A DNA stretch of 64,000 nt from Actinomycetes bacterium (GTDB taxonomy: Bacteria > Actinomycetota > Acidimicrobiia > Acidimicrobiales > Ilumatobacteraceae), in assembly GCA_029782355.1 (NCBI GenBank), contig JAKOUY010000011.1, positions 62,001 through 126,000 of the forward strand, given 5' to 3'. Positions 1 to 64,000 of the stretch are shown here, one piece after another (position 1 is the stretch's first letter; every line of letters begins with the position of its first letter). A program made the position numbers and the translations under genes. The notes beneath the pieces are model-generated. The model was not told the origin of the DNA. It saw nothing but the letters and a program-made list of their open reading frames with translations, and made no database searches.

Positions 1-2
1 AC

Positions 3-2558
3 ACCGTGGTCCCGTCGGCCAGCCTGATCCCCCACGACCCGACGGTGCTGTTCAACGTGGCCGGCATGGTTCCGTTCAAGCCGTTCTTCGTCGGCGACGA
101 GGTCGCCCCGTACCGGCGCGCCGTGAGCAGCCAGAAGTGCGCCCGCGCCGGTGGCAAGCACAACGATCTCGACGACGTCGGGCGCACCTCGCGTCACCTG
201 GTGTTCTTCGAGATGCTCGGCAACTTCAGCTTCGGCGACTACTTCAAGGCCGACGCCATCCCGTTCAGCTGGTCGCTCGTCACCGAGACCTTCGGGCTCG
301 ACGGTGACCGGCTGTGGATCACCGTCCACGACAGCGACGACGAAGCCGAGGCGATCTGGCACGAGCAGGTCGGCGTGCCCATGTCGCGCATCCAGCGGTT
401 GGGCGACAAGGACAACTTCTGGCAGATGGGCGAGACCGGCCCGTGCGGGCCGTGCAGCGAGATCCACATCGATCGCGGCCCGGCGTTCGGCCCGGACGGC
501 GGGCCGCTCGGCGACCCGGCCGGCGAGCGCTTCATGGAGTTCTACAACCTGGTCTTCATGCAGTACAACCAGGCCCAGGACGGCACCCGCACGCCGCTGC
601 CCAGGCCGTCGATCGACACCGGTCTCGGCCTGGAGCGGATGCTCTGCCTGCTGACGGATGTGCCCTCGGTGTGGGAGACCAACCTGATGGCCCCGCTCAT
701 CGACCAGGCCTGCTCGCTGACCGGCAAGCGCTATCTGGCCAACGACTACGCCGATCGGGACAGCTTCGCCATGCGGGTCCTGGCCGAGCACGCCCGCAGT
801 TCGTCGATGCTGGTCAGCGACGGGGTGTTCCCCTCCAACGAGGGACGTGGCTACGTGCTGCGGCGGATCATCCGGCGGGCCGTGCGCTACGCCTACCTGC
901 TCGGTACCGAGCGGCTGGTCATGCCGGCGCTGGCCGACACCGCCATCGGCATCATGGGCAACGCCTATCCCGACGTGGTCAAGAACCGTGACTTCATCCT
1001 CGGGGTGCTGACCCGCGAGGAGGAGCGCTTCCGCCAGACCCTGAAGACCGGGTTGGCGATCCTCGAGTCCGAGCTCGCCGGGGCGGACGGGGCGCTCGGT
1101 GGCACTGCGGCGTTCACCCTGCACGACACGTACGGGTTTCCCCTGGAGCTGACCGAGGAGATCGCCGCGGAGCGCAACATCGCCGTGGACCGGACCGGGT
1201 TCGACACCGAGATGGCCGCCCAGCGCACGAGGGCCAAGGCGGCGCGCAAGGGCGCCGGGTCCGACGGCGAGCGCCAGGACGCCTACCGCGAGCTGGTCGA
1301 GCAGTTCGGGACCACCGAGTTCGTCGGCTACCAGCTGGACCAGGCCGCGGCGCGGGTCCTGGCGGTGCTGCCCGGATCCGCCGAGGGGACGGTCGAGGTG
1401 TTCCTCGACCGCACCCCGTTCTACGCCGAGGCCGGCGGCCAGGTCGGTGACACCGGCACGATCCACACCGACGCCGCCGAGGTCGAGGTTCTCGACACCA
1501 CCTACGCCGTGCCCGGTCTGCGCCGGCACATCGGCCGGCCGACCCGCGGCGAGCTGACGCCGGGCGCGTCCGTGACCGCGGCCATCGACACCGCCCGGCG
1601 TGCCGCCGTCCGCCGCAACCACACGGCCACCCATCTGCTGCACTACGCCCTGCGGACCGTGCTCGGCGAGCATGTCAAGCAGGCCGGCTCGCTGGTGGCC
1701 CCCGACCGGCTGCGCTTCGACTTCAGCCACTACGCCGCCTTGACGGCCGACGAGATCGCCCGCATCGAGGAGCTGGCCAACGCCGAGACCCTGGCCAACG
1801 CCCGGGCCCGGGTCTTCGAGACCACCAAGGACGAGGCCGAGTCGCTCGGCGCCATCGCCTTCTTCGGTGACAAGTACGGCGACCTGGTCCGGGTGCTCGA
1901 GGTCGGCAACTCGATCGAGCTGTGCGGCGGGACCCACGTGTCCGCGGCCGGCGACATCGGGCTGATCAAGGTGGTCAGCGAGGCCTCGATCGGCTCCAAC
2001 CTGCGACGGATCGAGGCGGTCACCGGTACCGCCAGCCTGCACCTGCTGCAGCGCGACGAGGCCCAGCTGGCGGGCGTGGCCCGCCTGCTGGGAACGGCGC
2101 CCGACGACGTGGTCGGCGGCGTGCAGCGCCGCCTCGACGAGGTCAAGGCCCTCCAGGACGAGCTCCGCGCCCTGCGCGCCAAGCTGTCCAGCGGGCAGGC
2201 GGCCGACCTGGCCGCCGCGGCGGTCGACGGCGTGCTGGTCACCCGCGTCGACGGCCTCGCGCCGGCGGCCCTGCGCGAGCTGGCGCTGGCCGTTCGCCAG
2301 CGCCCCGGCGTCGACGCCGTCGTGCTGATCGGCACCTCCGACTCGGGCGGGGTGTCGCTGGTGGGTGCCCTGCAACCGGGCAGCGCCCGCCCGGCCGGCG
2401 ATCTGATCCGGGACGCGGCCAAGGCCGTCGGCGGCGGCGGGGGCGGCAAGGGCGACATCGCCACTGCCGGGGGGACCCGCGCCGAGGGCATCGACGAGGC
2501 GCTGCGGATCGCGGCCGAGGCAGCCGCCACCCTGCGGGCGGAGGTCGCAGCCCGGTGA
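3..2558 (+). CDS. alaS: Alanine--tRNA ligase (5' end truncated by window)
   Basis: Charges tRNA-Ala in the cytoplasm. The reading frame is already open at base 3 and enters in the class II catalytic domain (PSASLIPHDP, then QKCARAGGKHNDL), so about 20-30 N-terminal residues lie upstream of the window; the GTG at base 6 is not the true start. The editing domain has the zinc-binding HTATH motif near base 1620 and CGGTH near base 1925. The C-terminal C-Ala domain ends with the glycine-rich GGGGGGKGDIATAGGT. Length (about 850 visible residues) fits the family. The stop overlaps the GTG of ruvX, so the genes are probably translationally coupled. Order alaS-ruvX-mltG-aroE matches other actinobacteria. 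Confidence 0.97.
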   Translation, partial: TVVPSASLIPHDPTVLFNVAGMVPFKPFFVGDEVAPYRRAVSSQKCARAGGKHNDLDDVGRTSRHLVFFEMLGNFSFGDYFKADAIPFSWSLVTETFGLDGDRLWITVHDSDDEAEAIWHEQVGVPMSRIQRLGDKDNFWQMGETGPCGPCSEIHIDRGPAFGPDGGPLGDPAGERFMEFYNLVFMQYNQAQDGTRTPLPRPSIDTGLGLERMLCLLTDVPSVWETNLMAPLIDQACSLTGKRYLANDYADRDSFAMRVLAEHARSSSMLVSDGVFPSNEGRGYVLRRIIRRAVRYAYLLGTERLVMPALADTAIGIMGNAYPDVVKNRDFILGVLTREEERFRQTLKTGLAILESELAGADGALGGTAAFTLHDTYGFPLELTEEIAAERNIAVDRTGFDTEMAAQRTRAKAARKGAGSDGERQDAYRELVEQFGTTEFVGYQLDQAAARVLAVLPGSAEGTVEVFLDRTPFYAEAGGQVGDTGTIHTDAAEVEVLDTTYAVPGLRRHIGRPTRGELTPGASVTAAIDTARRAAVRRNHTATHLLHYALRTVLGEHVKQAGSLVAPDRLRFDFSHYAALTADEIARIEELANAETLANARARVFETTKDEAESLGAIAFFGDKYGDLVRVLEVGNSIELCGGTHVSAAGDIGLIKVVSEASIGSNLRRIEAVTGTASLHLLQRDEAQLAGVARLLGTAPDDVVGGVQRRLDEVKALQDELRALRAKLSSGQAADLAAAAVDGVLVTRVDGLAPAALRELALAVRQRPGVDAVVLIGTSDSGGVSLVGALQPGSARPAGDLIRDAAKAVGGGGGGKGDIATAGGTRAEGIDEALRIAAEAAATLRAEVAAR

Positions 2559-3004
2559 CCCGGGCGCTCGGCGTCGACCTCGGCGCCCGGCGGATCGGCA
2601 TCGCCGTCAGCGACCGCAGCGGGACCATCGCCACCCCGTTGACCGTGCTGACCCGCGCCGGGTCGGCCTCCGCCGACCATCGGGCGCTGGCCCGTCTGGT
2701 CGACGAGGAGGACGCCGAGCTGATCGTCGTCGGGCTGCCCGTGAACATGGACGGCACCGAGGGCCCGGCGGCCACGGCTGCCCGGATCGAGGCCGCGGCG
2801 CTGGCTAGCGTGGTCGCCGTGCCCGTGGTCCTCTCCGACGAGCGTCGTTCGACCGTGACCGCCGCTCGGGCGATGCGAGCCAACGGCCGGCGAGCCGCGG
2901 CCCGCCGCCAGACCATCGATCAGGCGGCCGCCGCCGTCATCCTCCAGCACTGGCTGGACGGGCCGCGCACCCAGCCAGCCGTCGTCCCGAGGTCCGACCG
3001 GTGA
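2555..3004 (+). CDS. ruvX: Putative pre-16S rRNA nuclease / Holliday junction resolvase-like YqgF
   Basis: About 149 residues of the YqgF/RuvX RNase H-fold family, which matures the 16S 5' end and may act on branched DNA. The N-terminus reads GVDLGARRIGIAVSD, the family's first acidic motif, followed by IVVGLPVNMDGTEGP and a C-terminal DQAAAAVIL with the last acidic residue. Start is the GTG at 2555 because it sits in a GTGA overlap with the alaS stop and gives the usual family length. Its own stop overlaps the GTG of mltG in the same way. Placement between alaS and mltG is the standard actinobacterial arrangement. Confidence 0.9.
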   Translation: MTRALGVDLGARRIGIAVSDRSGTIATPLTVLTRAGSASADHRALARLVDEEDAELIVVGLPVNMDGTEGPAATAARIEAAALASVVAVPVVLSDERRSTVTAARAMRANGRRAAARRQTIDQAAAAVILQHWLDGPRTQPAVVPRSDR

Positions 3005-4176
3005 ACCGCCGGGCGCCGGTGGCCGAGGCGTGGCGCCACGACCCGTGGGACGATCCGGACGGGACCGGCGAGATCCCCGTCGAGGACGTCCGGGCCAACC
3101 GGCGTCACCTGCGCTGGTACGTCTACGGCGCAGCCGCGCTGGTCATCGTCGCCGTCGTGGTGCTCGGGGTCGTCGGGCTGTGGTACGTCCGTCGGGTCGA
3201 TCCGCCGGGCGACCCCGGGGCTGCGGTCAACTTCACGGTCAACAAGGGCGACACGCTGGACCGCGTCGCCCAGCGGCTGCAGGCCGCCGGGCTGGTGAGC
3301 AGCAAGGACCTGTTCGTCTGGTACGTGGACCACCACGGCGGACTGGTGCTGACCGAGGGCTACTACCGGATCCGCAGCCACGACCACATGGGCAACGTCA
3401 TGCGCGTCCTGAACACCCCACCGTCGGAGACCTTCACCAAGGTGTTGTTCCCCGAGGGGTTCACCGTGGCGAAGATGGCCGCCCGGCTGCACGCCAAGAT
3501 GCCCCAGCTGTCGGCGGCGGCGTTCGAGGCCGCCTCGACGGCCGACCAGCTGCGCTCGAAGTACCAATCGCCCGAGATCAAGAACCTCGAAGGCCTGCTG
3601 TTCCCGGACACCTACCAGGTGTCGAACATCGAGACCGTGACCATGCTGATGCGCCGGATGATCAAGCAGTTCGACCGGGTCGGGGACCAGGAGAAGTTGG
3701 CCGACAAGGCGACCGCCCTGGGGATGACTCCCTACCAGGTGGTGATCATCGCCTCGATGATCGAGCGAGAAGCCAAGACCGACGTCGACCGGCCGCTGAT
3801 CGCCCGGGTGATCTACAACCGCCTGGCCCTGGGCATGAACCTGCAGATCGACGCCACGCTGTACTACGGCCAACCGCCGGACACGCCGTTCGACGTCCTC
3901 AAGGCCACCGACACGCCGTACAACACCTACCTCCACGCCGGCCTGCCGCCGACGCCGATCGCCAATCCGGGCCGGGACTCGCTGCACGCCGCGCTGAACC
4001 CGGCGCCGCCGCTGAACCCCAACGACCCGCTGTGCAAGGGCCTGCCCAAGGGGGAGTCCTGCGCCCTGCTGTACTACGTGCTGAAGGACGACCTCGGCAA
4101 CCACGCCTTCGCCGTCACCGCCGCCCAGCACGAGCAGAACGTGCAGAACGCCCGCAATCTCGGCCTGCTGAACTGA
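3001..4176 (+). CDS. mltG: Endolytic murein transglycosylase MltG
   Basis: 391-residue YceG/MltG family protein that cuts nascent glycan strands of peptidoglycan at the membrane. It has a short charged cytoplasmic N-terminus, one membrane segment at about residues 40-63 (YGAAALVIVAVVVLGVVGLW), a LysM-like region near 76-125, and the catalytic domain. The proposed catalytic Glu is in ASMIEREAK (Glu255), followed by ARVIYNRL and LQIDATLYYG, which are typical of the family. The GTG start overlaps the ruvX stop. Cell-wall polymerases are not adjacent; the neighbours are conserved synteny only. Confidence 0.93.
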   Translation: MNRRAPVAEAWRHDPWDDPDGTGEIPVEDVRANRRHLRWYVYGAAALVIVAVVVLGVVGLWYVRRVDPPGDPGAAVNFTVNKGDTLDRVAQRLQAAGLVSSKDLFVWYVDHHGGLVLTEGYYRIRSHDHMGNVMRVLNTPPSETFTKVLFPEGFTVAKMAARLHAKMPQLSAAAFEAASTADQLRSKYQSPEIKNLEGLLFPDTYQVSNIETVTMLMRRMIKQFDRVGDQEKLADKATALGMTPYQVVIIASMIEREAKTDVDRPLIARVIYNRLALGMNLQIDATLYYGQPPDTPFDVLKATDTPYNTYLHAGLPPTPIANPGRDSLHAALNPAPPLNPNDPLCKGLPKGESCALLYYVLKDDLGNHAFAVTAAQHEQNVQNARNLGLLN

Positions 4177-4183
4177 GCGACGC

Positions 4184-5008
4184 GTGATCACCGCCCGTTC
4201 CCGGGTGGCCGCGGTGATCGGCCACCCCATCGCTCACAGCCTGTCGCCGGCACTGCACCAGGCCGGGTTCGCCAGCCTCGATGCCGACTGGGTGTACGTG
4301 GCCTTCGACGTCGCACCGGGGCAGGGTGCCGCGGCGCTCACGGCGATGCGCACGCTCGGTCTCGGCGGGCTCTCCGTGACCATGCCGCACAAGCAGGACG
4401 TCGCCCGGGCGGTGGACCGACTCGACCCGGCGGCGGCCGCGCTCGACAGCGTCAACACCGTCGCCGTCGCCGACGACGGCGCGCTGGTCGGCTCCAGCAC
4501 GGATGGCGCCGGCTTCGTCGCCTCGCTGGTCGCCGCCGGCCACGGCGTCGAGGGCCGGCGGGTGTGCATCATCGGCGCGGGTGGGGCGGCGCGCTCGATC
4601 GTCGACGCGGTGGCCCGGGCGGGCGCGGCGTGCATCCACGTGGTCAATCGGACCGTGGCGACGGCCGAGCAGGCTGCCGCCCTGGGCGGGGACCGTGGCT
4701 TCGTGGGCGGCGAGCGTGATATCGCCGACGCCGAGGTGGTGGTCAACACCACCCCACTCGGCATGCACGGCGAGCTGGCCTGCGATCCCGCCCTGCTGCA
4801 CGGCGGCCAGGTGGTGGCCGACATCGTCTACCGCCCACGGCGCACGCCGTGGCTGGCCGACGCCGCCGAGCGCGGTGCGGCGACCGTGGAGGGCCTGGGC
4901 ATGCTCGTCCACCAGGCTGCCCTGCAGCAGCAGATCTGGCTCGGCCGGCTGCCGGACATCGCCACGATGACCGCAGCGGCCATGGCCGCCGTCGAACCCT
5001 CCCGTTAG
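4184..5008 (+). CDS. aroE: Shikimate dehydrogenase
   Basis: 274 residues; reduces 3-dehydroshikimate to shikimate with NADPH. Seen are the substrate-binding SLSP motif (HSLSPALHQAGF), the catalytic Lys in SVTMPHKQDV, the dinucleotide-binding GAGGAARSI and the NADP-contact NRT. The GTG start lies 8 nt after the mltG stop. It opens a run of four aro genes on the same strand. The aroC promoter-like hexamer overlaps its 3' end, so aroC can probably also be transcribed separately. Confidence 0.95.
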   Translation: MITARSRVAAVIGHPIAHSLSPALHQAGFASLDADWVYVAFDVAPGQGAAALTAMRTLGLGGLSVTMPHKQDVARAVDRLDPAAAALDSVNTVAVADDGALVGSSTDGAGFVASLVAAGHGVEGRRVCIIGAGGAARSIVDAVARAGAACIHVVNRTVATAEQAAALGGDRGFVGGERDIADAEVVVNTTPLGMHGELACDPALLHGGQVVADIVYRPRRTPWLADAAERGAATVEGLGMLVHQAALQQQIWLGRLPDIATMTAAAMAAVEPSR

Positions 5009-5011
5009 CCT
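5006..5011 (+). promoter_or_regulatory. Probable -10 box of leaderless aroC mRNA
   Basis: TAGCCT ends 6 nt before the ATG of aroC at 5018, with no purine-rich ribosome site between. It fits the YAGNNT-N6-8-start pattern repeated through the window. It lies across the aroE stop codon. Confidence 0.5.
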
Positions 5012-5017
5012 GGGCCA

Positions 5018-6187
5018 ATGCTCCGCTTCCTGACCGCCGGCGAGTCGCACGGCCAGGCGCTCGTGGTCATCGTCGAGGGGTTGCCGGCCGGGCTGCCGAT
5101 CACCGTCGAGGAGATCCAGGCCGAGCTGGCCCGCCGCCGGTTGGGCTACGGGCGCGGCCCGCGGCAGCGTTTCGAGCAGGACGAGCTGACCCTGCTGGGC
5201 GGGGTCCGCCACGGCCGGACGCTGGGCTCGCCCGTCGCCGTGGAGATCCGCAACAGCGAGTGGTTCCGCAGCGACAAGTGGCACGAGGAGATGTCGCCGG
5301 CGCCGGGACGGACCAAGCAGCCCCTAACCCAGGTTCGCCCGGGTCATGCCGACCTCGCCGGCATGCAGAAGTACGGGTTCGACGACGCCCGCGACGTGCT
5401 CGAGCGGGCCTCGGCCCGGGAGACGGCGGCGCGGGTCGCCGCCGGGGCGCTGGCCAAACGGCTGCTGGCCGAGCTCGGCGTGGCGGTCGTGTCCCACGTG
5501 GTGCAGATCGGGGCGGCGTGCACCAAGGCCGCCGACCGGCCGACTCCGGACGACCTGGGGGTCGTCGATGCCTCGCCGGTGCGCTGCTTCGACGCCGCCG
5601 CCGAAGTGGCGATGGTGGCCGAGATCGAGGCGGCCGCCAAGGACGGCGACTCGCTGGGGGGCGTGGTCGAGGTCCTCGGGTACGGCGTGCCGGTCGGGTT
5701 GGGCAGCCACGTGCACTGGGATCGCAAGGTCGACGCTGCGCTGGCCCAGGCGGTGATGAGCATCCAGGCGGTCAAGGGCGTGGAGATCGGTGACGGCTTC
5801 GAGGTCGCCGGGCGGCGCGGCAGCGCAGCCCACGACGCCATCGTCTGGGACGACGGCGCCGCCGACTACCGGCGGACCAGCACCCTGGCCGGTGGTACCG
5901 AGGGCGGGATGACCACCGGCGAGCTGCTCGTCGTGCGCGCCGCGATGAAGCCGCTGGCGACCTTGAACCGACCAACGCTGGCCACCGTCGACGTGGTCAC
6001 CAAGGAGGCGACGGTCAGCTTCAAGGAGCGCACCGACGTGACGGCGGTGCCGGCCATGGGCGTGGTCGCCGAGACGATGGTCGCCCTGGTGCTGGCGGGG
6101 GAGGCCCAGCGCAAGTTCGGCGGGGACTCCGTGGCCGAGTTCGTCCGCAACGCCCAGGCGTTTCGCGACACCCTGCGCCCGTCGTGA
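5018..6187 (+). CDS. aroC: Chorismate synthase
   Basis: 389 residues; converts 5-enolpyruvylshikimate-3-phosphate to chorismate using reduced FMN. The N-terminal signature [18 protein letters not shown] and the central [19 protein letters not shown] and [14 protein letters not shown] motifs are present, and length fits the family. The ATG at 5018 is supported by a TAGCCT hexamer 6 nt upstream. The stop is shared with the GTG start of aroK (GTGA overlap). Confidence 0.97.
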
Positions 6188-6693
6188 TCGCCGCGGACCA
6201 ACACGTCGTGCTGGTCGGGATGATGGGCGCCGGCAAGTCCACCGTCGGGCGGGCCCTGGCCGAGCGGATGCATCGCCCGCTGGTCGACACCGATCAGCTG
6301 GTCGAGGCCTCGGCCGGCCGCAGCGTGCGGCAGATCTTCGCGGCCGAAGGGGAAGCGGCGTTCCGCGCCCGGGAGTCGGCGGCGCTGACGGAGGCCCTGG
6401 GCAGTGCCCGACCGGTGGTGATTGCCGCGGCCGGCGGGGTGGTGCTCAGCGAGGCCAACCGGGCGGCACTCGCCGCCAGCGGTGCCCGGGTCGTCTGGCT
6501 GTGCGCCACGCCGGCGTTGGTGGCCAGGCGCACGGCTCGCGGCAGCCATCGTCCGTTGCTGGACGGCGACCGGCACGGCACCTTGGCCCGCATGTTCGCC
6601 GAGCGCGAGCCGCTCTATCGGCAGGTCGCCGATCAGATCGTCTCGGTCGATCATCGGTCGGTCAACGACGTGGTCGAGGCGGTCCTGCGGTGA
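6184..6693 (+). CDS. aroK: Shikimate kinase
   Basis: 169 residues; phosphorylates shikimate with ATP. A Walker A loop GMMGAGKST begins near residue 13, DTDQLVE supplies the substrate/Mg site, AAAGGVV corresponds to the GGG substrate motif, and the lid region carries [11 protein letters not shown]. The GTG start overlaps the aroC stop by four bases, and the stop overlaps the aroB GTG in the same way, so aroC-aroK-aroB are very likely one translationally coupled unit. Confidence 0.95.
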
Positions 6694-7697
6694 AGCGGGT
6701 TCGCGTCCCCCTCGGCGAGCGCAGCTACGACGTCGTCGTCGGTCATCGGGCCGTAGCGGAGCTGGCCTCGATGGTGCCGGCGGGGTGCCGCCGGGCGGCG
6801 ATCGTGACACAGGCCGGTGTCCCCCTGACCGTCGACCCCGGCGTCCCGGTGACCCGCCTGGAGATCGGCCACGGCGAGCAGCACAAGACGATGGCGACGG
6901 TCGAGCACCTGTGCCGCCGGTTCGCCGAGATCGGCCTGACCCGTCACGACCTGGTCATCGGCCTCGGTGGCGGCATGGTCACCGACGTGGCCGGGTTCGC
7001 CGCGTCGGTCTGGCACCGCGGCGTGCCGGTGGTCCATGTGGCCACCTCGCTGGTCGCCATGGTCGATGCCGCGATCGGCGGCAAGACCGGGGTCAACCTG
7101 GTGGAGGGCAAGAACCTCGTCGGGGCCTATTGGCAGCCGCGCGGGGTGATCTGCGACCTCGATGCCCTAACGACGCTGCCGGCCCGCGAGCTGCGCTGTG
7201 GCTCCGGCGAACTGGCCAAGTACCACTTCCTGACGGGTGACGACCTGCTGGCGATGGACGAGACCGAACGGATCGCCCGCTGCGTGCAGATCAAGGCCGA
7301 CATCGTCGCCGCCGACGAGCGTGAGGGCGGGCTGCGTGCCCTGCTCAACTACGGCCACACCCTGGCGCACGCCCTCGAGACGGCCACTGATCACGAGCTG
7401 GCACACGGCGAGGCGGTGGCGATCGGGCTGCTCTACGCCGCCCACCTGGCCGAGTCGATGGGTCGGATCGGTGCCGAGCGGGTCGAGCAGCATCGCCGGG
7501 TGTGCCGGTCCTACGGGCTGCGCACGGCGCTCCCGGTGGGACTCGACCCGGCCGACCTGGTGAGGCTGATGGGACGGGACAAGAAGGTGGTCGGTGCCGG
7601 GTTGACCTTCGTCCTCGACGGACCGTCGGGGGTCGAGGTGGTCGCCGATGTCGACCCGGCGGTGGCCGAGGCCGCCCTGCGGACGTTTCGCGGCTGA
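6690..7697 (+). CDS. aroB: 3-dehydroquinate synthase
   Basis: 335 residues; cyclises DAHP to 3-dehydroquinate, NAD- and metal-dependent. Visible motifs are GHGEQHKTM, the NAD-binding GLGGGMVTDVAGFAAS, the KTGVN substrate site and NYGHTLAHALE with metal-binding His residues. The GTG start overlaps the aroK stop (GTGA). It is the last gene of this aro run; a phosphatase gene on the opposite strand follows 24 bp later, and no clear hairpin terminator is seen between them. Confidence 0.95.
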   Translation: MKRVRVPLGERSYDVVVGHRAVAELASMVPAGCRRAAIVTQAGVPLTVDPGVPVTRLEIGHGEQHKTMATVEHLCRRFAEIGLTRHDLVIGLGGGMVTDVAGFAASVWHRGVPVVHVATSLVAMVDAAIGGKTGVNLVEGKNLVGAYWQPRGVICDLDALTTLPARELRCGSGELAKYHFLTGDDLLAMDETERIARCVQIKADIVAADEREGGLRALLNYGHTLAHALETATDHELAHGEAVAIGLLYAAHLAESMGRIGAERVEQHRRVCRSYGLRTALPVGLDPADLVRLMGRDKKVVGAGLTFVLDGPSGVEVVADVDPAVAEAALRTFRG

Positions 7698-7721
7698 GAT
7701 CCCTGGGCCGGTCCGGCTCGA

Positions 7722-9230
7722 TCAGCCGTCCATCAGGGACACCGTGTTGGTGCCGGCCTCGACCGCGTAGGTGGCGACGGTGCTCACCGCGCTGGACTGG
7801 TCGGTCACGTCGGCCACGATCCGGTAGGCGGCAGTCCAGCGCTGCGGGGTGACGGTGTGCAGGACGTAACCGCGGTGGGCCAGCTCGGCGCCGACCATGG
7901 CCGGGAACCGTCGCAGGATCGGGGCCAGGTCGGTGGGGACCAGGCCGGGGGAGCTGATCGACGTGCTGACGAACTCGACCCCGATCGGCGGCCCGCTGCC
8001 CGGATCGCCCTGGCGCAGCTGGGCGACGGCCGCCAGGTGGATGTCGCCGGTCAGGACGACGACGTTGGCCACGTGGCGGTCGGCCAGGATGGCGAAGATC
8101 CGCGACCGCTCGTCGGGGTAGCCGTCCCACTGATCGAAGTTCAGGACCGAGCCGTTCACTGTGGCGTCGGCCATCACGGTCTGGTTGCCGATCACCCGCC
8201 AGCGCGCCGTCGAGGCCGACAGGCGCTCCTCGAGGAACTGCTCCTGGGCCGAGCCCAGCATGGTCCGCCCCGGCTCGTGCAGCGCCGCGCACGGGGGATC
8301 CAGGCTGAGCGCTCGATCTCCGCAGGCCTGATCGGTGCGGTACTGGCGGCCGTCCAGCAGCACGAAGCTGGCCAGGTCGCTCCAGGCCGCAGTGCGGTAC
8401 ACGCGGTACTCGGTCTCGGCCACGGGTGGAGCCAGCCGCGTCGGGGTGTGCTCCCACCACGCCTGGTAGGCCGCGTCGCGGCGAGCCGGGAAGGTGGCCG
8501 CCTCGGCCGGTGACGTGGGGGTCAGCCCGGCGTAGTTGTCCTCGACCTCGTGGTCGTCCCACATCACCAGCCAGGCGCAGGCGGCGTGGGCGGCCTGCAG
8601 ATCCGGGTCGGACTTGTACTGGGCGTAGCGCGCCCGGTAGTCGGACAGCGTGCGTGCCTCGCCGCCCTCGTGCCGTCGCACCGCCGGAGCGCCCTGGCGG
8701 GCGGCGGCGTCCTCGTAGATGTAGTCGCCGAGCCACAGGACCAGGTCCGGTCGCTGGGCAGCGATGTCGCGGTGCGCGGCGTAGTACCCGGACTCGAAGT
8801 GCTGGCACGAGGCCGCGGCCAGTCGCAGGCTGGTGGCCCCCGCGGCCGGGGCGATCACTGTGCGACCCACCGGGCTGGTGAACCCGAGCGCCCGGAACCG
8901 GTAGTACCACTCACCCGGACCGGGCTCGGCAACGACGTGGATGCAGTGGGCGTGGTCGGCCGTCGTGGTGAACTCCCCCGAGCGGCGCAGGGTGGTGAAG
9001 CCGGGGTCGGCGGACAGCTCCCAGACCACCTCGATCGCCGCGACGGCCGAGTCCGGGAACACCCGGGTCCACAGCACGACGCCGAGGTGATCGGGTTCGC
9101 CGCTGGCCACCCCGGCGCGGAACGGGCTGAGCGGGACTCGTCGAGCACCCGCTCGGCGGGCCAGCGGATGGGCGGCCGCCCAGGCCAGCGCACCGCGCTG
9201 GAGCAACTGGCGGCGGGTCACCTGCAGCAT
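7722..9230 (-). CDS. phoD: PhoD-like alkaline phosphatase, Tat-exported
   Basis: 502 residues. The N-terminus MLQVTRRQLLQRGALAWAAA is a twin-arginine signal peptide (RRQLLQ), so the protein is probably exported folded. Then comes the PhoD N-terminal fibronectin-like domain (FRAGVASGEPDHLGVVLWTRV) and the metallophosphoesterase domain with LWLGDYIYEDA, MWDDHEVEDNY and VVLTGDIHLAAV. The family hydrolyses phosphomono- or diesters with Ca/Fe; the exact substrate cannot be read here. It lies antisense between aroB and aroQ, interrupting an otherwise co-directional aro cluster. CAGACT lies 6 nt before the ATG at 9230, supporting this start. Confidence 0.88.
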   Translation of the reverse strand: MLQVTRRQLLQRGALAWAAAHPLARRAGARRVPLSPFRAGVASGEPDHLGVVLWTRVFPDSAVAAIEVVWELSADPGFTTLRRSGEFTTTADHAHCIHVVAEPGPGEWYYRFRALGFTSPVGRTVIAPAAGATSLRLAAASCQHFESGYYAAHRDIAAQRPDLVLWLGDYIYEDAAARQGAPAVRRHEGGEARTLSDYRARYAQYKSDPDLQAAHAACAWLVMWDDHEVEDNYAGLTPTSPAEAATFPARRDAAYQAWWEHTPTRLAPPVAETEYRVYRTAAWSDLASFVLLDGRQYRTDQACGDRALSLDPPCAALHEPGRTMLGSAQEQFLEERLSASTARWRVIGNQTVMADATVNGSVLNFDQWDGYPDERSRIFAILADRHVANVVVLTGDIHLAAVAQLRQGDPGSGPPIGVEFVSTSISSPGLVPTDLAPILRRFPAMVGAELAHRGYVLHTVTPQRWTAAYRIVADVTDQSSAVSTVATYAVEAGTNTVSLMDG

Positions 9231-9236
9231 CACGCC

Positions 9237-9242
9237 AGTCTG
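9237..9242 (-). promoter_or_regulatory. Probable -10 box of leaderless phoD mRNA
   Basis: On the minus strand CAGACT ends 6 nt before the ATG at 9230, with no ribosome-binding site in the gap. The aroQ box lies only about 18 bp away on the other strand, so the two divergent promoters are almost back to back. Confidence 0.45.
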
Positions 9243-9259
9243 GCAGGGTGACGGCGTGG

Positions 9260-9265
9260 CAGGAT
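9260..9265 (+). promoter_or_regulatory. Probable -10 box of leaderless aroQ mRNA
   Basis: CAGGAT ends 7 nt before a GTG at 9273. The hexamer overlaps the ATG at 9264, so if it is the -10 box that ATG would not be in the transcript and the GTG would be the start. Confidence 0.4.
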
Positions 9266-9272
9266 GGCCGCC

Positions 9273-9710
9273 GTGGCGTCGATCCTGCTCCTCCACGGGC
9301 CGAACCTCAACCTCCTCGGGCAGCGTGAGCCGGAGGTCTACGGCACGGCGACCCTGGAGGACTACGTCGCCGCGGTCACCGAGGCCGCGTCCCGATACGG
9401 GCACACCGTGGAGGCCGTGCAGTCCAACCACGAGGGTGATCTGGTCGAGGCGATCCACGCGGCACGGGGCCGGCACGCGGCGATCATCCTCAACCCCGGG
9501 GCCTTCACCCACTACGCCTGGGCGATCCACGACGCCCTCGCCGCCTACGAGGGCGTCGTGATCGAGGTGCACATCTCCAATCCGAACGCTCGGGAGCCGT
9601 GGCGGCACACCAGCGTGGTCGCGCCGGTCGCGACCGGCTCGATCGTCGGTCTCGGACGCCAGGGCTACGAACTGGCCGTCGAGGCGGTGGCGGCGCGGGT
9701 GGCTCGATGA
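9273..9710 (+). CDS. aroQ: 3-dehydroquinate dehydratase, type II
   Basis: About 145 residues; dehydrates 3-dehydroquinate to 3-dehydroshikimate through the dodecameric type II fold. Motifs are LLLHGPNLNLLGQREPEVYG (substrate Asn and the catalytic Tyr loop), VQSNHEGDLVEAIH, ILNPGAFTHY and EVHISNPNAREPWRHTS with the catalytic His. The GTG at 9273 is preferred because CAGGAT lies 7 nt upstream; an ATG at 9264 in the same frame would add three residues. The stop overlaps the ATG of the following peptidase gene. Confidence 0.92.
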   Translation: MASILLLHGPNLNLLGQREPEVYGTATLEDYVAAVTEAASRYGHTVEAVQSNHEGDLVEAIHAARGRHAAIILNPGAFTHYAWAIHDALAAYEGVVIEVHISNPNAREPWRHTSVVAPVATGSIVGLGRQGYELAVEAVAARVAR

Positions 9711-10807
9711 TCGACGTCGGCGGTCGGGCCGAACGCATCCGTTCCCGGTTCGAAGGCATCGAGGCGCTGATCGTCGGTGACCTGTCCAACGTCCGCTGGC
9801 TCACCGGCTTCACCGGATCGAACGGGTGGGTGGTGCTCGGCCCGGACTCGCTGGTCCTGGTCACCGACGGGCGCTACGGCGAGCAGGCCGCCGCCCAGCT
9901 CGACGCAGCCGGCGGGCGAGGACGGATCCGGGTGGAGACCAACGGCCCGGCGTTGCTGCGAGCGGTGGCCGAGGAGACGGGGACCTTCGCTGCGACCGGG
10001 TTCGAGGCGACCCACCTCACGGTCGCCCAGCACGGGGCGCTGCAGGACGCCGGGTGCACCAACCTGCGAGCCACCACCGGGCTGGTCGAGGCCGGGCGGC
10101 GGACCAAGGACGACGCCGAGATCCGCCGAATCGCCCGGGCCTGCGCCATCGCCGATCAGGCCCTGGCCGAAATCGCCCCGACCCTGACCCCCGGGCGGAC
10201 CGAGGCCGAGGTTCGCAACGACCTGGAGCTGCGGATGCGCCAGCTCGGGGCCAGCGGACCGAGCTACGACACCATCGTGGCCACCGGACCGGTGAACGGT
10301 GCCCTCCCGCACCATCGCCCGGACGACACCCCGCTGGCCGACGGTCACCTCGTGGTCATCGACGTCGGCGCGCTGGTCGACGGCTACCACAGCGACATGA
10401 CCCGGACGTTCTGCGTCGGCCGGCCGACCGCTGAGCAGCAGGACCGCTACGAGCTGGTGCTCGCCGCCCAGCTCGCCGGTCTGGCGGCGATCAGGCCCGG
10501 CGTGGCGGGGCGCGACGTCGACGCGGCCAGCCGGGGCGTCATCGCCGCGGCCGGATACGGCGAGTGGTTCACCCACGGGACCGGACACGGCGTCGGACTG
10601 GTGATCCACGAGGATCCGTTCAACACCGCATCGAGCAACGACGTCCTGCAGGTGGGGGACGTCGTCACCGTCGAGCCCGGGGTCTATCGTGGAGGCTTCG
10701 GAGGCATTCGTGTCGAGGATCTGGTGGTGGTCACCAGCGACGGGTGCCGCGTACTCACCACATCGCCCAAGGATTCACTGTGCCCGCCATCACCACCAAC
10801 GACCTGA
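9707..10807 (+). CDS. Xaa-Pro peptidase, M24 family
   Basis: 366 residues; creatinase N-terminal domain (about 1-125) and a pita-bread metallopeptidase domain. The metal ligands are recognisable in [18 protein letters not shown] (two Asp), [12 protein letters not shown] (His), VVTVEPGVY (Glu) and IRVEDLVVV (Glu). The family removes residues before proline (PepQ/PepP type); dipeptidase versus aminopeptidase cannot be decided. The ATG at 9707 is in an ATGA overlap with aroQ. The 3' end overlaps the start of efp by 28 bp. aroQ-pepQ-efp-nusB is a conserved actinobacterial order. Confidence 0.92.
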
Positions 10808-11343
10808 AGAACGGCATCACGCTGGAACTGGACAACGGCCTGTTCCAGGTCGTCGAGTTCCAGCACGTCAAGCCCGGCAAGGGCGGTGCCTTCGTGCGCA
10901 CCAAGCTGCGCAACCTGCGCAACGGCAACGTCTTCGACAAGACCTTCAACGCCGGCGTGCGCGTCGAGCAGGCCATCCTCGAACGCAAGGACATGCAGTT
11001 CCTGTACCGCGACGGCGACGACTACGTGTTCATGGACATGGAGAGCTACGACCAGCAGCACGTCTCACCGGTGGCGCTGGGCGACGCGGCCGACTACCTG
11101 GTCGAGAACATGACCGCGATCATCGCCTTCCACAACGGCGACATCGTCAGCGTGGAGATCCCTGCCTCGGTGGAGCTGGACGTCACCGACACCGAGCCCG
11201 GCATCCAGGGCGACCGGGTCAGTGGGGCGCGCAAGCCGGCGACGGTCCAGACCGGGCTGGTGGTCCAGGTCCCCCTGTTCGTCAACGTCGGCGATCGGAT
11301 CAAGGTCGACACCCGATCCGGCGACTACATCACCCGCGTCTGA
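10780..11343 (+). CDS. efp: Translation elongation factor P
   Basis: 187 residues; relieves ribosome stalling at polyproline. The three-domain fold is clear: KOW-like N-terminus with the tip loop KPGKGGAF carrying Lys34, the position modified in many bacteria, then two OB-like domains ending GDYITRV. The start is the GTG at 10780, 28 bp inside the preceding peptidase gene, giving the family's usual N-terminus ([17 protein letters not shown]). The next gene begins 3 nt after the stop. Confidence 0.96.
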
Positions 11344-11345
11344 CG

Positions 11346-11768
11346 GTGAGTGCCCGCCGCCGCCCGCTGGTCCACGAGGACGCTCGGACCGACGCTCGCG
11401 AGCGGGCGATGATCCTGCTGTACGAGGCCGACAACCGGCGCATCGGACCGTCGGAGGTGCTCGCTGCCCAGGCGCTGGCGGTCGATGCGCTGACCACCGA
11501 GCTGGTCACCGGCGTCGAGCGGCATGCCGCACGCCTCGACGCGGCGATCGGCGCCCACGCCACGGGGTGGTCGCTGGCGCGGATGCCGGCCATCGATCGG
11601 ACCGTGCTGCGCATCGCCGCCTACGAGTTGGCCGAGCGGCCGGACGTGCCGGTGGCGGTGGTCATCGACGAGGCGGTCGAGCTGGTCAAGACCTACAGCA
11701 CCGACGACTCCGGGCGGTTCGTCAACGGGGTGCTGTCCGCGCTGGTACCGGTGCTGCGCGCCGGCTGA
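11346..11768 (+). CDS. nusB: Transcription antitermination factor NusB
   Basis: 140 residues of the all-helical NusB fold, which with NusE/S10 binds boxA RNA during rRNA transcription. Typical features are REERAM-like DARERAMILLYEAD, then MPAIDRTVLRIAAYEL and VIDEAVELVKTYSTDDSGRFVNGVLSAL. The GTG start lies 2 nt after the efp stop; the stop overlaps the ATG of the membrane protein gene that follows. An rrn operon with a boxA-like element is present elsewhere in this window. Confidence 0.94.
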   Translation: MSARRRPLVHEDARTDARERAMILLYEADNRRIGPSEVLAAQALAVDALTTELVTGVERHAARLDAAIGAHATGWSLARMPAIDRTVLRIAAYELAERPDVPVAVVIDEAVELVKTYSTDDSGRFVNGVLSALVPVLRAG

Positions 11769-13336
11769 TGAGCGACACGGTCGCGCCAGCCCCGGCCGGG
11801 CGGGGTGCGGCGCGGCACCGGATCCGCCGCGCCGCCGGGCGCGCCGTCCGAGGTGGATGGGCGCGGCTGACCCCGTGGCGAGCGTTGTACGCGGCCATGG
11901 TGATCACCTGGACCTGGTACTTCAGCTGGTTGACGCTGCAGGTCCATCACGGGCTGGGGACCTCGAGCTACGACCTCGGTCTGTACGACCAGGGCGTGTG
12001 GTTGCTGTCCCGGTTGCGGGCTCCGTTCGTGACGCTCATGGGTCGCAACCTGATGGGCGACCACAGCTCGTTCATCCTCGTGTTCCTGGCGCCGATCTAC
12101 CGGATCTGGCCGGCGGTCGGGGTGCTGCTCGGGGCGCAGAGCCTGATGGTCGCGCTCGGCTCGTTGCCGGTGTTCCTGCTGGCCCGGGAACGCTTCCGGC
12201 GCGAGTCGGTTGCCGTGGCCCTGGCTGCGGTCTACCTCCTGCATCCGGCCGTTGGGTGGACCAACCGGGAGGGCTTCCATCCCGATTCGTTCCTCGGCTG
12301 CTTCGTCGGGATGGCCATCTACGGCGCGTTGCAGCGCCGGTGGCGGGTCTACGTCGTCTTCGTCGTCCTCGCCCTGCTGGTCAAAGAGGACGTCGCCCTG
12401 GTGCTGGTCCCGCTCGGCATCTGGGTGGCGTTGAAGCGCGACCGGCGCATCGGCATCGCCACGATCCTCGGCTCGGTGGGCTATGCGGTGTTCGCCATGT
12501 ACGTGGTGATGCGCAGCCTGATCGGTGTGCCGACCCGCAACGGCTGGCGGATCCCCTTCGGCGGCCCGATGGGACTGTTCCGCGAGACCGTCAGCAGACC
12601 GGGCAACGTGTTCGAGTACCTGCGCAGCGAGCGCCGGCCGTTCTACCTGTGGCAGATGACCTTCCCGGTGGCGTGGGTGTTCGCCCGCGCTCCGGGCGTG
12701 GCCCTGATCAGCGCCGGGGTGCTGTCCGGCAACCTGATCAGCACCTTCTGGTACCAGTACCACGTCGAGTACCACTACTCGATGATCGCCGTGCCGGCGC
12801 TGGTGCTCGGGTCGGTGCACGCCCTGACCCGGGTCACCCGCACCGTCCGCCACTGGCTGGTGGCGGCGATGATCCTGGCGGGCGTGTGGTCGGCCCTGAT
12901 GTGGGGGCCGCTCCCGCTCGGCGACGTGCTCTGCGCGCCGGTGCGGGCGGTGGGGGCGTCGTGCGCACCGGTCGGCCGGGCCCCGGCCGGGTACTGGACG
13001 CCGGAGGTGCCCCAAGCCGTGGCCGCCCGGGCGATCATGTCCGAGATCCCCGCCGATGCGGTGGTCTCGGCGTTCCACGCCCTCGACCCGCACCTGTCGC
13101 ACCGCCGGTTCATCTACCAGTTCCCCAACCCGTTCCGGGTCAGCCTGTACGGCCCGGACCTGACCCTGGAGCAGGCCCGGGCCCGCCTGCCCATCGCCGA
13201 CCGGGTCGACTACGTCCTGCTCCCGGTCAACAAGGATCCGCAGATGCTGGCCGACTGGGCCGGCGAGCAGGCTCGCTACCGGCTGGCCGACCACAATCAG
13301 TACTGGGAGCTGTACCGCCGGATCGGTGCTCCGTGA
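11768..13336 (+). CDS. DUF2079 polytopic membrane protein
   Basis: 522 residues with about ten hydrophobic segments from residue 38 onward and a basic cytoplasmic N-terminus. The sequence YDLGLYDQGVWLLSRLRAPF followed by GDHSSFILVFLAPIYRIWP and EGFHPDSF is characteristic of DUF2079, a family related to GT-C type membrane glycosyltransferases. The function is not established. The ATG overlaps the nusB stop by one base, so it is probably the last gene of the aroQ-efp-nusB operon; a new transcript starts 18-30 bp downstream. Confidence 0.85.
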   Translation: MSDTVAPAPAGRGAARHRIRRAAGRAVRGGWARLTPWRALYAAMVITWTWYFSWLTLQVHHGLGTSSYDLGLYDQGVWLLSRLRAPFVTLMGRNLMGDHSSFILVFLAPIYRIWPAVGVLLGAQSLMVALGSLPVFLLARERFRRESVAVALAAVYLLHPAVGWTNREGFHPDSFLGCFVGMAIYGALQRRWRVYVVFVVLALLVKEDVALVLVPLGIWVALKRDRRIGIATILGSVGYAVFAMYVVMRSLIGVPTRNGWRIPFGGPMGLFRETVSRPGNVFEYLRSERRPFYLWQMTFPVAWVFARAPGVALISAGVLSGNLISTFWYQYHVEYHYSMIAVPALVLGSVHALTRVTRTVRHWLVAAMILAGVWSALMWGPLPLGDVLCAPVRAVGASCAPVGRAPAGYWTPEVPQAVAARAIMSEIPADAVVSAFHALDPHLSHRRFIYQFPNPFRVSLYGPDLTLEQARARLPIADRVDYVLLPVNKDPQMLADWAGEQARYRLADHNQYWELYRRIGAP

Positions 13337-13353
13337 GCGGCCTCGGGGACCGC

Positions 13354-13359
13354 TAGGGT
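13354..13359 (+). promoter_or_regulatory. Probable -10 box of the leaderless clgR-like mRNA
   Basis: TAGGGT ends 6 nt before the ATG at 13366, with no Shine-Dalgarno sequence. It separates this gene from the upstream DUF2079 operon. Confidence 0.5.
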
Positions 13360-13365
13360 CGTTCC

Positions 13366-13665
13366 ATGTCCCCGCCCCTGCGTGACGTGCTCGGGGCGGT
13401 CCTGCGCGACGAGCGCCACCGCCAGCAGCGCTCGCTGACCGACGTCGCCGGTGCCGCGGCCGTCAGCGTCGCCTACCTCTCCGAGGTCGAGCGGGGTCGC
13501 AAGGAGGTCTCCTCCGACCTACTCGGAGCGATCACCGATGCCCTCGACCTGCCGTTGGCCGACGTCCTCGACGAGGTCTCGACCCGCCTCCGGGGTGGCG
13601 CCCAGGCTCGCGCCCGGATGTCCGGGATGCAGCGCGGCCTGCGCCTCGAGCTGCTCGCCGCCTGA
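13366..13665 (+). CDS. clgR: ClgR-type XRE-family regulator
   Basis: 99 residues with a Cro/C1 helix-turn-helix at about 8-63: [20 protein letters not shown], then [20 protein letters not shown], which is very close to ClgR of actinobacteria, the activator of clp genes. The protein ends ELLAA, an ssrA-like C-terminus; in the literature ClgR is itself turned over by Clp protease. It is convergent with two clpP genes and its last 147 bp are antisense to the end of the second. The ClgR assignment rests on the HTH sequence plus context. Start supported by the hexamer 6 nt upstream. Confidence 0.78.
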
Positions 13666-14256
13666 CGACGCCGGGCGCAACACCCGATCGACCAGCCCGT
13701 AGGCCACCGCTGCGTCGGCGCGCAGCACCATCGCCCGATCGGTGTCGAGGCGGATCTGGGCCGCGGTGCGCCCGGTGTGCCGAGCCAGCAGGGCGTCCGA
13801 CTCGGTGTGGATCGCGGCCAGCTCGGCGGCCTCGTGGGCCAGGTCGGTCAACGAACCGCGACTGGTCGGCGCCTGCGGCTGGTGCAGCACGACCCGGGCG
13901 TGCTCCAGCACGGCCCGTGTGCCGGCAGTGCCGCCGGCCAGCAGCAGTGCGGCGGTGCCCGCCACCTGGCCGATGCCCAGCGTGGCCACGTCCGGGCGGA
14001 CGAACTGCATCGTGTCGTAGATGGCCAGGACCGCACCGAACGACCCACCGGGGGAGTGCAGGTAGAGGCTGATCTCCCGATCGGGGTCGGCGGCGGCGAG
14101 GTGCAGGAGTTGGGCGACCACCACGTTGGCCACCCCGTCGTCGATCTCGGTCCCGACGAGGACGATCCGCTCGGCCAGCAGCCGGCTGTACAGGTCCGAG
14201 ACCCGCTCGCCGCGCGGCGTCGACTCGATCACGTTGGGGATCAGGTAGCTGCTCAC
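13519..14256 (-). CDS. ClpP-family protein with catalytic Ser replaced by Gly
   Basis: About 245 residues. The ClpP fold is clear ([39 protein letters not shown]), but the nucleophile position reads [11 protein letters not shown] where active ClpP has QAAS: residue 100 is Gly (codon GGC). The His (residue 125) and Asp (171) of the triad are kept. It is therefore probably an inactive, ClpR-like subunit that could assemble with the upstream ClpP. After VDRVL an unusual tail of about 50 residues runs antisense to the clgR-like gene. The GTG start overlaps the upstream clpP stop (GTGA), so the two are co-translated. A second functional clpP pair may exist outside the window. Confidence 0.85.
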
Positions 14257-14852
14257 GAGGACGCTGCCAGGCCGACCCGCCGGGTGGAAGGCACCGGGCG
14301 GACCTCGTCGAGCGAGCGGACGACGTGGTCGACGAATCCGTAGGCCCGGGCCTCCTCGGCGTCGAACCACCGGTCCCGGCCGACGTCGGCGATCACCTGG
14401 TCCAGGGGTCGACCGGTGTGCCGGGAGATGATCGCCCGCAACCGCTCGAGGGTCCGCACCAGGCTGGCCGCCTGGATGGCGACGTCGGCGGCACTGCCGC
14501 CGAGCCCGGCAGAACCCTCGTGCATGATCACCTGGGCGTTGGGCAGGGCGAAGCGCTTCCCGGGTGCGCCGGCGCACAGCAGCACCTGGGCCATCGACGC
14601 GGCCAGTCCCATGGCCACCGTGACCACGTCGCAGGGGATCAGCTGCATCGTGTCGTAGATGGCCAGGCCGGCGACCACCGACCCGCCGGGTGAGTTGAGG
14701 TACAGGGTGATGTCGCGGCGCGGGTCGAGGGTCGACAGCAACAGCAGCTGGGCGACGACCCGGTTGGCCGACTCGTCGGTGACCTCCTCGCCGAGCACGA
14801 CGATGCGTTGGTCCATCAGCCGGTCGGCGAGCGTGGGCGCGGATGCAGGCAT
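14253..14852 (-). CDS. clpP: ATP-dependent Clp protease proteolytic subunit
   Basis: 199 residues; serine protease subunit that partners with ClpX/ClpC unfoldases. The triad is visible as Ser86 in MGLAASMAQVLL, His111 in VIMHEGSAGLGG and Asp156 in QVIADVGRD. LYLNSPGGSVVAG and YGFVDHVV are family motifs. MHEG in place of the usual MHQP is unusual. On the minus strand CAGCAT lies 6 nt before the ATG at 14852, supporting this start and a leaderless transcript. It is directly coupled to the Ser-less paralogue downstream and convergent with the clgR-like gene. Confidence 0.92.
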   Translation of the reverse strand: MPASAPTLADRLMDQRIVVLGEEVTDESANRVVAQLLLLSTLDPRRDITLYLNSPGGSVVAGLAIYDTMQLIPCDVVTVAMGLAASMAQVLLCAGAPGKRFALPNAQVIMHEGSAGLGGSAADVAIQAASLVRTLERLRAIISRHTGRPLDQVIADVGRDRWFDAEEARAYGFVDHVVRSLDEVRPVPSTRRVGLAASS

Positions 14853-14858
14853 GCCCGC

Positions 14859-14864
14859 ATGCTG
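14859..14864 (-). promoter_or_regulatory. Probable -10 box of leaderless clpP mRNA
   Basis: Minus-strand CAGCAT, 6 nt before the clpP ATG at 14852. ClgR would be expected to act near here if the ClgR assignment is right; a palindromic GCATGC lies in the same stretch, but no operator could be assigned. Confidence 0.4.
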
Positions 14865-14917
14865 GCGGGTCGGCGGGGTTCGCCGGCGCGTCTACGCCAC
14901 AGGCAGAATGCCGGCGG

Positions 14918-16434
14918 TCACCCGGCGACCGGGCGGCGGGCCACCGCCACCAGGTTCTTGCCGAACGGCGGCCGGGGGACCACGCGCTGGGCCAGGCGGC
15001 TGACCGGCACGATCAGCTGGTCGTAGATCGCCGAGGATCCGGAGTCGAGCGTCGGCACGTCGAGCAGCCGATACATCACGAAGTAGGGGAGCGCACCGGC
15101 GACGTCGAGGTACTTGACGTCGACGACCTCCAGCCCGGCGTCGGTGATCGCCTCGACCAGCAGGTCACGGTCGTAGCGTCGGTAGTGACCGGACTTGTAG
15201 TCCAGGCTGCCGTACAGCGCGGCCATCGCCGGCACGAACAGACCGACCGTGCCACCCGGCGTGACCAGCTGGGCGGCGGTGCGCAGCTCGGCGACGTCGT
15301 CGTCGATGTGCTCGAGGACGCTCACGTAGACCACCGAGTCGAAGCTCGACGGCCCCTCGGTGGCCAGCACCTCCTGGGAGGTGGCCTTGCGCGCCTCGAC
15401 ATTGGGCAGGCCGGCGACTCGCCGCGCCAGCTCGGGGAACACGTTGTCCGCCGGCTCGACGGCCACCAGGTGCCGGTCGGGCGTGGCCAGCTTCATCGTC
15501 ACCGACCCGACCCCGGCCCCGATCTCGGCCACGCGGCGGCCGAGGTGCGGGCCGAGCTCATCGGCGATCCAGGTCAGGAAGCGGTCGGCGTCCGCCAGGG
15601 CGGTCATCTCCTCGATCGCCCCGAACACCGACTCCCCGGTCACCGCCTGGGCGCGCAGCCGGGGGTTGCGCTGGGCCCATACCGCCTGGTTCTTGCGCAT
15701 CTCCCGGCGGGTCTGCTTGACCGTCCGGCGGATCCGTCCGAGGCTGCCGAGGAACTGGGGGAGGTCGTGCTGGTCGAGCTGCGTCGCCGGCAGGAAGCGC
15801 GGCCGGAAGGTGATCGGGACCTCGTCGACGCCGAAGCCGTGGGCCTGGACGATGGCCACCATCGCGCTGAAGAAGCCGTAGGTCTCGCTGGGCAGCGGCT
15901 CGTCGAGCAGGAGCCGGGCGACGTCGGGGCGGTACACGCGGAACGAGGTGGTCGAGTCGCTGACCCCTCGAGCGCCGGTGATGGCCTGCACGGCGGCGTT
16001 GCCGGAGCGGCTGACGGCGCGGCGGACGAGCCCGGAACCGGGCGCCGAGCCCCGCGGCTCCAGCGCGATCCGATGGTCAGCCCGCTGCCGCGGGCGAGGT
16101 GGCTGCGGACGAGATCGGGGATCTGTCGCGCATCGTGCTGGCCGTCGGCGTCCAGCGACACGATCAGGTCGACCCCGTCCTTCAACGCCTGCTGGAACCC
16201 GGCCTTCAGGCTCTGGGCGAAGCCGCTCGGCGCCCCGCTGTCGATGGTCAGGGCGAGGCCCAGCTGACGGGCGGTCTCCTGGGCCGCGCCGGGATCGGCG
16301 AGCTCGCCGAGGAGCTGGGCGTCGACCAGCAGGCCGCTGGGTGCCAGGGCCCGGCGAGCCTCGTCCAGCTCGGCCAGCACCGGGTCGACGGCGGCGAAGT
16401 GGGCCTGGGAGGCCAGAAGCACCCGCACGAGCAC
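14918..16434 (-). pseudogene. GT2 glycosyltransferase-methyltransferase fusion, frameshifted
   Basis: Two reading frames together encode one protein of about 505 residues. The first, from the GTG at 16434, holds a dolichyl-phosphate-mannose-synthase-like GT2 domain (LIVSLDADGQHDARQIPDLV, then LTIGSRWSRGA). The second continues with VSRSGNAAVQAITG and DSTTSFRVYRP, the rest of the GT2 domain, then a SAM methyltransferase domain (VAEIGAGVGSVTMKLA, VSVLEHIDDDV, GLFVPAMAALYGSLDYKSGH). The frames switch between about 16030 and 16062, consistent with one missing base in a G/C-rich stretch. It is either a genuine pseudogene or a sequencing error. The 5' end is supported by TAGCGT 6 nt upstream. Confidence 0.75.
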
Positions 16435-16440
16435 GTCGCC

Positions 16441-16446
16441 ACGCTA
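16441..16446 (-). promoter_or_regulatory. Probable -10 box of the glycosyltransferase-methyltransferase gene
   Basis: Minus-strand TAGCGT ends 6 nt before the GTG at 16434, the same geometry as at other leaderless starts in the window. Confidence 0.45.
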
Positions 16447-16535
16447 TCGTCGGCCCACGACCGTGAAATGGGTCCCGTGAGGCCCATACGGGAGGAGCGA
16501 GCCGTGACGAGCGTCGGGCCCAGCCGTAGGCTGGC

Positions 16536-16569
16536 CGTATGTCTATGCAATCAGATGCATACTCATGCA
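16536..16569 (+). promoter_or_regulatory. Paired ARG boxes upstream of carAB
   Basis: Two half-palindromes: CGTAT-GTCT-ATGCA at 16536-16549 and the perfect TGCAT-ACTC-ATGCA at 16556-16569. Their starts are 20 bp apart, the same spacing as the pair before argC. ArgR-type repressors bind paired ARG boxes, and argR is in the window. The boxes lie 29-62 nt before the carA ATG, where they would cover the promoter. Confidence 0.6.
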
Positions 16570-16597
16570 GCCGGGACCCTCGATTCGAGGAGCCGAG

Positions 16598-17775
16598 ATG
16601 ACCGTCCGTGAGGCACTGCTGGTGCTGGCCGACGGGTCGACGTTCGAGGGCGAGCTGTTCGGCGCCGAGCCTGCCGGCGGCGTCGTATCGGGCGAGGTGG
16701 TGTTCAACACCGTGCTGTCCGGCTACCAGGAGGTGCTCACCGACCCGTCGTACGCCGGCCAAGTGGTGACCTTCACCAACCCGCACATCGGCAACTGCGG
16801 CGTCAACGCCACCGACTTCGAGTCCCGCCGGCTGTTCTGCCGTGGCCTGATCGTCCGCCAACCGGCCCGCCGGCACAGCAACCACCGGGCCGAGGCCGGC
16901 CTCGACGCCATGCTGACCCGTTACGGCATCACCGGCCTCGGCGGGGTCGACACCCGCCGGCTGACCCGCACCCTGCGCGACACGGGGGCGATGATCGGGG
17001 CCTACGGCACGGCCGGCGAGCACGCCCTACGCGCTGCCATGGCGGCCGAGCCCGGCACCGACGGCGTCGACCTCGTCGCCACGGTCACGACGAGCCAGCC
17101 CTACACCGCCGGCCAGGGTGCGCGGCACCTCGTCGCCTACGACTTCGGCGTGAAGCGCTCGATCCTGCGTGACCTCGCCGGCTTGGGTCGGGTCACGGTG
17201 GTGCCGGCGTCGACCCCGGCGGCCGACGTCCTGGCCCTGAGACCCGATGGGGTGTTCCTGTCGAACGGTCCGGGTGACCCGGCCGAGGTCGGCTACGCCA
17301 GCGCGGCCATCGCCGACCTGCTCGGCCAGGTGCCGGTGTTCGGCATCTGCCTCGGCCATCAGCTGCTGTGCCGGGCGCTCGGCGGCTCGACCTACAAGCT
17401 GCCCTTCGGGCATCACGGCGGCAACCACCCGGTGCTCCACCGCGCCACCGGGACCATCGAGATCACCAGCCAGAACCACAACTTCTGCGTCGACGCCGAC
17501 TCCCTCGGAGATCGGGTCGAGGTGACCCACGTCAACCTCAACGACCGGACGGTCGAAGGCATGCGCGTCACGGGTGTCCCGGCGTTCAGCGTGCAGTACC
17601 ACCCCGAGGCCGGCCCGGGCCCGCACGACTCGAAGTACCTGTTCGCCATGTTCGCGGCGATGATCCAGGACCCCGACGCCTGGACGGCCGGTCGCCCGAT
17701 CGCCGTGGCGGTCGGGTCGAACCGCAGCGGGTACGAGTCGGTGGGCATCCCCGCACCCGAGGCGGGGGTGGCCTG

Positions 17776-17776
<1 letters not shown>
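16598..17776 (+). CDS. carA: Carbamoyl-phosphate synthase small subunit
   Basis: 392 residues; glutamine amidotransferase subunit that delivers ammonia to CarB. The N-terminal CPSase domain begins [19 protein letters not shown] and the class I GATase domain carries the nucleophile Cys251 in [10 protein letters not shown] and His335/Glu337 in [13 protein letters not shown]. The ATG at 16598 is chosen over an in-frame ATG at 16565 because it follows a purine-rich GAGGAG and the upper ATG lies inside an ARG box. The stop overlaps the carB ATG. Probably repressed by ArgR. Confidence 0.96.
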
Positions 17777-21060
<3,284 letters not shown>

Positions 21061-21061
21061 G

Positions 21062-22021
21062 ATGGGCCGGGCCCGGGCCGACGTCGATCTGCGCACCACG
21101 ATCGGATCGGTGCACCTGCCCAACCCGGTGATGACCGCGGCCGGCACCGCCGGGCACGGAGCGGAGCTGGCCGGTCACCTCGACCTCGCTGCCCTGGGAG
21201 CCCACGTGGTCAAGTCGCTGTCCGCCGACCCGTGGCCGGGGAACGCGTCGCCGCGGGTGACGGCGGCCGGCGCCGGCATGCTGAACGCCGTCGGGCTGCA
21301 GGGCCCGGGGGTGGCCGCCTGGTTGGCCGACGACCTCCCGGCCCTGGCCGGGGTGCGCGTCGTGGCCAGCATCTGGGGTCGCAGCGTCGACGAGTACCGC
21401 CGCGCCGCCGAAGCCGTCGCCGCGGCCGGTGAGCGGGTGGTGGCCGTGGAGATCAACCTGTCGTGCCCGAACCTGGAGGGACGGCGGGGGATCTTCGCCC
21501 ACGACCCGGACCGCGCCGCCGAGGTCGTCGCCGCCGTGGCGGTCTGCGCTCGGCCGCGGTGGGCCAAGCTCAGCGCCAACACCGACCGGATCGTCGAGGT
21601 GGCCCGGGCGGTGCACGCCGCCGGCGCCGACGCCGTGACGGTGGCCAACACCCTGCTCGGCATGGTGCTCGACCGGCGGACCTGCCGGCCGGTGCTCGCC
21701 GCCGGCGGGGGCGGCTACTCCGGACCACCCATCCACCCGGTGGCGGTGCGCGCCGTCTACGACGTGCACGCCGCCCTGCCCGAGCTGCCCATCGTCGGGG
21801 TCGGCGGCGTGGTCGACGGGTGGACCGCCGCCGAGCTGCTGGCGGCCGGGGCCCAGGCCGTGCAGGTCGGCACGGCCAGCTTCGCCGACCCGCGGGCGCC
21901 GCGCCGGGTGCTCGACGACTTGCAACGGTGGTTGATCGGCCACGGTGTGCGCTCGCTGGACGAGTTCATCGGCTGCGCCCACCGTGCCGACGCCCGGCCC
22001 GGCGGGCCCGGCCGTGGGTGA
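21062..22021 (+). CDS. pyrD: Dihydroorotate dehydrogenase, class 1B type
   Basis: 319 residues; oxidises dihydroorotate to orotate with FMN. KSLSADPWPGNASPR and GMLNAVGLQGPG match the class 1 substrate loop, the putative catalytic Cys lies in EINLSCPNLEG (about residue 135), and the FMN phosphate site reads PIVGVGGVVDGWTAAELLAAGA. Class 1B enzymes normally work with an iron-sulfur PyrK subunit, but no pyrK is adjacent. In many actinobacteria pyrF lies between carB and mihF; here pyrD occupies that place and pyrF is not seen in the window. Confidence 0.9.
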   Translation: MGRARADVDLRTTIGSVHLPNPVMTAAGTAGHGAELAGHLDLAALGAHVVKSLSADPWPGNASPRVTAAGAGMLNAVGLQGPGVAAWLADDLPALAGVRVVASIWGRSVDEYRRAAEAVAAAGERVVAVEINLSCPNLEGRRGIFAHDPDRAAEVVAAVAVCARPRWAKLSANTDRIVEVARAVHAAGADAVTVANTLLGMVLDRRTCRPVLAAGGGGYSGPPIHPVAVRAVYDVHAALPELPIVGVGGVVDGWTAAELLAAGAQAVQVGTASFADPRAPRRVLDDLQRWLIGHGVRSLDEFIGCAHRADARPGGPGRG

Positions 22022-22048
22022 TGCCACCAATCGGCGGACCGGCCCGGA

Positions 22049-22054
22049 TAGGGT
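22049..22054 (+). promoter_or_regulatory. Probable -10 box of leaderless mihF mRNA
   Basis: TAGGGT ends 7 nt before the ATG at 22062. It would start a new transcript after pyrD. Confidence 0.45.
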
Positions 22055-22061
22055 CGAGGTC

Positions 22062-22370
22062 ATGGTGACACCCCCGCAACTCTCCCCGGAGCAGCGTGCC
22101 GCGGCCCTGGCCAAGGCCGCCGAGGCACGCGCCGCCCGCGCCGAGCTGAAGAACCAGCTGAAGAACGGGTCGATCTCCCTGACCGAGGCGCTGCGTTCGA
22201 CGGACGCCACCGTCGGCAAGCTGAAGGTCGTCTCGCTGCTCGAATCCCTGCCGGGCGTCGGCAAGGTCAAGGCCCGCAAGCTGATGGAGGACATCGGCAT
22301 CGCCGACAACCGCCGGGTCCAGGGGCTCGGCCAGCAGCAGAAGCAGGCCCTGCTGGACCAGCTTGGCTGA
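22062..22370 (+). CDS. mihF: Integration host factor, actinobacterial type (mIHF/sIHF)
   Basis: 102 residues; nucleoid-associated DNA-binding protein specific to actinobacteria. The helical N-terminus (EQRAAALAKAAEARAARAELK) is followed by the helix-two-turn-helix core VVSLLESLPGVGKVKARKLMEDIGIADNRRVQGLG that marks the family. The start is the ATG at 22062; the longer upstream frame lacks similarity. The stop overlaps the TTG start of gmk by 8 bases. mihF-gmk-rpoZ-coaBC-metK is conserved across actinobacteria. Confidence 0.95.
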   Translation: MVTPPQLSPEQRAAALAKAAEARAARAELKNQLKNGSISLTEALRSTDATVGKLKVVSLLESLPGVGKVKARKLMEDIGIADNRRVQGLGQQQKQALLDQLG

Positions 22371-22920
22371 TCCGCTGATCATCGTCGTCTCCGGCCCGGG
22401 TGGGGTCGGCAAGGGGACGATCGTCGCCGAGGTCTGCCGGCGCGACCCCTCGCTGGTGCTCAGCCGGTCGTGGACCACCCGACCGCGCCGCCCCCAGGAA
22501 CCCGAGGACGCCTACGTCTTCGTCTCCCGCGACGAGTTCGAGCGGCGCATCGCGGCCGGTGGGTTCCTCGAGTGGACCGCCTTCCTGGACAACTACTACG
22601 GGACCCCGACGCCCGGACCGTCCTCCGCCGACCTGGTCCTGGAGATCGAGGTCGACGGCGCCCAGCAGGTCAAGCGGCGCCACCCCGAGGCCGTGCTGAT
22701 CTTCGTCCTGCCGCCCAGCCGTGACGAGCAGGAGCGCCGGCTGCGTGGCCGGGGCGACAGCGACGAGCACGTCGCCAAACGCCTGCGCAAGGCCCTCGAC
22801 GAGGAGCCGGTGGGCTTGGCCATCGCCGACCACGTGGTCGTCAACGACCGCCTCGACGGCACCGTGGACGAGATGCTGGCGATCATCGACCAGCACCGGT
22901 CGGCACCGCTGGCCAGGTAA
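22363..22920 (+). CDS. gmk: Guanylate kinase
   Basis: 185 residues; phosphorylates GMP to GDP. The P-loop is SGPGGVGKGT, followed by SRSWTTRPRRPQE (GMP binding), FVSRDEFERRIAAGGFLEW, and EIEVDGAQQVKRRHP. The start is a TTG at 22363 that overlaps the end of mihF; no better start is available in frame before the P-loop, which begins at about residue 10 as expected. Confidence 0.95.
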   Translation: MADPLIIVVSGPGGVGKGTIVAEVCRRDPSLVLSRSWTTRPRRPQEPEDAYVFVSRDEFERRIAAGGFLEWTAFLDNYYGTPTPGPSSADLVLEIEVDGAQQVKRRHPEAVLIFVLPPSRDEQERRLRGRGDSDEHVAKRLRKALDEEPVGLAIADHVVVNDRLDGTVDEMLAIIDQHRSAPLAR

Positions 22921-22923
22921 GCT
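22918..22923 (+). promoter_or_regulatory. Possible -10 box for rpoZ
   Basis: TAAGCT straddles the gmk stop. Unlike most starts in this window the gene lies about 41 nt downstream and has a GAGGAA ribosome site at about 22948-22953, so this transcript would have a short leader. Confidence 0.3.
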
Positions 22924-22964
22924 GGACCGTCCGATTCGGCCGACCACGAGGAACCACGACGACC

Positions 22965-23279
22965 ATGCCGCGCGCCCACGACACGATGATGACCCCGCCG
23001 ATCGAGGAGCTGCTCAACCGCGTCGACTCGAAGTTCGCCCTGGTCACGCTGGCGGCGCGCCGGGCCCGGCAGATCAACTCGTACTTCAACCAGCTCGGTG
23101 ACGGCCTCGGCCACATGGTCCCGCCGCAGGTCTCCTCGGTGGCCCGCAAGCCGCTGAGCATCGGGTTCGAGGAGATCGCGGCCGACAAGATCGAGCGAGT
23201 CGAGCTGCCCGACGAGGTGCCCGCCGACGACGCCGCAGCCGATGGCGACTCCGCCGCCGAGGCCGCCGACCAGGCTTGA
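22965..23279 (+). CDS. rpoZ: DNA-directed RNA polymerase omega subunit
   Basis: 104 residues; assembles on the beta' subunit. The core MTPPIEELLNRVDSKFALVTLAARRARQINSYF is typical of actinobacterial omega. The C-terminal 40 residues are acidic and alanine-rich, a common variable tail. The ATG at 22965 is preceded by a GAGGAA ribosome site. Confidence 0.95.
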   Translation: MPRAHDTMMTPPIEELLNRVDSKFALVTLAARRARQINSYFNQLGDGLGHMVPPQVSSVARKPLSIGFEEIAADKIERVELPDEVPADDAAADGDSAAEAADQA

Positions 23280-23325
23280 TCGGCATCGATCCACCCCCCG
23301 GACCACGGTAGGAGCTGACGCAGCG

Positions 23326-24570
23326 GTGCTGGCCGGCAAGCGCATCGTCCTCGGCGTCACCGGGGGTATCGCCGCGTACAAGTCCGTCGAGGTCTGCCGC
23401 CGGCTGGTGGATGCCGGAGCCCACGTGATCCCGGTGATGACCGCCGGGGCCGAGCACTTCCTCGGCGCCACCACGCTGTCGGCGCTGGCCAGTGAGCCGG
23501 TCCAGCGCAGCCTGTGGAACGAAGCGAGCCCGATCCCGCACACCCGTCTCGGCCAGCAGGCCGACCTGATCGTCATCGCCCCGGCAACCGCTCGCCTGCT
23601 GGCGGCGTACGCCGCCGGCTTGAGCACCGACCTGCTGACCAACACCCTGCTGGCGACGCGCGCCCCGGTGGTGGTCTGCCCGGCGATGCACACCGAGATG
23701 TGGGAGCATCCGGCGGTGCAGGACAATCTGGCCGTCCTGCGGCGTCGCGGCGTGCACGTGGTCGAGCCGGACTCGGGCCGCCTGGCCGGCGGCGACGTCG
23801 GGGCCGGCCGGCTGGCGTCGCCGGAGCGCATCGTCGCCGCCTGCGCCGCCGCACTGGATGGCGGCCCGATGGCCGGGTGGCGGGTCGTGGTGTCCGCCGG
23901 GGGCACGCGTGAGCCGATCGACGCGGTGCGGGTCATCGCCAACCGCAGCAGCGGCAAGCAGGGCTACGCCATCGCCGCCGAGGCCGCCCGCCGCGGCGCA
24001 GCCGTCACCCTGGTCAGCACCGTCGACCTGCCCGGCCCGGCCGGCGTGACGATCGAACGGGTCGAGACCGCCGCGCAGATGCACGAGGCCATGGCTCGCC
24101 TCGCGGCCGACGCCGACGTCGTGGTCATGGCGGCCGCCGTGGCCGACTTCCGTCCGGTCGCCGTGGCCGCCGGGAAGTGGAAGAAGGACCAGGGGGCCCC
24201 GCCCATCGTCCTCGAGCCGACCCCGGACATCCTCGCCGCACTCGGTGCCGCCAAGCCGGCCGGCCAGACGCTGGTCGGGTTCGCCGCGGAGACCGACGAC
24301 GTCGTGGCCAACGCCGAGGGCAAGCTGCGCCGCAAGCACCTCGACCTGATCGTGGCCAACGACGTCAGCCGTCCCGGTGTCGGGTTCCAGCACGACACCA
24401 ATGCGGTCACCCTGATCCGCGCCGGCGGGCGGGTCGACACCGTCGCCCTGGCGACCAAGGAGCGCATCGCCGGCTGCGTGCTCGACACCGTGTGCGAGCT
24501 GCGCGCCGACTCGTCCCATCCGACACCCACCCCGGCCGAGCCGTCGGCCGAACAAGGAGCTTCCTCGTGA
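23326..24570 (+). CDS. coaBC: Bifunctional phosphopantothenoylcysteine decarboxylase / phosphopantothenate-cysteine ligase
   Basis: 414 residues. The N-terminal flavoprotein CoaC domain ([40 protein letters not shown]) decarboxylates 4'-phosphopantothenoylcysteine, and the C-terminal CoaB domain ([30 protein letters not shown], then ADFRPV and [14 protein letters not shown]) ligates cysteine; both steps lead to coenzyme A. The GTG at 23326 is chosen because a TAGGAG purine site lies about 11 nt upstream; an earlier in-frame ATG would add a proline/arginine-rich extension overlapping rpoZ. Confidence 0.93.
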
Positions 24571-25760
24571 GCCGCTTCACCTTCACCTCCGAGAGCGTGA
24601 CCGAAGGTCACCCGGACAAGATGGCCGACCAGGTCAGTGATGCCGTCCTGGACGCCATCCTCGGGGCCGATCCGCACGGCCGGGTGGCGTGCGAGACGCT
24701 GCTGACCACCGGGATGTGCGTCATCGCCGGCGAGATCACGACCGATGCCTACGTCGACATCCCCAAGCTGGCCCGCGAGGTGATCAACTCGATCGGCTAC
24801 GACAACGCCGCCTACGGGTTCGACGGCAACACCTGCGGGGTGATCCTGAGCATCGACGAGCAGAGCTCGGACATCGCCCAGGGCGTGGACAAGAGCGAGG
24901 AGGTCCGCACCGCCGGGTCCGCCGAGGATCAGCTCGAGCTGCAGGGCGCCGGCGACCAGGGGATGATGTTCGGCTACGCCTGCACGGACACGCCCGACCT
25001 GATGCCGGCGCCGATCTGGTTGGCCCACCGGATGAGCGAGAAGCTGGCCGAGGTGCGCAAGAGCGGGGCGCTGCCGTACCTCCGACCCGACGGCAAGACC
25101 CAGGTCACCCTGGAGTACCAGGACGGCAAGCCGGTGCGCCTGTCACACGTGCTGATCAGCACCCAGCACCAGGACGGCATCGACCGCGACACCGTCATCC
25201 GCCCGGACCTGGTCGAGCAGGTCATCCGCCCGGTCGTCCCGGAGCAGTTCGCCGGCGACGACTACGACGTGTTCGTCAACCCGACGGGGAAGTTCGTCAT
25301 CGGCGGCCCGCACGGCGACACCGGGCTGACCGGGCGCAAGATCATCGTCGACACCTACGGCGGCATGGGACGCCACGGTGGTGGGGCCTTCAGCGGCAAG
25401 GACCCGTCGAAGGTCGACCGCTCGGCGGCCTACGCCGCTCGCTGGGTGGCCAAGCACGTCGTCGCCGCCGGCGCGGCCGAGCGCTGCGAGGTCCAGGTGG
25501 CCTACGCCATCGGCATGGCCCACCCGGTCAGCATCCTGGTCGAGACGTTCGGCACGCACACCGTCGACCCCACGCAGATCGAGCGGGCGGTTCGCGAGGT
25601 GTTCGACCTGCGCCCGGCCGCCATCGTCCGCGACCTCGACCTGAAGCGGCCGATCTACCGCAAGACGGCCGCCTACGGCCACTTCGGACGCCCGCTGGAC
25701 GAGTTCACGTGGGAGCACGTCAGCCGGCTCGACGACTTCATGAGCGCCGTCGGCGCCTGA
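24567..25760 (+). CDS. metK: S-adenosylmethionine synthase
   Basis: 397 residues; makes S-adenosylmethionine from methionine and ATP. Motifs are [22 protein letters not shown], the signature [12 protein letters not shown], and the glycine-rich [19 protein letters not shown]. The GTG start at 24567 overlaps the coaBC stop and is preceded by AAGGAG. No SAM riboswitch is visible; the gene follows coaBC without a leader. Confidence 0.97.
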
Positions 25761-25776
25761 TCGTCCGAGCGCGCAG

Positions 25777-27504
25777 GTGCTCCCCGGCATCGCCCGGGTC
25801 CTGCCGGACCTCACCGGCCTCGACAAGGCCTTCGACTACGCGGTCCCCGCCGACCTGGCGGGGCGGCTGCAGCGCGGGGACGTGGTCCGCGTCGACCTGC
25901 ACGGACGGCGGGTGCGCGGCTGGGTCATCGCCCTCGACCCGCCCGACGCCCAGCCAGGGCGCAGCCTGTTCCCCATCGTCCGGTGGTCGAGTCGCGGCCC
26001 GGACCCCACGCTGATCGAACTGGCCGAGTGGGCCTCGGTCCGCTGGGCGGCCGGCCGGCTGCGGCCGTTCCTGGTCACCGCCACGCCCCCCGCCAACGTC
26101 ACCGCCACGCTGCCGGCAGCGGACGCCGCCGGCGAGGGGCCGAGCTCGCCGGCGCAGGACGTGTCGTTGACGACCGTCCGCCTGGGCCCGACGGTGGACC
26201 CGTTGCCGTTGATCGAGGAGCGGATCCGTGGCCGGGCCGCACTGGTGATCCACCCCTCGGTGCCGGCATCGCGGGCCCTGTCCCGGCGGCTGGAGCGACG
26301 CGGTGTGCGCGTCGCCTGGTGGCCCGAGCAGTGGGAGTTGGCGGCACGCGGCGTCGACGTGGTGGTCGGGACGCGGGCCGCGGCGTGGGCCCGGCTGCCG
26401 GTGCTGGATGCCGTCGTGCTCCTCGACGAGCACGACGAGGCGCTGCAGGAGGAGCGCACACCCACCTGGCACGCCCGCGACGTCCTGGTCGAGCGGGCCC
26501 GGCGCAGCGCGGCGACGTGCGCGCTCGTGTCTCCCGCTCCCACGGCGACCGCGGTGTGGCTGGCCGGCGGCGTCCGCCCGGCCCAGGGGGCCGGCGACGA
26601 GCGCGACACCTGGCCGGTCGTCGAGGTGGTCGACCGGTCCGACGAGGCGCCGTGGAAGCGGTCGCTGGTCAGCACGGCGCTCATCACCGCGCTGCGCGAC
26701 CACGGCCGGCGGGTGATGTGCGTGATCAATGCCCCGGGGCGGTCCCGGCGCCTGGCGTGCCGTCGCTGCGCCAACCTGCAGCGCTGCACCACCTGCGGGG
26801 CCGCAGTGGCCCAGGCCGACGACGGCACGCTGGTCTGCGCCAGCTGCGCCACCACCCGGCCACCGCTGTGCCAGGTGTGCGCCAGCACGGCGCTGGCCAA
26901 CGTCCGCCCGGGCGTCACCCGGTTGCGCGACGAGTTGGAGGCGGCCGCCAACCGCCCGGTCGCAGCCGTCACGGCCGCGGCGGCGGACCCGGTGGGAGCG
27001 GACGCTCGGGTGTTCGTCGGCACCGAGGCGGTCCTGCACCGGGTCGGTCGGGTCGACACGGTCGCCTTTCTCGACTTCGATGCCGAACTGCTGGCGCCGC
27101 GCTACCGCGCCGCCGAGCAGGCCATGGGTCTGCTGGTGCGCGCCGCCCGGCACGTCGGTGGTCGCCGCGGCACGGGGCGGATCCTGATCCAGACCCACCT
27201 GCCCGGTCACCCGGTCATCGCCGCCGTGCGGCACGCCGACCTTGCCGGGTTCACCCGCGGCGAGCTCGAACGGCGGCGGGAGCTGAGCCTCCCGCCGTGG
27301 ACGGCGCTCGCCGCGTTGAGCGGGGCGGGTCAGGAGGAGATGGCCGAGTCGCTCGGCCGGCAGGCCCCGCTCGGTGTGGCCGTGGCCCCCGGTGCGCATC
27401 GCTCGCTGGTGCGAGCGCCCGACTGGTCCGCCCTCGGGACGGCGCTGCTGTCCGCCCGGTCGGCCGCCGGCCGGGTGCGCATCGAGGTCGACCCGCCCCG
27501 CTGA
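25777..27504 (+). CDS. priA: PriA-like primosomal protein N' lacking helicase motifs
   Basis: 575 residues. The N-terminal DNA-binding domain (IARVLPDLTGLDKAFDYAVP, GDVVRVDLHGRRVRGWVI) and the zinc-binding cysteines (CRRCANLQRCTTC, CASC, CQVC, about residues 328-370) are those of PriA. No Walker A GxGKT/S loop or DEAH box is found: the Walker B position reads VVLLDEHDEA and the P-loop segment is lost, as known for actinobacterial PriA, annotated elsewhere as a probable non-helicase. It should bind stalled forks and may load replication proteins. The GTG start is 16 nt after metK. Confidence 0.87.
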   Translation: MLPGIARVLPDLTGLDKAFDYAVPADLAGRLQRGDVVRVDLHGRRVRGWVIALDPPDAQPGRSLFPIVRWSSRGPDPTLIELAEWASVRWAAGRLRPFLVTATPPANVTATLPAADAAGEGPSSPAQDVSLTTVRLGPTVDPLPLIEERIRGRAALVIHPSVPASRALSRRLERRGVRVAWWPEQWELAARGVDVVVGTRAAAWARLPVLDAVVLLDEHDEALQEERTPTWHARDVLVERARRSAATCALVSPAPTATAVWLAGGVRPAQGAGDERDTWPVVEVVDRSDEAPWKRSLVSTALITALRDHGRRVMCVINAPGRSRRLACRRCANLQRCTTCGAAVAQADDGTLVCASCATTRPPLCQVCASTALANVRPGVTRLRDELEAAANRPVAAVTAAAADPVGADARVFVGTEAVLHRVGRVDTVAFLDFDAELLAPRYRAAEQAMGLLVRAARHVGGRRGTGRILIQTHLPGHPVIAAVRHADLAGFTRGELERRRELSLPPWTALAALSGAGQEEMAESLGRQAPLGVAVAPGAHRSLVRAPDWSALGTALLSARSAAGRVRIEVDPPR

Positions 27505-27514
27505 CGGTCCACGG

Positions 27515-28129
27515 TCACGGGTTCGCCGGCGGCCGGGTGGTCCGCAGGATCCGGTAGCCGGCGCTGGACGCGTGGCGGGTCGTCGGGTGACCGTGGTCGG
27601 TCAGCCAGCGCTGCAGCGAGTCGGCGCCCAGGTGGCGATGGACCACCATCCAGGCCTGGCCTCCGTCGGTCAAGCGGCCGAGCCAACGCTCCAGCAGGTC
27701 GTGCAGTGCGGCCTTGCCGACCCGGATCGGCGGGTTCGACCAGATCGTGTCGAAGCACAGGTCGGCCGGAACCTCGTCGGGACGGACGGCGCGGACGTTG
27801 GGGATCCGGTTGGCCGCGGCGTTGGACGCGCACAGCTCGACGGCTCGGTCGTTGACGTCCACGGCCCACACCGTGGCGGGGGTGGCACGCCGTGCCATGG
27901 TCAGGGCGATGGCCCCGGCGCCGCAGCCGAGGTCGAGCATCGTCGCTCCGGTCGGGGTGGGCACACGGGTCAGCAGGAGCCGCGACCCGGCGTCGAGCTG
28001 GCCATAGCCGAACACGCCGCGGTCGGTGGTCAGCTGCAGCTCGACATCGCCGAGCTCGACGGTGACGGTTCGCGGCGCAGAGGCCGTCGCCGGGCGGGCG
28101 GCGAAGTAGTGCGAGTCGGCCCCTGCCAT
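27515..28129 (-). CDS. RsmC-like class I SAM methyltransferase
   Basis: 204 residues of the small-domain family related to 16S rRNA (guanine-N2)-methyltransferase RsmC. The N-terminus has DSHYFAARP and TDRGVFGYGQLDAGSRLL, the SAM site reads MLDLGCGAGAIALTMAR, and the catalytic motif is SNPPIRVGK (NPP[FY]-type, here Ile). The true target, rRNA or another nucleic acid, cannot be fixed. It is divergent from def, sharing a 22-bp intergenic promoter, and convergent with priA. Confidence 0.85.
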   Translation of the reverse strand: MAGADSHYFAARPATASAPRTVTVELGDVELQLTTDRGVFGYGQLDAGSRLLLTRVPTPTGATMLDLGCGAGAIALTMARRATPATVWAVDVNDRAVELCASNAAANRIPNVRAVRPDEVPADLCFDTIWSNPPIRVGKAALHDLLERWLGRLTDGGQAWMVVHRHLGADSLQRWLTDHGHPTTRHASSAGYRILRTTRPPANP

Positions 28130-28137
28130 GCGCTCTG

Positions 28138-28144
28138 TAGCCTG
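28138..28144. promoter_or_regulatory. Overlapping divergent -10 boxes for def and the rsmC-like gene
   Basis: The heptamer TAGCCTG reads TAGCCT on the plus strand, 7 nt before the def GTG at 28151, and CAGGCT on the minus strand, 9 nt before the rsmC-like ATG at 28129. One short stretch may therefore serve both directions. Confidence 0.4.
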
Positions 28145-28150
28145 GCATGC

Positions 28151-28675
28151 GTGGCCCGCAGCATCCGCACCTTCGGTGACCCGGTGTTGAAGAGCAAGGC
28201 CGCGCCCATCGCCACCATCGACGGCAAGGTCGCCCGCCTGGTCGACACCATGTTCGAATCGCTGCACGCCACCGACAACGGGCTGGCCCTCGCCGCGCCG
28301 CAGATCGGCATCCAGAAGCAGGTCATCGTCTGGGACCTCGACGACGAGCCGATGGCGCTGATCAACCCCGAGGTCGTCGAGTCCGACGGGGAGTGGATCT
28401 ACGACGAGGGGTGCCTGAGCATCCCCGGACTGTACGTCGAGATGCTGCGTCCCAACCGGGTCCACGTCCGTGCCTGGACCCTCGACGGCCGCCAGGTCGA
28501 TCTGGAGGCCGATGAGCTGATGGGGCGGATGTTCCAGCATGAGATCGACCACCTCCAGGGCGTGCTGATGTTCGACCGGATGACGCCCGACCAGCGCCGC
28601 CAGGCGCTGGCCGAGTACCGCCAGCTCCAGGAGGGCACGGCCACCGGTCAGACCCGGCGCCTGCCGCTGGCGTGA
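28151..28675 (+). CDS. def: Peptide deformylase
   Basis: 174 residues; metalloenzyme that removes the N-formyl group from new proteins. All three motifs are present: GLALAAPQIG, EGCLSIPG (metal Cys) and HEIDH (metal His residues and catalytic Glu). The GTG at 28151 is chosen because it gives a standard N-terminus (RTFGDPVLK) and a TAGCCT hexamer lies 7 nt upstream; an ATG at 28147 is out of frame. The stop overlaps the fmt GTG, so deformylase and formyltransferase are co-translated. Confidence 0.96.
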   Translation: MARSIRTFGDPVLKSKAAPIATIDGKVARLVDTMFESLHATDNGLALAAPQIGIQKQVIVWDLDDEPMALINPEVVESDGEWIYDEGCLSIPGLYVEMLRPNRVHVRAWTLDGRQVDLEADELMGRMFQHEIDHLQGVLMFDRMTPDQRRQALAEYRQLQEGTATGQTRRLPLA

Positions 28676-29532
28676 CCGCCGCCCGGCCCGGGCGGCTGGC
28701 CTACCTGGGCACCCCACAGCTCGCCGTCGCCCCGCTGGTGGCGCTGCTGGACGCCGGTTTCCCGGTGACCGACGTGGTGACCCGTGCCGACACCCGCCGC
28801 GGCCGGCGAGGCTCGGCGAGCGCCAGCCCGGTGAAGCGGGTCGCCCTCGACGCCGGGCTGGCCGTGCACCACCGGGTCGACGACCTGCTCGGCCAGGGCA
28901 TCGGGCTCGGCGTCGTCGTCGCCTTCGGCCAGCTGGTCCGCCCGCACGTGCTGGCGGAGATCCCGATGGTCAACCTGCACTTCTCCCTGCTCCCGCGCTG
29001 GCGCGGGGCGGCGCCGGTGGAGCGGGCCATCCTGGCGGGCGACCACCGGACCGGGGTGTGCCTGATGCGCGTCGACGAGGGCCTCGACACCGGTCCGGTG
29101 TACGGGTCCGTCGAGCTGGCCATCGGCGCCACCGAATCCGCTGACTCGCTGCGGCAGCGGCTGGTCGAGGCCGGGTCGCGGCTCCTCGTCCAGCAGCTGA
29201 CCGACGGTCTGGGAGCGCCGGCGGCGCAGCTCGGCGAGCCGACCTACGCGGCGAAGCTGACTGCCGCCGACCTGCGCCTCGACTGGACGCAGCCGTCCGA
29301 GCGCAACGCCCGGGTGATCCGCCTCGGCGGGGCCTGGACGACCCTCGGCGGCAGGCGGCTGAAGGTGCTGTCCGCCGAGGTGGTGGGCGATGGTCCGGGC
29401 GACGTCCTGCACGGCGATTCGGTGGGGGGTCTGCGGCTGCTGGCGGTTCAGCCGGAGGGTCGCTCGCCCATGCCGTGGGCCGACTTCGCCCGTGGGGCGC
29501 GCCTCGCCGACGGCCAGCGGTTGGGAACGTGA
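28672..29532 (+). CDS. fmt: Methionyl-tRNA formyltransferase
   Basis: 286 residues; formylates initiator Met-tRNA using 10-formyltetrahydrofolate. The catalytic segment reads NLHFSLLPRWRGAAPVERAIL with Asn, His and a downstream Asp in DEGLDTGPV. The C-terminal anticodon-binding domain begins near ERNARVIRLGGAWTT. Length is slightly below the usual 305-315 because the N-terminus is short. GTG start in a GTGA overlap with def; the stop overlaps the GTG of rsmB. Confidence 0.95.
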   Translation: MTAARPGRLAYLGTPQLAVAPLVALLDAGFPVTDVVTRADTRRGRRGSASASPVKRVALDAGLAVHHRVDDLLGQGIGLGVVVAFGQLVRPHVLAEIPMVNLHFSLLPRWRGAAPVERAILAGDHRTGVCLMRVDEGLDTGPVYGSVELAIGATESADSLRQRLVEAGSRLLVQQLTDGLGAPAAQLGEPTYAAKLTAADLRLDWTQPSERNARVIRLGGAWTTLGGRRLKVLSAEVVGDGPGDVLHGDSVGGLRLLAVQPEGRSPMPWADFARGARLADGQRLGT

Positions 29533-30644
29533 CGGCCGGTCCCCCCAGTGCCCGGGCCGTGGCCTGGGCCTGCCAGCAGCGCATCGACCACCACGGCGCC
29601 TACGCCAACCTGGTGGTTCCGGCGCGGTTGTCGGGCTCCGGCCTCGACGGTCGCGACCGGGCCCTGGTCACCGATCTGGTCTACGGCACGACTCGCCTGC
29701 GCCGGGCGTTGGACGCGACGATCGACCGCTTCGTGGCCGCCGCTCCCGCCCCGGAGATCCGCTCGTTGCTGCGCCTCGGCGCTTACCAACTGCTGCACGC
29801 CCGGACGCCCGCCCATGCCGCGGTCTCCGAGACGGTTGCCCTGGCCCCGAAGCGAGCGCGCGGCTTCGTCAACGCCGTGCTCCGCCGAGTCGCCACCGAA
29901 CCGATGAGGTGGCCCTCGCCCGCCGTCGAGCTGAGCTACCCGGACTGGATCGTCGAGGCCCTGACCGCCGAGCTCGGCGGGCACCGGGCCGTCGCTGCGC
30001 TGCAGGCGATGAACCGAGCGGCCACGGTGCAGGTGCGCGGCGACGGATACGTCCAGGACCTCGGCTCCCAGTGGGTGGCCGGGGCGGTGGGGGCGACGGC
30101 CGGCGACCGGATCCTCGACGTCTGCGCCGCGCCGGGCGGCAAGGCCACGGCGATGGCCGCCACCGGCGCCTTCGTCGTCGGGGCCGACGGTCGCCCGCAC
30201 CGGGCCGGGCTGGTGGTGGCCAACGCCCGTGAGCTCGGCGCCGCCGTCGCCGCGGTGGTGGCCGACGGTCGGCACCCGCCATTCGCCCCGAGCAGCTTCG
30301 ATCGGGTCCTGCTCGACGCTCCGTGCAGCGGCCTGGGCACGTTGCGCCGCCGGCCGGACGCCCGATGGCGGGTCACCGCCGCCGACGTCGGCACCTTGGC
30401 ACCGCTGCAGGCCGAGCTGCTCGGCGCGGTGGCGCCCCTCGTCCGGCCGGGCGGCACGTTGGTGTACAGCGTCTGCACGCTGCTGGCTGCCGAGTCCACC
30501 GACCACCCGTCGCCGGCCGGTTTCGAGGTCGACCCGGCGCCACCGTCCGGTTCGTGGGAGCCGTACGGCCACGGGTGGCGGGTGACCCCGGAGATGGCCG
30601 AGACTGACGGGATGATCGTCATCCGCTGGACGCGCCGTGACTGA
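29529..30644 (+). CDS. rsmB: 16S rRNA (cytosine-C5)-methyltransferase RsmB
   Basis: 371 residues. A NusB-like RNA-binding domain occupies about 1-130 (RALVTDLVYGTTRLRRALD, GAYQLLHARTPAHAAVSETV), then a Rossmann methyltransferase domain with VQDLGSQWV, the SAM motif ILDVCAAPGGKATAMAA and the catalytic DAPCSGLGTLRRRPD (Cys in PC). A second Cys in YSVCTLLAAE completes the two-cysteine mechanism. The GTG start overlaps fmt. A neighbour of fmt in most actinobacteria. Confidence 0.93.
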   Translation: MTAGPPSARAVAWACQQRIDHHGAYANLVVPARLSGSGLDGRDRALVTDLVYGTTRLRRALDATIDRFVAAAPAPEIRSLLRLGAYQLLHARTPAHAAVSETVALAPKRARGFVNAVLRRVATEPMRWPSPAVELSYPDWIVEALTAELGGHRAVAALQAMNRAATVQVRGDGYVQDLGSQWVAGAVGATAGDRILDVCAAPGGKATAMAATGAFVVGADGRPHRAGLVVANARELGAAVAAVVADGRHPPFAPSSFDRVLLDAPCSGLGTLRRRPDARWRVTAADVGTLAPLQAELLGAVAPLVRPGGTLVYSVCTLLAAESTDHPSPAGFEVDPAPPSGSWEPYGHGWRVTPEMAETDGMIVIRWTRRD

Positions 30645-31113
30645 CCGATTGGCGGCCAAGGTGCTGACCGTCAGCGACGGGGTCGTCGCCGGCACCCGCC
30701 AGGACGCCGGGGGGCCGGCCCTGGCCGAGCAGCTCGCCGCTGCTGGCTTCGAGGTGGTCGAGCGCCGGGTCGTCGCCGACGGCGCCGACCACGTGGCCGC
30801 GGCCTTGACGGCCATGACCGAGGGGTTCGCCGGCCTGGTGGTCACCACCGGCGGGACCGGCTTCGCCCCGCGGGATCAGACCCCGGAGGGCACCCGGGCG
30901 GTGATCGAGCGCGACGCACCGGGCCTGGCCGAGGCGATGCGCCTGGTCAGCCCACTCGGCCGGCTGTCGCGCGGGGTGGCCGGCATCCGTGGCCGCTCGA
31001 TCGTCTGCAACACACCGGGTTCCCCGAAGGGTTGCGTGGAGCAGCTCGCCGCGATCCTCGACGTCCTGCCCCACGCCCTGCGCCTCCTGGCCGACGCACC
31101 CACCCCCCACTGA
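30637..31113 (+). CDS. mogA: Molybdenum cofactor biosynthesis protein, MogA/MoaB family
   Basis: 158 residues; adenylates molybdopterin before metal insertion. The molybdopterin-binding motif TTGGTGFAPRDQTPEGT and the C-terminal LSRGVAGIRGRSIVCNTPGSPKG are diagnostic. The GTG start overlaps rsmB by 8 bases. No other moa/moe genes are in the window, so pathway context is missing; assignment to MogA rather than MoaB is uncertain. Confidence 0.87.
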   Translation: MTDRLAAKVLTVSDGVVAGTRQDAGGPALAEQLAAAGFEVVERRVVADGADHVAAALTAMTEGFAGLVVTTGGTGFAPRDQTPEGTRAVIERDAPGLAEAMRLVSPLGRLSRGVAGIRGRSIVCNTPGSPKGCVEQLAAILDVLPHALRLLADAPTPH

Positions 31114-31146
31114 CCCTCGGCCTGCAGCCCGGTGGCCACCGCAGGG

Positions 31147-31152
31147 TAAAAC
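31147..31152 (+). promoter_or_regulatory. Possible -10 box of the sulfatase gene
   Basis: TAAAAC ends 6 nt before the ATG at 31159, with no purine-rich ribosome site beyond GGGG. It departs from the YAGNNT form seen elsewhere. Confidence 0.35.
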
Positions 31153-31158
31153 GGGGCG

Positions 31159-33468
31159 ATGGCTGACGCCGGCGACACGCTCACGTATCGGGACGGCGAG
31201 CCGTTCCCCGGGCGGATCGGGACGACCCGGGACGACTCGGTCCCGGCCTGGCCGGTCGGCCCGACGGCGCCCGACGGTGCTCCCAACGTCCTGCTCGTCG
31301 TCCTCGACGACGTCGGTTTCGCCCAGCTCGGCTGCTTCGGCTCGGACATCGCCACCCCGAACCTCGATCGGTTGGCCGCCGAGGGGCTGCGCTACCGGAA
31401 CTTCCACACCACGGCGATGTGCTCGCCCACCCGGGCCTGCCTGATGACCGGGCGCAACCATCACACCTGCGCGATGGGCGGGATCACCGACCTGGCCCTC
31501 GGGTATCCCGGCTATCACGGGCGGATCCCGAGGTCGTGCGGGTTCGTCGCCGAGATGCTCCGCCAGCAGGGCTGGGCCACGTTCGCCGTCGGCAAGTGGC
31601 ATCTGGCACCCTCCGACGAGTTGCATGCCGCGGCGTCGCGCCAGCGCTGGCCGCTCGGCCAGGGGTTCGAGCGCTACTACGGCTTCATCGGCGCCGAGAC
31701 CAACCAGTACACGCCCGATCTGACCATCGACAACCGATCGGTGCGCTTCGACCCACCGCCCGGCTACCACCTCACCGAGGATCTCGCCGACCAGGCCATC
31801 ACCATGGTCGACGACCTGCGAGCCGCCGATCCGGACAAGCCGTTCTACCTGTACCTGGCCTTCGGTGCCTGCCACGCCCCGCACCAGGCGCCGGCCGAGT
31901 TCATCGATCGCTACGCCGGCCACTTCGACGGTGGCTGGGACCGCTGGCGCCAGCAGGTCTTCGAGCGCCAGCTGGCCGAGGGGATCATGCCGACCGGGTC
32001 GCAGCTGTCACCGCGGCCGGATTGGGTGCAGGACTGGGACGCCCTGCCCGATCGGGAACGCCGGCTGTACGCCCGGATGATGGAGGTCTTCGCCGGGTTC
32101 CTGACCCATACCGACCATCACCTCGGACGGCTGCTCGATCATCTCGCCGCCACCGGCGAGCTCGACCGGACCCTGGTGATCGCCCTGAGCGACAACGGTG
32201 CCTCGGCCGAAGGCGGCCCGCACGGGACGTTCAACGAGAACCTGCTGTTCAACGCGTTGCCCCACGATCTGGACGCCAACCTGGCGCGCGTCCACCAGCT
32301 GGGCGGGCCGGACACCTACGGCCACTATCCGTGGGGCTGGGCGATGGCCGGCAACACCCCGTTCAAGCGCTGGAAGCGGGAGACCCACGAGGGCGGGATC
32401 GGCGACCCGCTGATCGTCCGCCACCCGAGCATCCCCGACCGCGGCGCGGTCCGCCACCACTACACCCACGCCGTGGACGTGGCGGCCACAATTCTCGATC
32501 TCTGCGGCGTCGAGGCTCCCGCCGTGCTGAACGGCGTGGCCCAGGACCCGCTGGCCGGGCGCAGCATGGCCGCCTCACTGGCCGACCCTGCTGCAGCCGA
32601 GTTCCGCACCACCCAGTACTACGAGCAGTTCGCCTGCCGGGCGATCTACCACGAGGGATGGAAGGCGGTGGCCTTCCACTCCATGGGGTTGGTCCGCTAC
32701 AGCCCCGACGACGACCCGTTGCGGCCCTTCGACCAGGACCGCTGGGAGCTGTACCACGTGGCCGAGGACCCGTCGGAGTGCACCGACCTGGCCGAGGCCA
32801 TGCCGGACACGTTGCGCGAGCTGCAGGACATCTGGTGGCGGGAGGCCGGACGGTACTCGGCCCTGCCGTTGCAGTCCGGTCGAGCGTTCGCCGAGGGCCG
32901 TCCGTCGCAGATCCGCGACCGCCAGCGATTCGTCTACCGCGCCGGGACGGCGCCGGTGTCCGAGGAGGTCGCTCCGAACACCAAGTTGCGCGCCCACCGC
33001 ATCGTCGCCTCCTTCGCCGTGCCCGACGGTGGGGCCGAAGGGGTGCTGCTGGCCCAGGGCGGACGCTTCGGTGGCTACAGCCTGTACCTGCTGGACGGGG
33101 TCGCCCAGTACACGATGAACTTCGCCGGCCTGCAGGAGACCACCCTGCGCGCACCCGCACCGCTGGAACCTGGGAACCACGAGGTGGTGGCCGAGCTGGC
33201 GCCCATCGGTGGGCTGGCCATGCGCGCCGAACTGCTGGTCGACGGCGTCACCGTGGGCACGGCCGACATCGACCGCACCGCTCCCTTCCGCTTCGCCCTG
33301 GCCGGCGAGGGCCTGTGCTGCGGCTACGACGATGGCACCGCGGTGGCCGCCGCCTACCAGTCGCCGTTCCCCTTCACCGGGACGATTCGTGACGTGGTGG
33401 TCGAGGTCGGCGGGTCGGCCGCCGAGCGACGCCGGGCGCATGCCGAGCATGCCTGGAAGACCCAGTAG
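31159..33468 (+). CDS. Arylsulfatase-type sulfatase
   Basis: 769 residues of the alkaline-phosphatase-superfamily sulfatases. The N-terminal domain has VLLVVLDDVGFAQLGCFGSD (metal Asp residues), the C-S-P-T-R signature at residues 88-92 whose Cys is normally oxidised to formylglycine, and GKWHLAP. A further metal site is ALSDNGASAEGGPHG. The C-terminal 200 residues form a separate beta-rich domain. There is no signal peptide, so it is probably cytoplasmic, like Pseudomonas AtsA-type enzymes; sulfate-ester scavenging is the likely role. No formylglycine-generating enzyme is adjacent. Confidence 0.9.
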   Translation: MADAGDTLTYRDGEPFPGRIGTTRDDSVPAWPVGPTAPDGAPNVLLVVLDDVGFAQLGCFGSDIATPNLDRLAAEGLRYRNFHTTAMCSPTRACLMTGRNHHTCAMGGITDLALGYPGYHGRIPRSCGFVAEMLRQQGWATFAVGKWHLAPSDELHAAASRQRWPLGQGFERYYGFIGAETNQYTPDLTIDNRSVRFDPPPGYHLTEDLADQAITMVDDLRAADPDKPFYLYLAFGACHAPHQAPAEFIDRYAGHFDGGWDRWRQQVFERQLAEGIMPTGSQLSPRPDWVQDWDALPDRERRLYARMMEVFAGFLTHTDHHLGRLLDHLAATGELDRTLVIALSDNGASAEGGPHGTFNENLLFNALPHDLDANLARVHQLGGPDTYGHYPWGWAMAGNTPFKRWKRETHEGGIGDPLIVRHPSIPDRGAVRHHYTHAVDVAATILDLCGVEAPAVLNGVAQDPLAGRSMAASLADPAAAEFRTTQYYEQFACRAIYHEGWKAVAFHSMGLVRYSPDDDPLRPFDQDRWELYHVAEDPSECTDLAEAMPDTLRELQDIWWREAGRYSALPLQSGRAFAEGRPSQIRDRQRFVYRAGTAPVSEEVAPNTKLRAHRIVASFAVPDGGAEGVLLAQGGRFGGYSLYLLDGVAQYTMNFAGLQETTLRAPAPLEPGNHEVVAELAPIGGLAMRAELLVDGVTVGTADIDRTAPFRFALAGEGLCCGYDDGTAVAAAYQSPFPFTGTIRDVVVEVGGSAAERRRAHAEHAWKTQ

Positions 33469-33469
33469 A

Positions 33470-33475
33470 TAACCT
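33470..33475 (+). promoter_or_regulatory. Probable -10 box of leaderless hisG mRNA
   Basis: TAACCT ends 8 nt before the GTG at 33484 and starts inside the short gap after the sulfatase stop. Confidence 0.4.
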
Positions 33476-33483
33476 CGGTCGCC

Positions 33484-34356
33484 GTGCTCAGGCTGGTCTT
33501 GCCGAAGGGGTCGCTGGAGAAGGCCACCCTCGAACTGTTCGCCGCCGCCGATCTCCCGGTGTTGCGCTCCTCCGCCGTCGACTACAAGGCGTCGATCGCC
33601 GACAAGCGCATCGCCGAGGTCCGCATCCTGCGCCCGCAGGAGATCCCCGTCTACGTCGCCGAGGGCCTGTTCGACATCGGCATCACCGGGCGCGACTGGG
33701 TGGAGGAGACGGCCAGCGACGTGGTCAGTCTGGGTGAGTTGAAGTACTCCAAGGCAACCTCCCTGCCCATCAAGGTGGTGGTCGCGGTAGCGGGGGATTC
33801 GCCCGCCCAGCGCGTCGAGGACCTCCCGTCCGGGCTGCGGGTGAGCACCGAGTATCCCGAGCTGACCCGCCGGTTCTTCGCCGGGAAGGGCATCGACGCC
33901 GACATCCGGCTGTCCTACGGGGCCAGCGAGGCGAAGATCCCGGACATCGCCGACTGCATCGTCGACATCACCGAGACCGGGCGAGCGCTACGTGCCGCCG
34001 GCCTGCGGATCATCGACGAGATCCTGGTGAGCTACACCGAGGTGATCGCCAACCGCGCCGCCGTCGACGACCCGGTCCGGCGCCACGCCATGGGTCAGCT
34101 GATGACGCTGCTGAACGGCACGCTCGATGCCCGCGGCCAGGTGCTGGTCAAGCTGAACGTGTCCAGACTCCAGCTCGACGCGGTGGTCGCCCTGCTTCCC
34201 TCGATGGGGTCACCGACGATCAGCGAGCTGGCCGACGGTGGGCTGGCCGTGGAGACGGTGGTCGCCAAAGCGACGATCAACGAGCTGATCCCGGACCTCA
34301 AGGACGCCGGCGCCACGGCGATCCTCGAACTGCCGATCTCCAAGATCATTCCCTGA
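33484..34356 (+). CDS. hisG: ATP phosphoribosyltransferase, long form
   Basis: 290 residues; first step of histidine synthesis. The catalytic half carries RLVLPKGSLEKATLELF, GLFDIGITGRDWVEE and the PRPP loop DCIVDITETGRALRAAGL. The C-terminal 75 residues (MGSPTISELADGGLAVETVV) are the ACT-like regulatory domain of the long, histidine-inhibited HisG. No other his genes are nearby, so it is detached from a his operon. Confidence 0.95.
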   Translation: MLRLVLPKGSLEKATLELFAAADLPVLRSSAVDYKASIADKRIAEVRILRPQEIPVYVAEGLFDIGITGRDWVEETASDVVSLGELKYSKATSLPIKVVVAVAGDSPAQRVEDLPSGLRVSTEYPELTRRFFAGKGIDADIRLSYGASEAKIPDIADCIVDITETGRALRAAGLRIIDEILVSYTEVIANRAAVDDPVRRHAMGQLMTLLNGTLDARGQVLVKLNVSRLQLDAVVALLPSMGSPTISELADGGLAVETVVAKATINELIPDLKDAGATAILELPISKIIP

Positions 34357-34366
34357 ACGATCGCCG

Positions 34367-34564
34367 ATGCACCGAGGCACGGTCCAGTCCTTCGACCCCG
34401 CCGTGGGGCTGGGGGTCGTCGTCGCCGACGGCGGGGAGGTCTACCCGTTCCACTGCGTCGCCATCGCCGACGGCTCGCGGGCCATCGCCGCCGGCGCAGC
34501 GGTCCGCTTCGAGGTCGTCGCCCGCCTGGGTCGCTACGAGGCCACGGCGATCGAGGGGCGATGA
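34367..34564 (+). CDS. Small cold-shock-domain-like protein
   Basis: 65 residues. The pattern HRGTVQSFDPAVGLGVVVADGGEVYPFHCVAIADGSRAIAAG resembles a divergent cold-shock (OB-fold) domain: GTV-F-GLG-V, then YPFHC in place of the RNP-2 FVH motif. It ends with GRYEATAIEG. It could bind single-stranded nucleic acid, but the aromatic surface is reduced. It starts 10 nt after hisG and overlaps the next gene by four bases (ATGA). Confidence 0.7.
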   Translation: MHRGTVQSFDPAVGLGVVVADGGEVYPFHCVAIADGSRAIAAGAAVRFEVVARLGRYEATAIEGR

Positions 34565-34869
34565 CCACCCGTCCGGACCGGCTGGCGGAGATCGCCGCGG
34601 TGATCCGCGCCCTGCGCGACGGCGAGGTCGTCTCCTACGGCGACGTCGCGGCCACCGCCGGGTACCCGCGCCAGGCCCGGTTGGTCGGTCATCTGCTGGC
34701 CCGCACCGACGAGGACCTGCCGTGGTGGCGGGTGGTCGCCGCCGACGGCCGGCTGGTTCCCGGGCAGGAGCGTCGCCACGCCCGGCTGCTCCGGGCCGAG
34801 CAGGTGGAGATCACCCGTGGTCGGGTGCGTCGTTCGCCGCTGGGCCGCTTTGCCCGGCCGATCCCTTGA
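34561..34869 (+). CDS. Alkyltransferase-like (ATL) protein of the MGMT family
   Basis: 102 residues matching the DNA-binding domain of O6-alkylguanine-DNA alkyltransferase: IRALRDGEVVSYGDVAATAGYPRQARLVGHLLA. The motif that carries the reactive Cys in MGMT (PCHRV) reads PWWRV here, with Trp in the Cys position, which defines ATL proteins. These bind alkylated guanine and flag it for nucleotide excision repair rather than repairing it directly. The last 59 bp overlap the convergent DUF1844 gene. Confidence 0.85.
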   Translation: MTTRPDRLAEIAAVIRALRDGEVVSYGDVAATAGYPRQARLVGHLLARTDEDLPWWRVVAADGRLVPGQERRHARLLRAEQVEITRGRVRRSPLGRFARPIP

Positions 34870-35206
34870 TCTGGACGAACGCCAGGCGGATGTTCGAGAG
34901 GGCGTCGCTCAGCGTGGCGGCGTCGTCGCCCAAGCGGGCGCCCAGCCCCTCGACCAGGCAGCCGACGGCGTCGATGGCCAACGCCGCGTCGGCCAGCGCC
35001 GGCGGGGTCGACGACAGGTGGATGGCCGCCAACTCGTAGAGCCCCATCACGTGGTTGACCACCATGACCCGTGCCGGCGTCTCGGCCAGCCGGCGCCGGG
35101 CGTCGGCCAGCGCCTCCTGGACGTCCTCGATGCCCGGGTCGCCCGCTCGCGTGCCGTCGGGCCCGGTCTCGCCGACGGCGTCCTGATCGGTGTGCTCGGC
35201 CGCCAC
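34811..35206 (-). CDS. DUF1844 family protein
   Basis: 131 residues. The helical core ARVMVVNHVMGLYELAAIHL, then LADAALAIDAVGCLVEGLG and LSDALSNIRLAFVQIK, resembles the DUF1844 proteins encoded beside infC in many actinobacteria. Function unknown. The GTG at 35206 is chosen because TAGGCT lies 7 nt upstream; the longer frame would read through the infC promoter. The 3' end overlaps the ATL gene by 59 bp. Confidence 0.7.
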   Translation of the reverse strand: MAAEHTDQDAVGETGPDGTRAGDPGIEDVQEALADARRRLAETPARVMVVNHVMGLYELAAIHLSSTPPALADAALAIDAVGCLVEGLGARLGDDAATLSDALSNIRLAFVQIKGSAGQSGPAANDAPDHG

Positions 35207-35212
35207 GGTTGC

Positions 35213-35219
35213 TAGCCTA
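35213..35219. promoter_or_regulatory. Overlapping divergent -10 boxes for infC and DUF1844
   Basis: TAGCCTA reads TAGCCT on the plus strand (35213-35218) and TAGGCT on the minus strand (35214-35219, 7 nt before the DUF1844 GTG). Rightward transcription would make an infC leader of about 210 nt. Confidence 0.45.
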
Positions 35220-35224
35220 ACGGG

Positions 35225-35436
35225 TCGACAATTCAGCGAAGTGGGGCCGACCTCCGGGGTCGGCTCCCACCCGGCCACCACCAGGGCAACAGCGGTGGAG
35301 CGTCCGGGTCATTGGACGCTCGGGCTGCCAGCGGCACCCCGTGACGATGATGGCTTCGCGACCGATCCGGCCGCAGGGCCACCGACACGGAGGGACACAT
35401 CCACTTGCCCAACACCACCACGCCAGGGAGCTGGTC
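35225..35436 (+). promoter_or_regulatory. Structured leader of infC-rpmI-rplT mRNA
   Basis: Two strong hairpins are visible: GCCGACC/GGTCGGC at 35246-35264, extendable by three pairs, and the perfect 8-bp GAGCGTCC/GGACGCTC at 35298-35321. A ribosome site GGAGGG at 35389-35394 precedes a possible short ORF, and AGGGAG at 35425-35430 precedes the infC start. In several bacterial phyla this operon is controlled by L20 or IF3 binding to the leader; that function is inferred here. Confidence 0.4.
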
Positions 35437-35440
35437 ATAG
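35405..35440 (+). CDS. Possible infC leader ORF (11 codons)
   Basis: A TTG at 35405, 10 nt after GGAGGG, opens an 11-codon frame (PNTTTPGSWS after the start) whose TAG at 35438-35440 overlaps the proposed ATA start of infC. It may simply be chance; the overlap would allow translational coupling. Confidence 0.2.
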   Translation: MPNTTTPGSWS

Positions 35441-36075
35441 CACCGCCGACCCAACCCGAGCACCGGTTCAACGAGCGCATCCGCGCCCGAGACGTGCGCC
35501 TGATCGGCGCCGACGGGACGCAGCTGGGCATCAAGGCCCTTCCCGAAGCGCTGCAACTGGCCCGCCAGCAAGACCTCGACCTGGTCGAGGTGGCGCCGAT
35601 GGCCAACCCCCCGGTGTGCCGGATCATGGACTACGGCAAGTTCCGCTACGAGGAGAGCCAGAAGGCCAAGGAATCGCGCAAGAAGAACGTGCAGGTGTCG
35701 ATCAAGGAGGTCCGCTTCCGCCCGAAGATCGGCAAGGGTGACTTCGACACCAAGGTCCGTCACCTCCAGCAGTTCCTCGGCGAGGGCCACAAGGTCAAGG
35801 TGATCCTGCAGTTCCGTGGTCGGGAGATGGCCCACCCCGAGCTCGGCTCGAAGATCCTCGACGCCGTGCTGTCCCAGGTCGGCCCGGCGGCGAAGGTCGA
35901 GACCCAGGCCCGCCTGGAGGGCCGCAACATGACCATGGTGTTGGCACCCGACAAGAAGATCGTTCCGAAGAAGCCCACCGAGGCTCGCTCCGACAAGCCG
36001 GCCGACGCGGCCACCGACGGGGTGGCCGGCACGGCACCCGCCGAGCCGGCCGTGCCCGCCGCCGACCCGGCCTGA
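35437..36075 (+). CDS. infC: Translation initiation factor IF-3
   Basis: 212 residues; keeps 30S subunits apart from 50S and proofreads start codons. The N-domain HRFNERIRARDVRLIGADGTQLGIKPL-like sequence and the linker CRIMDYGKFRYEESQKAKE are typical; the C-domain starts VKEVRFRPKIGKGDFDTK-like. The C-terminal 35 residues are an Ala/Pro/Lys-rich tail. No ATG, GTG or TTG lies in frame at the expected place; ATA at 35437 follows AGGGAG by 6 nt and begins IAPPTQPEHRFNERI. infC is known for near-cognate AUU/AUC/AUA starts read by IF-3 itself, so ATA is proposed. Confidence 0.92.
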   Translation: MAPPTQPEHRFNERIRARDVRLIGADGTQLGIKALPEALQLARQQDLDLVEVAPMANPPVCRIMDYGKFRYEESQKAKESRKKNVQVSIKEVRFRPKIGKGDFDTKVRHLQQFLGEGHKVKVILQFRGREMAHPELGSKILDAVLSQVGPAAKVETQARLEGRNMTMVLAPDKKIVPKKPTEARSDKPADAATDGVAGTAPAEPAVPAADPA

Positions 36076-36110
36076 GCGGCACCACCTACCCACACGAAAG
36101 CGACACGACG

Positions 36111-36308
36111 ATGCCGAAGATGAAGACCAGCAAGACCGCCGCCAAGCGGTTCAGCAAGACCGGGACGGGCAAGCTGCGCCGGCTCCAGCAGAACCGCCAG
36201 CACCTGTTCGAGAAGAAGCCCTCGACGCGCACCCGCCGTCTCGATGGCATGGTCGAGGTGCACTCCGGCGACGAGAAGAAGATCAAGCGCCTGCTCGGCG
36301 AGCGCTGA
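36111..36308 (+). CDS. rpmI: 50S ribosomal protein L35
   Basis: 65 residues, highly basic: MPKMKTSKTAAKRFSKTGTGK is diagnostic of bL35. The ATG follows the infC stop by 35 nt with GAAAG as a weak ribosome site. Part of the infC-rpmI-rplT operon. Confidence 0.97.
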   Translation: MPKMKTSKTAAKRFSKTGTGKLRRLQQNRQHLFEKKPSTRTRRLDGMVEVHSGDEKKIKRLLGER

Positions 36309-36341
36309 CCCCGACCGAGACTCACAAGGAGACATCACCAC

Positions 36342-36695
36342 ATGGCACGCGTCAAACGCGCCGTCGGATCGAAGAAGCACCGCAAGCAGATCCTCGAGCG
36401 GGCCAAGGGCTATTACGGCAACAAGAGTCGCTCGGTGCGAGCGGCCAACGAGCAGGTCATGCGCAGTGGGCAGTACGCCTTCCGCGATCGGCGGGCGCTG
36501 AAGGGCGAGATGCGCCGGCTGTGGATCCAGCGGATCAACGCCGCCTGCCGCCTGCACGACATCAGCTACAGCCGGTTCATCGCCGGTTTGCACGCCGCCG
36601 GGATCGAGGTCGACCGCAAGTCGCTGGCCGACCTCGCCGTCACCGACGCCAACGCGTTCGGTGCCGTGGTCGCCGCGGCCAAGGCTGCGCTCTGA
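36342..36695 (+). CDS. rplT: 50S ribosomal protein L20
   Basis: 117 residues; assembly protein that binds 23S rRNA and in some bacteria represses its own operon. Motifs [27 protein letters not shown]-like and [11 protein letters not shown] are unmistakable. AAGGAG lies 7-12 nt before the ATG. The stop overlaps the presumed start of the SpoU methyltransferase gene. Confidence 0.97.
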
Positions 36696-37432
36696 GCGAC
36701 CTGCTCACCTACTCGAACCCTCGCGTTCAACGACTGCGGCGCCTGCTCGGGCGCCGCAGTTCGCGTTCGGAGGACGGCGTCGTGGTGGTGGAGGGGTCCC
36801 GGCTGGTGCGTCAGGCCCTCGCCGCCGGTTGGCAGCTGCGCGAGCAGTACGTGGCCGGCACCACCGACCCGATCGACGCGCCGGGGGAGGTCCACCGGCT
36901 CGGCCCCAACGTGATCGACCGGACGGCCACCACGGACACGCCCCCGGACGTCATCGGGGTCCTCGTCGCTCCCCACCAGGCGATCCCGGCCGGGGCCACG
37001 TTCGTCCTCGGCGCCGATCGCCTGGCCGACCCGGGCAACGCCGGCACGATGATCCGGACCGCCGAGGCGGCCGGAGCCGACGCCGTGGTCCTGACCCCCG
37101 GCTCGGTCGACCCGTACAACCCGAAGGTCGTCCGGGCCACCGCCGGGTCACTGTTCCGGGTGCCCGTGGTCACCGGCACCCTGTCCGAGCTGGGCGACGC
37201 CGGCTTGACCCTGGTGGCCACCTCGTCGCACCACGGGCGGCCCTACACCGAAGTCGATCTCACCGGTCCGGTGGCGGTGATCCTCGGCAACGAGGCGCAC
37301 GGCCTCGACGACGACGCGCCCGTCGATCACTGGGTGCGGATCCCCCAACACGGGGCGGTCGAGAGTCTCAATGTGGCCATGGCCGCCACCGTCCTGGCGT
37401 ATGAGGTCGTCCGCCAGCGGGCCCGGCACTAG
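36692..37432 (+). CDS. SpoU-family RNA 2'-O-methyltransferase
   Basis: About 246 residues. An L30e-like substrate-binding domain ([28 protein letters not shown]) precedes the knotted SPOUT domain with [39 protein letters not shown] and [22 protein letters not shown], all three SpoU motifs. Similar to TsnR/RlmB-type rRNA methyltransferases, which sit after rplT in other actinobacteria. The start is doubtful: the frame has only CTG at 36692, in a CTGA overlap with rplT, or CTG at 36701; the first ordinary codon (GTG 36782) would remove the N-terminal domain. Confidence 0.85.
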
Positions 37433-37435
37433 CCT
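37430..37435 (+). promoter_or_regulatory. Probable -10 box upstream of pheST
   Basis: TAGCCT overlaps the SpoU gene stop and ends 7 nt before an ATG at 37443 that opens a 20-codon leader ORF. Geometry equals that of the other leaderless starts. Confidence 0.4.
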
Positions 37436-37442
37436 GTGGCCG

Positions 37443-37505
37443 ATGACGCAGCGATCGACGCAGCGATTTCGGTGCCCCCGAGCCTCGCTCGGGGCGGTGC
37501 GCTGA
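37443..37505 (+). CDS. Possible leader ORF of pheST (20 codons)
   Basis: ATG at 37443 to TGA at 37505 encodes MTQRSTQRFRCPRASLGAVR. It contains one Phe codon, TTT, which is rare in this GC-rich window where TTC dominates. A hairpin CCCCGAG/CTCGGGG (37476-37494) lies inside it. It could be an attenuator-type leader, but a run of Phe codons is lacking and no U-tract terminator follows. Confidence 0.25.
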   Translation: MTQRSTQRFRCPRASLGAVR

Positions 37506-37569
37506 ACCGGCCACGTCCTGATCGTCGCCCGGGGGACCGGCCCACCCGCTGCTCATGTGAAGGATGACG

Positions 37570-38574
37570 ATGATGTTGGACCATGTGGCCACGGCGCTCC
37601 GCGAGGCGCTGGTTCGAGTCGAGGCGGCCAGCTCGACGGCCGAGCTGCGCGCTGCCGAGACCGAGTTGCTGGGCAAGCGCGGCCCGTTCGCCCAGTTCAA
37701 GGCGCAGCTCGGCGCGCTGGCATCGCCTGCCGACAAGCGCGACGGTGGGCGAGCGCTGAACGAGGCCACCCAGCGGGTGAGCGCCGCGCTGGCAGCGCGG
37801 CGCGCCGACCTGGCCGCCGCCGAGCGCGCCATCCAGCTGGAGGCCGAACGCCTCGATCTCACCGAGGTCCGCATCGCGCCGCGCCGCGGCCACGCCCACA
37901 TCGTCACCCAGGCATGGGAGCGGCTGGAGGACGTGTTCATCGGACTCGGCTTCCAGGTCGCCGAAGGGCCGGAGGTGGAGACCGACTGGTACAACTTCGA
38001 GGCGCTGAACACGCCGCCGAACCATCCGGCGCGCAGCGAGCACGACACCTTCTACCTCGACTACGGGACGCCCGGATCGACGTTGCTGCGCACCCACACC
38101 TCGCCCGTGCAGATCCGGGTGATGCAGACCCTGACCCCGCCCATCTACATGGTCATGCCCGGCCGGGTGTTCCGCAACGAGACCGCCGACGCGACCCACC
38201 TCGCCGTCTTCCACCAGATCGAGGGTCTGGTGGTCGATCGTGGCATCACCCTGGCGCACCTGGCCGGGACGATCGAGGCGTTCACCAAGGCCTTCTTCGG
38301 GGACGGCTTCACGTCGCGCCTGCGCCCCAGCTACTTCCCGTTCACCGAGCCGTCCGGGGAGTTCGACATCCGCACCCCGCGGGGTGACTGGCTGGAGATC
38401 GGGGGGTGCGGGATGGTCCACCCGAACGTGATCCGTGCCGGCGGGTTGGATCCGGAGGAGTGGAGTGGGTTCGCCTTCGGTTTCGGGATCGACCGGATGG
38501 CCAAGGAGCGCCACGGCGTCGGCGACGTGCGCGAGATGTACTCCAACGACCTGCGCTTCCTGGAGCAGTTCTGA
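37570..38574 (+). CDS. pheS: Phenylalanine--tRNA ligase alpha subunit
   Basis: About 334 residues. The N-terminal coiled coil (about 1-90, binding tRNA-Phe) is followed by the class II core: HIVTQAWERLEDVFIGLGF, GPEVETDWYNFEALN, LLRTHTSPVQIR, PGRVFRNETADATH, and FGFGIDRMAKERHGVGDVRE (motif 3). The start is taken at the ATG at 37570, one of three close in-frame ATGs (37564, 37570, 37573), because GAAGGA ends 6 nt before it. The stop overlaps the pheT ATG. Confidence 0.96.
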   Translation: MMLDHVATALREALVRVEAASSTAELRAAETELLGKRGPFAQFKAQLGALASPADKRDGGRALNEATQRVSAALAARRADLAAAERAIQLEAERLDLTEVRIAPRRGHAHIVTQAWERLEDVFIGLGFQVAEGPEVETDWYNFEALNTPPNHPARSEHDTFYLDYGTPGSTLLRTHTSPVQIRVMQTLTPPIYMVMPGRVFRNETADATHLAVFHQIEGLVVDRGITLAHLAGTIEAFTKAFFGDGFTSRLRPSYFPFTEPSGEFDIRTPRGDWLEIGGCGMVHPNVIRAGGLDPEEWSGFAFGFGIDRMAKERHGVGDVREMYSNDLRFLEQF

Positions 38575-40928
38575 TGAAGATCGTCCACTCCTGGCTGACC
38601 GACCTCGTCCCGGTGGGCGACGACGTGCCCGCCATCGCCGAGACGCTGACCGACCTCGGCCTCACCGTCGACGGCATCGACGAGGTCGGCGCCACCGTCG
38701 ACGGCGTGATCACCGCCCGCGTGCTGCGCGCCGAATCGCATCCCGACGCGGCCAAGATCCACCGGGTGTTCGTCGACACCGGCGACGGGCGCGAGCGGCA
38801 CGTGTGGTGCGGGGCGTTCAACATGCGCGCCGGCGACGTCGTGCCCCTGGCCACGCCGGGCACGGTGATGCCCGACGGTCGGCGGATCGAGCCCAAGCCG
38901 ATCCTGTCGATCGCCAGCGACGGCATGCTCTGCTCGGCGCGCGAGCTGGGCCTCGGCGACGACCACGCCGGGATCCTCATCCTTCCCGAGGGCACCCGCC
39001 TCGGCGTGCCGTACGGCGAGGCGCTCGGGTTGCACCGGGAGACGGTGTACGACCTCGACGTCACCCGCAACCTGCCCGACTGCTTCGGTCACCGGGGCGT
39101 GGCCCGCCAGCTGGGTGCCCGCCTCGGCGTCGCGGTCGTCGATCAGCCCGACGTCGACGGGCTGTTCCACGAGGGCCGGGTGGCACCCGTGGAGATCGTT
39201 GCCGGCGAGCGCTGCGGCCGGTTCACCACGTTCGTCATCACCGGGGTGCGCGTCGGCGCCTCGCCGGACTGGATCGCCAGCCGGTTGACCGCCGCCGGGA
39301 TGCGCCCGATCAACAACGTCGTCGACGTCAGCAACTACGTGATGCTGGAGTGCAACCAACCGAACCATGCGTACGACCTCGACACCCTCGGCGGCGGCGG
39401 GTTCCGCATCCGCCTGGCCGGCGACGGCGAGCAGCTGACCACGCTCGACGGGGCGGTGCACACCTTGACCGGCGACGACCTGCTGATCTGCGATGCCCAC
39501 GACACGCCCATCGGGCTGGCGGGGATCATGGGCGGGCTGGACACCGAGATCAGCGAGGCGACCACCACGATCGCCCTGGAGATCGCCTGGTTCGAGCCGA
39601 TCGGCGTCGCCGTCAGCGCTCGACGTCGCGGCCTGCGCTCGGAAGCGTCGCTGCGCTTCGAGCGCGGCGTCGACCCGGGGAACGGCATTCCCTCGGCGGC
39701 GGCACGCTTCGTCGAACTGCTCCGCCTGACCTGCCCGGATCTGCGCTGCGAGGGCGCCGCCGACGAGACCGCCGGCGCAACGCGACCGGGCCACCGGGAG
39801 ATCCACACCTCCGCGGCGCGGATCAACGCCCGGCTGGGCACCGAGCTGTCGGCCGAGGAGATGGCCGCGCTCATCCGCCCACTGGGCATGCCCACCACGG
39901 TCGAGGCCTCCGGGGCGATGGTGGTCCTCCCACCCAGCTACCGGCCGGACATCCTCGAGACCGTCGACGTGGCCGAGGAGGTCGCCCGACAGTACGGCTA
40001 CGGTCGAATCGGTCGGGCGGTCCCCAACTCGACGATGCACGGCCGGCTCTCCGTGGTGCAGGCCCGCCGCCGCCAGCTGCGCCAGGTCCTGCTCGGACTG
40101 GGGATCAGCGAGGCGATGCCCAATCCGTTCCTGGCCGAGCACGACCTGGCCCGCGCCGGCCTCGACGGCCCGGTCGTACGCATCGTCAACTCGCTGGTCG
40201 CCGACGAGAGCGTGCTGCGCACCTCGTTGCGCCCCGGGTTGCTCAAGGCCGTGGCCTTCAACCAGTCGCACCGCCGCAGTGGTGCCCGGCTCTACGAGAT
40301 CGGCCACGTCTACCCGCCGGGTGACGGCGAGCTGCCCGACGAGCACGAGATGCTCGGCGTCGTCCTGGCCGGTGAGCCGGCGCCCGCTGCGGTCGACGTC
40401 TGGCGTCAACTGGTGGCGGCGATGGGCTTCGGTGCCCGCCTGGACCAGTCGGTCGTGCCGCCGGGCCTGCACCCGACGCGCGCCGCCACGCTGACGCTCG
40501 GCAAGCAGGTGATCGGTGTGGTCGGCGAGGTCCATCCGGACGTGCTCGACGCCTCCGGCATCGACGATCGGGTCGCCGTGGTGGAGCTCGACCTGTCGGT
40601 GCTCCTCACCCAAGAGCCGAAGGTGCCGACCTGGAAGCCCACCAGCCGGTTCCCCTCGAGCGACCTCGATCTGGCCTTCGTCACCCCGGACTCGGTCATC
40701 GCCGAGAAGGTCGACAAGGCGATCCGTCAGGCCGCCGGCACGCTGCTGGTGGACCTGGCGCTGTTCGACGTCTACCGCGGCCCAGGCGTCCCCGACGGGT
40801 CGCGCAGCCTGGCCTACCGCCTGCGCCTGCAGGCACCGGATCGCACGTTGACCGAGGTGGACGTGGCCGCCGTGCGCGACCGGGCAGAGACGGCGTTGCG
40901 CAAGCTGGGCGCCTCCCTGCGTGGCTGA
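38574..40928 (+). CDS. pheT: Phenylalanine--tRNA ligase beta subunit
   Basis: 784 residues; with PheS forms the alpha2-beta2 synthetase. Domains in order: EMAP/OB-fold tRNA-binding domain (about 40-150, SHPDAAKIHRVFVDTG), B3/B4 editing domain (TRNLPDCFGHRGVARQLG, NNVVDVSNYVMLECNQPNHAYD), B5 domain, and the C-terminal catalytic-like and anticodon-binding (ferredoxin-fold) domains (FPSSDLDLAFVTPDSV, SLAYRLRLQAPDRTLTEVDV). Length is normal. The ATG shares bases with the pheS stop. A strong hairpin follows. Confidence 0.96.
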   Translation: MKIVHSWLTDLVPVGDDVPAIAETLTDLGLTVDGIDEVGATVDGVITARVLRAESHPDAAKIHRVFVDTGDGRERHVWCGAFNMRAGDVVPLATPGTVMPDGRRIEPKPILSIASDGMLCSARELGLGDDHAGILILPEGTRLGVPYGEALGLHRETVYDLDVTRNLPDCFGHRGVARQLGARLGVAVVDQPDVDGLFHEGRVAPVEIVAGERCGRFTTFVITGVRVGASPDWIASRLTAAGMRPINNVVDVSNYVMLECNQPNHAYDLDTLGGGGFRIRLAGDGEQLTTLDGAVHTLTGDDLLICDAHDTPIGLAGIMGGLDTEISEATTTIALEIAWFEPIGVAVSARRRGLRSEASLRFERGVDPGNGIPSAAARFVELLRLTCPDLRCEGAADETAGATRPGHREIHTSAARINARLGTELSAEEMAALIRPLGMPTTVEASGAMVVLPPSYRPDILETVDVAEEVARQYGYGRIGRAVPNSTMHGRLSVVQARRRQLRQVLLGLGISEAMPNPFLAEHDLARAGLDGPVVRIVNSLVADESVLRTSLRPGLLKAVAFNQSHRRSGARLYEIGHVYPPGDGELPDEHEMLGVVLAGEPAPAAVDVWRQLVAAMGFGARLDQSVVPPGLHPTRAATLTLGKQVIGVVGEVHPDVLDASGIDDRVAVVELDLSVLLTQEPKVPTWKPTSRFPSSDLDLAFVTPDSVIAEKVDKAIRQAAGTLLVDLALFDVYRGPGVPDGSRSLAYRLRLQAPDRTLTEVDVAAVRDRAETALRKLGASLRG

Positions 40929-40934
40929 TCCGGC

Positions 40935-40957
40935 GCCGCGCCGGCGACCGGCGCGGC
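40935..40957. terminator. Bidirectional hairpin between pheT and yqgE
   Basis: Perfect 10-bp GC-only stem GCCGCGCCGG/CCGGCGCGGC with a 3-nt loop, placed between the two convergent stop codons. There is no U-tract, as often proposed for actinobacterial terminators. Confidence 0.6.
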
Positions 40958-40961
40958 GGGT

Positions 40962-41492
40962 CTAGTTCATCGACAGCTCGTCGGGGGCGTTGGCCAGCCA
41001 GGCGGTGCGCCCGCCCTGGCGGCGGAGGACCACCCGCCACAGCTCGCCCGGTTCGGTGGAGAAGATGTCTTCCGGTTCGGCGGCCACCACCAGCCAGGCG
41101 CCGGCCAGCAACTCGCCGTCGAGCTGACCCGGGGACCATCCGGCGTAGCCGCGGAACACCCGCAGCCGGCGGGCGCCCGTGTCGGCCGGAGAGCGGGTCA
41201 TGTCGACGGTGCCGACCCGGTCGGGCCCGTCGAGGTCGACCAGGTGGGCCACGCCGATCAACGTGTCCTGCTCGACGGGACCGCCGCTGAACACGTGCTC
41301 CGGCGTGGCCAGGTGGCCGCGCCACTCGGCCAGCTCGTCGGGAAGCTCCTCGACCGAGGGCCGATTGATCACCAGGCCGAGCGCACCGTGCTCGTTGTGC
41401 TCGACCATGTAGATCACGCTGCGGTCGAAGTTCGGGTCGGCCAGCGGTGGCGTGGCCACCAGCAAGGTTCCGGCCGTCGATCCGATGGTCAT
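40962..41492 (-). CDS. YqgE/AlgH family protein
   Basis: 176 residues. GTLLVATPPLADPNFDRSVIYMVEHNEHGALGLVINRP is the family hallmark, with FSGGPVEQDTL and RVFRGYAGWSPGQLDGEL. The biochemical role is unknown; AlgH is described as a regulator in Pseudomonas. The ATG at 41492 is supported by CATACT 6 nt upstream. Divergent from argC, 116 bp away. Confidence 0.9.
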   Translation of the reverse strand: MTIGSTAGTLLVATPPLADPNFDRSVIYMVEHNEHGALGLVINRPSVEELPDELAEWRGHLATPEHVFSGGPVEQDTLIGVAHLVDLDGPDRVGTVDMTRSPADTGARRLRVFRGYAGWSPGQLDGELLAGAWLVVAAEPEDIFSTEPGELWRVVLRRQGGRTAWLANAPDELSMN

Positions 41493-41498
41493 GTGCTC

Positions 41499-41504
41499 AG
41501 TATG
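41499..41504 (-). promoter_or_regulatory. Probable -10 box of leaderless yqgE mRNA
   Basis: Minus-strand CATACT ends 6 nt before the ATG at 41492. Confidence 0.4.
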
Positions 41505-41571
41505 GCCGGGGTGGGGTCGGGACGGCGGGCCACCCGGCGCGACGGGGTGATCGACGCTCGGTCCAACTGAG

Positions 41572-41605
41572 TGCATGGTCATGCATCAGTCTGTATGATC
41601 ATGCG
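41572..41605 (+). promoter_or_regulatory. Paired ARG boxes and -10 region of argC
   Basis: TGCAT-GGTC-ATGCA at 41572-41585 and TGTAT-GATC-ATGCG at 41592-41605, starts 20 bp apart exactly as at carA. The second box contains TATGAT (41594-41599), a good -10 hexamer 9 nt before the argC ATG, so repressor binding would directly block RNA polymerase and the mRNA would be leaderless or nearly so. Confidence 0.65.
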
Positions 41606-41608
41606 TCT

Positions 41609-42628
41609 ATGGTTGCGGTCGGCATCATCGGCGCCTCCGGGTACACCGGGGCGGAGCTGCTCCGCCTGTGCGCCCATCACCCGGACTTCGAGGTCGTCTA
41701 CGCCACGGGAGATTCCCAGGCCGGTGGGCGCGCCGCCGACCTGTACCCGAGTCTCGCGGCCCGCTACCCCGACCTCGTCTTCGACCGCTTCGACCCGGAG
41801 CGAGCCCGGCAGTGCGAGGTGCTCTTCCTCGGGCTCCCGCACGAGGCGAGCATGGCCATGGCCCCCGAGGTCGTCGGCTCGGTGCGCTGCGTCGTCGATC
41901 TGTCGGCGGCGTTCCGCCTGCGCGACGCCGCCCTGTACCCGACGTGGTACGGCTTCACCCACGACCAACCGGCACTGCTCGCCACGGCGGTGTACGGCCT
42001 GCCCGAACGGCACCGCGACCGGCTCCGTGGGGCATCCCTGGTGGCTACGCCCGGGTGTCACGTCACCGCGGCCACCCTCGCCCTGGCACCCCTGGTGGAC
42101 GCCGGGTTGATCGAGCCCACCGGGGTGATCGTCGACTCGATCACCGGCGTCAGTGGCGCCGGGCGGGCGCTGAAGCACACCTCGATGTTCTGCACCGTGG
42201 ACGGCGACCTCAACGCCTACGGCCTGCTCGATCATCGTCACACCCCGGAGATCGAGCAGGAGACCGGTGCCCAGGTCCTGTTCACCCCGCACCTGGCACC
42301 GCTCAGCCGTGGCTTGCTGTCGACCTGCTACGCCCGGCCCCGCGCGCCCATCGGCTCCACGGCCGACGTGCTCGACGCGCTGCGCCAGGCCTATGCCGGT
42401 GAGCCGTTCGTCGTCGTCGGCGAGACGTCCCCGTCGACCAAGGCGGTGACGGGCAGCAACGTCGCCCAGCTCACCGCCCGGTACGACGCCAGAACCGCCA
42501 CCGTGGTGTCCATCTGCGCCATCGACAACCTGGCCAAGGGCGCGGCCGGGGGAGCGGTGCAGGCCGCCAACGTGGCCCTCGGGCTGGACGAGAGCACCGG
42601 CCTCACCACCGTCGGGGTGTACCCGTGA
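41609..42628 (+). CDS. argC: N-acetyl-gamma-glutamyl-phosphate reductase
   Basis: 339 residues; third step of arginine synthesis, NADPH-dependent. The Rossmann start is VAVGIIGASGYTGAELLRL and the catalytic Cys lies in VATPGCHVTAATLAL. FTPHLAPLSRGLLSTCYA is a further family motif. The ATG at 41609 follows the second ARG box by only 3 nt and has no ribosome site. The stop overlaps the argB GTG. The usual next gene of actinobacterial clusters, argJ, is missing. Confidence 0.96.
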   Translation: MVAVGIIGASGYTGAELLRLCAHHPDFEVVYATGDSQAGGRAADLYPSLAARYPDLVFDRFDPERARQCEVLFLGLPHEASMAMAPEVVGSVRCVVDLSAAFRLRDAALYPTWYGFTHDQPALLATAVYGLPERHRDRLRGASLVATPGCHVTAATLALAPLVDAGLIEPTGVIVDSITGVSGAGRALKHTSMFCTVDGDLNAYGLLDHRHTPEIEQETGAQVLFTPHLAPLSRGLLSTCYARPRAPIGSTADVLDALRQAYAGEPFVVVGETSPSTKAVTGSNVAQLTARYDARTATVVSICAIDNLAKGAAGGAVQAANVALGLDESTGLTTVGVYP

Positions 42629-43491
42629 AGGCCGCCCAGGCCCGGGCGGCCACCCTGGTCGAGGCGCTGCCCTACATCCGTCGATTCGCCGACCAGGTGG
42701 TGGTGGTCAAGTACGGCGGCAATGCGCTGGCCGGGGCCTCCGACCACGACGGCCTGGCGCTGTTCGCCCAGGACGTCGTGCTGATGCGCCAGGTGGGGAT
42801 GCGCCCGGTGGTCGTCCACGGTGGGGGTCCGCAGATCAGCGAGCTGATGAGCCGCCTGGGGATGCAGCCCGAGTTCCGTGACGGGCTGCGGGTCACCGAC
42901 GCCGGCACCGTGGGGGTGGTCCAGATGGTCCTCACCGGGCAGGTCAACCCGCAGATCGTCGCAGCCATCAACGTCCACGGCCCGCTGGCGGTGGGCGTGT
43001 CCGGCGGCGACGCCGGTCTGATCCGTGCCGTCGCCCGCGACGAACGGCTCGGGTTCGTCGGCGACGTGCAGACGGTGAACCCGACGATCCTGCGCCGCCT
43101 GCTGGACGACGAGTTCATCCCGGTGGTGGCCACCGTGGGCACTGACGACATCGGCCGGCCGTACAACATCAACGCCGACGCCGTGGCCGGTGCGATCGCC
43201 GAGGCGCTGGGGGCGGCCAAGCTGGTCTACCTGACCGACATCGACGGGTTGCGCCGGGTCGTCGACGATCCGAGCAGCCTGATCCGCCAGACCACGCCCG
43301 ACGAGCTGGACGAGCTGATGGCCGACGGGACCATCGCCGGGGGGATGATCCCCAAGGTGGAGAGCTGCGTCCACGCGGTGCGGGCCGGCGTGGGCCGGGC
43401 GCACATCCTCGACGGGCGGATCCCGCATGTGCTGCTCCTCGAGGTGTTCACCGACGAGGGCATCGGCACCATGGTCGTGGGGGAGCGGTGA
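42625..43491 (+). CDS. argB: Acetylglutamate kinase
   Basis: 288 residues; phosphorylates N-acetylglutamate. VVVVKYGGNALA, RPVVVHGGGPQISELMSRLG and NINADAVAGAIAEALGAAKLVYLTDIDG are characteristic; GGMIPKVESCVHAVRAGV closes the ATP site. The N-terminal helix (KAAQARAATLVEALPYIRRF) is of the kind present in arginine-inhibited hexameric forms. GTG start in a GTGA overlap with argC. Confidence 0.96.
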   Translation: MKAAQARAATLVEALPYIRRFADQVVVVKYGGNALAGASDHDGLALFAQDVVLMRQVGMRPVVVHGGGPQISELMSRLGMQPEFRDGLRVTDAGTVGVVQMVLTGQVNPQIVAAINVHGPLAVGVSGGDAGLIRAVARDERLGFVGDVQTVNPTILRRLLDDEFIPVVATVGTDDIGRPYNINADAVAGAIAEALGAAKLVYLTDIDGLRRVVDDPSSLIRQTTPDELDELMADGTIAGGMIPKVESCVHAVRAGVGRAHILDGRIPHVLLLEVFTDEGIGTMVVGER

Positions 43492-44696
43492 TGGCGTCCC
43501 ACCGGTTCGACACCTCGGCCGCCCACGGCGGCTGCCCGTTCATGCCCGTGTTCGCGCCCCCGGCGGTGATGTTCGCCCGCGGGTCTGGCACCGAGCTGTG
43601 GGACACGGACGGCCGGCGCTATCTCGACTTCCTCGGCGGCCTGGCCGTGGTCGGCCTGGGCCACGCCAACCCGGCGGTCACCGACGCCGTCAGCCGCCAG
43701 GCGGCCACCCTCACCCACGTCTCCAACCTGTTCGCCAACGCCGCCGCCGCCCAGGCGGCCCTCGACCTCGTCGGCCTGCTGGCCGAGGTCACGGGCGCCG
43801 ACGGGCAGGTGTTCTTCTGCAACAGCGGGGCGGAAGCCAACGAGGCCGCGCTAAAGCTGGCCCGCAAGTTCGGCGGGCGCGGCCGCTATGGGGTGATCAG
43901 CGCCTATGGCAGCTTCCACGGCCGGACCCTGGCCACGCTGGCGGCCACCGGGCAACCGGCCAAGCACGAACCGTTCCAGCCGATGCCCGACGGCTTCCGC
44001 CACGCCCCGTACAACGACCTCGACGCCCTGGCGTCGACCATCGATCCGACGGTGGCGGCGATCCTGCTCGAGCCGGTCCAGGGCGAGGGCGGGGTGATCC
44101 CGGCGGATCCCGGCTATCTGGCAGCCGTGCGCCAGTTGTGCGACGAGCGCGGCCTGATCCTGATCGTCGACGAGATCCAGACCGGGCTGGGGCGCACCGG
44201 GGCCTGGTTCGGCTTCGAGCACGCCGGGATCGTCCCCGACGTGGTGACGATGGCCAAGGGGCTGGGCAACGGGTTCCCGGTCGGCGCCACCTGGGCCCGG
44301 CGGGAGATCGCCGCGGTGTTCCAGCCCGGTGACCACGGCAGCACCTACAGCGGCACCGCCCTGGCCGGTGCCGTGGTCAGTGCGGTGCTCGGCGAGATGC
44401 GCCGCCTGGACGCCCCGGGCCTCGCTCGTCGAGCGGGTCAGCGCCTCGCGGCTGCTCTCGACGGCGTCCACGGCGTGCGCACCGTCCGCGGCGCCGGACT
44501 GCTGCTGGCGGCCGAGCTCGACGAGGGGATCGACGCCAAGGCGGTGGCCGCCGGCCTGTTGCGTCGCGGCCTGGTGGTCAACGCCGTCACCCCCACGGCG
44601 ATCCGCCTGGCCCCGCCGATGACCGTGTCCGACGCCGAGGTCGACGAGGCCGTCGGCCTGATCCGGGAGGAGCTGTCGTGCCACGCCACCTCTTGA
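43491..44696 (+). CDS. argD: Acetylornithine aminotransferase
   Basis: 401 residues, PLP-dependent class III aminotransferase; makes N-acetylornithine. Motifs: YLDFLGGLAVVGLGHANPAV, FFCNSGAEANEAALKLAR, SFHGRTLATLAATG, and LILIVDEIQTGLGRTG leading to the PLP Lys in VTMAKGLGNGFPVGA. The start is the ATG at 43491 (one-base overlap with argB, GGGAG 6 nt upstream); GTG at 43488 is an alternative. It runs 19 bp into argF. Confidence 0.95.
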   Translation: MASHRFDTSAAHGGCPFMPVFAPPAVMFARGSGTELWDTDGRRYLDFLGGLAVVGLGHANPAVTDAVSRQAATLTHVSNLFANAAAAQAALDLVGLLAEVTGADGQVFFCNSGAEANEAALKLARKFGGRGRYGVISAYGSFHGRTLATLAATGQPAKHEPFQPMPDGFRHAPYNDLDALASTIDPTVAAILLEPVQGEGGVIPADPGYLAAVRQLCDERGLILIVDEIQTGLGRTGAWFGFEHAGIVPDVVTMAKGLGNGFPVGATWARREIAAVFQPGDHGSTYSGTALAGAVVSAVLGEMRRLDAPGLARRAGQRLAAALDGVHGVRTVRGAGLLLAAELDEGIDAKAVAAGLLRRGLVVNAVTPTAIRLAPPMTVSDAEVDEAVGLIREELSCHATS

Positions 44697-45574
44697 CCGT
44701 CGCCGACCTCTCCGCCGGGGAGCTGGCCGAGCTGGTCGACCGGGCGACGCGCCCGTCACTCGGCACCCCCCTGACCGGTCGGGGGGTGGCGATGATCTTC
44801 GAGAAGCCCTCCAACCGGACGCGTCAATCGACGGAGATGGCGGTCGTCCAGCTCGGCGGGCACCCGGTCTACACCCGCGGCGAGGAGATCGGCTTCGACA
44901 GCCGTGAGCCGGTCGAGGACGTCACCCGGGTGATGGCCGGATACCACGCCGTGCTGACCGCCCGGGTGTTCGACCACGCCGTCCTGCGGCGGATGGCGGC
45001 GGTCGATGCGATCCCCGTGGTCAACCTGCTGAGCGACTGGTCCCACCCGCTGCAGGCCCTCGCCGACGTCGTCACGATGCGCCAGGTGCATGGCTCGCTG
45101 GCCGGCCTCGCCGTGGCCTGGGTGGGGGACTACAACAACGTCGCTCGATCGCTGGCCGAGGCGTGCGTGCTGCTCGGCGCCGACATCGCCCTGGCCGCCC
45201 CGACCGGGTACGGCCCGGCCGAGCACGAGGTCGAACGGCTGCGCCTGCTCGGCTCGGGCACCGTGCGGGTCGTGACCCGGGCGGTCGACGCGGTGCGTGG
45301 CGCGCTGGCGGTGCACACCGACACCTGGACCTCGATGGGCCAGGAGGCCGAGAAGGGCACCCGGGCCCAGGCGTTCGAGGCCTTCCGGGTCGACGAGCCG
45401 CTGATGGCCCATGCCGACCCGGCGGCCGGGTTCTACCACTGCCTGCCGGCCTACCGCGGCCAGGAGGTCAGCGCCGCGGTGATCGACGGTCCGCGCAGCC
45501 ACGTCATCGCCCAGTCCCACCGCCGCCTCGACGCCGCCCGGGCGGTGCTGTCGTTCGTGATCGAGGAGTCCTGA
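44678..45574 (+). CDS. argF: Ornithine carbamoyltransferase
   Basis: 298 residues; joins carbamoyl phosphate and ornithine to citrulline. The carbamoyl-phosphate loop reads FEKPSNRTRQSTEMA (usually STRTR), then LLSDWSHPLQALAD, and HCLPAYRGQEVS marks ornithine binding. GTG start inside the end of argD. The substrate carbamoyl phosphate comes from carAB in the same window, which carries matching ARG boxes. Confidence 0.95.
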   Translation: MPRHLLTVADLSAGELAELVDRATRPSLGTPLTGRGVAMIFEKPSNRTRQSTEMAVVQLGGHPVYTRGEEIGFDSREPVEDVTRVMAGYHAVLTARVFDHAVLRRMAAVDAIPVVNLLSDWSHPLQALADVVTMRQVHGSLAGLAVAWVGDYNNVARSLAEACVLLGADIALAAPTGYGPAEHEVERLRLLGSGTVRVVTRAVDAVRGALAVHTDTWTSMGQEAEKGTRAQAFEAFRVDEPLMAHADPAAGFYHCLPAYRGQEVSAAVIDGPRSHVIAQSHRRLDAARAVLSFVIEES

Positions 45575-46037
45575 TGGCATCGAAGGTCCAGCGCCAGCAG
45601 GCCATCGCCCGGCTGATCGGCCGCCAGGGCGTGACCAATCAGCCCCAGCTGGTCGAGCTGCTCGCCGAGGACGGCATCGCCGCCACCCAGGCCACGGTGT
45701 CACGCGACCTCGACGACCTCGGCGCGGTCAAGGTGCGCGTCCCCGGCGGTGAGTCGGTCTACGCCATCCCGGAGTACGAGCCCAACCGCTTGGCACCCGA
45801 GGACCAGTTGCGCCGGGTGATGAGCGAGTGGGTTGCCGAAGCCCGTTCGGCCGGGAACCTGGTCGTCCTGCGCACGCCACCGGGATGCGCGCACGTCGTC
45901 GCCTCGGCCCTCGACCGCAGCGGCCTGGCCGGGCTGCTCGGCACGGTGGCCGGCGACGACACCCTGCTGTGCGTCGCCGAGGACGGGGTCGGCGGCGCCG
46001 ACTTGGCGGCCACGCTGCGCGACCTGGCGGGCCTGGC

Positions 46038-46041
<4 letters not shown>
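45574..46041 (+). CDS. argR: Arginine repressor ArgR
   Basis: 155 residues; hexameric winged-helix regulator that binds ARG boxes with arginine as co-repressor. The DNA-binding domain (about 1-70) reads GVTNQPQLVELLAEDGIAATQATVSRDLDDLGAVKVR; the C-terminal domain has NLVVLRTPPGCAHVVASALD and GTVAGDDTLLCVAED with the arginine-binding Asp pair. GAGGAG precedes the ATG, which overlaps the argF stop. Its candidate targets here are the paired boxes before carA and argC. Confidence 0.95.
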
Positions 46042-47400
<1,359 letters not shown>

Positions 47401-47420
<20 letters not shown>

Positions 47421-47913
47421 GCTGCTGGACGCCTCGGCTGACGAGGTCGCCCCACGGCTGCTCGGCCTGGTCTGGCGGATCCAGGGCCAGCTGGCCCGGA
47501 TCACCGAGGTCGAGGCCTACACCGAGGACGATCCCGCCAGTCACTCGTTCCGCGGCCGGACACCGCGCAACGCAACCATGTTCGGACCGCCCGGCCGCCT
47601 GTACGTCTACCTGATCTACGGGATGCACCACTGCGCCAACATCGTCACCGGCGCGTCGGGTCGGGGTGAGGCGGTGCTGATCCGTGCCGCCCTCGTCGCC
47701 GGCGTGGAGGCGCGCCGCACCACGGGTCCGGGCCGACTGTGCCGGGTGCTGGGGATCGACCGGGGCCAGGACGGCGACCCGGTCGCGCTGTTCGACGACG
47801 GCGCCCGGCCGGACCGGATCCGGGTCACCCCGCGGATCGGCATCCGCCACGCCGCCGAGTGGCCGCGCCGCTGGGTCGCCGAGCGCGACACCTGGCCCGA
47901 TCTGCGCGGCTGA
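47401..47913 (+). CDS. mpg: 3-methyladenine DNA glycosylase, AAG/MPG family
   Basis: 170 residues; base-excision repair of alkylated purines. ITEVEAYTEDDPASHSFRGRTPRNATMFGPPGRLYVYLIYGMHHCANIVTG-type sequence includes the catalytic Glu (EVEAY) and DNA-intercalating Tyr region. The GTG at 47401 lies 20 bp inside argH. In M. tuberculosis mpg also lies close before tyrS, so this placement is conserved. Confidence 0.92.
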
Positions 47914-47918
47914 CGGCT

Positions 47919-48215
47919 TCAGGCCTGTGGCGGCGGCAGCGCCGATCCGGGCTCCGGCAGCGGGGTGCCGGGCGCGGTGAAGGTGGCCTGCTCGATGCCC
48001 CGGGTCTGCAACACCACCGGATCGAGGGTGACCTGGCAGGTCTCGCAGCGGACGAACTCGCCAACCCGCTTCACCGGGATCAGCGGCACGAAGAACAGCG
48101 TGAACCAGCGCCGCAGGGCGAGGTGGGCGTAGGTTCGCGGGGCGTTGCACACCGGGCAGTGAAAGGATCCGCCGCCGAGGCGTGAGGAGCGGGTCCGCCA
48201 TCCGAAGATCAGCAT
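47919..48215 (-). CDS. Zinc-ribbon membrane-associated small protein
   Basis: 98 residues. Two CxxC pairs (FHCPVCNAPRTY and VRCETCQVTL) flank a hydrophobic stretch (WFTLFFVPLIPVKRVGEF), the layout of the zinc-ribbon family near actinobacterial housekeeping genes. Function unknown. The ATG at 48215 has TAGGGT 6 nt upstream. Convergent with mpg, only 5 bp apart, divergent from ppk2. Confidence 0.75.
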   Translation of the reverse strand: MLIFGWRTRSSRLGGGSFHCPVCNAPRTYAHLALRRWFTLFFVPLIPVKRVGEFVRCETCQVTLDPVVLQTRGIEQATFTAPGTPLPEPGSALPPPQA

Positions 48216-48221
48216 GGGCCA

Positions 48222-48227
48222 ACCCTA
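48222..48227 (-). promoter_or_regulatory. Probable -10 box of the zinc-ribbon gene
   Basis: Minus-strand TAGGGT ends 6 nt before the ATG at 48215. Confidence 0.45.
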
Positions 48228-48314
48228 GGCCGTCACCGGCGGCCACGGCGGCCGGGACGTTCGGCGACGTGGGGCCGGGACGTTGGCCCCTCTCACGGGT
48301 GGGCAGGTCTGACC

Positions 48315-48320
48315 TAGGAT
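48315..48320 (+). promoter_or_regulatory. Probable -10 box of leaderless ppk2 mRNA
   Basis: TAGGAT ends 6 nt before the GTG at 48327, with no ribosome site in between. Confidence 0.5.
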
Positions 48321-48326
48321 CCGGGC

Positions 48327-49523
48327 GTGTCCAACGCCAATCACGCCAACCACGCCGGCCACAAACGCAAGGCCAAGCGCGAGACGGTGCGCGCCGCGGC
48401 AGCCGGGGACCGGCCGCCGTCGCTCACCCCGGCGGGGATCATGAACTACGAGGTGGGCGTCGCCGTCGAGGGAGCCCAGGAGCACATGGTGATGGCGGTG
48501 CGCGACGTCCTGCAGAACGCGCCGCGTGCCGAGCTGTCCTCGGTGTACCACTGGGTCCAGGCCTTGCTCGCCGGGCGGTCGCCCGACGAGCAGGAGATCA
48601 TCAACAGTGCCATCGCCCACGAGGACGAGCCGCTGTTCGGGACCCCGCCGCTGCGCTCCGACGACGAACTGGTGACCGACTGGGCCACGGCGGTGTACCC
48701 CTATCGCAACCTGATGTCGCGCAAGGCCTACGAGCGCCAGAAGTACCTGCTGCAGGTCGAGCTGCTGAAGATGCAGGCCTGGCTGAAGGACACCGGCGAG
48801 CGCATCGTCCTGCTGTTCGAGGGCCGCGACGCGGCAGGCAAGGGTGGCACGATCAAGCGCTTCATGGAACACCTCAACCCTCGCGGGGCGCGGGTCGTCG
48901 CCCTCGAGAAGCCCACCGCCCAGGAGTCCGGGCAGTGGTACTTCCAGCGCTACGTCCAGCACCTGCCGACGCGCGGGGAGCTGGTCATGTTCGACCGCTC
49001 GTGGTACAACCGGGCCGGCGTCGAGCGCGTCATGGGCTTCTGCACCGACGCCGAGTACCAGGAGTTCATGCGCCAGGCGCCTGAGTTCGAGCGCAACCTG
49101 GTTCGCAGCGGTGTGCATCTGTTCAAGTTCTGGTTCTCCGTCAGCCAGAAAGAGCAGCAGCGCCGCTTCGCCGAGCGCCAGCGCCACCCGCTGAAGCAGT
49201 GGAAGCTGTCGCCCATCGACCTTGCCTCGCTCGACAAGTGGAAGGAGTACACGGCGGCCAAGGAGGCCATGTTCGTGCACACCGACACCCTCGACGCTCC
49301 CTGGACGGTGATCAAGAGCGACTGCAAGAAGCGGGCCCGGTTGAATGCGATGCGCTACGTCCTGCATCGGATTCCCTACTCCAACAAGGACCTCGAGCGC
49401 ATCGGACCGCTCGATCCGCTCATCGTCGGGCGGGCCAGCGCGGTCTTCGAGCAGGGTGAGCATCCACAGCCCGACAAGGAGTCCAAGGCTCGCTCGGCCT
49501 CGAAGCGGTCGTCGAAGAAGTAG
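48327..49523 (+). CDS. ppk2: Polyphosphate kinase 2 family protein
   Basis: 398 residues; transfers phosphate between polyphosphate and nucleotides. The core has Walker A FEGRDAAGKGGTIKRF, GQWYFQRYVQHLP and Walker B MFDRSWYNRAGVERVMGFC, followed by the basic lid FSVSQKEQQRRFAERQ. The first 110 residues are an extension with a His/Asn/Lys-rich start; the end is Ser/Lys-rich. One PPK2 domain is present, so a class I type is likely. GTG start supported by the hexamer upstream. Confidence 0.92.
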   Translation: MSNANHANHAGHKRKAKRETVRAAAAGDRPPSLTPAGIMNYEVGVAVEGAQEHMVMAVRDVLQNAPRAELSSVYHWVQALLAGRSPDEQEIINSAIAHEDEPLFGTPPLRSDDELVTDWATAVYPYRNLMSRKAYERQKYLLQVELLKMQAWLKDTGERIVLLFEGRDAAGKGGTIKRFMEHLNPRGARVVALEKPTAQESGQWYFQRYVQHLPTRGELVMFDRSWYNRAGVERVMGFCTDAEYQEFMRQAPEFERNLVRSGVHLFKFWFSVSQKEQQRRFAERQRHPLKQWKLSPIDLASLDKWKEYTAAKEAMFVHTDTLDAPWTVIKSDCKKRARLNAMRYVLHRIPYSNKDLERIGPLDPLIVGRASAVFEQGEHPQPDKESKARSASKRSSKK

Positions 49524-49566
49524 CCGGCCCCGCTGATTCGGCGGTGGCCCACGGGCGGTGCGCTGG

Positions 49567-49572
49567 CAACAT
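49567..49572 (+). promoter_or_regulatory. Possible -10 box of leaderless tyrS mRNA
   Basis: CAACAT ends 7 nt before the ATG at 49580. It overlaps the alternative ATG at 49571, favouring the second. Confidence 0.35.
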
Positions 49573-49579
49573 GGACCGG

Positions 49580-50854
49580 ATGGACCTGCTCGACGACCTC
49601 GCCGGCCGCGGCCTGCTGCACGACACCACCGACCGCCAGGCGCTGGCGGCGCGCCTGTCCAGCGGGCCGATCGCGCTGTACATCGGCTTCGACCCGACCG
49701 CCGACTCGCTGCATGCCGGGCACCTCGTCGGGCAGCTGTTCATGCGCCGCTTCCAGCTGGCCGGGCACCGCCCGTTCCCCCTGGCCGGTGGGGCCACCGG
49801 CATGATCGGTGATCCGGGCGGGCGCAGCGAGGAACGCAACCTGCTCGACGCCGACACGCTGGCCCACAACGTCTCGCGGATCCAGGCCCAGCTCTCCCGT
49901 CTCGTCGACTTCGAGCCGGGCCCGTACCAGGCCACCCTGGTGAACAACGCCGACTGGACGGTGTCGATCCCGATGCTCGACTTCCTGCGTGACGTGGGGA
50001 AGCACTTCACCGTCAACCAGATGATCGCCAAGGACTCCGTCCGCTCGCGGATCGACAGCGAGCACGGCATCAGCTACACGGAGTTCAGCTACATGCTGCT
50101 CCAGGCCCACGACTTCCTGCACCTCCACCAGACCTACGGGGTGGAGCTGCAGGCCGGGGCCTCGGACCAGTGGGGCAACATCACCGCCGGAGTCGAGCTG
50201 ATCCGCCGCCGCACCGGGGCCACGGCGTACGCCGCCACCCATCCGCTGATGGTCCGCGCCGACGGGTCCAAGTTCGGCAAGTCGGTCGGTGGGGCGGTGT
50301 GGCTCGACCCGGCCCGCACCAGCCCGTACCAGTTCCGCCAGTTCTTCGTGCAGGTCGGCGACGACATGGTCGGGACGTACGTGAAGATGCTGTCGATGCG
50401 ACCGCTCGCCGAACTCGTCGAACTGCTGGAGCGCCACGAGGCCGCCCCGGAGCAGCGCCTGGCCCAGCGCGCCCTGGCCGACGAGCTGACCGAACTGGTC
50501 CACGGTCGGGAGGCGGCGGAGACCGCCCGAGCGGCGGCGGAGGTGCTCTTCGGGGGCGATCCGTCGCGCGCCACCGCGGCGACGCTGGCGGCGATCGCCG
50601 CCGAGGTCCCGAGCGTCACCCTCGACGGGGACATCGAGGGCCGGCGGGTCCACGAGCTGCTCACCGCTGCCGGGTTGGCGGCGTCGAACAGCGAGGTCGG
50701 ACGACTGCTCGCCCAGGGTGCGCTGCGCGCCGGCGGCCGGGTGCTCGCCGCGGACGGGCTGCTGCGGGCCTCGGACCTCCTCGACGGCGGATATCTGGTA
50801 CTGCGTCGCGGCAAGCGTGACTACCTCGTCGGAAAAACTTCGCGGGCAGGTTGA
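49580..50854 (+). CDS. tyrS: Tyrosine--tRNA ligase
   Basis: 424 residues; class I synthetase. The HIGH-type motif is PTADSLHAGHLVG, the tyrosine site includes GGATGMIGDPGGRSEE, and the KMSKS-type loop is KFGKS. A C-terminal S4 RNA-binding domain begins near RVHELLTAAGLAASNSEVGRLLAQGAL. The ATG at 49580 is favoured by the upstream hexamer; ATG 49571 would add three residues. Its last codons contain the -35 box of the rrn promoter. Confidence 0.95.
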   Translation: MDLLDDLAGRGLLHDTTDRQALAARLSSGPIALYIGFDPTADSLHAGHLVGQLFMRRFQLAGHRPFPLAGGATGMIGDPGGRSEERNLLDADTLAHNVSRIQAQLSRLVDFEPGPYQATLVNNADWTVSIPMLDFLRDVGKHFTVNQMIAKDSVRSRIDSEHGISYTEFSYMLLQAHDFLHLHQTYGVELQAGASDQWGNITAGVELIRRRTGATAYAATHPLMVRADGSKFGKSVGGAVWLDPARTSPYQFRQFFVQVGDDMVGTYVKMLSMRPLAELVELLERHEAAPEQRLAQRALADELTELVHGREAAETARAAAEVLFGGDPSRATAATLAAIAAEVPSVTLDGDIEGRRVHELLTAAGLAASNSEVGRLLAQGALRAGGRVLAADGLLRASDLLDGGYLVLRRGKRDYLVGKTSRAG

Positions 50855-50880
50855 CGTTCACCCGCAGTGCGCCGTAGCAT
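50851..50880 (+). promoter_or_regulatory. rrn promoter
   Basis: TTGACG at 50851-50856 and TAGCAT at 50875-50880 with an 18-bp spacer, about 310 bp before the 16S gene. The -35 box overlaps the tyrS stop codon. It is the only promoter in the window with a near-consensus -35 of this strength that I could see. Confidence 0.65.
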
Positions 50881-51190
50881 AGCTACTCGCTTCGGACGGC
50901 CTCCACGGCCACCGAAACGGCACCACCGGACGACCGGATCGTCTGTGTGCCGGAGCTGAGGCTCCTTGAAAACGGAAGAGAAGACTGAACGCCAGTGCGG
51001 GCAGCGAGAACGGACCGGTTCGCCGGGCCGATCGACGCTGTCTGTCAATTCACAAGTCGCCCACGTCCCAACGTGGGTGCAATCGTAAGTCAGATCTGAG
51101 GGTCACGGCTCGTGCGATATTCCCGTACGACGACCCTCGGCTCTTAACACATCGTGACGTCGACGACCTTGGTCGCCGATGGACATGGTT
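50855..51190 (+). other. rrn leader, non-coding
   Basis: 336 bp without a gene. It holds the promoter -10, the 5' arm of the 16S processing stem (AAAACGGAAGAGAAGAC at 50969-50985, perfectly complementary to 52851-52867), a hairpin CCCACGT/ACGTGGG at 51060-51077, and a longer imperfect hairpin bounded by GAGGGTC (51098-51104) and GACCCTC (51132-51138). No ORF or tRNA was recognised. Confidence 0.7.
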
Positions 51191-56060
<4,870 letters not shown>

Positions 56061-56065
56061 CAAAC

Positions 56066-56081
56066 GCTCGTGCTTGCTCTG
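56066..56081 (+). other. 3' arm of the 23S rRNA processing stem
   Basis: GCTCGTGCTTGCTCTG is the perfect 16-nt reverse complement of 52980-52995, so the 23S precursor ends would pair for RNase III-type cleavage. Confidence 0.7.
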
Positions 56082-56133
56082 GAGTCCTCGAAGGGCCGCA
56101 CCCCGCGTCGCGGGTGTGCGCCGTGACAACAGA

Positions 56134-56251
<118 letters not shown>

Positions 56252-56259
56252 TTCTCCAC

Positions 56260-56287
56260 AATGACCCCCGCTTCGGCGGGGGTCATT
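56260..56287 (+). terminator. rrn terminator
   Basis: Perfect 12-bp stem AATGACCCCCGC/GCGGGGGTCATT closed by a TTCG tetraloop, 9 nt after the 5S gene; GCCGTTTT follows, giving a short T-run. Confidence 0.85.
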
Positions 56288-56337
56288 GCCGTTTTCGGGC
56301 GGATCGGGGTCGGCTCGGACCTACACTGGCCGCCCCT

Positions 56338-57906
56338 ATGCCCGCCGACCGCTCATCGCCCCGATCGTCAGGCACCGGTCGACGTGGTTCGACGGGCGCG
56401 CCCCGCTCGGGCCCGGGGCCGGCTCGGGTTGGTGGGCGTTCCGCGGCGAGCGCCGGCAGGCCCGGCCGCACCGGCACGGGGCGGCGCCCGTCGCCGGCAC
56501 CGGGCGCGCCGGGGGACGGCTCGTTCCCCCGTGGGACGCGCCGCACCGCGCGCCCGGGTCCGTCGGGCGGCGCCGGGTTCGACCGCGACGACCAGGCCCC
56601 CGAGTGGCCTGCGAGGCGACGCCGGCCGGGTGGCGATGGGACGTGGCGCGCCGAGGGCCGGACCGGATCGGGAGGCCCGGTGCGCCGCTCGCGTCCCGCC
56701 GCGCCGGTCACCCCGGGTGATCGCCAGCCGTCGGGGACCTCCCGTCGGGCTCGCCCGGACCGAGGTGGCGGCGCCGCCGAGCCGACGACGCCTCGTGTCC
56801 GGCGCGGCGCCGACCGTGACCGTGGCTGGGCCGCTGGGGACGGTCGTGGCCGCCCCGGACCCGCCCGACGCGCCGCTGGGCCACGTCCCGGTCGTGACGC
56901 CGGCGGCGACGCGCCCCGTCGATCGGGCGGGCGTTCGGGCGCCGGGGTCGCCGGCGCCCGGGTCCGATCTTCCTCGGCGGGTCCGGGCCGGCCCGGCGAC
57001 AGCGCCGGCCGCGCCCGCCGCGTCCCGCCACGCCAGGTTGCACCGGCCCCGCGGACCGTGGCCGAGCAGCGCGCCGCGGAGGTTCGGGCACGGCGGGGGC
57101 CTCGCCCGCCGCGCCGCGATGCGGCACCGGCGGCGGCGCCGGCGTGGGAGCGCGATCGCTGGGTGGACGAGGGATCCGTGCGAGACGCAGCCCTCCAGGC
57201 CACGACGCGTGCCGAGCCGCGCCGCGGTCGCCAGGTCGCCCCGGCGACCGACGAGGTGGCGCGTTCGAACACGGCGGCGATCGATCCCGAGGTGCTGGCC
57301 GCGGTGGATGCCCAGGCCCCGTCCAGCCGGGCGGCCCGGTACCGCGAGCGGCTGGCGTCGGCCGCCGAGGCGCTCGATCGGGGCCGCTACGCCGACGCCA
57401 AGCGGATGGTGCAGCCGGTGATCCGCGACCTGCCCGGGATCGCCCTCGGCCACGAGCTGGCCGGCCTGGCGCTGTACCGGATGGGGCTGTGGCGGGCCGC
57501 CGCCGCCGAGCTCGAGCACGCCAGAGCACTGGACGGGTCCGTACACCACCTTCCCGTGCTGGCCGACTGCTACCGGGCACTGCGGCGCTATGCCGAGGTC
57601 GAGGCCCTGTGGGGCGAGCTGCGCCAGGCGTCGCCGAATCCGGCGCTGATGGCCGAGGGGCGAATCGTCGTCGCTGGCGCCCACGCCGATCGTGGCGACC
57701 TCCATGCTGCGCTGGCGGTCATGGGCAAGGCCAACGCCGTCCCCAAGACGGTCAAGGACCATCACCTCCGGCAGTGGTACGTGATCGGTGATCTGCATGA
57801 CCGGCTCGGCGACGTGCTCGCCGCCCGGCGGTTCTTCGCCTTGGTGCAGCGCGTCGATCCGCACTTCGTGGACGTCGCCGAGCGGATCGCCGCGCTCGGT
57901 CGCTGA
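56338..57906 (+). CDS. TPR protein with long Arg/Gly/Pro-rich N-terminal region
   Basis: 522 residues in two parts. Residues 1 to about 290 are low-complexity, very basic and rich in Arg, Gly, Pro and Ala with no recognisable domain, probably disordered. Residues about 315-520 are helical TPR-like repeats (RYRERLASAAEALDRGRYADAKRMV, LGHELAGLALYRMGLWRAAAAELEHA, DCYRALRRYAEVEALWGEL, DLHDRLGDVLAARRFFALV). In M. tuberculosis a TPR protein lies at the equivalent place between tyrS and the HAD phosphatase/tlyA genes. The basic tail could bind RNA or DNA; that is only a guess. TACACT lies 10 nt before the ATG. The N-terminal start is uncertain. Confidence 0.7.
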   Translation: MPADRSSPRSSGTGRRGSTGAPRSGPGPARVGGRSAASAGRPGRTGTGRRPSPAPGAPGDGSFPRGTRRTARPGPSGGAGFDRDDQAPEWPARRRRPGGDGTWRAEGRTGSGGPVRRSRPAAPVTPGDRQPSGTSRRARPDRGGGAAEPTTPRVRRGADRDRGWAAGDGRGRPGPARRAAGPRPGRDAGGDAPRRSGGRSGAGVAGARVRSSSAGPGRPGDSAGRARRVPPRQVAPAPRTVAEQRAAEVRARRGPRPPRRDAAPAAAPAWERDRWVDEGSVRDAALQATTRAEPRRGRQVAPATDEVARSNTAAIDPEVLAAVDAQAPSSRAARYRERLASAAEALDRGRYADAKRMVQPVIRDLPGIALGHELAGLALYRMGLWRAAAAELEHARALDGSVHHLPVLADCYRALRRYAEVEALWGELRQASPNPALMAEGRIVVAGAHADRGDLHAALAVMGKANAVPKTVKDHHLRQWYVIGDLHDRLGDVLAARRFFALVQRVDPHFVDVAERIAALGR

Positions 57907-58028
57907 CCCCGGCGGCGACCGGCCACCTGCACGCCGAGCGGTCGTCGCCCCGAACCGCGCCACACCCCTGCGCGACAACGGGAGCACTTCCCCCGTGCTT
58001 CCGTGCCCACGACGACAAGGGGCCAACC

Positions 58029-58391
58029 ATGAACATCGCCGTCCTCATCGGGACTCTCTCCAGCGCGCCACAGGTGCGCACGCTGCCCTCGGGTGATCAG
58101 CTGACCGTGCTGCAGCTGACCACCGAGGCCCCCGATCCGCCGGGCGCCCCCGACGGTGGGCGGCGAACGTCGGTCGCCATCAGCCTGCCCGGGGCAGCCT
58201 CGGCCACGAGATGGCAACCCGGGGATCGTCTGGCCGTGGTCGGCCACGTGCTGCGCCGCTTCTACCGGGCCGGGGCCACCACGGCCAGCGTCACCGAGGT
58301 GCGCGCCCGCCGGGTGGTCGCCTGCCGATCGGCGGGCGCGGTGCGCCGGGCGCTGGCCGAGGCGGCCGCGGCGATCACGGCGGGCGGCTGA
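58029..58391 (+). CDS. SSB-like OB-fold protein
   Basis: 120 residues. MNIAVLIGTLSSAPQVRTLPSGDQLTVLQLTT, then VVGHVLRRFYRAGATTASVTEVRARRVV, follows the single-stranded DNA-binding protein pattern (IG-L-P-R-T-SG, VEG-L--R-Y, EV-A). It lacks the acidic glycine-rich C-terminal tail of canonical SSB, so it is probably an accessory paralogue. Preceded by AAGGGG; 122 bp after the TPR gene. Confidence 0.75.
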   Translation: MNIAVLIGTLSSAPQVRTLPSGDQLTVLQLTTEAPDPPGAPDGGRRTSVAISLPGAASATRWQPGDRLAVVGHVLRRFYRAGATTASVTEVRARRVVACRSAGAVRRALAEAAAAITAGG

Positions 58392-58411
58392 GGGCGATAC
58401 CGTGCCCGCCG

Positions 58412-58858
58412 ATGCCCGCCCACGCCCGTCACCTCGTTCGCCGGTTCGTGACCTCGTGGTCGTCCCGGCCGGTCAGCGCCCACGACCGGCAGTGGGTGGG
58501 CGAACAGCTGTTGTCCCACGAGATGGAGCTGTGGTCCCGGCACGGCGCCGCCGATCAGCGGCACACCGTCGCCGTGGCCCGGTCGTTCGCCGCCCGCCGG
58601 CCGCTGGCCAGCCGGGCCGAGGTGGCGGGCGCGCTGCTGCACGACATCGGCAAGGTCGACGTCGGCCTGTCGATTCCCGGTCGGGTCGTGGCCCGCCTGG
58701 TGGGCCCACGCACCCCCCGACTGCGCGACTATCTCGACCACGAGCGCATCGGGGCCGAGCGCTTGGCTGCTCTCGGGTCGGATCCGGTCACCGTCGAACT
58801 GGTGGCCGGACATGGACCGGCGTTCGCCGACCTGTTCGCAGCCGACAACGCGGCGTGA
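58412..58858 (+). CDS. HD-domain protein
   Basis: 148 residues. RHTVAVARSF and ALLHDIGKVDVGL give the His and His-Asp of an HD metal-dependent phosphohydrolase; DHERIGAERLAALG and ELVAGHG follow. Substrate unknown (nucleotide or cyclic-nucleotide hydrolases are common in the superfamily). The ATG at 58412 has TACCGT 8 nt upstream. Confidence 0.75.
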   Translation: MPAHARHLVRRFVTSWSSRPVSAHDRQWVGEQLLSHEMELWSRHGAADQRHTVAVARSFAARRPLASRAEVAGALLHDIGKVDVGLSIPGRVVARLVGPRTPRLRDYLDHERIGAERLAALGSDPVTVELVAGHGPAFADLFAADNAA

Positions 58859-58915
58859 TCGGAGGGCCGGAGCGAGCGGGCGAATCGCGCCCGCCGCGCC
58901 GGTCCGCCACCTCGC

Positions 58916-59797
58916 TCAGGTGCGCGAGGCGGCGGCGATGCTCTCGATCGAGGCGTCCAGGGTGGCGTCGAACTCGGACGCCGTCTGCTGGGCGCTCAGT
59001 CCTTCGGACAGTGCCCGGGAAAAGCTGGCGATCATCCCGTGGTTGCGAGCCAGGCGCGCGTTGGCGTCCTCGCGGGTGTACCCGCCGGACAGGGCGACGA
59101 CGCGCAGGACGGCCGGGTTGGCGATGACGTCGGCGTAGAAGTCGTCCGCGCTCGGGATCGTCAGCTTGAGCATGACCTGCTGCCCGCCGAGGTCGGCGAG
59201 GTGCTCGATGATCGACTGCTTGAGCAGCTCCTCGGCGTGCTCCTTGGACGGACTGTTGATGTCGACCTCCGGCTCGATGATCGGCATCAGTCCGGCACCG
59301 AGGATCTGCTTGGCGACCTCGAACTGCTGGTCGACGACGGCTGCGACGCCAGCTGGATCAGCGGTCTTGATGACCGAGCGCATCTTCGTCCCGAAGACGC
59401 CCTTGTCGGTGGCCCGGGCCAGCAACTCGTCGAGTCCACCGATCGGCTTCATCACCTGGGCGCCGTCGGCCTCGTCGGCGAGGCCCTTGTCGACCTTCAG
59501 GAACGGCACGACACCCTTCACCGACCACAGGTAGTCGGCCGTGCCGCGGCCCTCGATCTGGCGGTCCATCGTGCCCTCGAAGAGGATCGCTCCGAGGATC
59601 CGCCGATCGAATGCCGGGCTGGTGATCATCCGCGAGCGCATCGCATGCATCAGGTCGAACATCTCGGCGTCGTTGGAGTACTCGCTCTCGGCGATGCCGT
59701 ACAGGCGCAGGGCCTTCGGCGTGCTCCCGCCGCTCTGGTCGAGCGCGGCGATGAAGCCGTCGCCATCGCGCATCCGGGTGAGCTGATCCTGGTTCAT
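58916..59797 (-). CDS. fba: Fructose-bisphosphate aldolase class I
   Basis: 293 residues; splits fructose-1,6-bisphosphate by a Schiff-base mechanism. LDQSGGSTPKALRLYG, FEGTMDRQIEG, VPFLKVDKGL, FGTKMRSVI and IIEPEVDI are typical of the short bacterial class I family; the Lys in MLKLTIPSADDF matches the Schiff-base position and GGYTREDAN the phosphate loop. GGAGG precedes the ATG at 59797. The leader carries a 6-bp hairpin at 59827-59843, and TAACAT near 59853 may be the -10 box. Confidence 0.93.
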   Translation of the reverse strand: MNQDQLTRMRDGDGFIAALDQSGGSTPKALRLYGIAESEYSNDAEMFDLMHAMRSRMITSPAFDRRILGAILFEGTMDRQIEGRGTADYLWSVKGVVPFLKVDKGLADEADGAQVMKPIGGLDELLARATDKGVFGTKMRSVIKTADPAGVAAVVDQQFEVAKQILGAGLMPIIEPEVDINSPSKEHAEELLKQSIIEHLADLGGQQVMLKLTIPSADDFYADVIANPAVLRVVALSGGYTREDANARLARNHGMIASFSRALSEGLSAQQTASEFDATLDASIESIAAASRT

Positions 59798-59896
59798 GTC
59801 GGGGGTACCTCCACTGGGCGACTGGGTGGAGCGCATGGCTCCATCGGGTTCATGTTAGTGGCCGGCCCGGCCGCGGCCCAGGGACGTTCGACCAGG

Positions 59897-61093
59897 TCAA
59901 CCGAGGTCGAGGGGCCTGATGACCAGCCCCGTGCGCAGCTTGGGGGTGAAGAACGTCGACTTCGGCGGCATCAGCAGCCGTTCGGTCGCGGTGCGGCGGA
60001 TCTCGTCGATGCCCGTCGGGCGGATGAGCACGGCGGCGTCGGCGGCGCCGGATGCGACCAACTCGACGGTCTGGGCAACCCCGTGCTGGTAGCCGACGTC
60101 GAGGCCCTCGACGCCGTCGAGGGCCGCCTCGAGCAGGGCACCGTCCAACTGCCGCACGCCGGCGAAGCGCGTTGCATCGGGCGTCAACCACACCCCGGTC
60201 CGGTCGGGGCGCACGAAGCACAGCGCGCCGCGTTCGACCACCTGGCGGGCGAACGACGAGTCGATCGGCCCGGCTTCGGTGCACGTGAACCACGGGCGGA
60301 GGTGCTCGAGCAGGCCGGCGCCGCTTGGACCTCGGTAGACGCGGTGGATGGCGTCGATGCTGAGCTGCTCGTCGACCAGTTCGGCCACGTAGGCGAGGGT
60401 GGTCTCGGCATCGGTGGCGGCGTTGCCGGCGCGGCGGACCTCGTCCCGGAAGGTCCGGGAGATGGCGTAGCGGTGATGGCCGTCGGCGATGAGCACCGCC
60501 GCCGCCCCGACAGCCCGGCGGATCGCGTCGACCCGTTCGGGTTCGTCGACTCGCTCGACGGAGTGCTCGACACCGTCCTCGTCGACGAACGAGCCGAGCG
60601 GCTCGCCGGGCGCGTCGAGCAGGTCGGTGAGCCCGGGGGTCAACGACAGGCCCCACACCGGCGACAGGTTGGCCGAGGTTGCCCGGGTCAGATCGAGCCG
60701 GTCGGTCTTGGCCTTCGGTGTGGTCCGCTCGTGGGGGAGCACCCCATCGGCACCCTCGTCGACGACCTCCAGGGCGCCCAGCACCCCCACCGTGGCTCGG
60801 TGCCGGCCAGACTCGTCGACGAAGCGCATCCGGTACAGGGTGAACGATGGGCGGCGGTCGGCGAGCAGCGTGCCATCGGCCCGCCAGGCGGCCAACTGGG
60901 CGGCAGCGTCGGCGTACCGGTGGGTGCCGTCCTGGTCTCGGGGGACGTCGATGCGCACGATGTTGGCCGGGTGGCGGCCGCGCCACCGCTCGACGTCGTC
61001 GGCGGAGAGCACGTCGTAGGGCGGGGCGGTGACGTCGGCGAGTGGCAGGCCAGGGGCGTAACGCACGGCTGCGAACGGTTCGAAGCGGGGCAC
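59897..61093 (-). CDS. DUF1015 family protein
   Basis: 398 residues. FEPFAAVRYAPGLPLADVTAPPYDVLSADD, then LYRMRFVDESGRHRATVGVLGALEV, HERTTPKAKTDRLDL, LIADGHHRYAISRTF and MPPKSTFFTPKL are the hallmarks of DUF1015, a widespread family of unknown function linked in some genomes to sugar or serine metabolism. The GTG at 61093 is supported by CAGGCT 6 nt upstream. Follows fba convergently ordered on the same strand, about 99 bp before it. Confidence 0.9.
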   Translation of the reverse strand: MPRFEPFAAVRYAPGLPLADVTAPPYDVLSADDVERWRGRHPANIVRIDVPRDQDGTHRYADAAAQLAAWRADGTLLADRRPSFTLYRMRFVDESGRHRATVGVLGALEVVDEGADGVLPHERTTPKAKTDRLDLTRATSANLSPVWGLSLTPGLTDLLDAPGEPLGSFVDEDGVEHSVERVDEPERVDAIRRAVGAAAVLIADGHHRYAISRTFRDEVRRAGNAATDAETTLAYVAELVDEQLSIDAIHRVYRGPSGAGLLEHLRPWFTCTEAGPIDSSFARQVVERGALCFVRPDRTGVWLTPDATRFAGVRQLDGALLEAALDGVEGLDVGYQHGVAQTVELVASGAADAAVLIRPTGIDEIRRTATERLLMPPKSTFFTPKLRTGLVIRPLDLG

Positions 61094-61099
61094 GCCGAC

Positions 61100-61105
61100 A
61101 GCCTG
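61100..61105 (-). promoter_or_regulatory. Probable -10 box of the DUF1015 gene
   Basis: Minus-strand CAGGCT ends 6 nt before the GTG at 61093. Confidence 0.4.
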
Positions 61106-61142
61106 CCACGCCGAGCCCGGGCCCTGGCAGACTGACCGGTCG

Positions 61143-61964
61143 ATGGCTCCTGAGACCGCCTCCCCGGATTCGAGTCGCCCGCCCCGGGCCAGGGTGGTCG
61201 TGCTCGACCTCGACGGCGTCGTGTGGTTGGCCCACCGGGCGATACCCGGCTCGCCCGACGCGGTCGCCCGGTTGCGCCAGGCCGGGCTGACCGTGCACTT
61301 CGCCACCAACAACTCGGCGCCCCGCGTGGCCGATCACGAGGCTGCGCTGGCGGCGATCGGCATCCCCGCCGAGGGCTGCGTGGTGACCTCGGCCCAGGCG
61401 GTTGCCCGGCTGATGGACGCCGGTCAGCGGGCGGCCATCGTGGGTGGTGGCGGGCTGCGGGAGGCGCTGGTCGCTCGCGGCGTCGAGGTGATCGACCTGG
61501 ACGACGACCGGGAGGCGGACCTCGACGCCGTCGTCGTCGGCCTCGACCGCCACTTCACCTACGACACGCTGCGTCGGGCAGCGGGTGCGGTGCGCCGCGG
61601 CGCCCGGTTGTTGGCCAGCAACGACGACGCCACCTACCCGACGCCCGACGGGCCGATCCCGGGCGGCGGGGCGATGGTGGCGGCCATCGCCACCGCCGCC
61701 GGGGTCGCCCCGCTGATCGCCGGGAAGCCCTATCAGCCGATGGCCGATCTGGTGCTGGCCGGTGCGCCCGGGGTGTCCCCGGCGGAGTTCGTGATGGTCG
61801 GCGACCGACCGGAGACCGACGGCCTGTTCGCCGCCCGGTTGGGGTGCCGATACGCCCAGGTGCGGACCGGGGTGGTGCCTGCTGGAGTTCCCGTCCCGCT
61901 TGCACAGATCGACGCCGAGGACCTTGCCGCAGTGGCAACGGTCCTGCTCACCGAGCGCGGGTGA
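61143..61964 (+). CDS. HAD-IIA family phosphatase
   Basis: 273 residues. The nucleophile motif is VVVLDLDGVVWL, motif II FATNNSA, and the C-terminal catalytic part has AGKPYQPMADL and MVGDRPETDGLFAARLG. The C2 cap of HAD-IIA lies between. In mycobacteria the equivalent gene before tlyA encodes a glycerol-3-phosphate phosphatase; the same substrate is possible here. CAGACT is 9 nt before the ATG, slightly outside the usual spacing. Confidence 0.88.
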   Translation: MAPETASPDSSRPPRARVVVLDLDGVVWLAHRAIPGSPDAVARLRQAGLTVHFATNNSAPRVADHEAALAAIGIPAEGCVVTSAQAVARLMDAGQRAAIVGGGGLREALVARGVEVIDLDDDREADLDAVVVGLDRHFTYDTLRRAAGAVRRGARLLASNDDATYPTPDGPIPGGGAMVAAIATAAGVAPLIAGKPYQPMADLVLAGAPGVSPAEFVMVGDRPETDGLFAARLGCRYAQVRTGVVPAGVPVPLAQIDAEDLAAVATVLLTERG

Positions 61965-61970
61965 CCCGGG

Positions 61971-61976
61971 TAGGCT
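61971..61976 (+). promoter_or_regulatory. Probable -10 box of the H1-like repeat gene
   Basis: TAGGCT ends 7 nt before the ATG at 61984, in the gap after the HAD gene. Confidence 0.45.
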
Positions 61977-61983
61977 GCTCGCG

Positions 61984-62535
61984 ATGGCTACCAACTTCAT
62001 CAAGCGTCTGATCGATGCCGGCACCCAGTTGGGGGAGACGTCCCGGGAGAACGCCGAGCGCGTCGTGTCCGACATGGTCAAGTCCGGCAAGGTTCGCCGC
62101 CGCGACGCCGAACACACCGTGCAGACGTTGGTCGATCGCGGCCGGGAGACCACCGAGAAGATCGTCACCCTGATCCAGGCCGAGGTGTCCAAGCAGCTGC
62201 GCACGATGGCCGAGCGTCTCGACAGTGCCGAGGCTCGCCTCGAGGGGCTGGCCGGCGAACTGGCCAAGGCCTCCGCCCCGGTGACCCGCCGGCCGGCCAA
62301 GCGCGCCGCCCCCGCCACGCAGGCCCCGGCCGTCCAGCAGGTGGCGCCGGTCAAGAAGGTGGCGCCGGTCACGAAGGTGGCGGCGGTCAAGAAGGCTGCG
62401 CCGGTGAAGAAGGCTGCGCCGGTGAAGAAGGCTGCGCCGGTCAAGAAGGCTGCCCCGGTGAAGAAGTCCGCGCCCGTGAAGAAGGCTGCGCCGGTGAAGA
62501 AGTCCGCAGCCGGCGCAGCGACGCCGTCAGCCTGA
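61984..62535 (+). CDS. Helical protein with histone-H1-like Lys/Ala/Pro repeat tail
   Basis: 183 residues. Residues 1-95 are helical and charged (FIKRLIDAGTQLGETSRENAERVV, ETTEKIVTLIQAEVSKQLRTMAERLDSAEARLEGL), resembling phasin-like or coiled-coil proteins. The rest is a basic tail of hexapeptides of the form xAPVKK. Such tails bind nucleic acids in H1-like bacterial proteins. Position between the HAD phosphatase and tlyA suggests a conserved neighbourhood; function not known. Confidence 0.75.
   Translation: MATNFIKRLIDAGTQLGETSRENAERVVSDMVKSGKVRRRDAEHTVQTLVDRGRETTEKIVTLIQAEVSKQLRTMAERLDSAEARLEGLAGELAKASAPVTRRPAKRAAPATQAPAVQQVAPVKKVAPVTKVAAVKKAAPVKKAAPVKKAAPVKKAAPVKKSAPVKKAAPVKKSAAGAATPSA
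62341..62502 (+). repeat. 18-bp tandem repeat encoding xAPVKK
   Basis: Nine consecutive 18-bp units close to GCGCCGGTGAAGAAGGCT. The central units are nearly identical at DNA level, the outer ones diverged, so copy number is likely to vary between strains. Confidence 0.9.
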
Positions 62536-62536
62536 G

Positions 62537-63295
62537 TTGCGTCGCCGGCAGCGCCTCGACTCGGATCTGGTGCGCCGGGGGCTGGTGACCAGCCGGGTCG
62601 ACGCGGCCCGGCGAATCGAATCCGGCCAGGTCCTGGTCAACGGGGCCGTGGCCGACAAGTCCGCTCGGCTGGTCCATCCCGGCGACGCCGTGGTGCTCGT
62701 CGGGGAGCCGCCGCGCTTCGTCAGCCGTGGCGGTGACAAGCTGGCCGCGGCGCTGTCCGCCTTCGCCATCGATCCCGCCGGTTGGCGAGCCCTCGACGCC
62801 GGTGCCTCCACCGGTGGGTTCACCGACTGCCTGCTGCAACACGGTGCGGCACACGTCGTGGCGGTCGACGTGGGCCACGGACAGCTGCATCCACGGCTGC
62901 GCCAGGACCGGCGCGTCACCGTTCACGAACGGCTGCACGTTCGTGACGTGAACCTGGCCGTCACCGGGGGGCCGATCGACCTGGTCGTCGCCGACCTGTC
63001 GTTCATCTCCTTGCGGCGGGTGCTGGAGCCGTTGTTCGCCGTCTGCCGCGCCGACGCCCGGTACGTGCTGCTGGTCAAGCCGCAGTTCGAGGCCGGCCGC
63101 CAGGAGGCCAGCCGGGGTCGCGGGGTGATCACCGATCCGGCGATCCACCAGCGGGTGCGCGGGGAGATCGACGCCGCGCTGGACGCAGCCGGTGCCGCCG
63201 TCGACGGATGGATCGACTCACCGATCACCGGTGCCGACGGGAACCGCGAGCTGCTTGTGTCCGGTCGAGTCCGTCCACCAACATGCACGCCATGA
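62537..63295 (+). CDS. tlyA: TlyA family rRNA 2'-O-methyltransferase / hemolysin-like
   Basis: 252 residues. The N-terminal S4 RNA-binding domain (LDSDLVRRGLVTSRVDAARRI, VNGAVADKSARLVHPGD) is followed by an FtsJ-like domain with RFVSRGGDKLAAAL, the SAM motif ALDAGASTGGFTDCLL, and VVADLSFISL. In mycobacteria TlyA methylates 16S and 23S rRNA ribose positions. The start is a TTG at 62537; the stop overlaps the nadK ATG. tlyA-nadK order is conserved. Confidence 0.92.
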   Translation: MRRRQRLDSDLVRRGLVTSRVDAARRIESGQVLVNGAVADKSARLVHPGDAVVLVGEPPRFVSRGGDKLAAALSAFAIDPAGWRALDAGASTGGFTDCLLQHGAAHVVAVDVGHGQLHPRLRQDRRVTVHERLHVRDVNLAVTGGPIDLVVADLSFISLRRVLEPLFAVCRADARYVLLVKPQFEAGRQEASRGRGVITDPAIHQRVRGEIDAALDAAGAAVDGWIDSPITGADGNRELLVSGRVRPPTCTP

Positions 63296-64000
63296 CCGCC
63301 GTGCTCCTCGTGGCCCACCACGAGCGCGCCGAGGCCGCGGCGCTGGCTCGCCAGGCCGTCGTCTGGCTGGAAGGCCACGACCTCGCCGCGGTGATGACCC
63401 CGGAGGATGCCGATCGCATCGGTCTGGCGACCTTCGCCGACGAGCGCGCCGTCGAGCGGGCCTCGCTGTGCCTCAGCCTGGGTGGGGACGGCACCATGCT
63501 GCGGGCCATGCACCTCGTCGCCGATCGCGGCACGCCGGTGCTGGGGGTCAACGTCGGCCTGCTCGGCTACCTGACCGAGGTCGAGCCGGCCGGGCTGGAC
63601 TCCGCCCTCGACCGGTGGTCGGCCGGGCAGGCCGCCGGGGGATGGCACATCGAAGAGCGGATGATGCTCGACGTGCGCTTCGGGGAGCGTCGCTGGACGG
63701 CGTGCAACGAAGCCGTGATCGAGCGGCGCGAGCCCGGCCACACGGTGCGGGTGCTGGTCCACCTCGACGGCTCGCCCTTCACCAGCTACGCGGCCGACGG
63801 GATGATCGTCTCCACGGCCACCGGCTCGACGGCCTACTCGTTGTCCGCTCGTGGCCCCGTGGTGTCGCCGACCCACCGAGCCATCCTGGTGACGCCGGTC
63901 GCCGCCCACATGCTGTTCGACCGGACCCTGGTGCTCGGACCCGACGAGCGGGTCGACCTCGAGGTCCTCGGCCATCGCCAGGCGGTGCTGACCGTCGACG
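63292..64000 (+). CDS. nadK: NAD kinase (3' end truncated by window)
   Basis: About 236 residues visible of roughly 290-300. Phosphorylates NAD to NADP. LSLGGDGTMLRAMH is the nucleotide motif, followed by GVNVGLLGYLTEVE, the NE-type site ACNEAVIE and the glycine-rich STATGSTAYSLSARGP. The ATG at 63292 is in an ATGA overlap with tlyA; an ATG at 63283 is in frame three codons earlier. The frame is open to the window end. Confidence 0.95.
   Translation, partial: MTAVLLVAHHERAEAAALARQAVVWLEGHDLAAVMTPEDADRIGLATFADERAVERASLCLSLGGDGTMLRAMHLVADRGTPVLGVNVGLLGYLTEVEPAGLDSALDRWSAGQAAGGWHIEERMMLDVRFGERRWTACNEAVIERREPGHTVRVLVHLDGSPFTSYAADGMIVSTATGSTAYSLSARGPVVSPTHRAILVTPVAAHMLFDRTLVLGPDERVDLEVLGHRQAVLTVD

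Follow-up and report, generated by a model that had tools for sequence, protein, structure and literature searches.

Why would a bacterium keep, directly beside an intact clpP gene, a second clpP gene whose active site has been dismantled? The question is raised by a locus in the window analysed here, a stretch of 64,000 nucleotides from a genome of the Ilumatobacteraceae, in which two overlapping clpP genes converge on a small regulator gene:

13519..14256, minus strand: clpPb, the ClpP2/ClpP4-type subunit with which this work is concerned; 245 aa, GTG start, Gly100-His125-Ala175
14253..14852, minus strand: clpPa, the ClpP1/ClpP3-type partner; 199 aa, intact Ser86-His111-Asp160, four-base overlap with clpPb
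13366..13665, plus strand: ClgR/PopR-like HTH regulator; 99 aa, convergent, C-terminus LLAA, 147-base overlap with the 3' end of clpPb
13519..13620, minus strand: C-terminal tail of clpPb, about 33 aa past the sibling protein ends in the alignment, antisense to the regulator gene
14892..14908, minus strand: PopR-operator-like box TTCTGCC-TGT-GGCGTAG, differing at 3 positions from the palindrome TTCTGCC-N3-GGCAGAA and located some 56 bases upstream of clpPa

Two clpP genes and a convergent regulator

Both proteins belong to the Pfam CLP_protease family, clpPa with 222.9 bits and clpPb with 197.1 bits, a score that excludes a chance match, and the ClpP1-type gene precedes the ClpP2-type gene in the tandem order that a PopR-type module requires. 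The first-pass annotation had described clpPb as a paralogue with glycine at the nucleophile site, with His125 and Asp171 remaining, joined by a four-base overlap to an upstream clpP with the triad Ser86-His111-Asp156. Much of this was borne out: Gly100 occupies the nucleophile site of the open reading frame 14256-13519 with the codon GGC, His125 is kept, and the two genes share the bases GTGA. The aspartates, in turn, had been misplaced. When clpPb is aligned with M. tuberculosis ClpP2 (chain 5dzk_A), its catalytic-Asp site falls on Ala175, so that two residues have been lost and not one; Asp171 is a different position, unchanged in all rows of an 84-row alignment. In the partner, Ser86 and His111 hold, and the catalytic aspartate is Asp160 instead of Asp156; the resulting spacing of 25 and 49 equals that of the Ser98-His123-Asp172 triad given in PMC9823225. 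The same source reports the residues Glu170-Arg171-Asp172 for Chlamydia ClpP2, where the catalytic aspartate directly follows the ring-contact arginine, and this Arg-Asp rule together with the alignment rules out Asp171 of clpPb and Asp156 of clpPa as catalytic residues. With two of its three triad residues (Ser and Asp) gone, clpPb does not qualify as an active Ser-His-Asp peptidase and falls under the definition of ClpR, a ClpP homologue without the catalytic triad.

A structure model of clpPb residues 1-211, with a mean pLDDT of 92.5, predicts an N-terminal hairpin at 8-21, and its top PDB matches are chains of M. tuberculosis ClpP1P2; an earlier model built from 8 sequences had reached a pLDDT of just 53.3. 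The tail of about 33 residues stems from a displaced stop. As for the tail-to-tail overlap with the regulator gene, it spans 147 bases here (13519-13665), about 44-71 bases in eight of nine siblings, and zero in the remaining one (L118).

The regulator scores 91 bits against the ClgR model, under that model's cut-off of 170, and no stronger ClgR match occurs anywhere in the genome; the label “PopR-like” therefore rests on its position, its Ala-Ala end and the operator. Two C-terminal alanines are the reported degradation signal of Streptomyces ClgR (PMC9775585). The window box is not significant by itself, with 5 matches within the window against 1.93 expected and one half-site degenerate. In eight of the nine siblings, the equivalent box has 0-1 mismatches and lies at 56-65 bases, the window box being at the same position (56 bases), and in sibling L123 no operator box was found upstream. 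A further box, TTCTACCTGTGGCAGAT, lies at 12641-12657 within a DUF2079 gene, with 2 mismatches, and is probably a chance occurrence.

The genome holds five ClpP matches in total, and its 16S is 91.1% identical to the 16S of genome G011. Outside the window clpX is strongly matched twice, with 652.7 and 646.8 bits, at contig ends (C12:2-1844 and C13:2-1728) and each time beside a ClpP2-type match; these may represent either a second clpP2-clpX set or an effect of assembly or contamination.

Relatives in the Acidimicrobiia and the order of the losses

We compared ten Acidimicrobiia members, including the one in the window. Of the 395 genomes in the class sample, 8 contain a member scoring above 350 bits, and the next matches reach 308 bits. 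The catalytic aspartate is absent from all ten (Ala in nine, Thr in one), the histidine is changed in two (Gln, Asp), and the nucleophile site holds Ser in eight, Ala in one and Gly in the window only. Their partners, without exception, carry Ser-His-Asp (10/10). As the aspartate is missing throughout, disablement of this subunit is older than the Ser-to-Gly step, and the simplest order suggested by these sequences would be loss of Asp first and the change of Ser to Gly afterwards. Whether Gly is fixed among orthologues, a check proposed in the first-pass annotation, has thus a negative answer, and a fixed glycine is ruled out.

The eight serines, together with the fact that the glycine is known from the assembly and not from reads, might suggest that GGC, one transition away from AGC, is simply an assembly error. 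We regard this as extremely improbable, since Ala175 alone breaks the triad, the aspartate is lost in the whole clade, and Gly occurs at the Ser site in 11 of the 108 modules described below, the window among them.

The same comparison bears on the view that clpPb is relaxed or decaying, its second active site being dispensable and the gene drifting towards loss without a kept role. The annotation had set relatives with Ser, combined with decay of the gene, against its own proposal; such relatives are indeed the majority, but the frame of clpPb is open, with a third-position GC of 0.91, similar to its neighbours, and clpPb conserves 79 of the 89 columns that do not vary among the nine siblings. 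The 10 departures are the highest number among the ten members (0-6 in the siblings) and, with the degenerate box and the displaced stop, they speak for decay, whereas those of clpPa are within range (3 of 96 invariant columns, against 0-5 in siblings). Against decay stand, besides the open frame and the conserved columns, the retention of the partner and of the overlap, and the persistence of altered subunits with their docking tyrosine across many families (see below). We consequently rejected a pseudogene as the main reading on the open frame and the 79 columns and consider decay unlikely, although a partial relaxation of this clpPb, evolving faster than its siblings, is possible, even likely, from these counts.

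All ten Acidimicrobiia partners have a short N-terminus, with 12-18 residues before the reference Arg (counted from the nearest plausible start) vs 29; this is not general across modules, as 32 residues are found in L176 and 37 in L195.

Recurrent triad loss in the second subunit

An alignment of second subunits, mostly altered ones, served as the query against 394 genomes from the class to which G453 belongs. Loci were taken from 30 plus 96 further places among the matches listed, and 324 loci were scanned, so that the module totals that follow are to be read as “at least”. To count as a module, a locus had to carry a ClpP1-type gene immediately before the second-type gene, together with a convergently oriented HTH gene matching the regulator profile. 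The 130 places gave 109 distinct modules when identical second subunits were counted once, and 108 after dropping L315, which the tree groups with non-module sequences; 181 of 311 second-type hits had no detected partner plus regulator and were left out.

Of the 108 modules, 76 have an altered second subunit, by loss of Ser in 42, by loss of His with Ser kept in 19, and by loss of Asp only in 15, a proportion that is no natural frequency, the query consisting mostly of altered sequences. The contrast between subunits is independent of this bias: the first subunit is Ser-His-Asp in every module (108/108), as are all 223 ClpP1-type ORFs across the loci when repeats are included. Because 32 of the 108 modules have an intact second-subunit triad, its loss is not required. 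Altered triads also appear in 15 of 180 second-type hits without a detected regulator. The four-base overlap between the genes recurs in 64 of 108 modules and an Ala-Ala C-terminus of the regulator in 105. In 73 modules the first gene is preceded by a box with no more than 3 mismatches, compared with about 1.1% of base-shuffled stretches. The box also precedes 22 of 93 other ClpP1-type genes, some of which are perhaps modules whose regulator was overlooked.

These counts also touch on the idea that altered subunits retain a residual or alternative chemistry, either as weak Ser-His peptidases without Asp or with a neighbouring residue as a substitute. The 15 modules lacking only Asp fit such a view, as does Listeria ClpP1, which has Asn at the Asp site and reportedly adopts an active triad alignment within the mixed complex (PMC9765437). 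The window, however, has neither Ser nor Asp, and Ser or His is missing in 61 of the 108 modules, which makes residual chemistry a most improbable general account.

In a tree of 74 modules (thinned from 109) and 25 non-module second subunits, built with the three triad columns removed, every module except L315 falls on one side, and at least seven changes between intact and altered states are needed, of which one falls on the non-module row L069. This count is rough, with 40 of 96 inner branches weakly supported, and counts cannot separate loss from gain; loss is favoured because 24 of the 25 non-module second subunits are Ser-His-Asp. Among the variants, a Streptomyces fungicidicus plasmid carries the same gene order with an annotated HTH gene, the catalytic His of its second subunit being replaced by Gly, and this module nests among 16 modules of family f91, all with the same replacement. 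A Tsukamurella version has Ser changed to Ala, and that of a plasmid from soil Prescottella equi has Ser changed to Gly and Asp to Gln. The plasmid locus L198 contains a single clpP and no pair. In family f150, 9 of 15 distinct modules (L219, L235, L241, L242, L246-L250) show Glu for Ser and His or Asn for Asp. L069 itself (Streptomyces pacificus, about 3117-4603) holds a second ClpP pair. Its ClpP2-type subunit retains Ser but shows Gln in place of His and Ala in place of Asp; in the tree this subunit clusters with the non-module rows, and we detected no regulator gene next to the pair. Our literature search, in the parts of the sources consulted, found no report of recurrent triad loss in PopR-type second subunits, although specialists may know the Streptomyces case.

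The altered subunits have kept other features. Tyr65 is present in all 76, and site 85 is Phe, Tyr or His in all 76; we match these sites to the reported ATPase-docking residues Tyr76/Phe96 of E. coli ClpP and Tyr75/Tyr95 of M. tuberculosis ClpP2 (PMC4416901). Site 85 is Leu in 77 of 108 partners. The N-loop pattern is found in 72 of the 76, and the ring-contact Asp-Arg in 63 of the 76 but only in 26 of the 108 partners.

In the partners, the residue two positions after the catalytic His is Gly instead of Pro (HQG/HEG) in 67 of 108 modules. The change from HQP accompanies 61 of the 76 altered modules vs 6 of the 32 intact ones; with just 4 independent pairs on starred branches a sign test cannot reach significance, so we set aside co-variation as a candidate, and the association is not separable from descent.

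A putative asymmetric core and its known counterparts

The closest known system is clpP3-clpP4 of Streptomyces with PopR, reported as a backup core (PMC9765437, PMC9775585), which shares with our locus the two tandem clpP genes, the four-base overlap and a PopR-like regulator with an Ala-Ala end, the PopR-type operator being found in siblings of the window module. The parallel with ClpR drawn in the first-pass annotation stands for the non-catalytic subunit and gives way to PopR modules as the nearest system. ClpR of cyanobacteria, plastids and apicoplasts is likewise a triad-less homologue beside an active ClpP (PMC7966870), whereas clpPb keeps its His and falls among actinobacterial ClpP2-type sequences (in a tree without ClpR rows), where the losses recur by different residues. 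Compared with the S. fungicidicus plasmid and PopR modules, the window has lost Ser and Asp rather than His, and has a degenerate box and a regulator below the ClgR cut-off. For S. lividans ClpP3/ClpP4, the texts consulted hold no statement on triad loss that we could find; one functional pair, either clpP1 clpP2 or clpP3 clpP4, is reported as essential in that species (PMC9765437), and hence the second core works there.

The housekeeping ClpP1P2 of M. tuberculosis and S. hawaiiensis also combines ClpP1-type and ClpP2-type subunits, but with both triads intact. In these cores ClpP2 is the reported ATPase docking platform (PMC9765437, PMC4416901). Cutting by ClpP1 is described as essential in S. 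hawaiiensis, with full activity when ClpP2 is inactive, its serine being dispensable (PMC9765437), and M. tuberculosis particles with inactive ClpP2 still process fully (PMC4416901). Since published cores dock their ATPase on ClpP2 and process fully with that ring inactive, we read clpPb as a putative non-catalytic docking ring, and clpPa-clpPb as a probable PopR-type asymmetric Clp core with one catalytic and one ATPase-docking ring, to which we assign a probability of roughly 0.7. This reading draws on the triad loss in clpPb beside an intact clpPa, the conserved order, the Ala-Ala ends and operator in relatives, and a loss seen in the second subunit only; the docking-patch sites retained by the altered subunits and the confident ClpP model of clpPb with its hairpin also speak for it. 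Counting against it are the 10 departures, the degenerate half-site, the displaced stop, the intact modules, the partner N-terminus that does not generalise and the low share of Asp-Arg among partners. The two-subunit core with one structural subunit proposed in the first-pass annotation is thus favoured by the comparative pattern, without a fixed Gly and with the regulator and the operator-like box as further parts.

We infer that each ring would consist of one subunit type. By analogy with published ClpP1P2 work, the mixed core would assemble and be active, clpPa forming the cutting ring and clpPb using its N-terminal hairpin and hydrophobic patch to dock the Clp ATPase and closing the chamber without peptidase activity of its own. 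The convergent regulator would switch on the operon and, by analogy with Streptomyces, its Ala-Ala end could mark it for destruction as long as the housekeeping core functions; the second core would then appear once the first one fails.

An accessory subunit could also act on the housekeeping rings themselves, and clpPb may be a modulator that joins or disrupts those rings rather than building a core together with clpPa. The precedent is ClpP_ADEP of Streptomyces hawaiiensis, an accessory ClpP altering a mixed core, which is reported to disrupt ClpP1 complexes and to pair with ClpP2 (PMC12607617). That protein, however, is nearest to ClpP1 and lies beside the ADEP cluster (PMC12607617), whereas clpPb is ClpP2-type and is coupled to its own intact partner gene, through an overlap found in most modules, which makes a modulator very unlikely.

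If the asymmetric core is accepted, one may ask why the site was lost. ClpP3P4 is reported to be ADEP-insensitive (PMC12607617), and S. coelicolor lacking clpP3 and clpP4 is reportedly killed by beta-lactones, for which covalent binding to the serine of ClpP2 has been suggested (PMC9775585). The PopR-type core could be an inhibitor-tolerant backup, its activator building up when the housekeeping core is blocked, whose docking ring repeatedly shed the site attacked by inhibitors under selection rather than neutrally; we consider this extension rather doubtful.

If the asymmetric core is real, bacteria would have several times converted one protease ring to a docking ring that does not cut, always this one among the modules seen, a natural counterpart to the active-site experiments on ClpP1P2. 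Many asymmetric Clp cores would then have seven active sites rather than fourteen, and it would become testable why cells retain a ring that does not cut, be it for ATPase docking, gating, product size or inhibitor tolerance.
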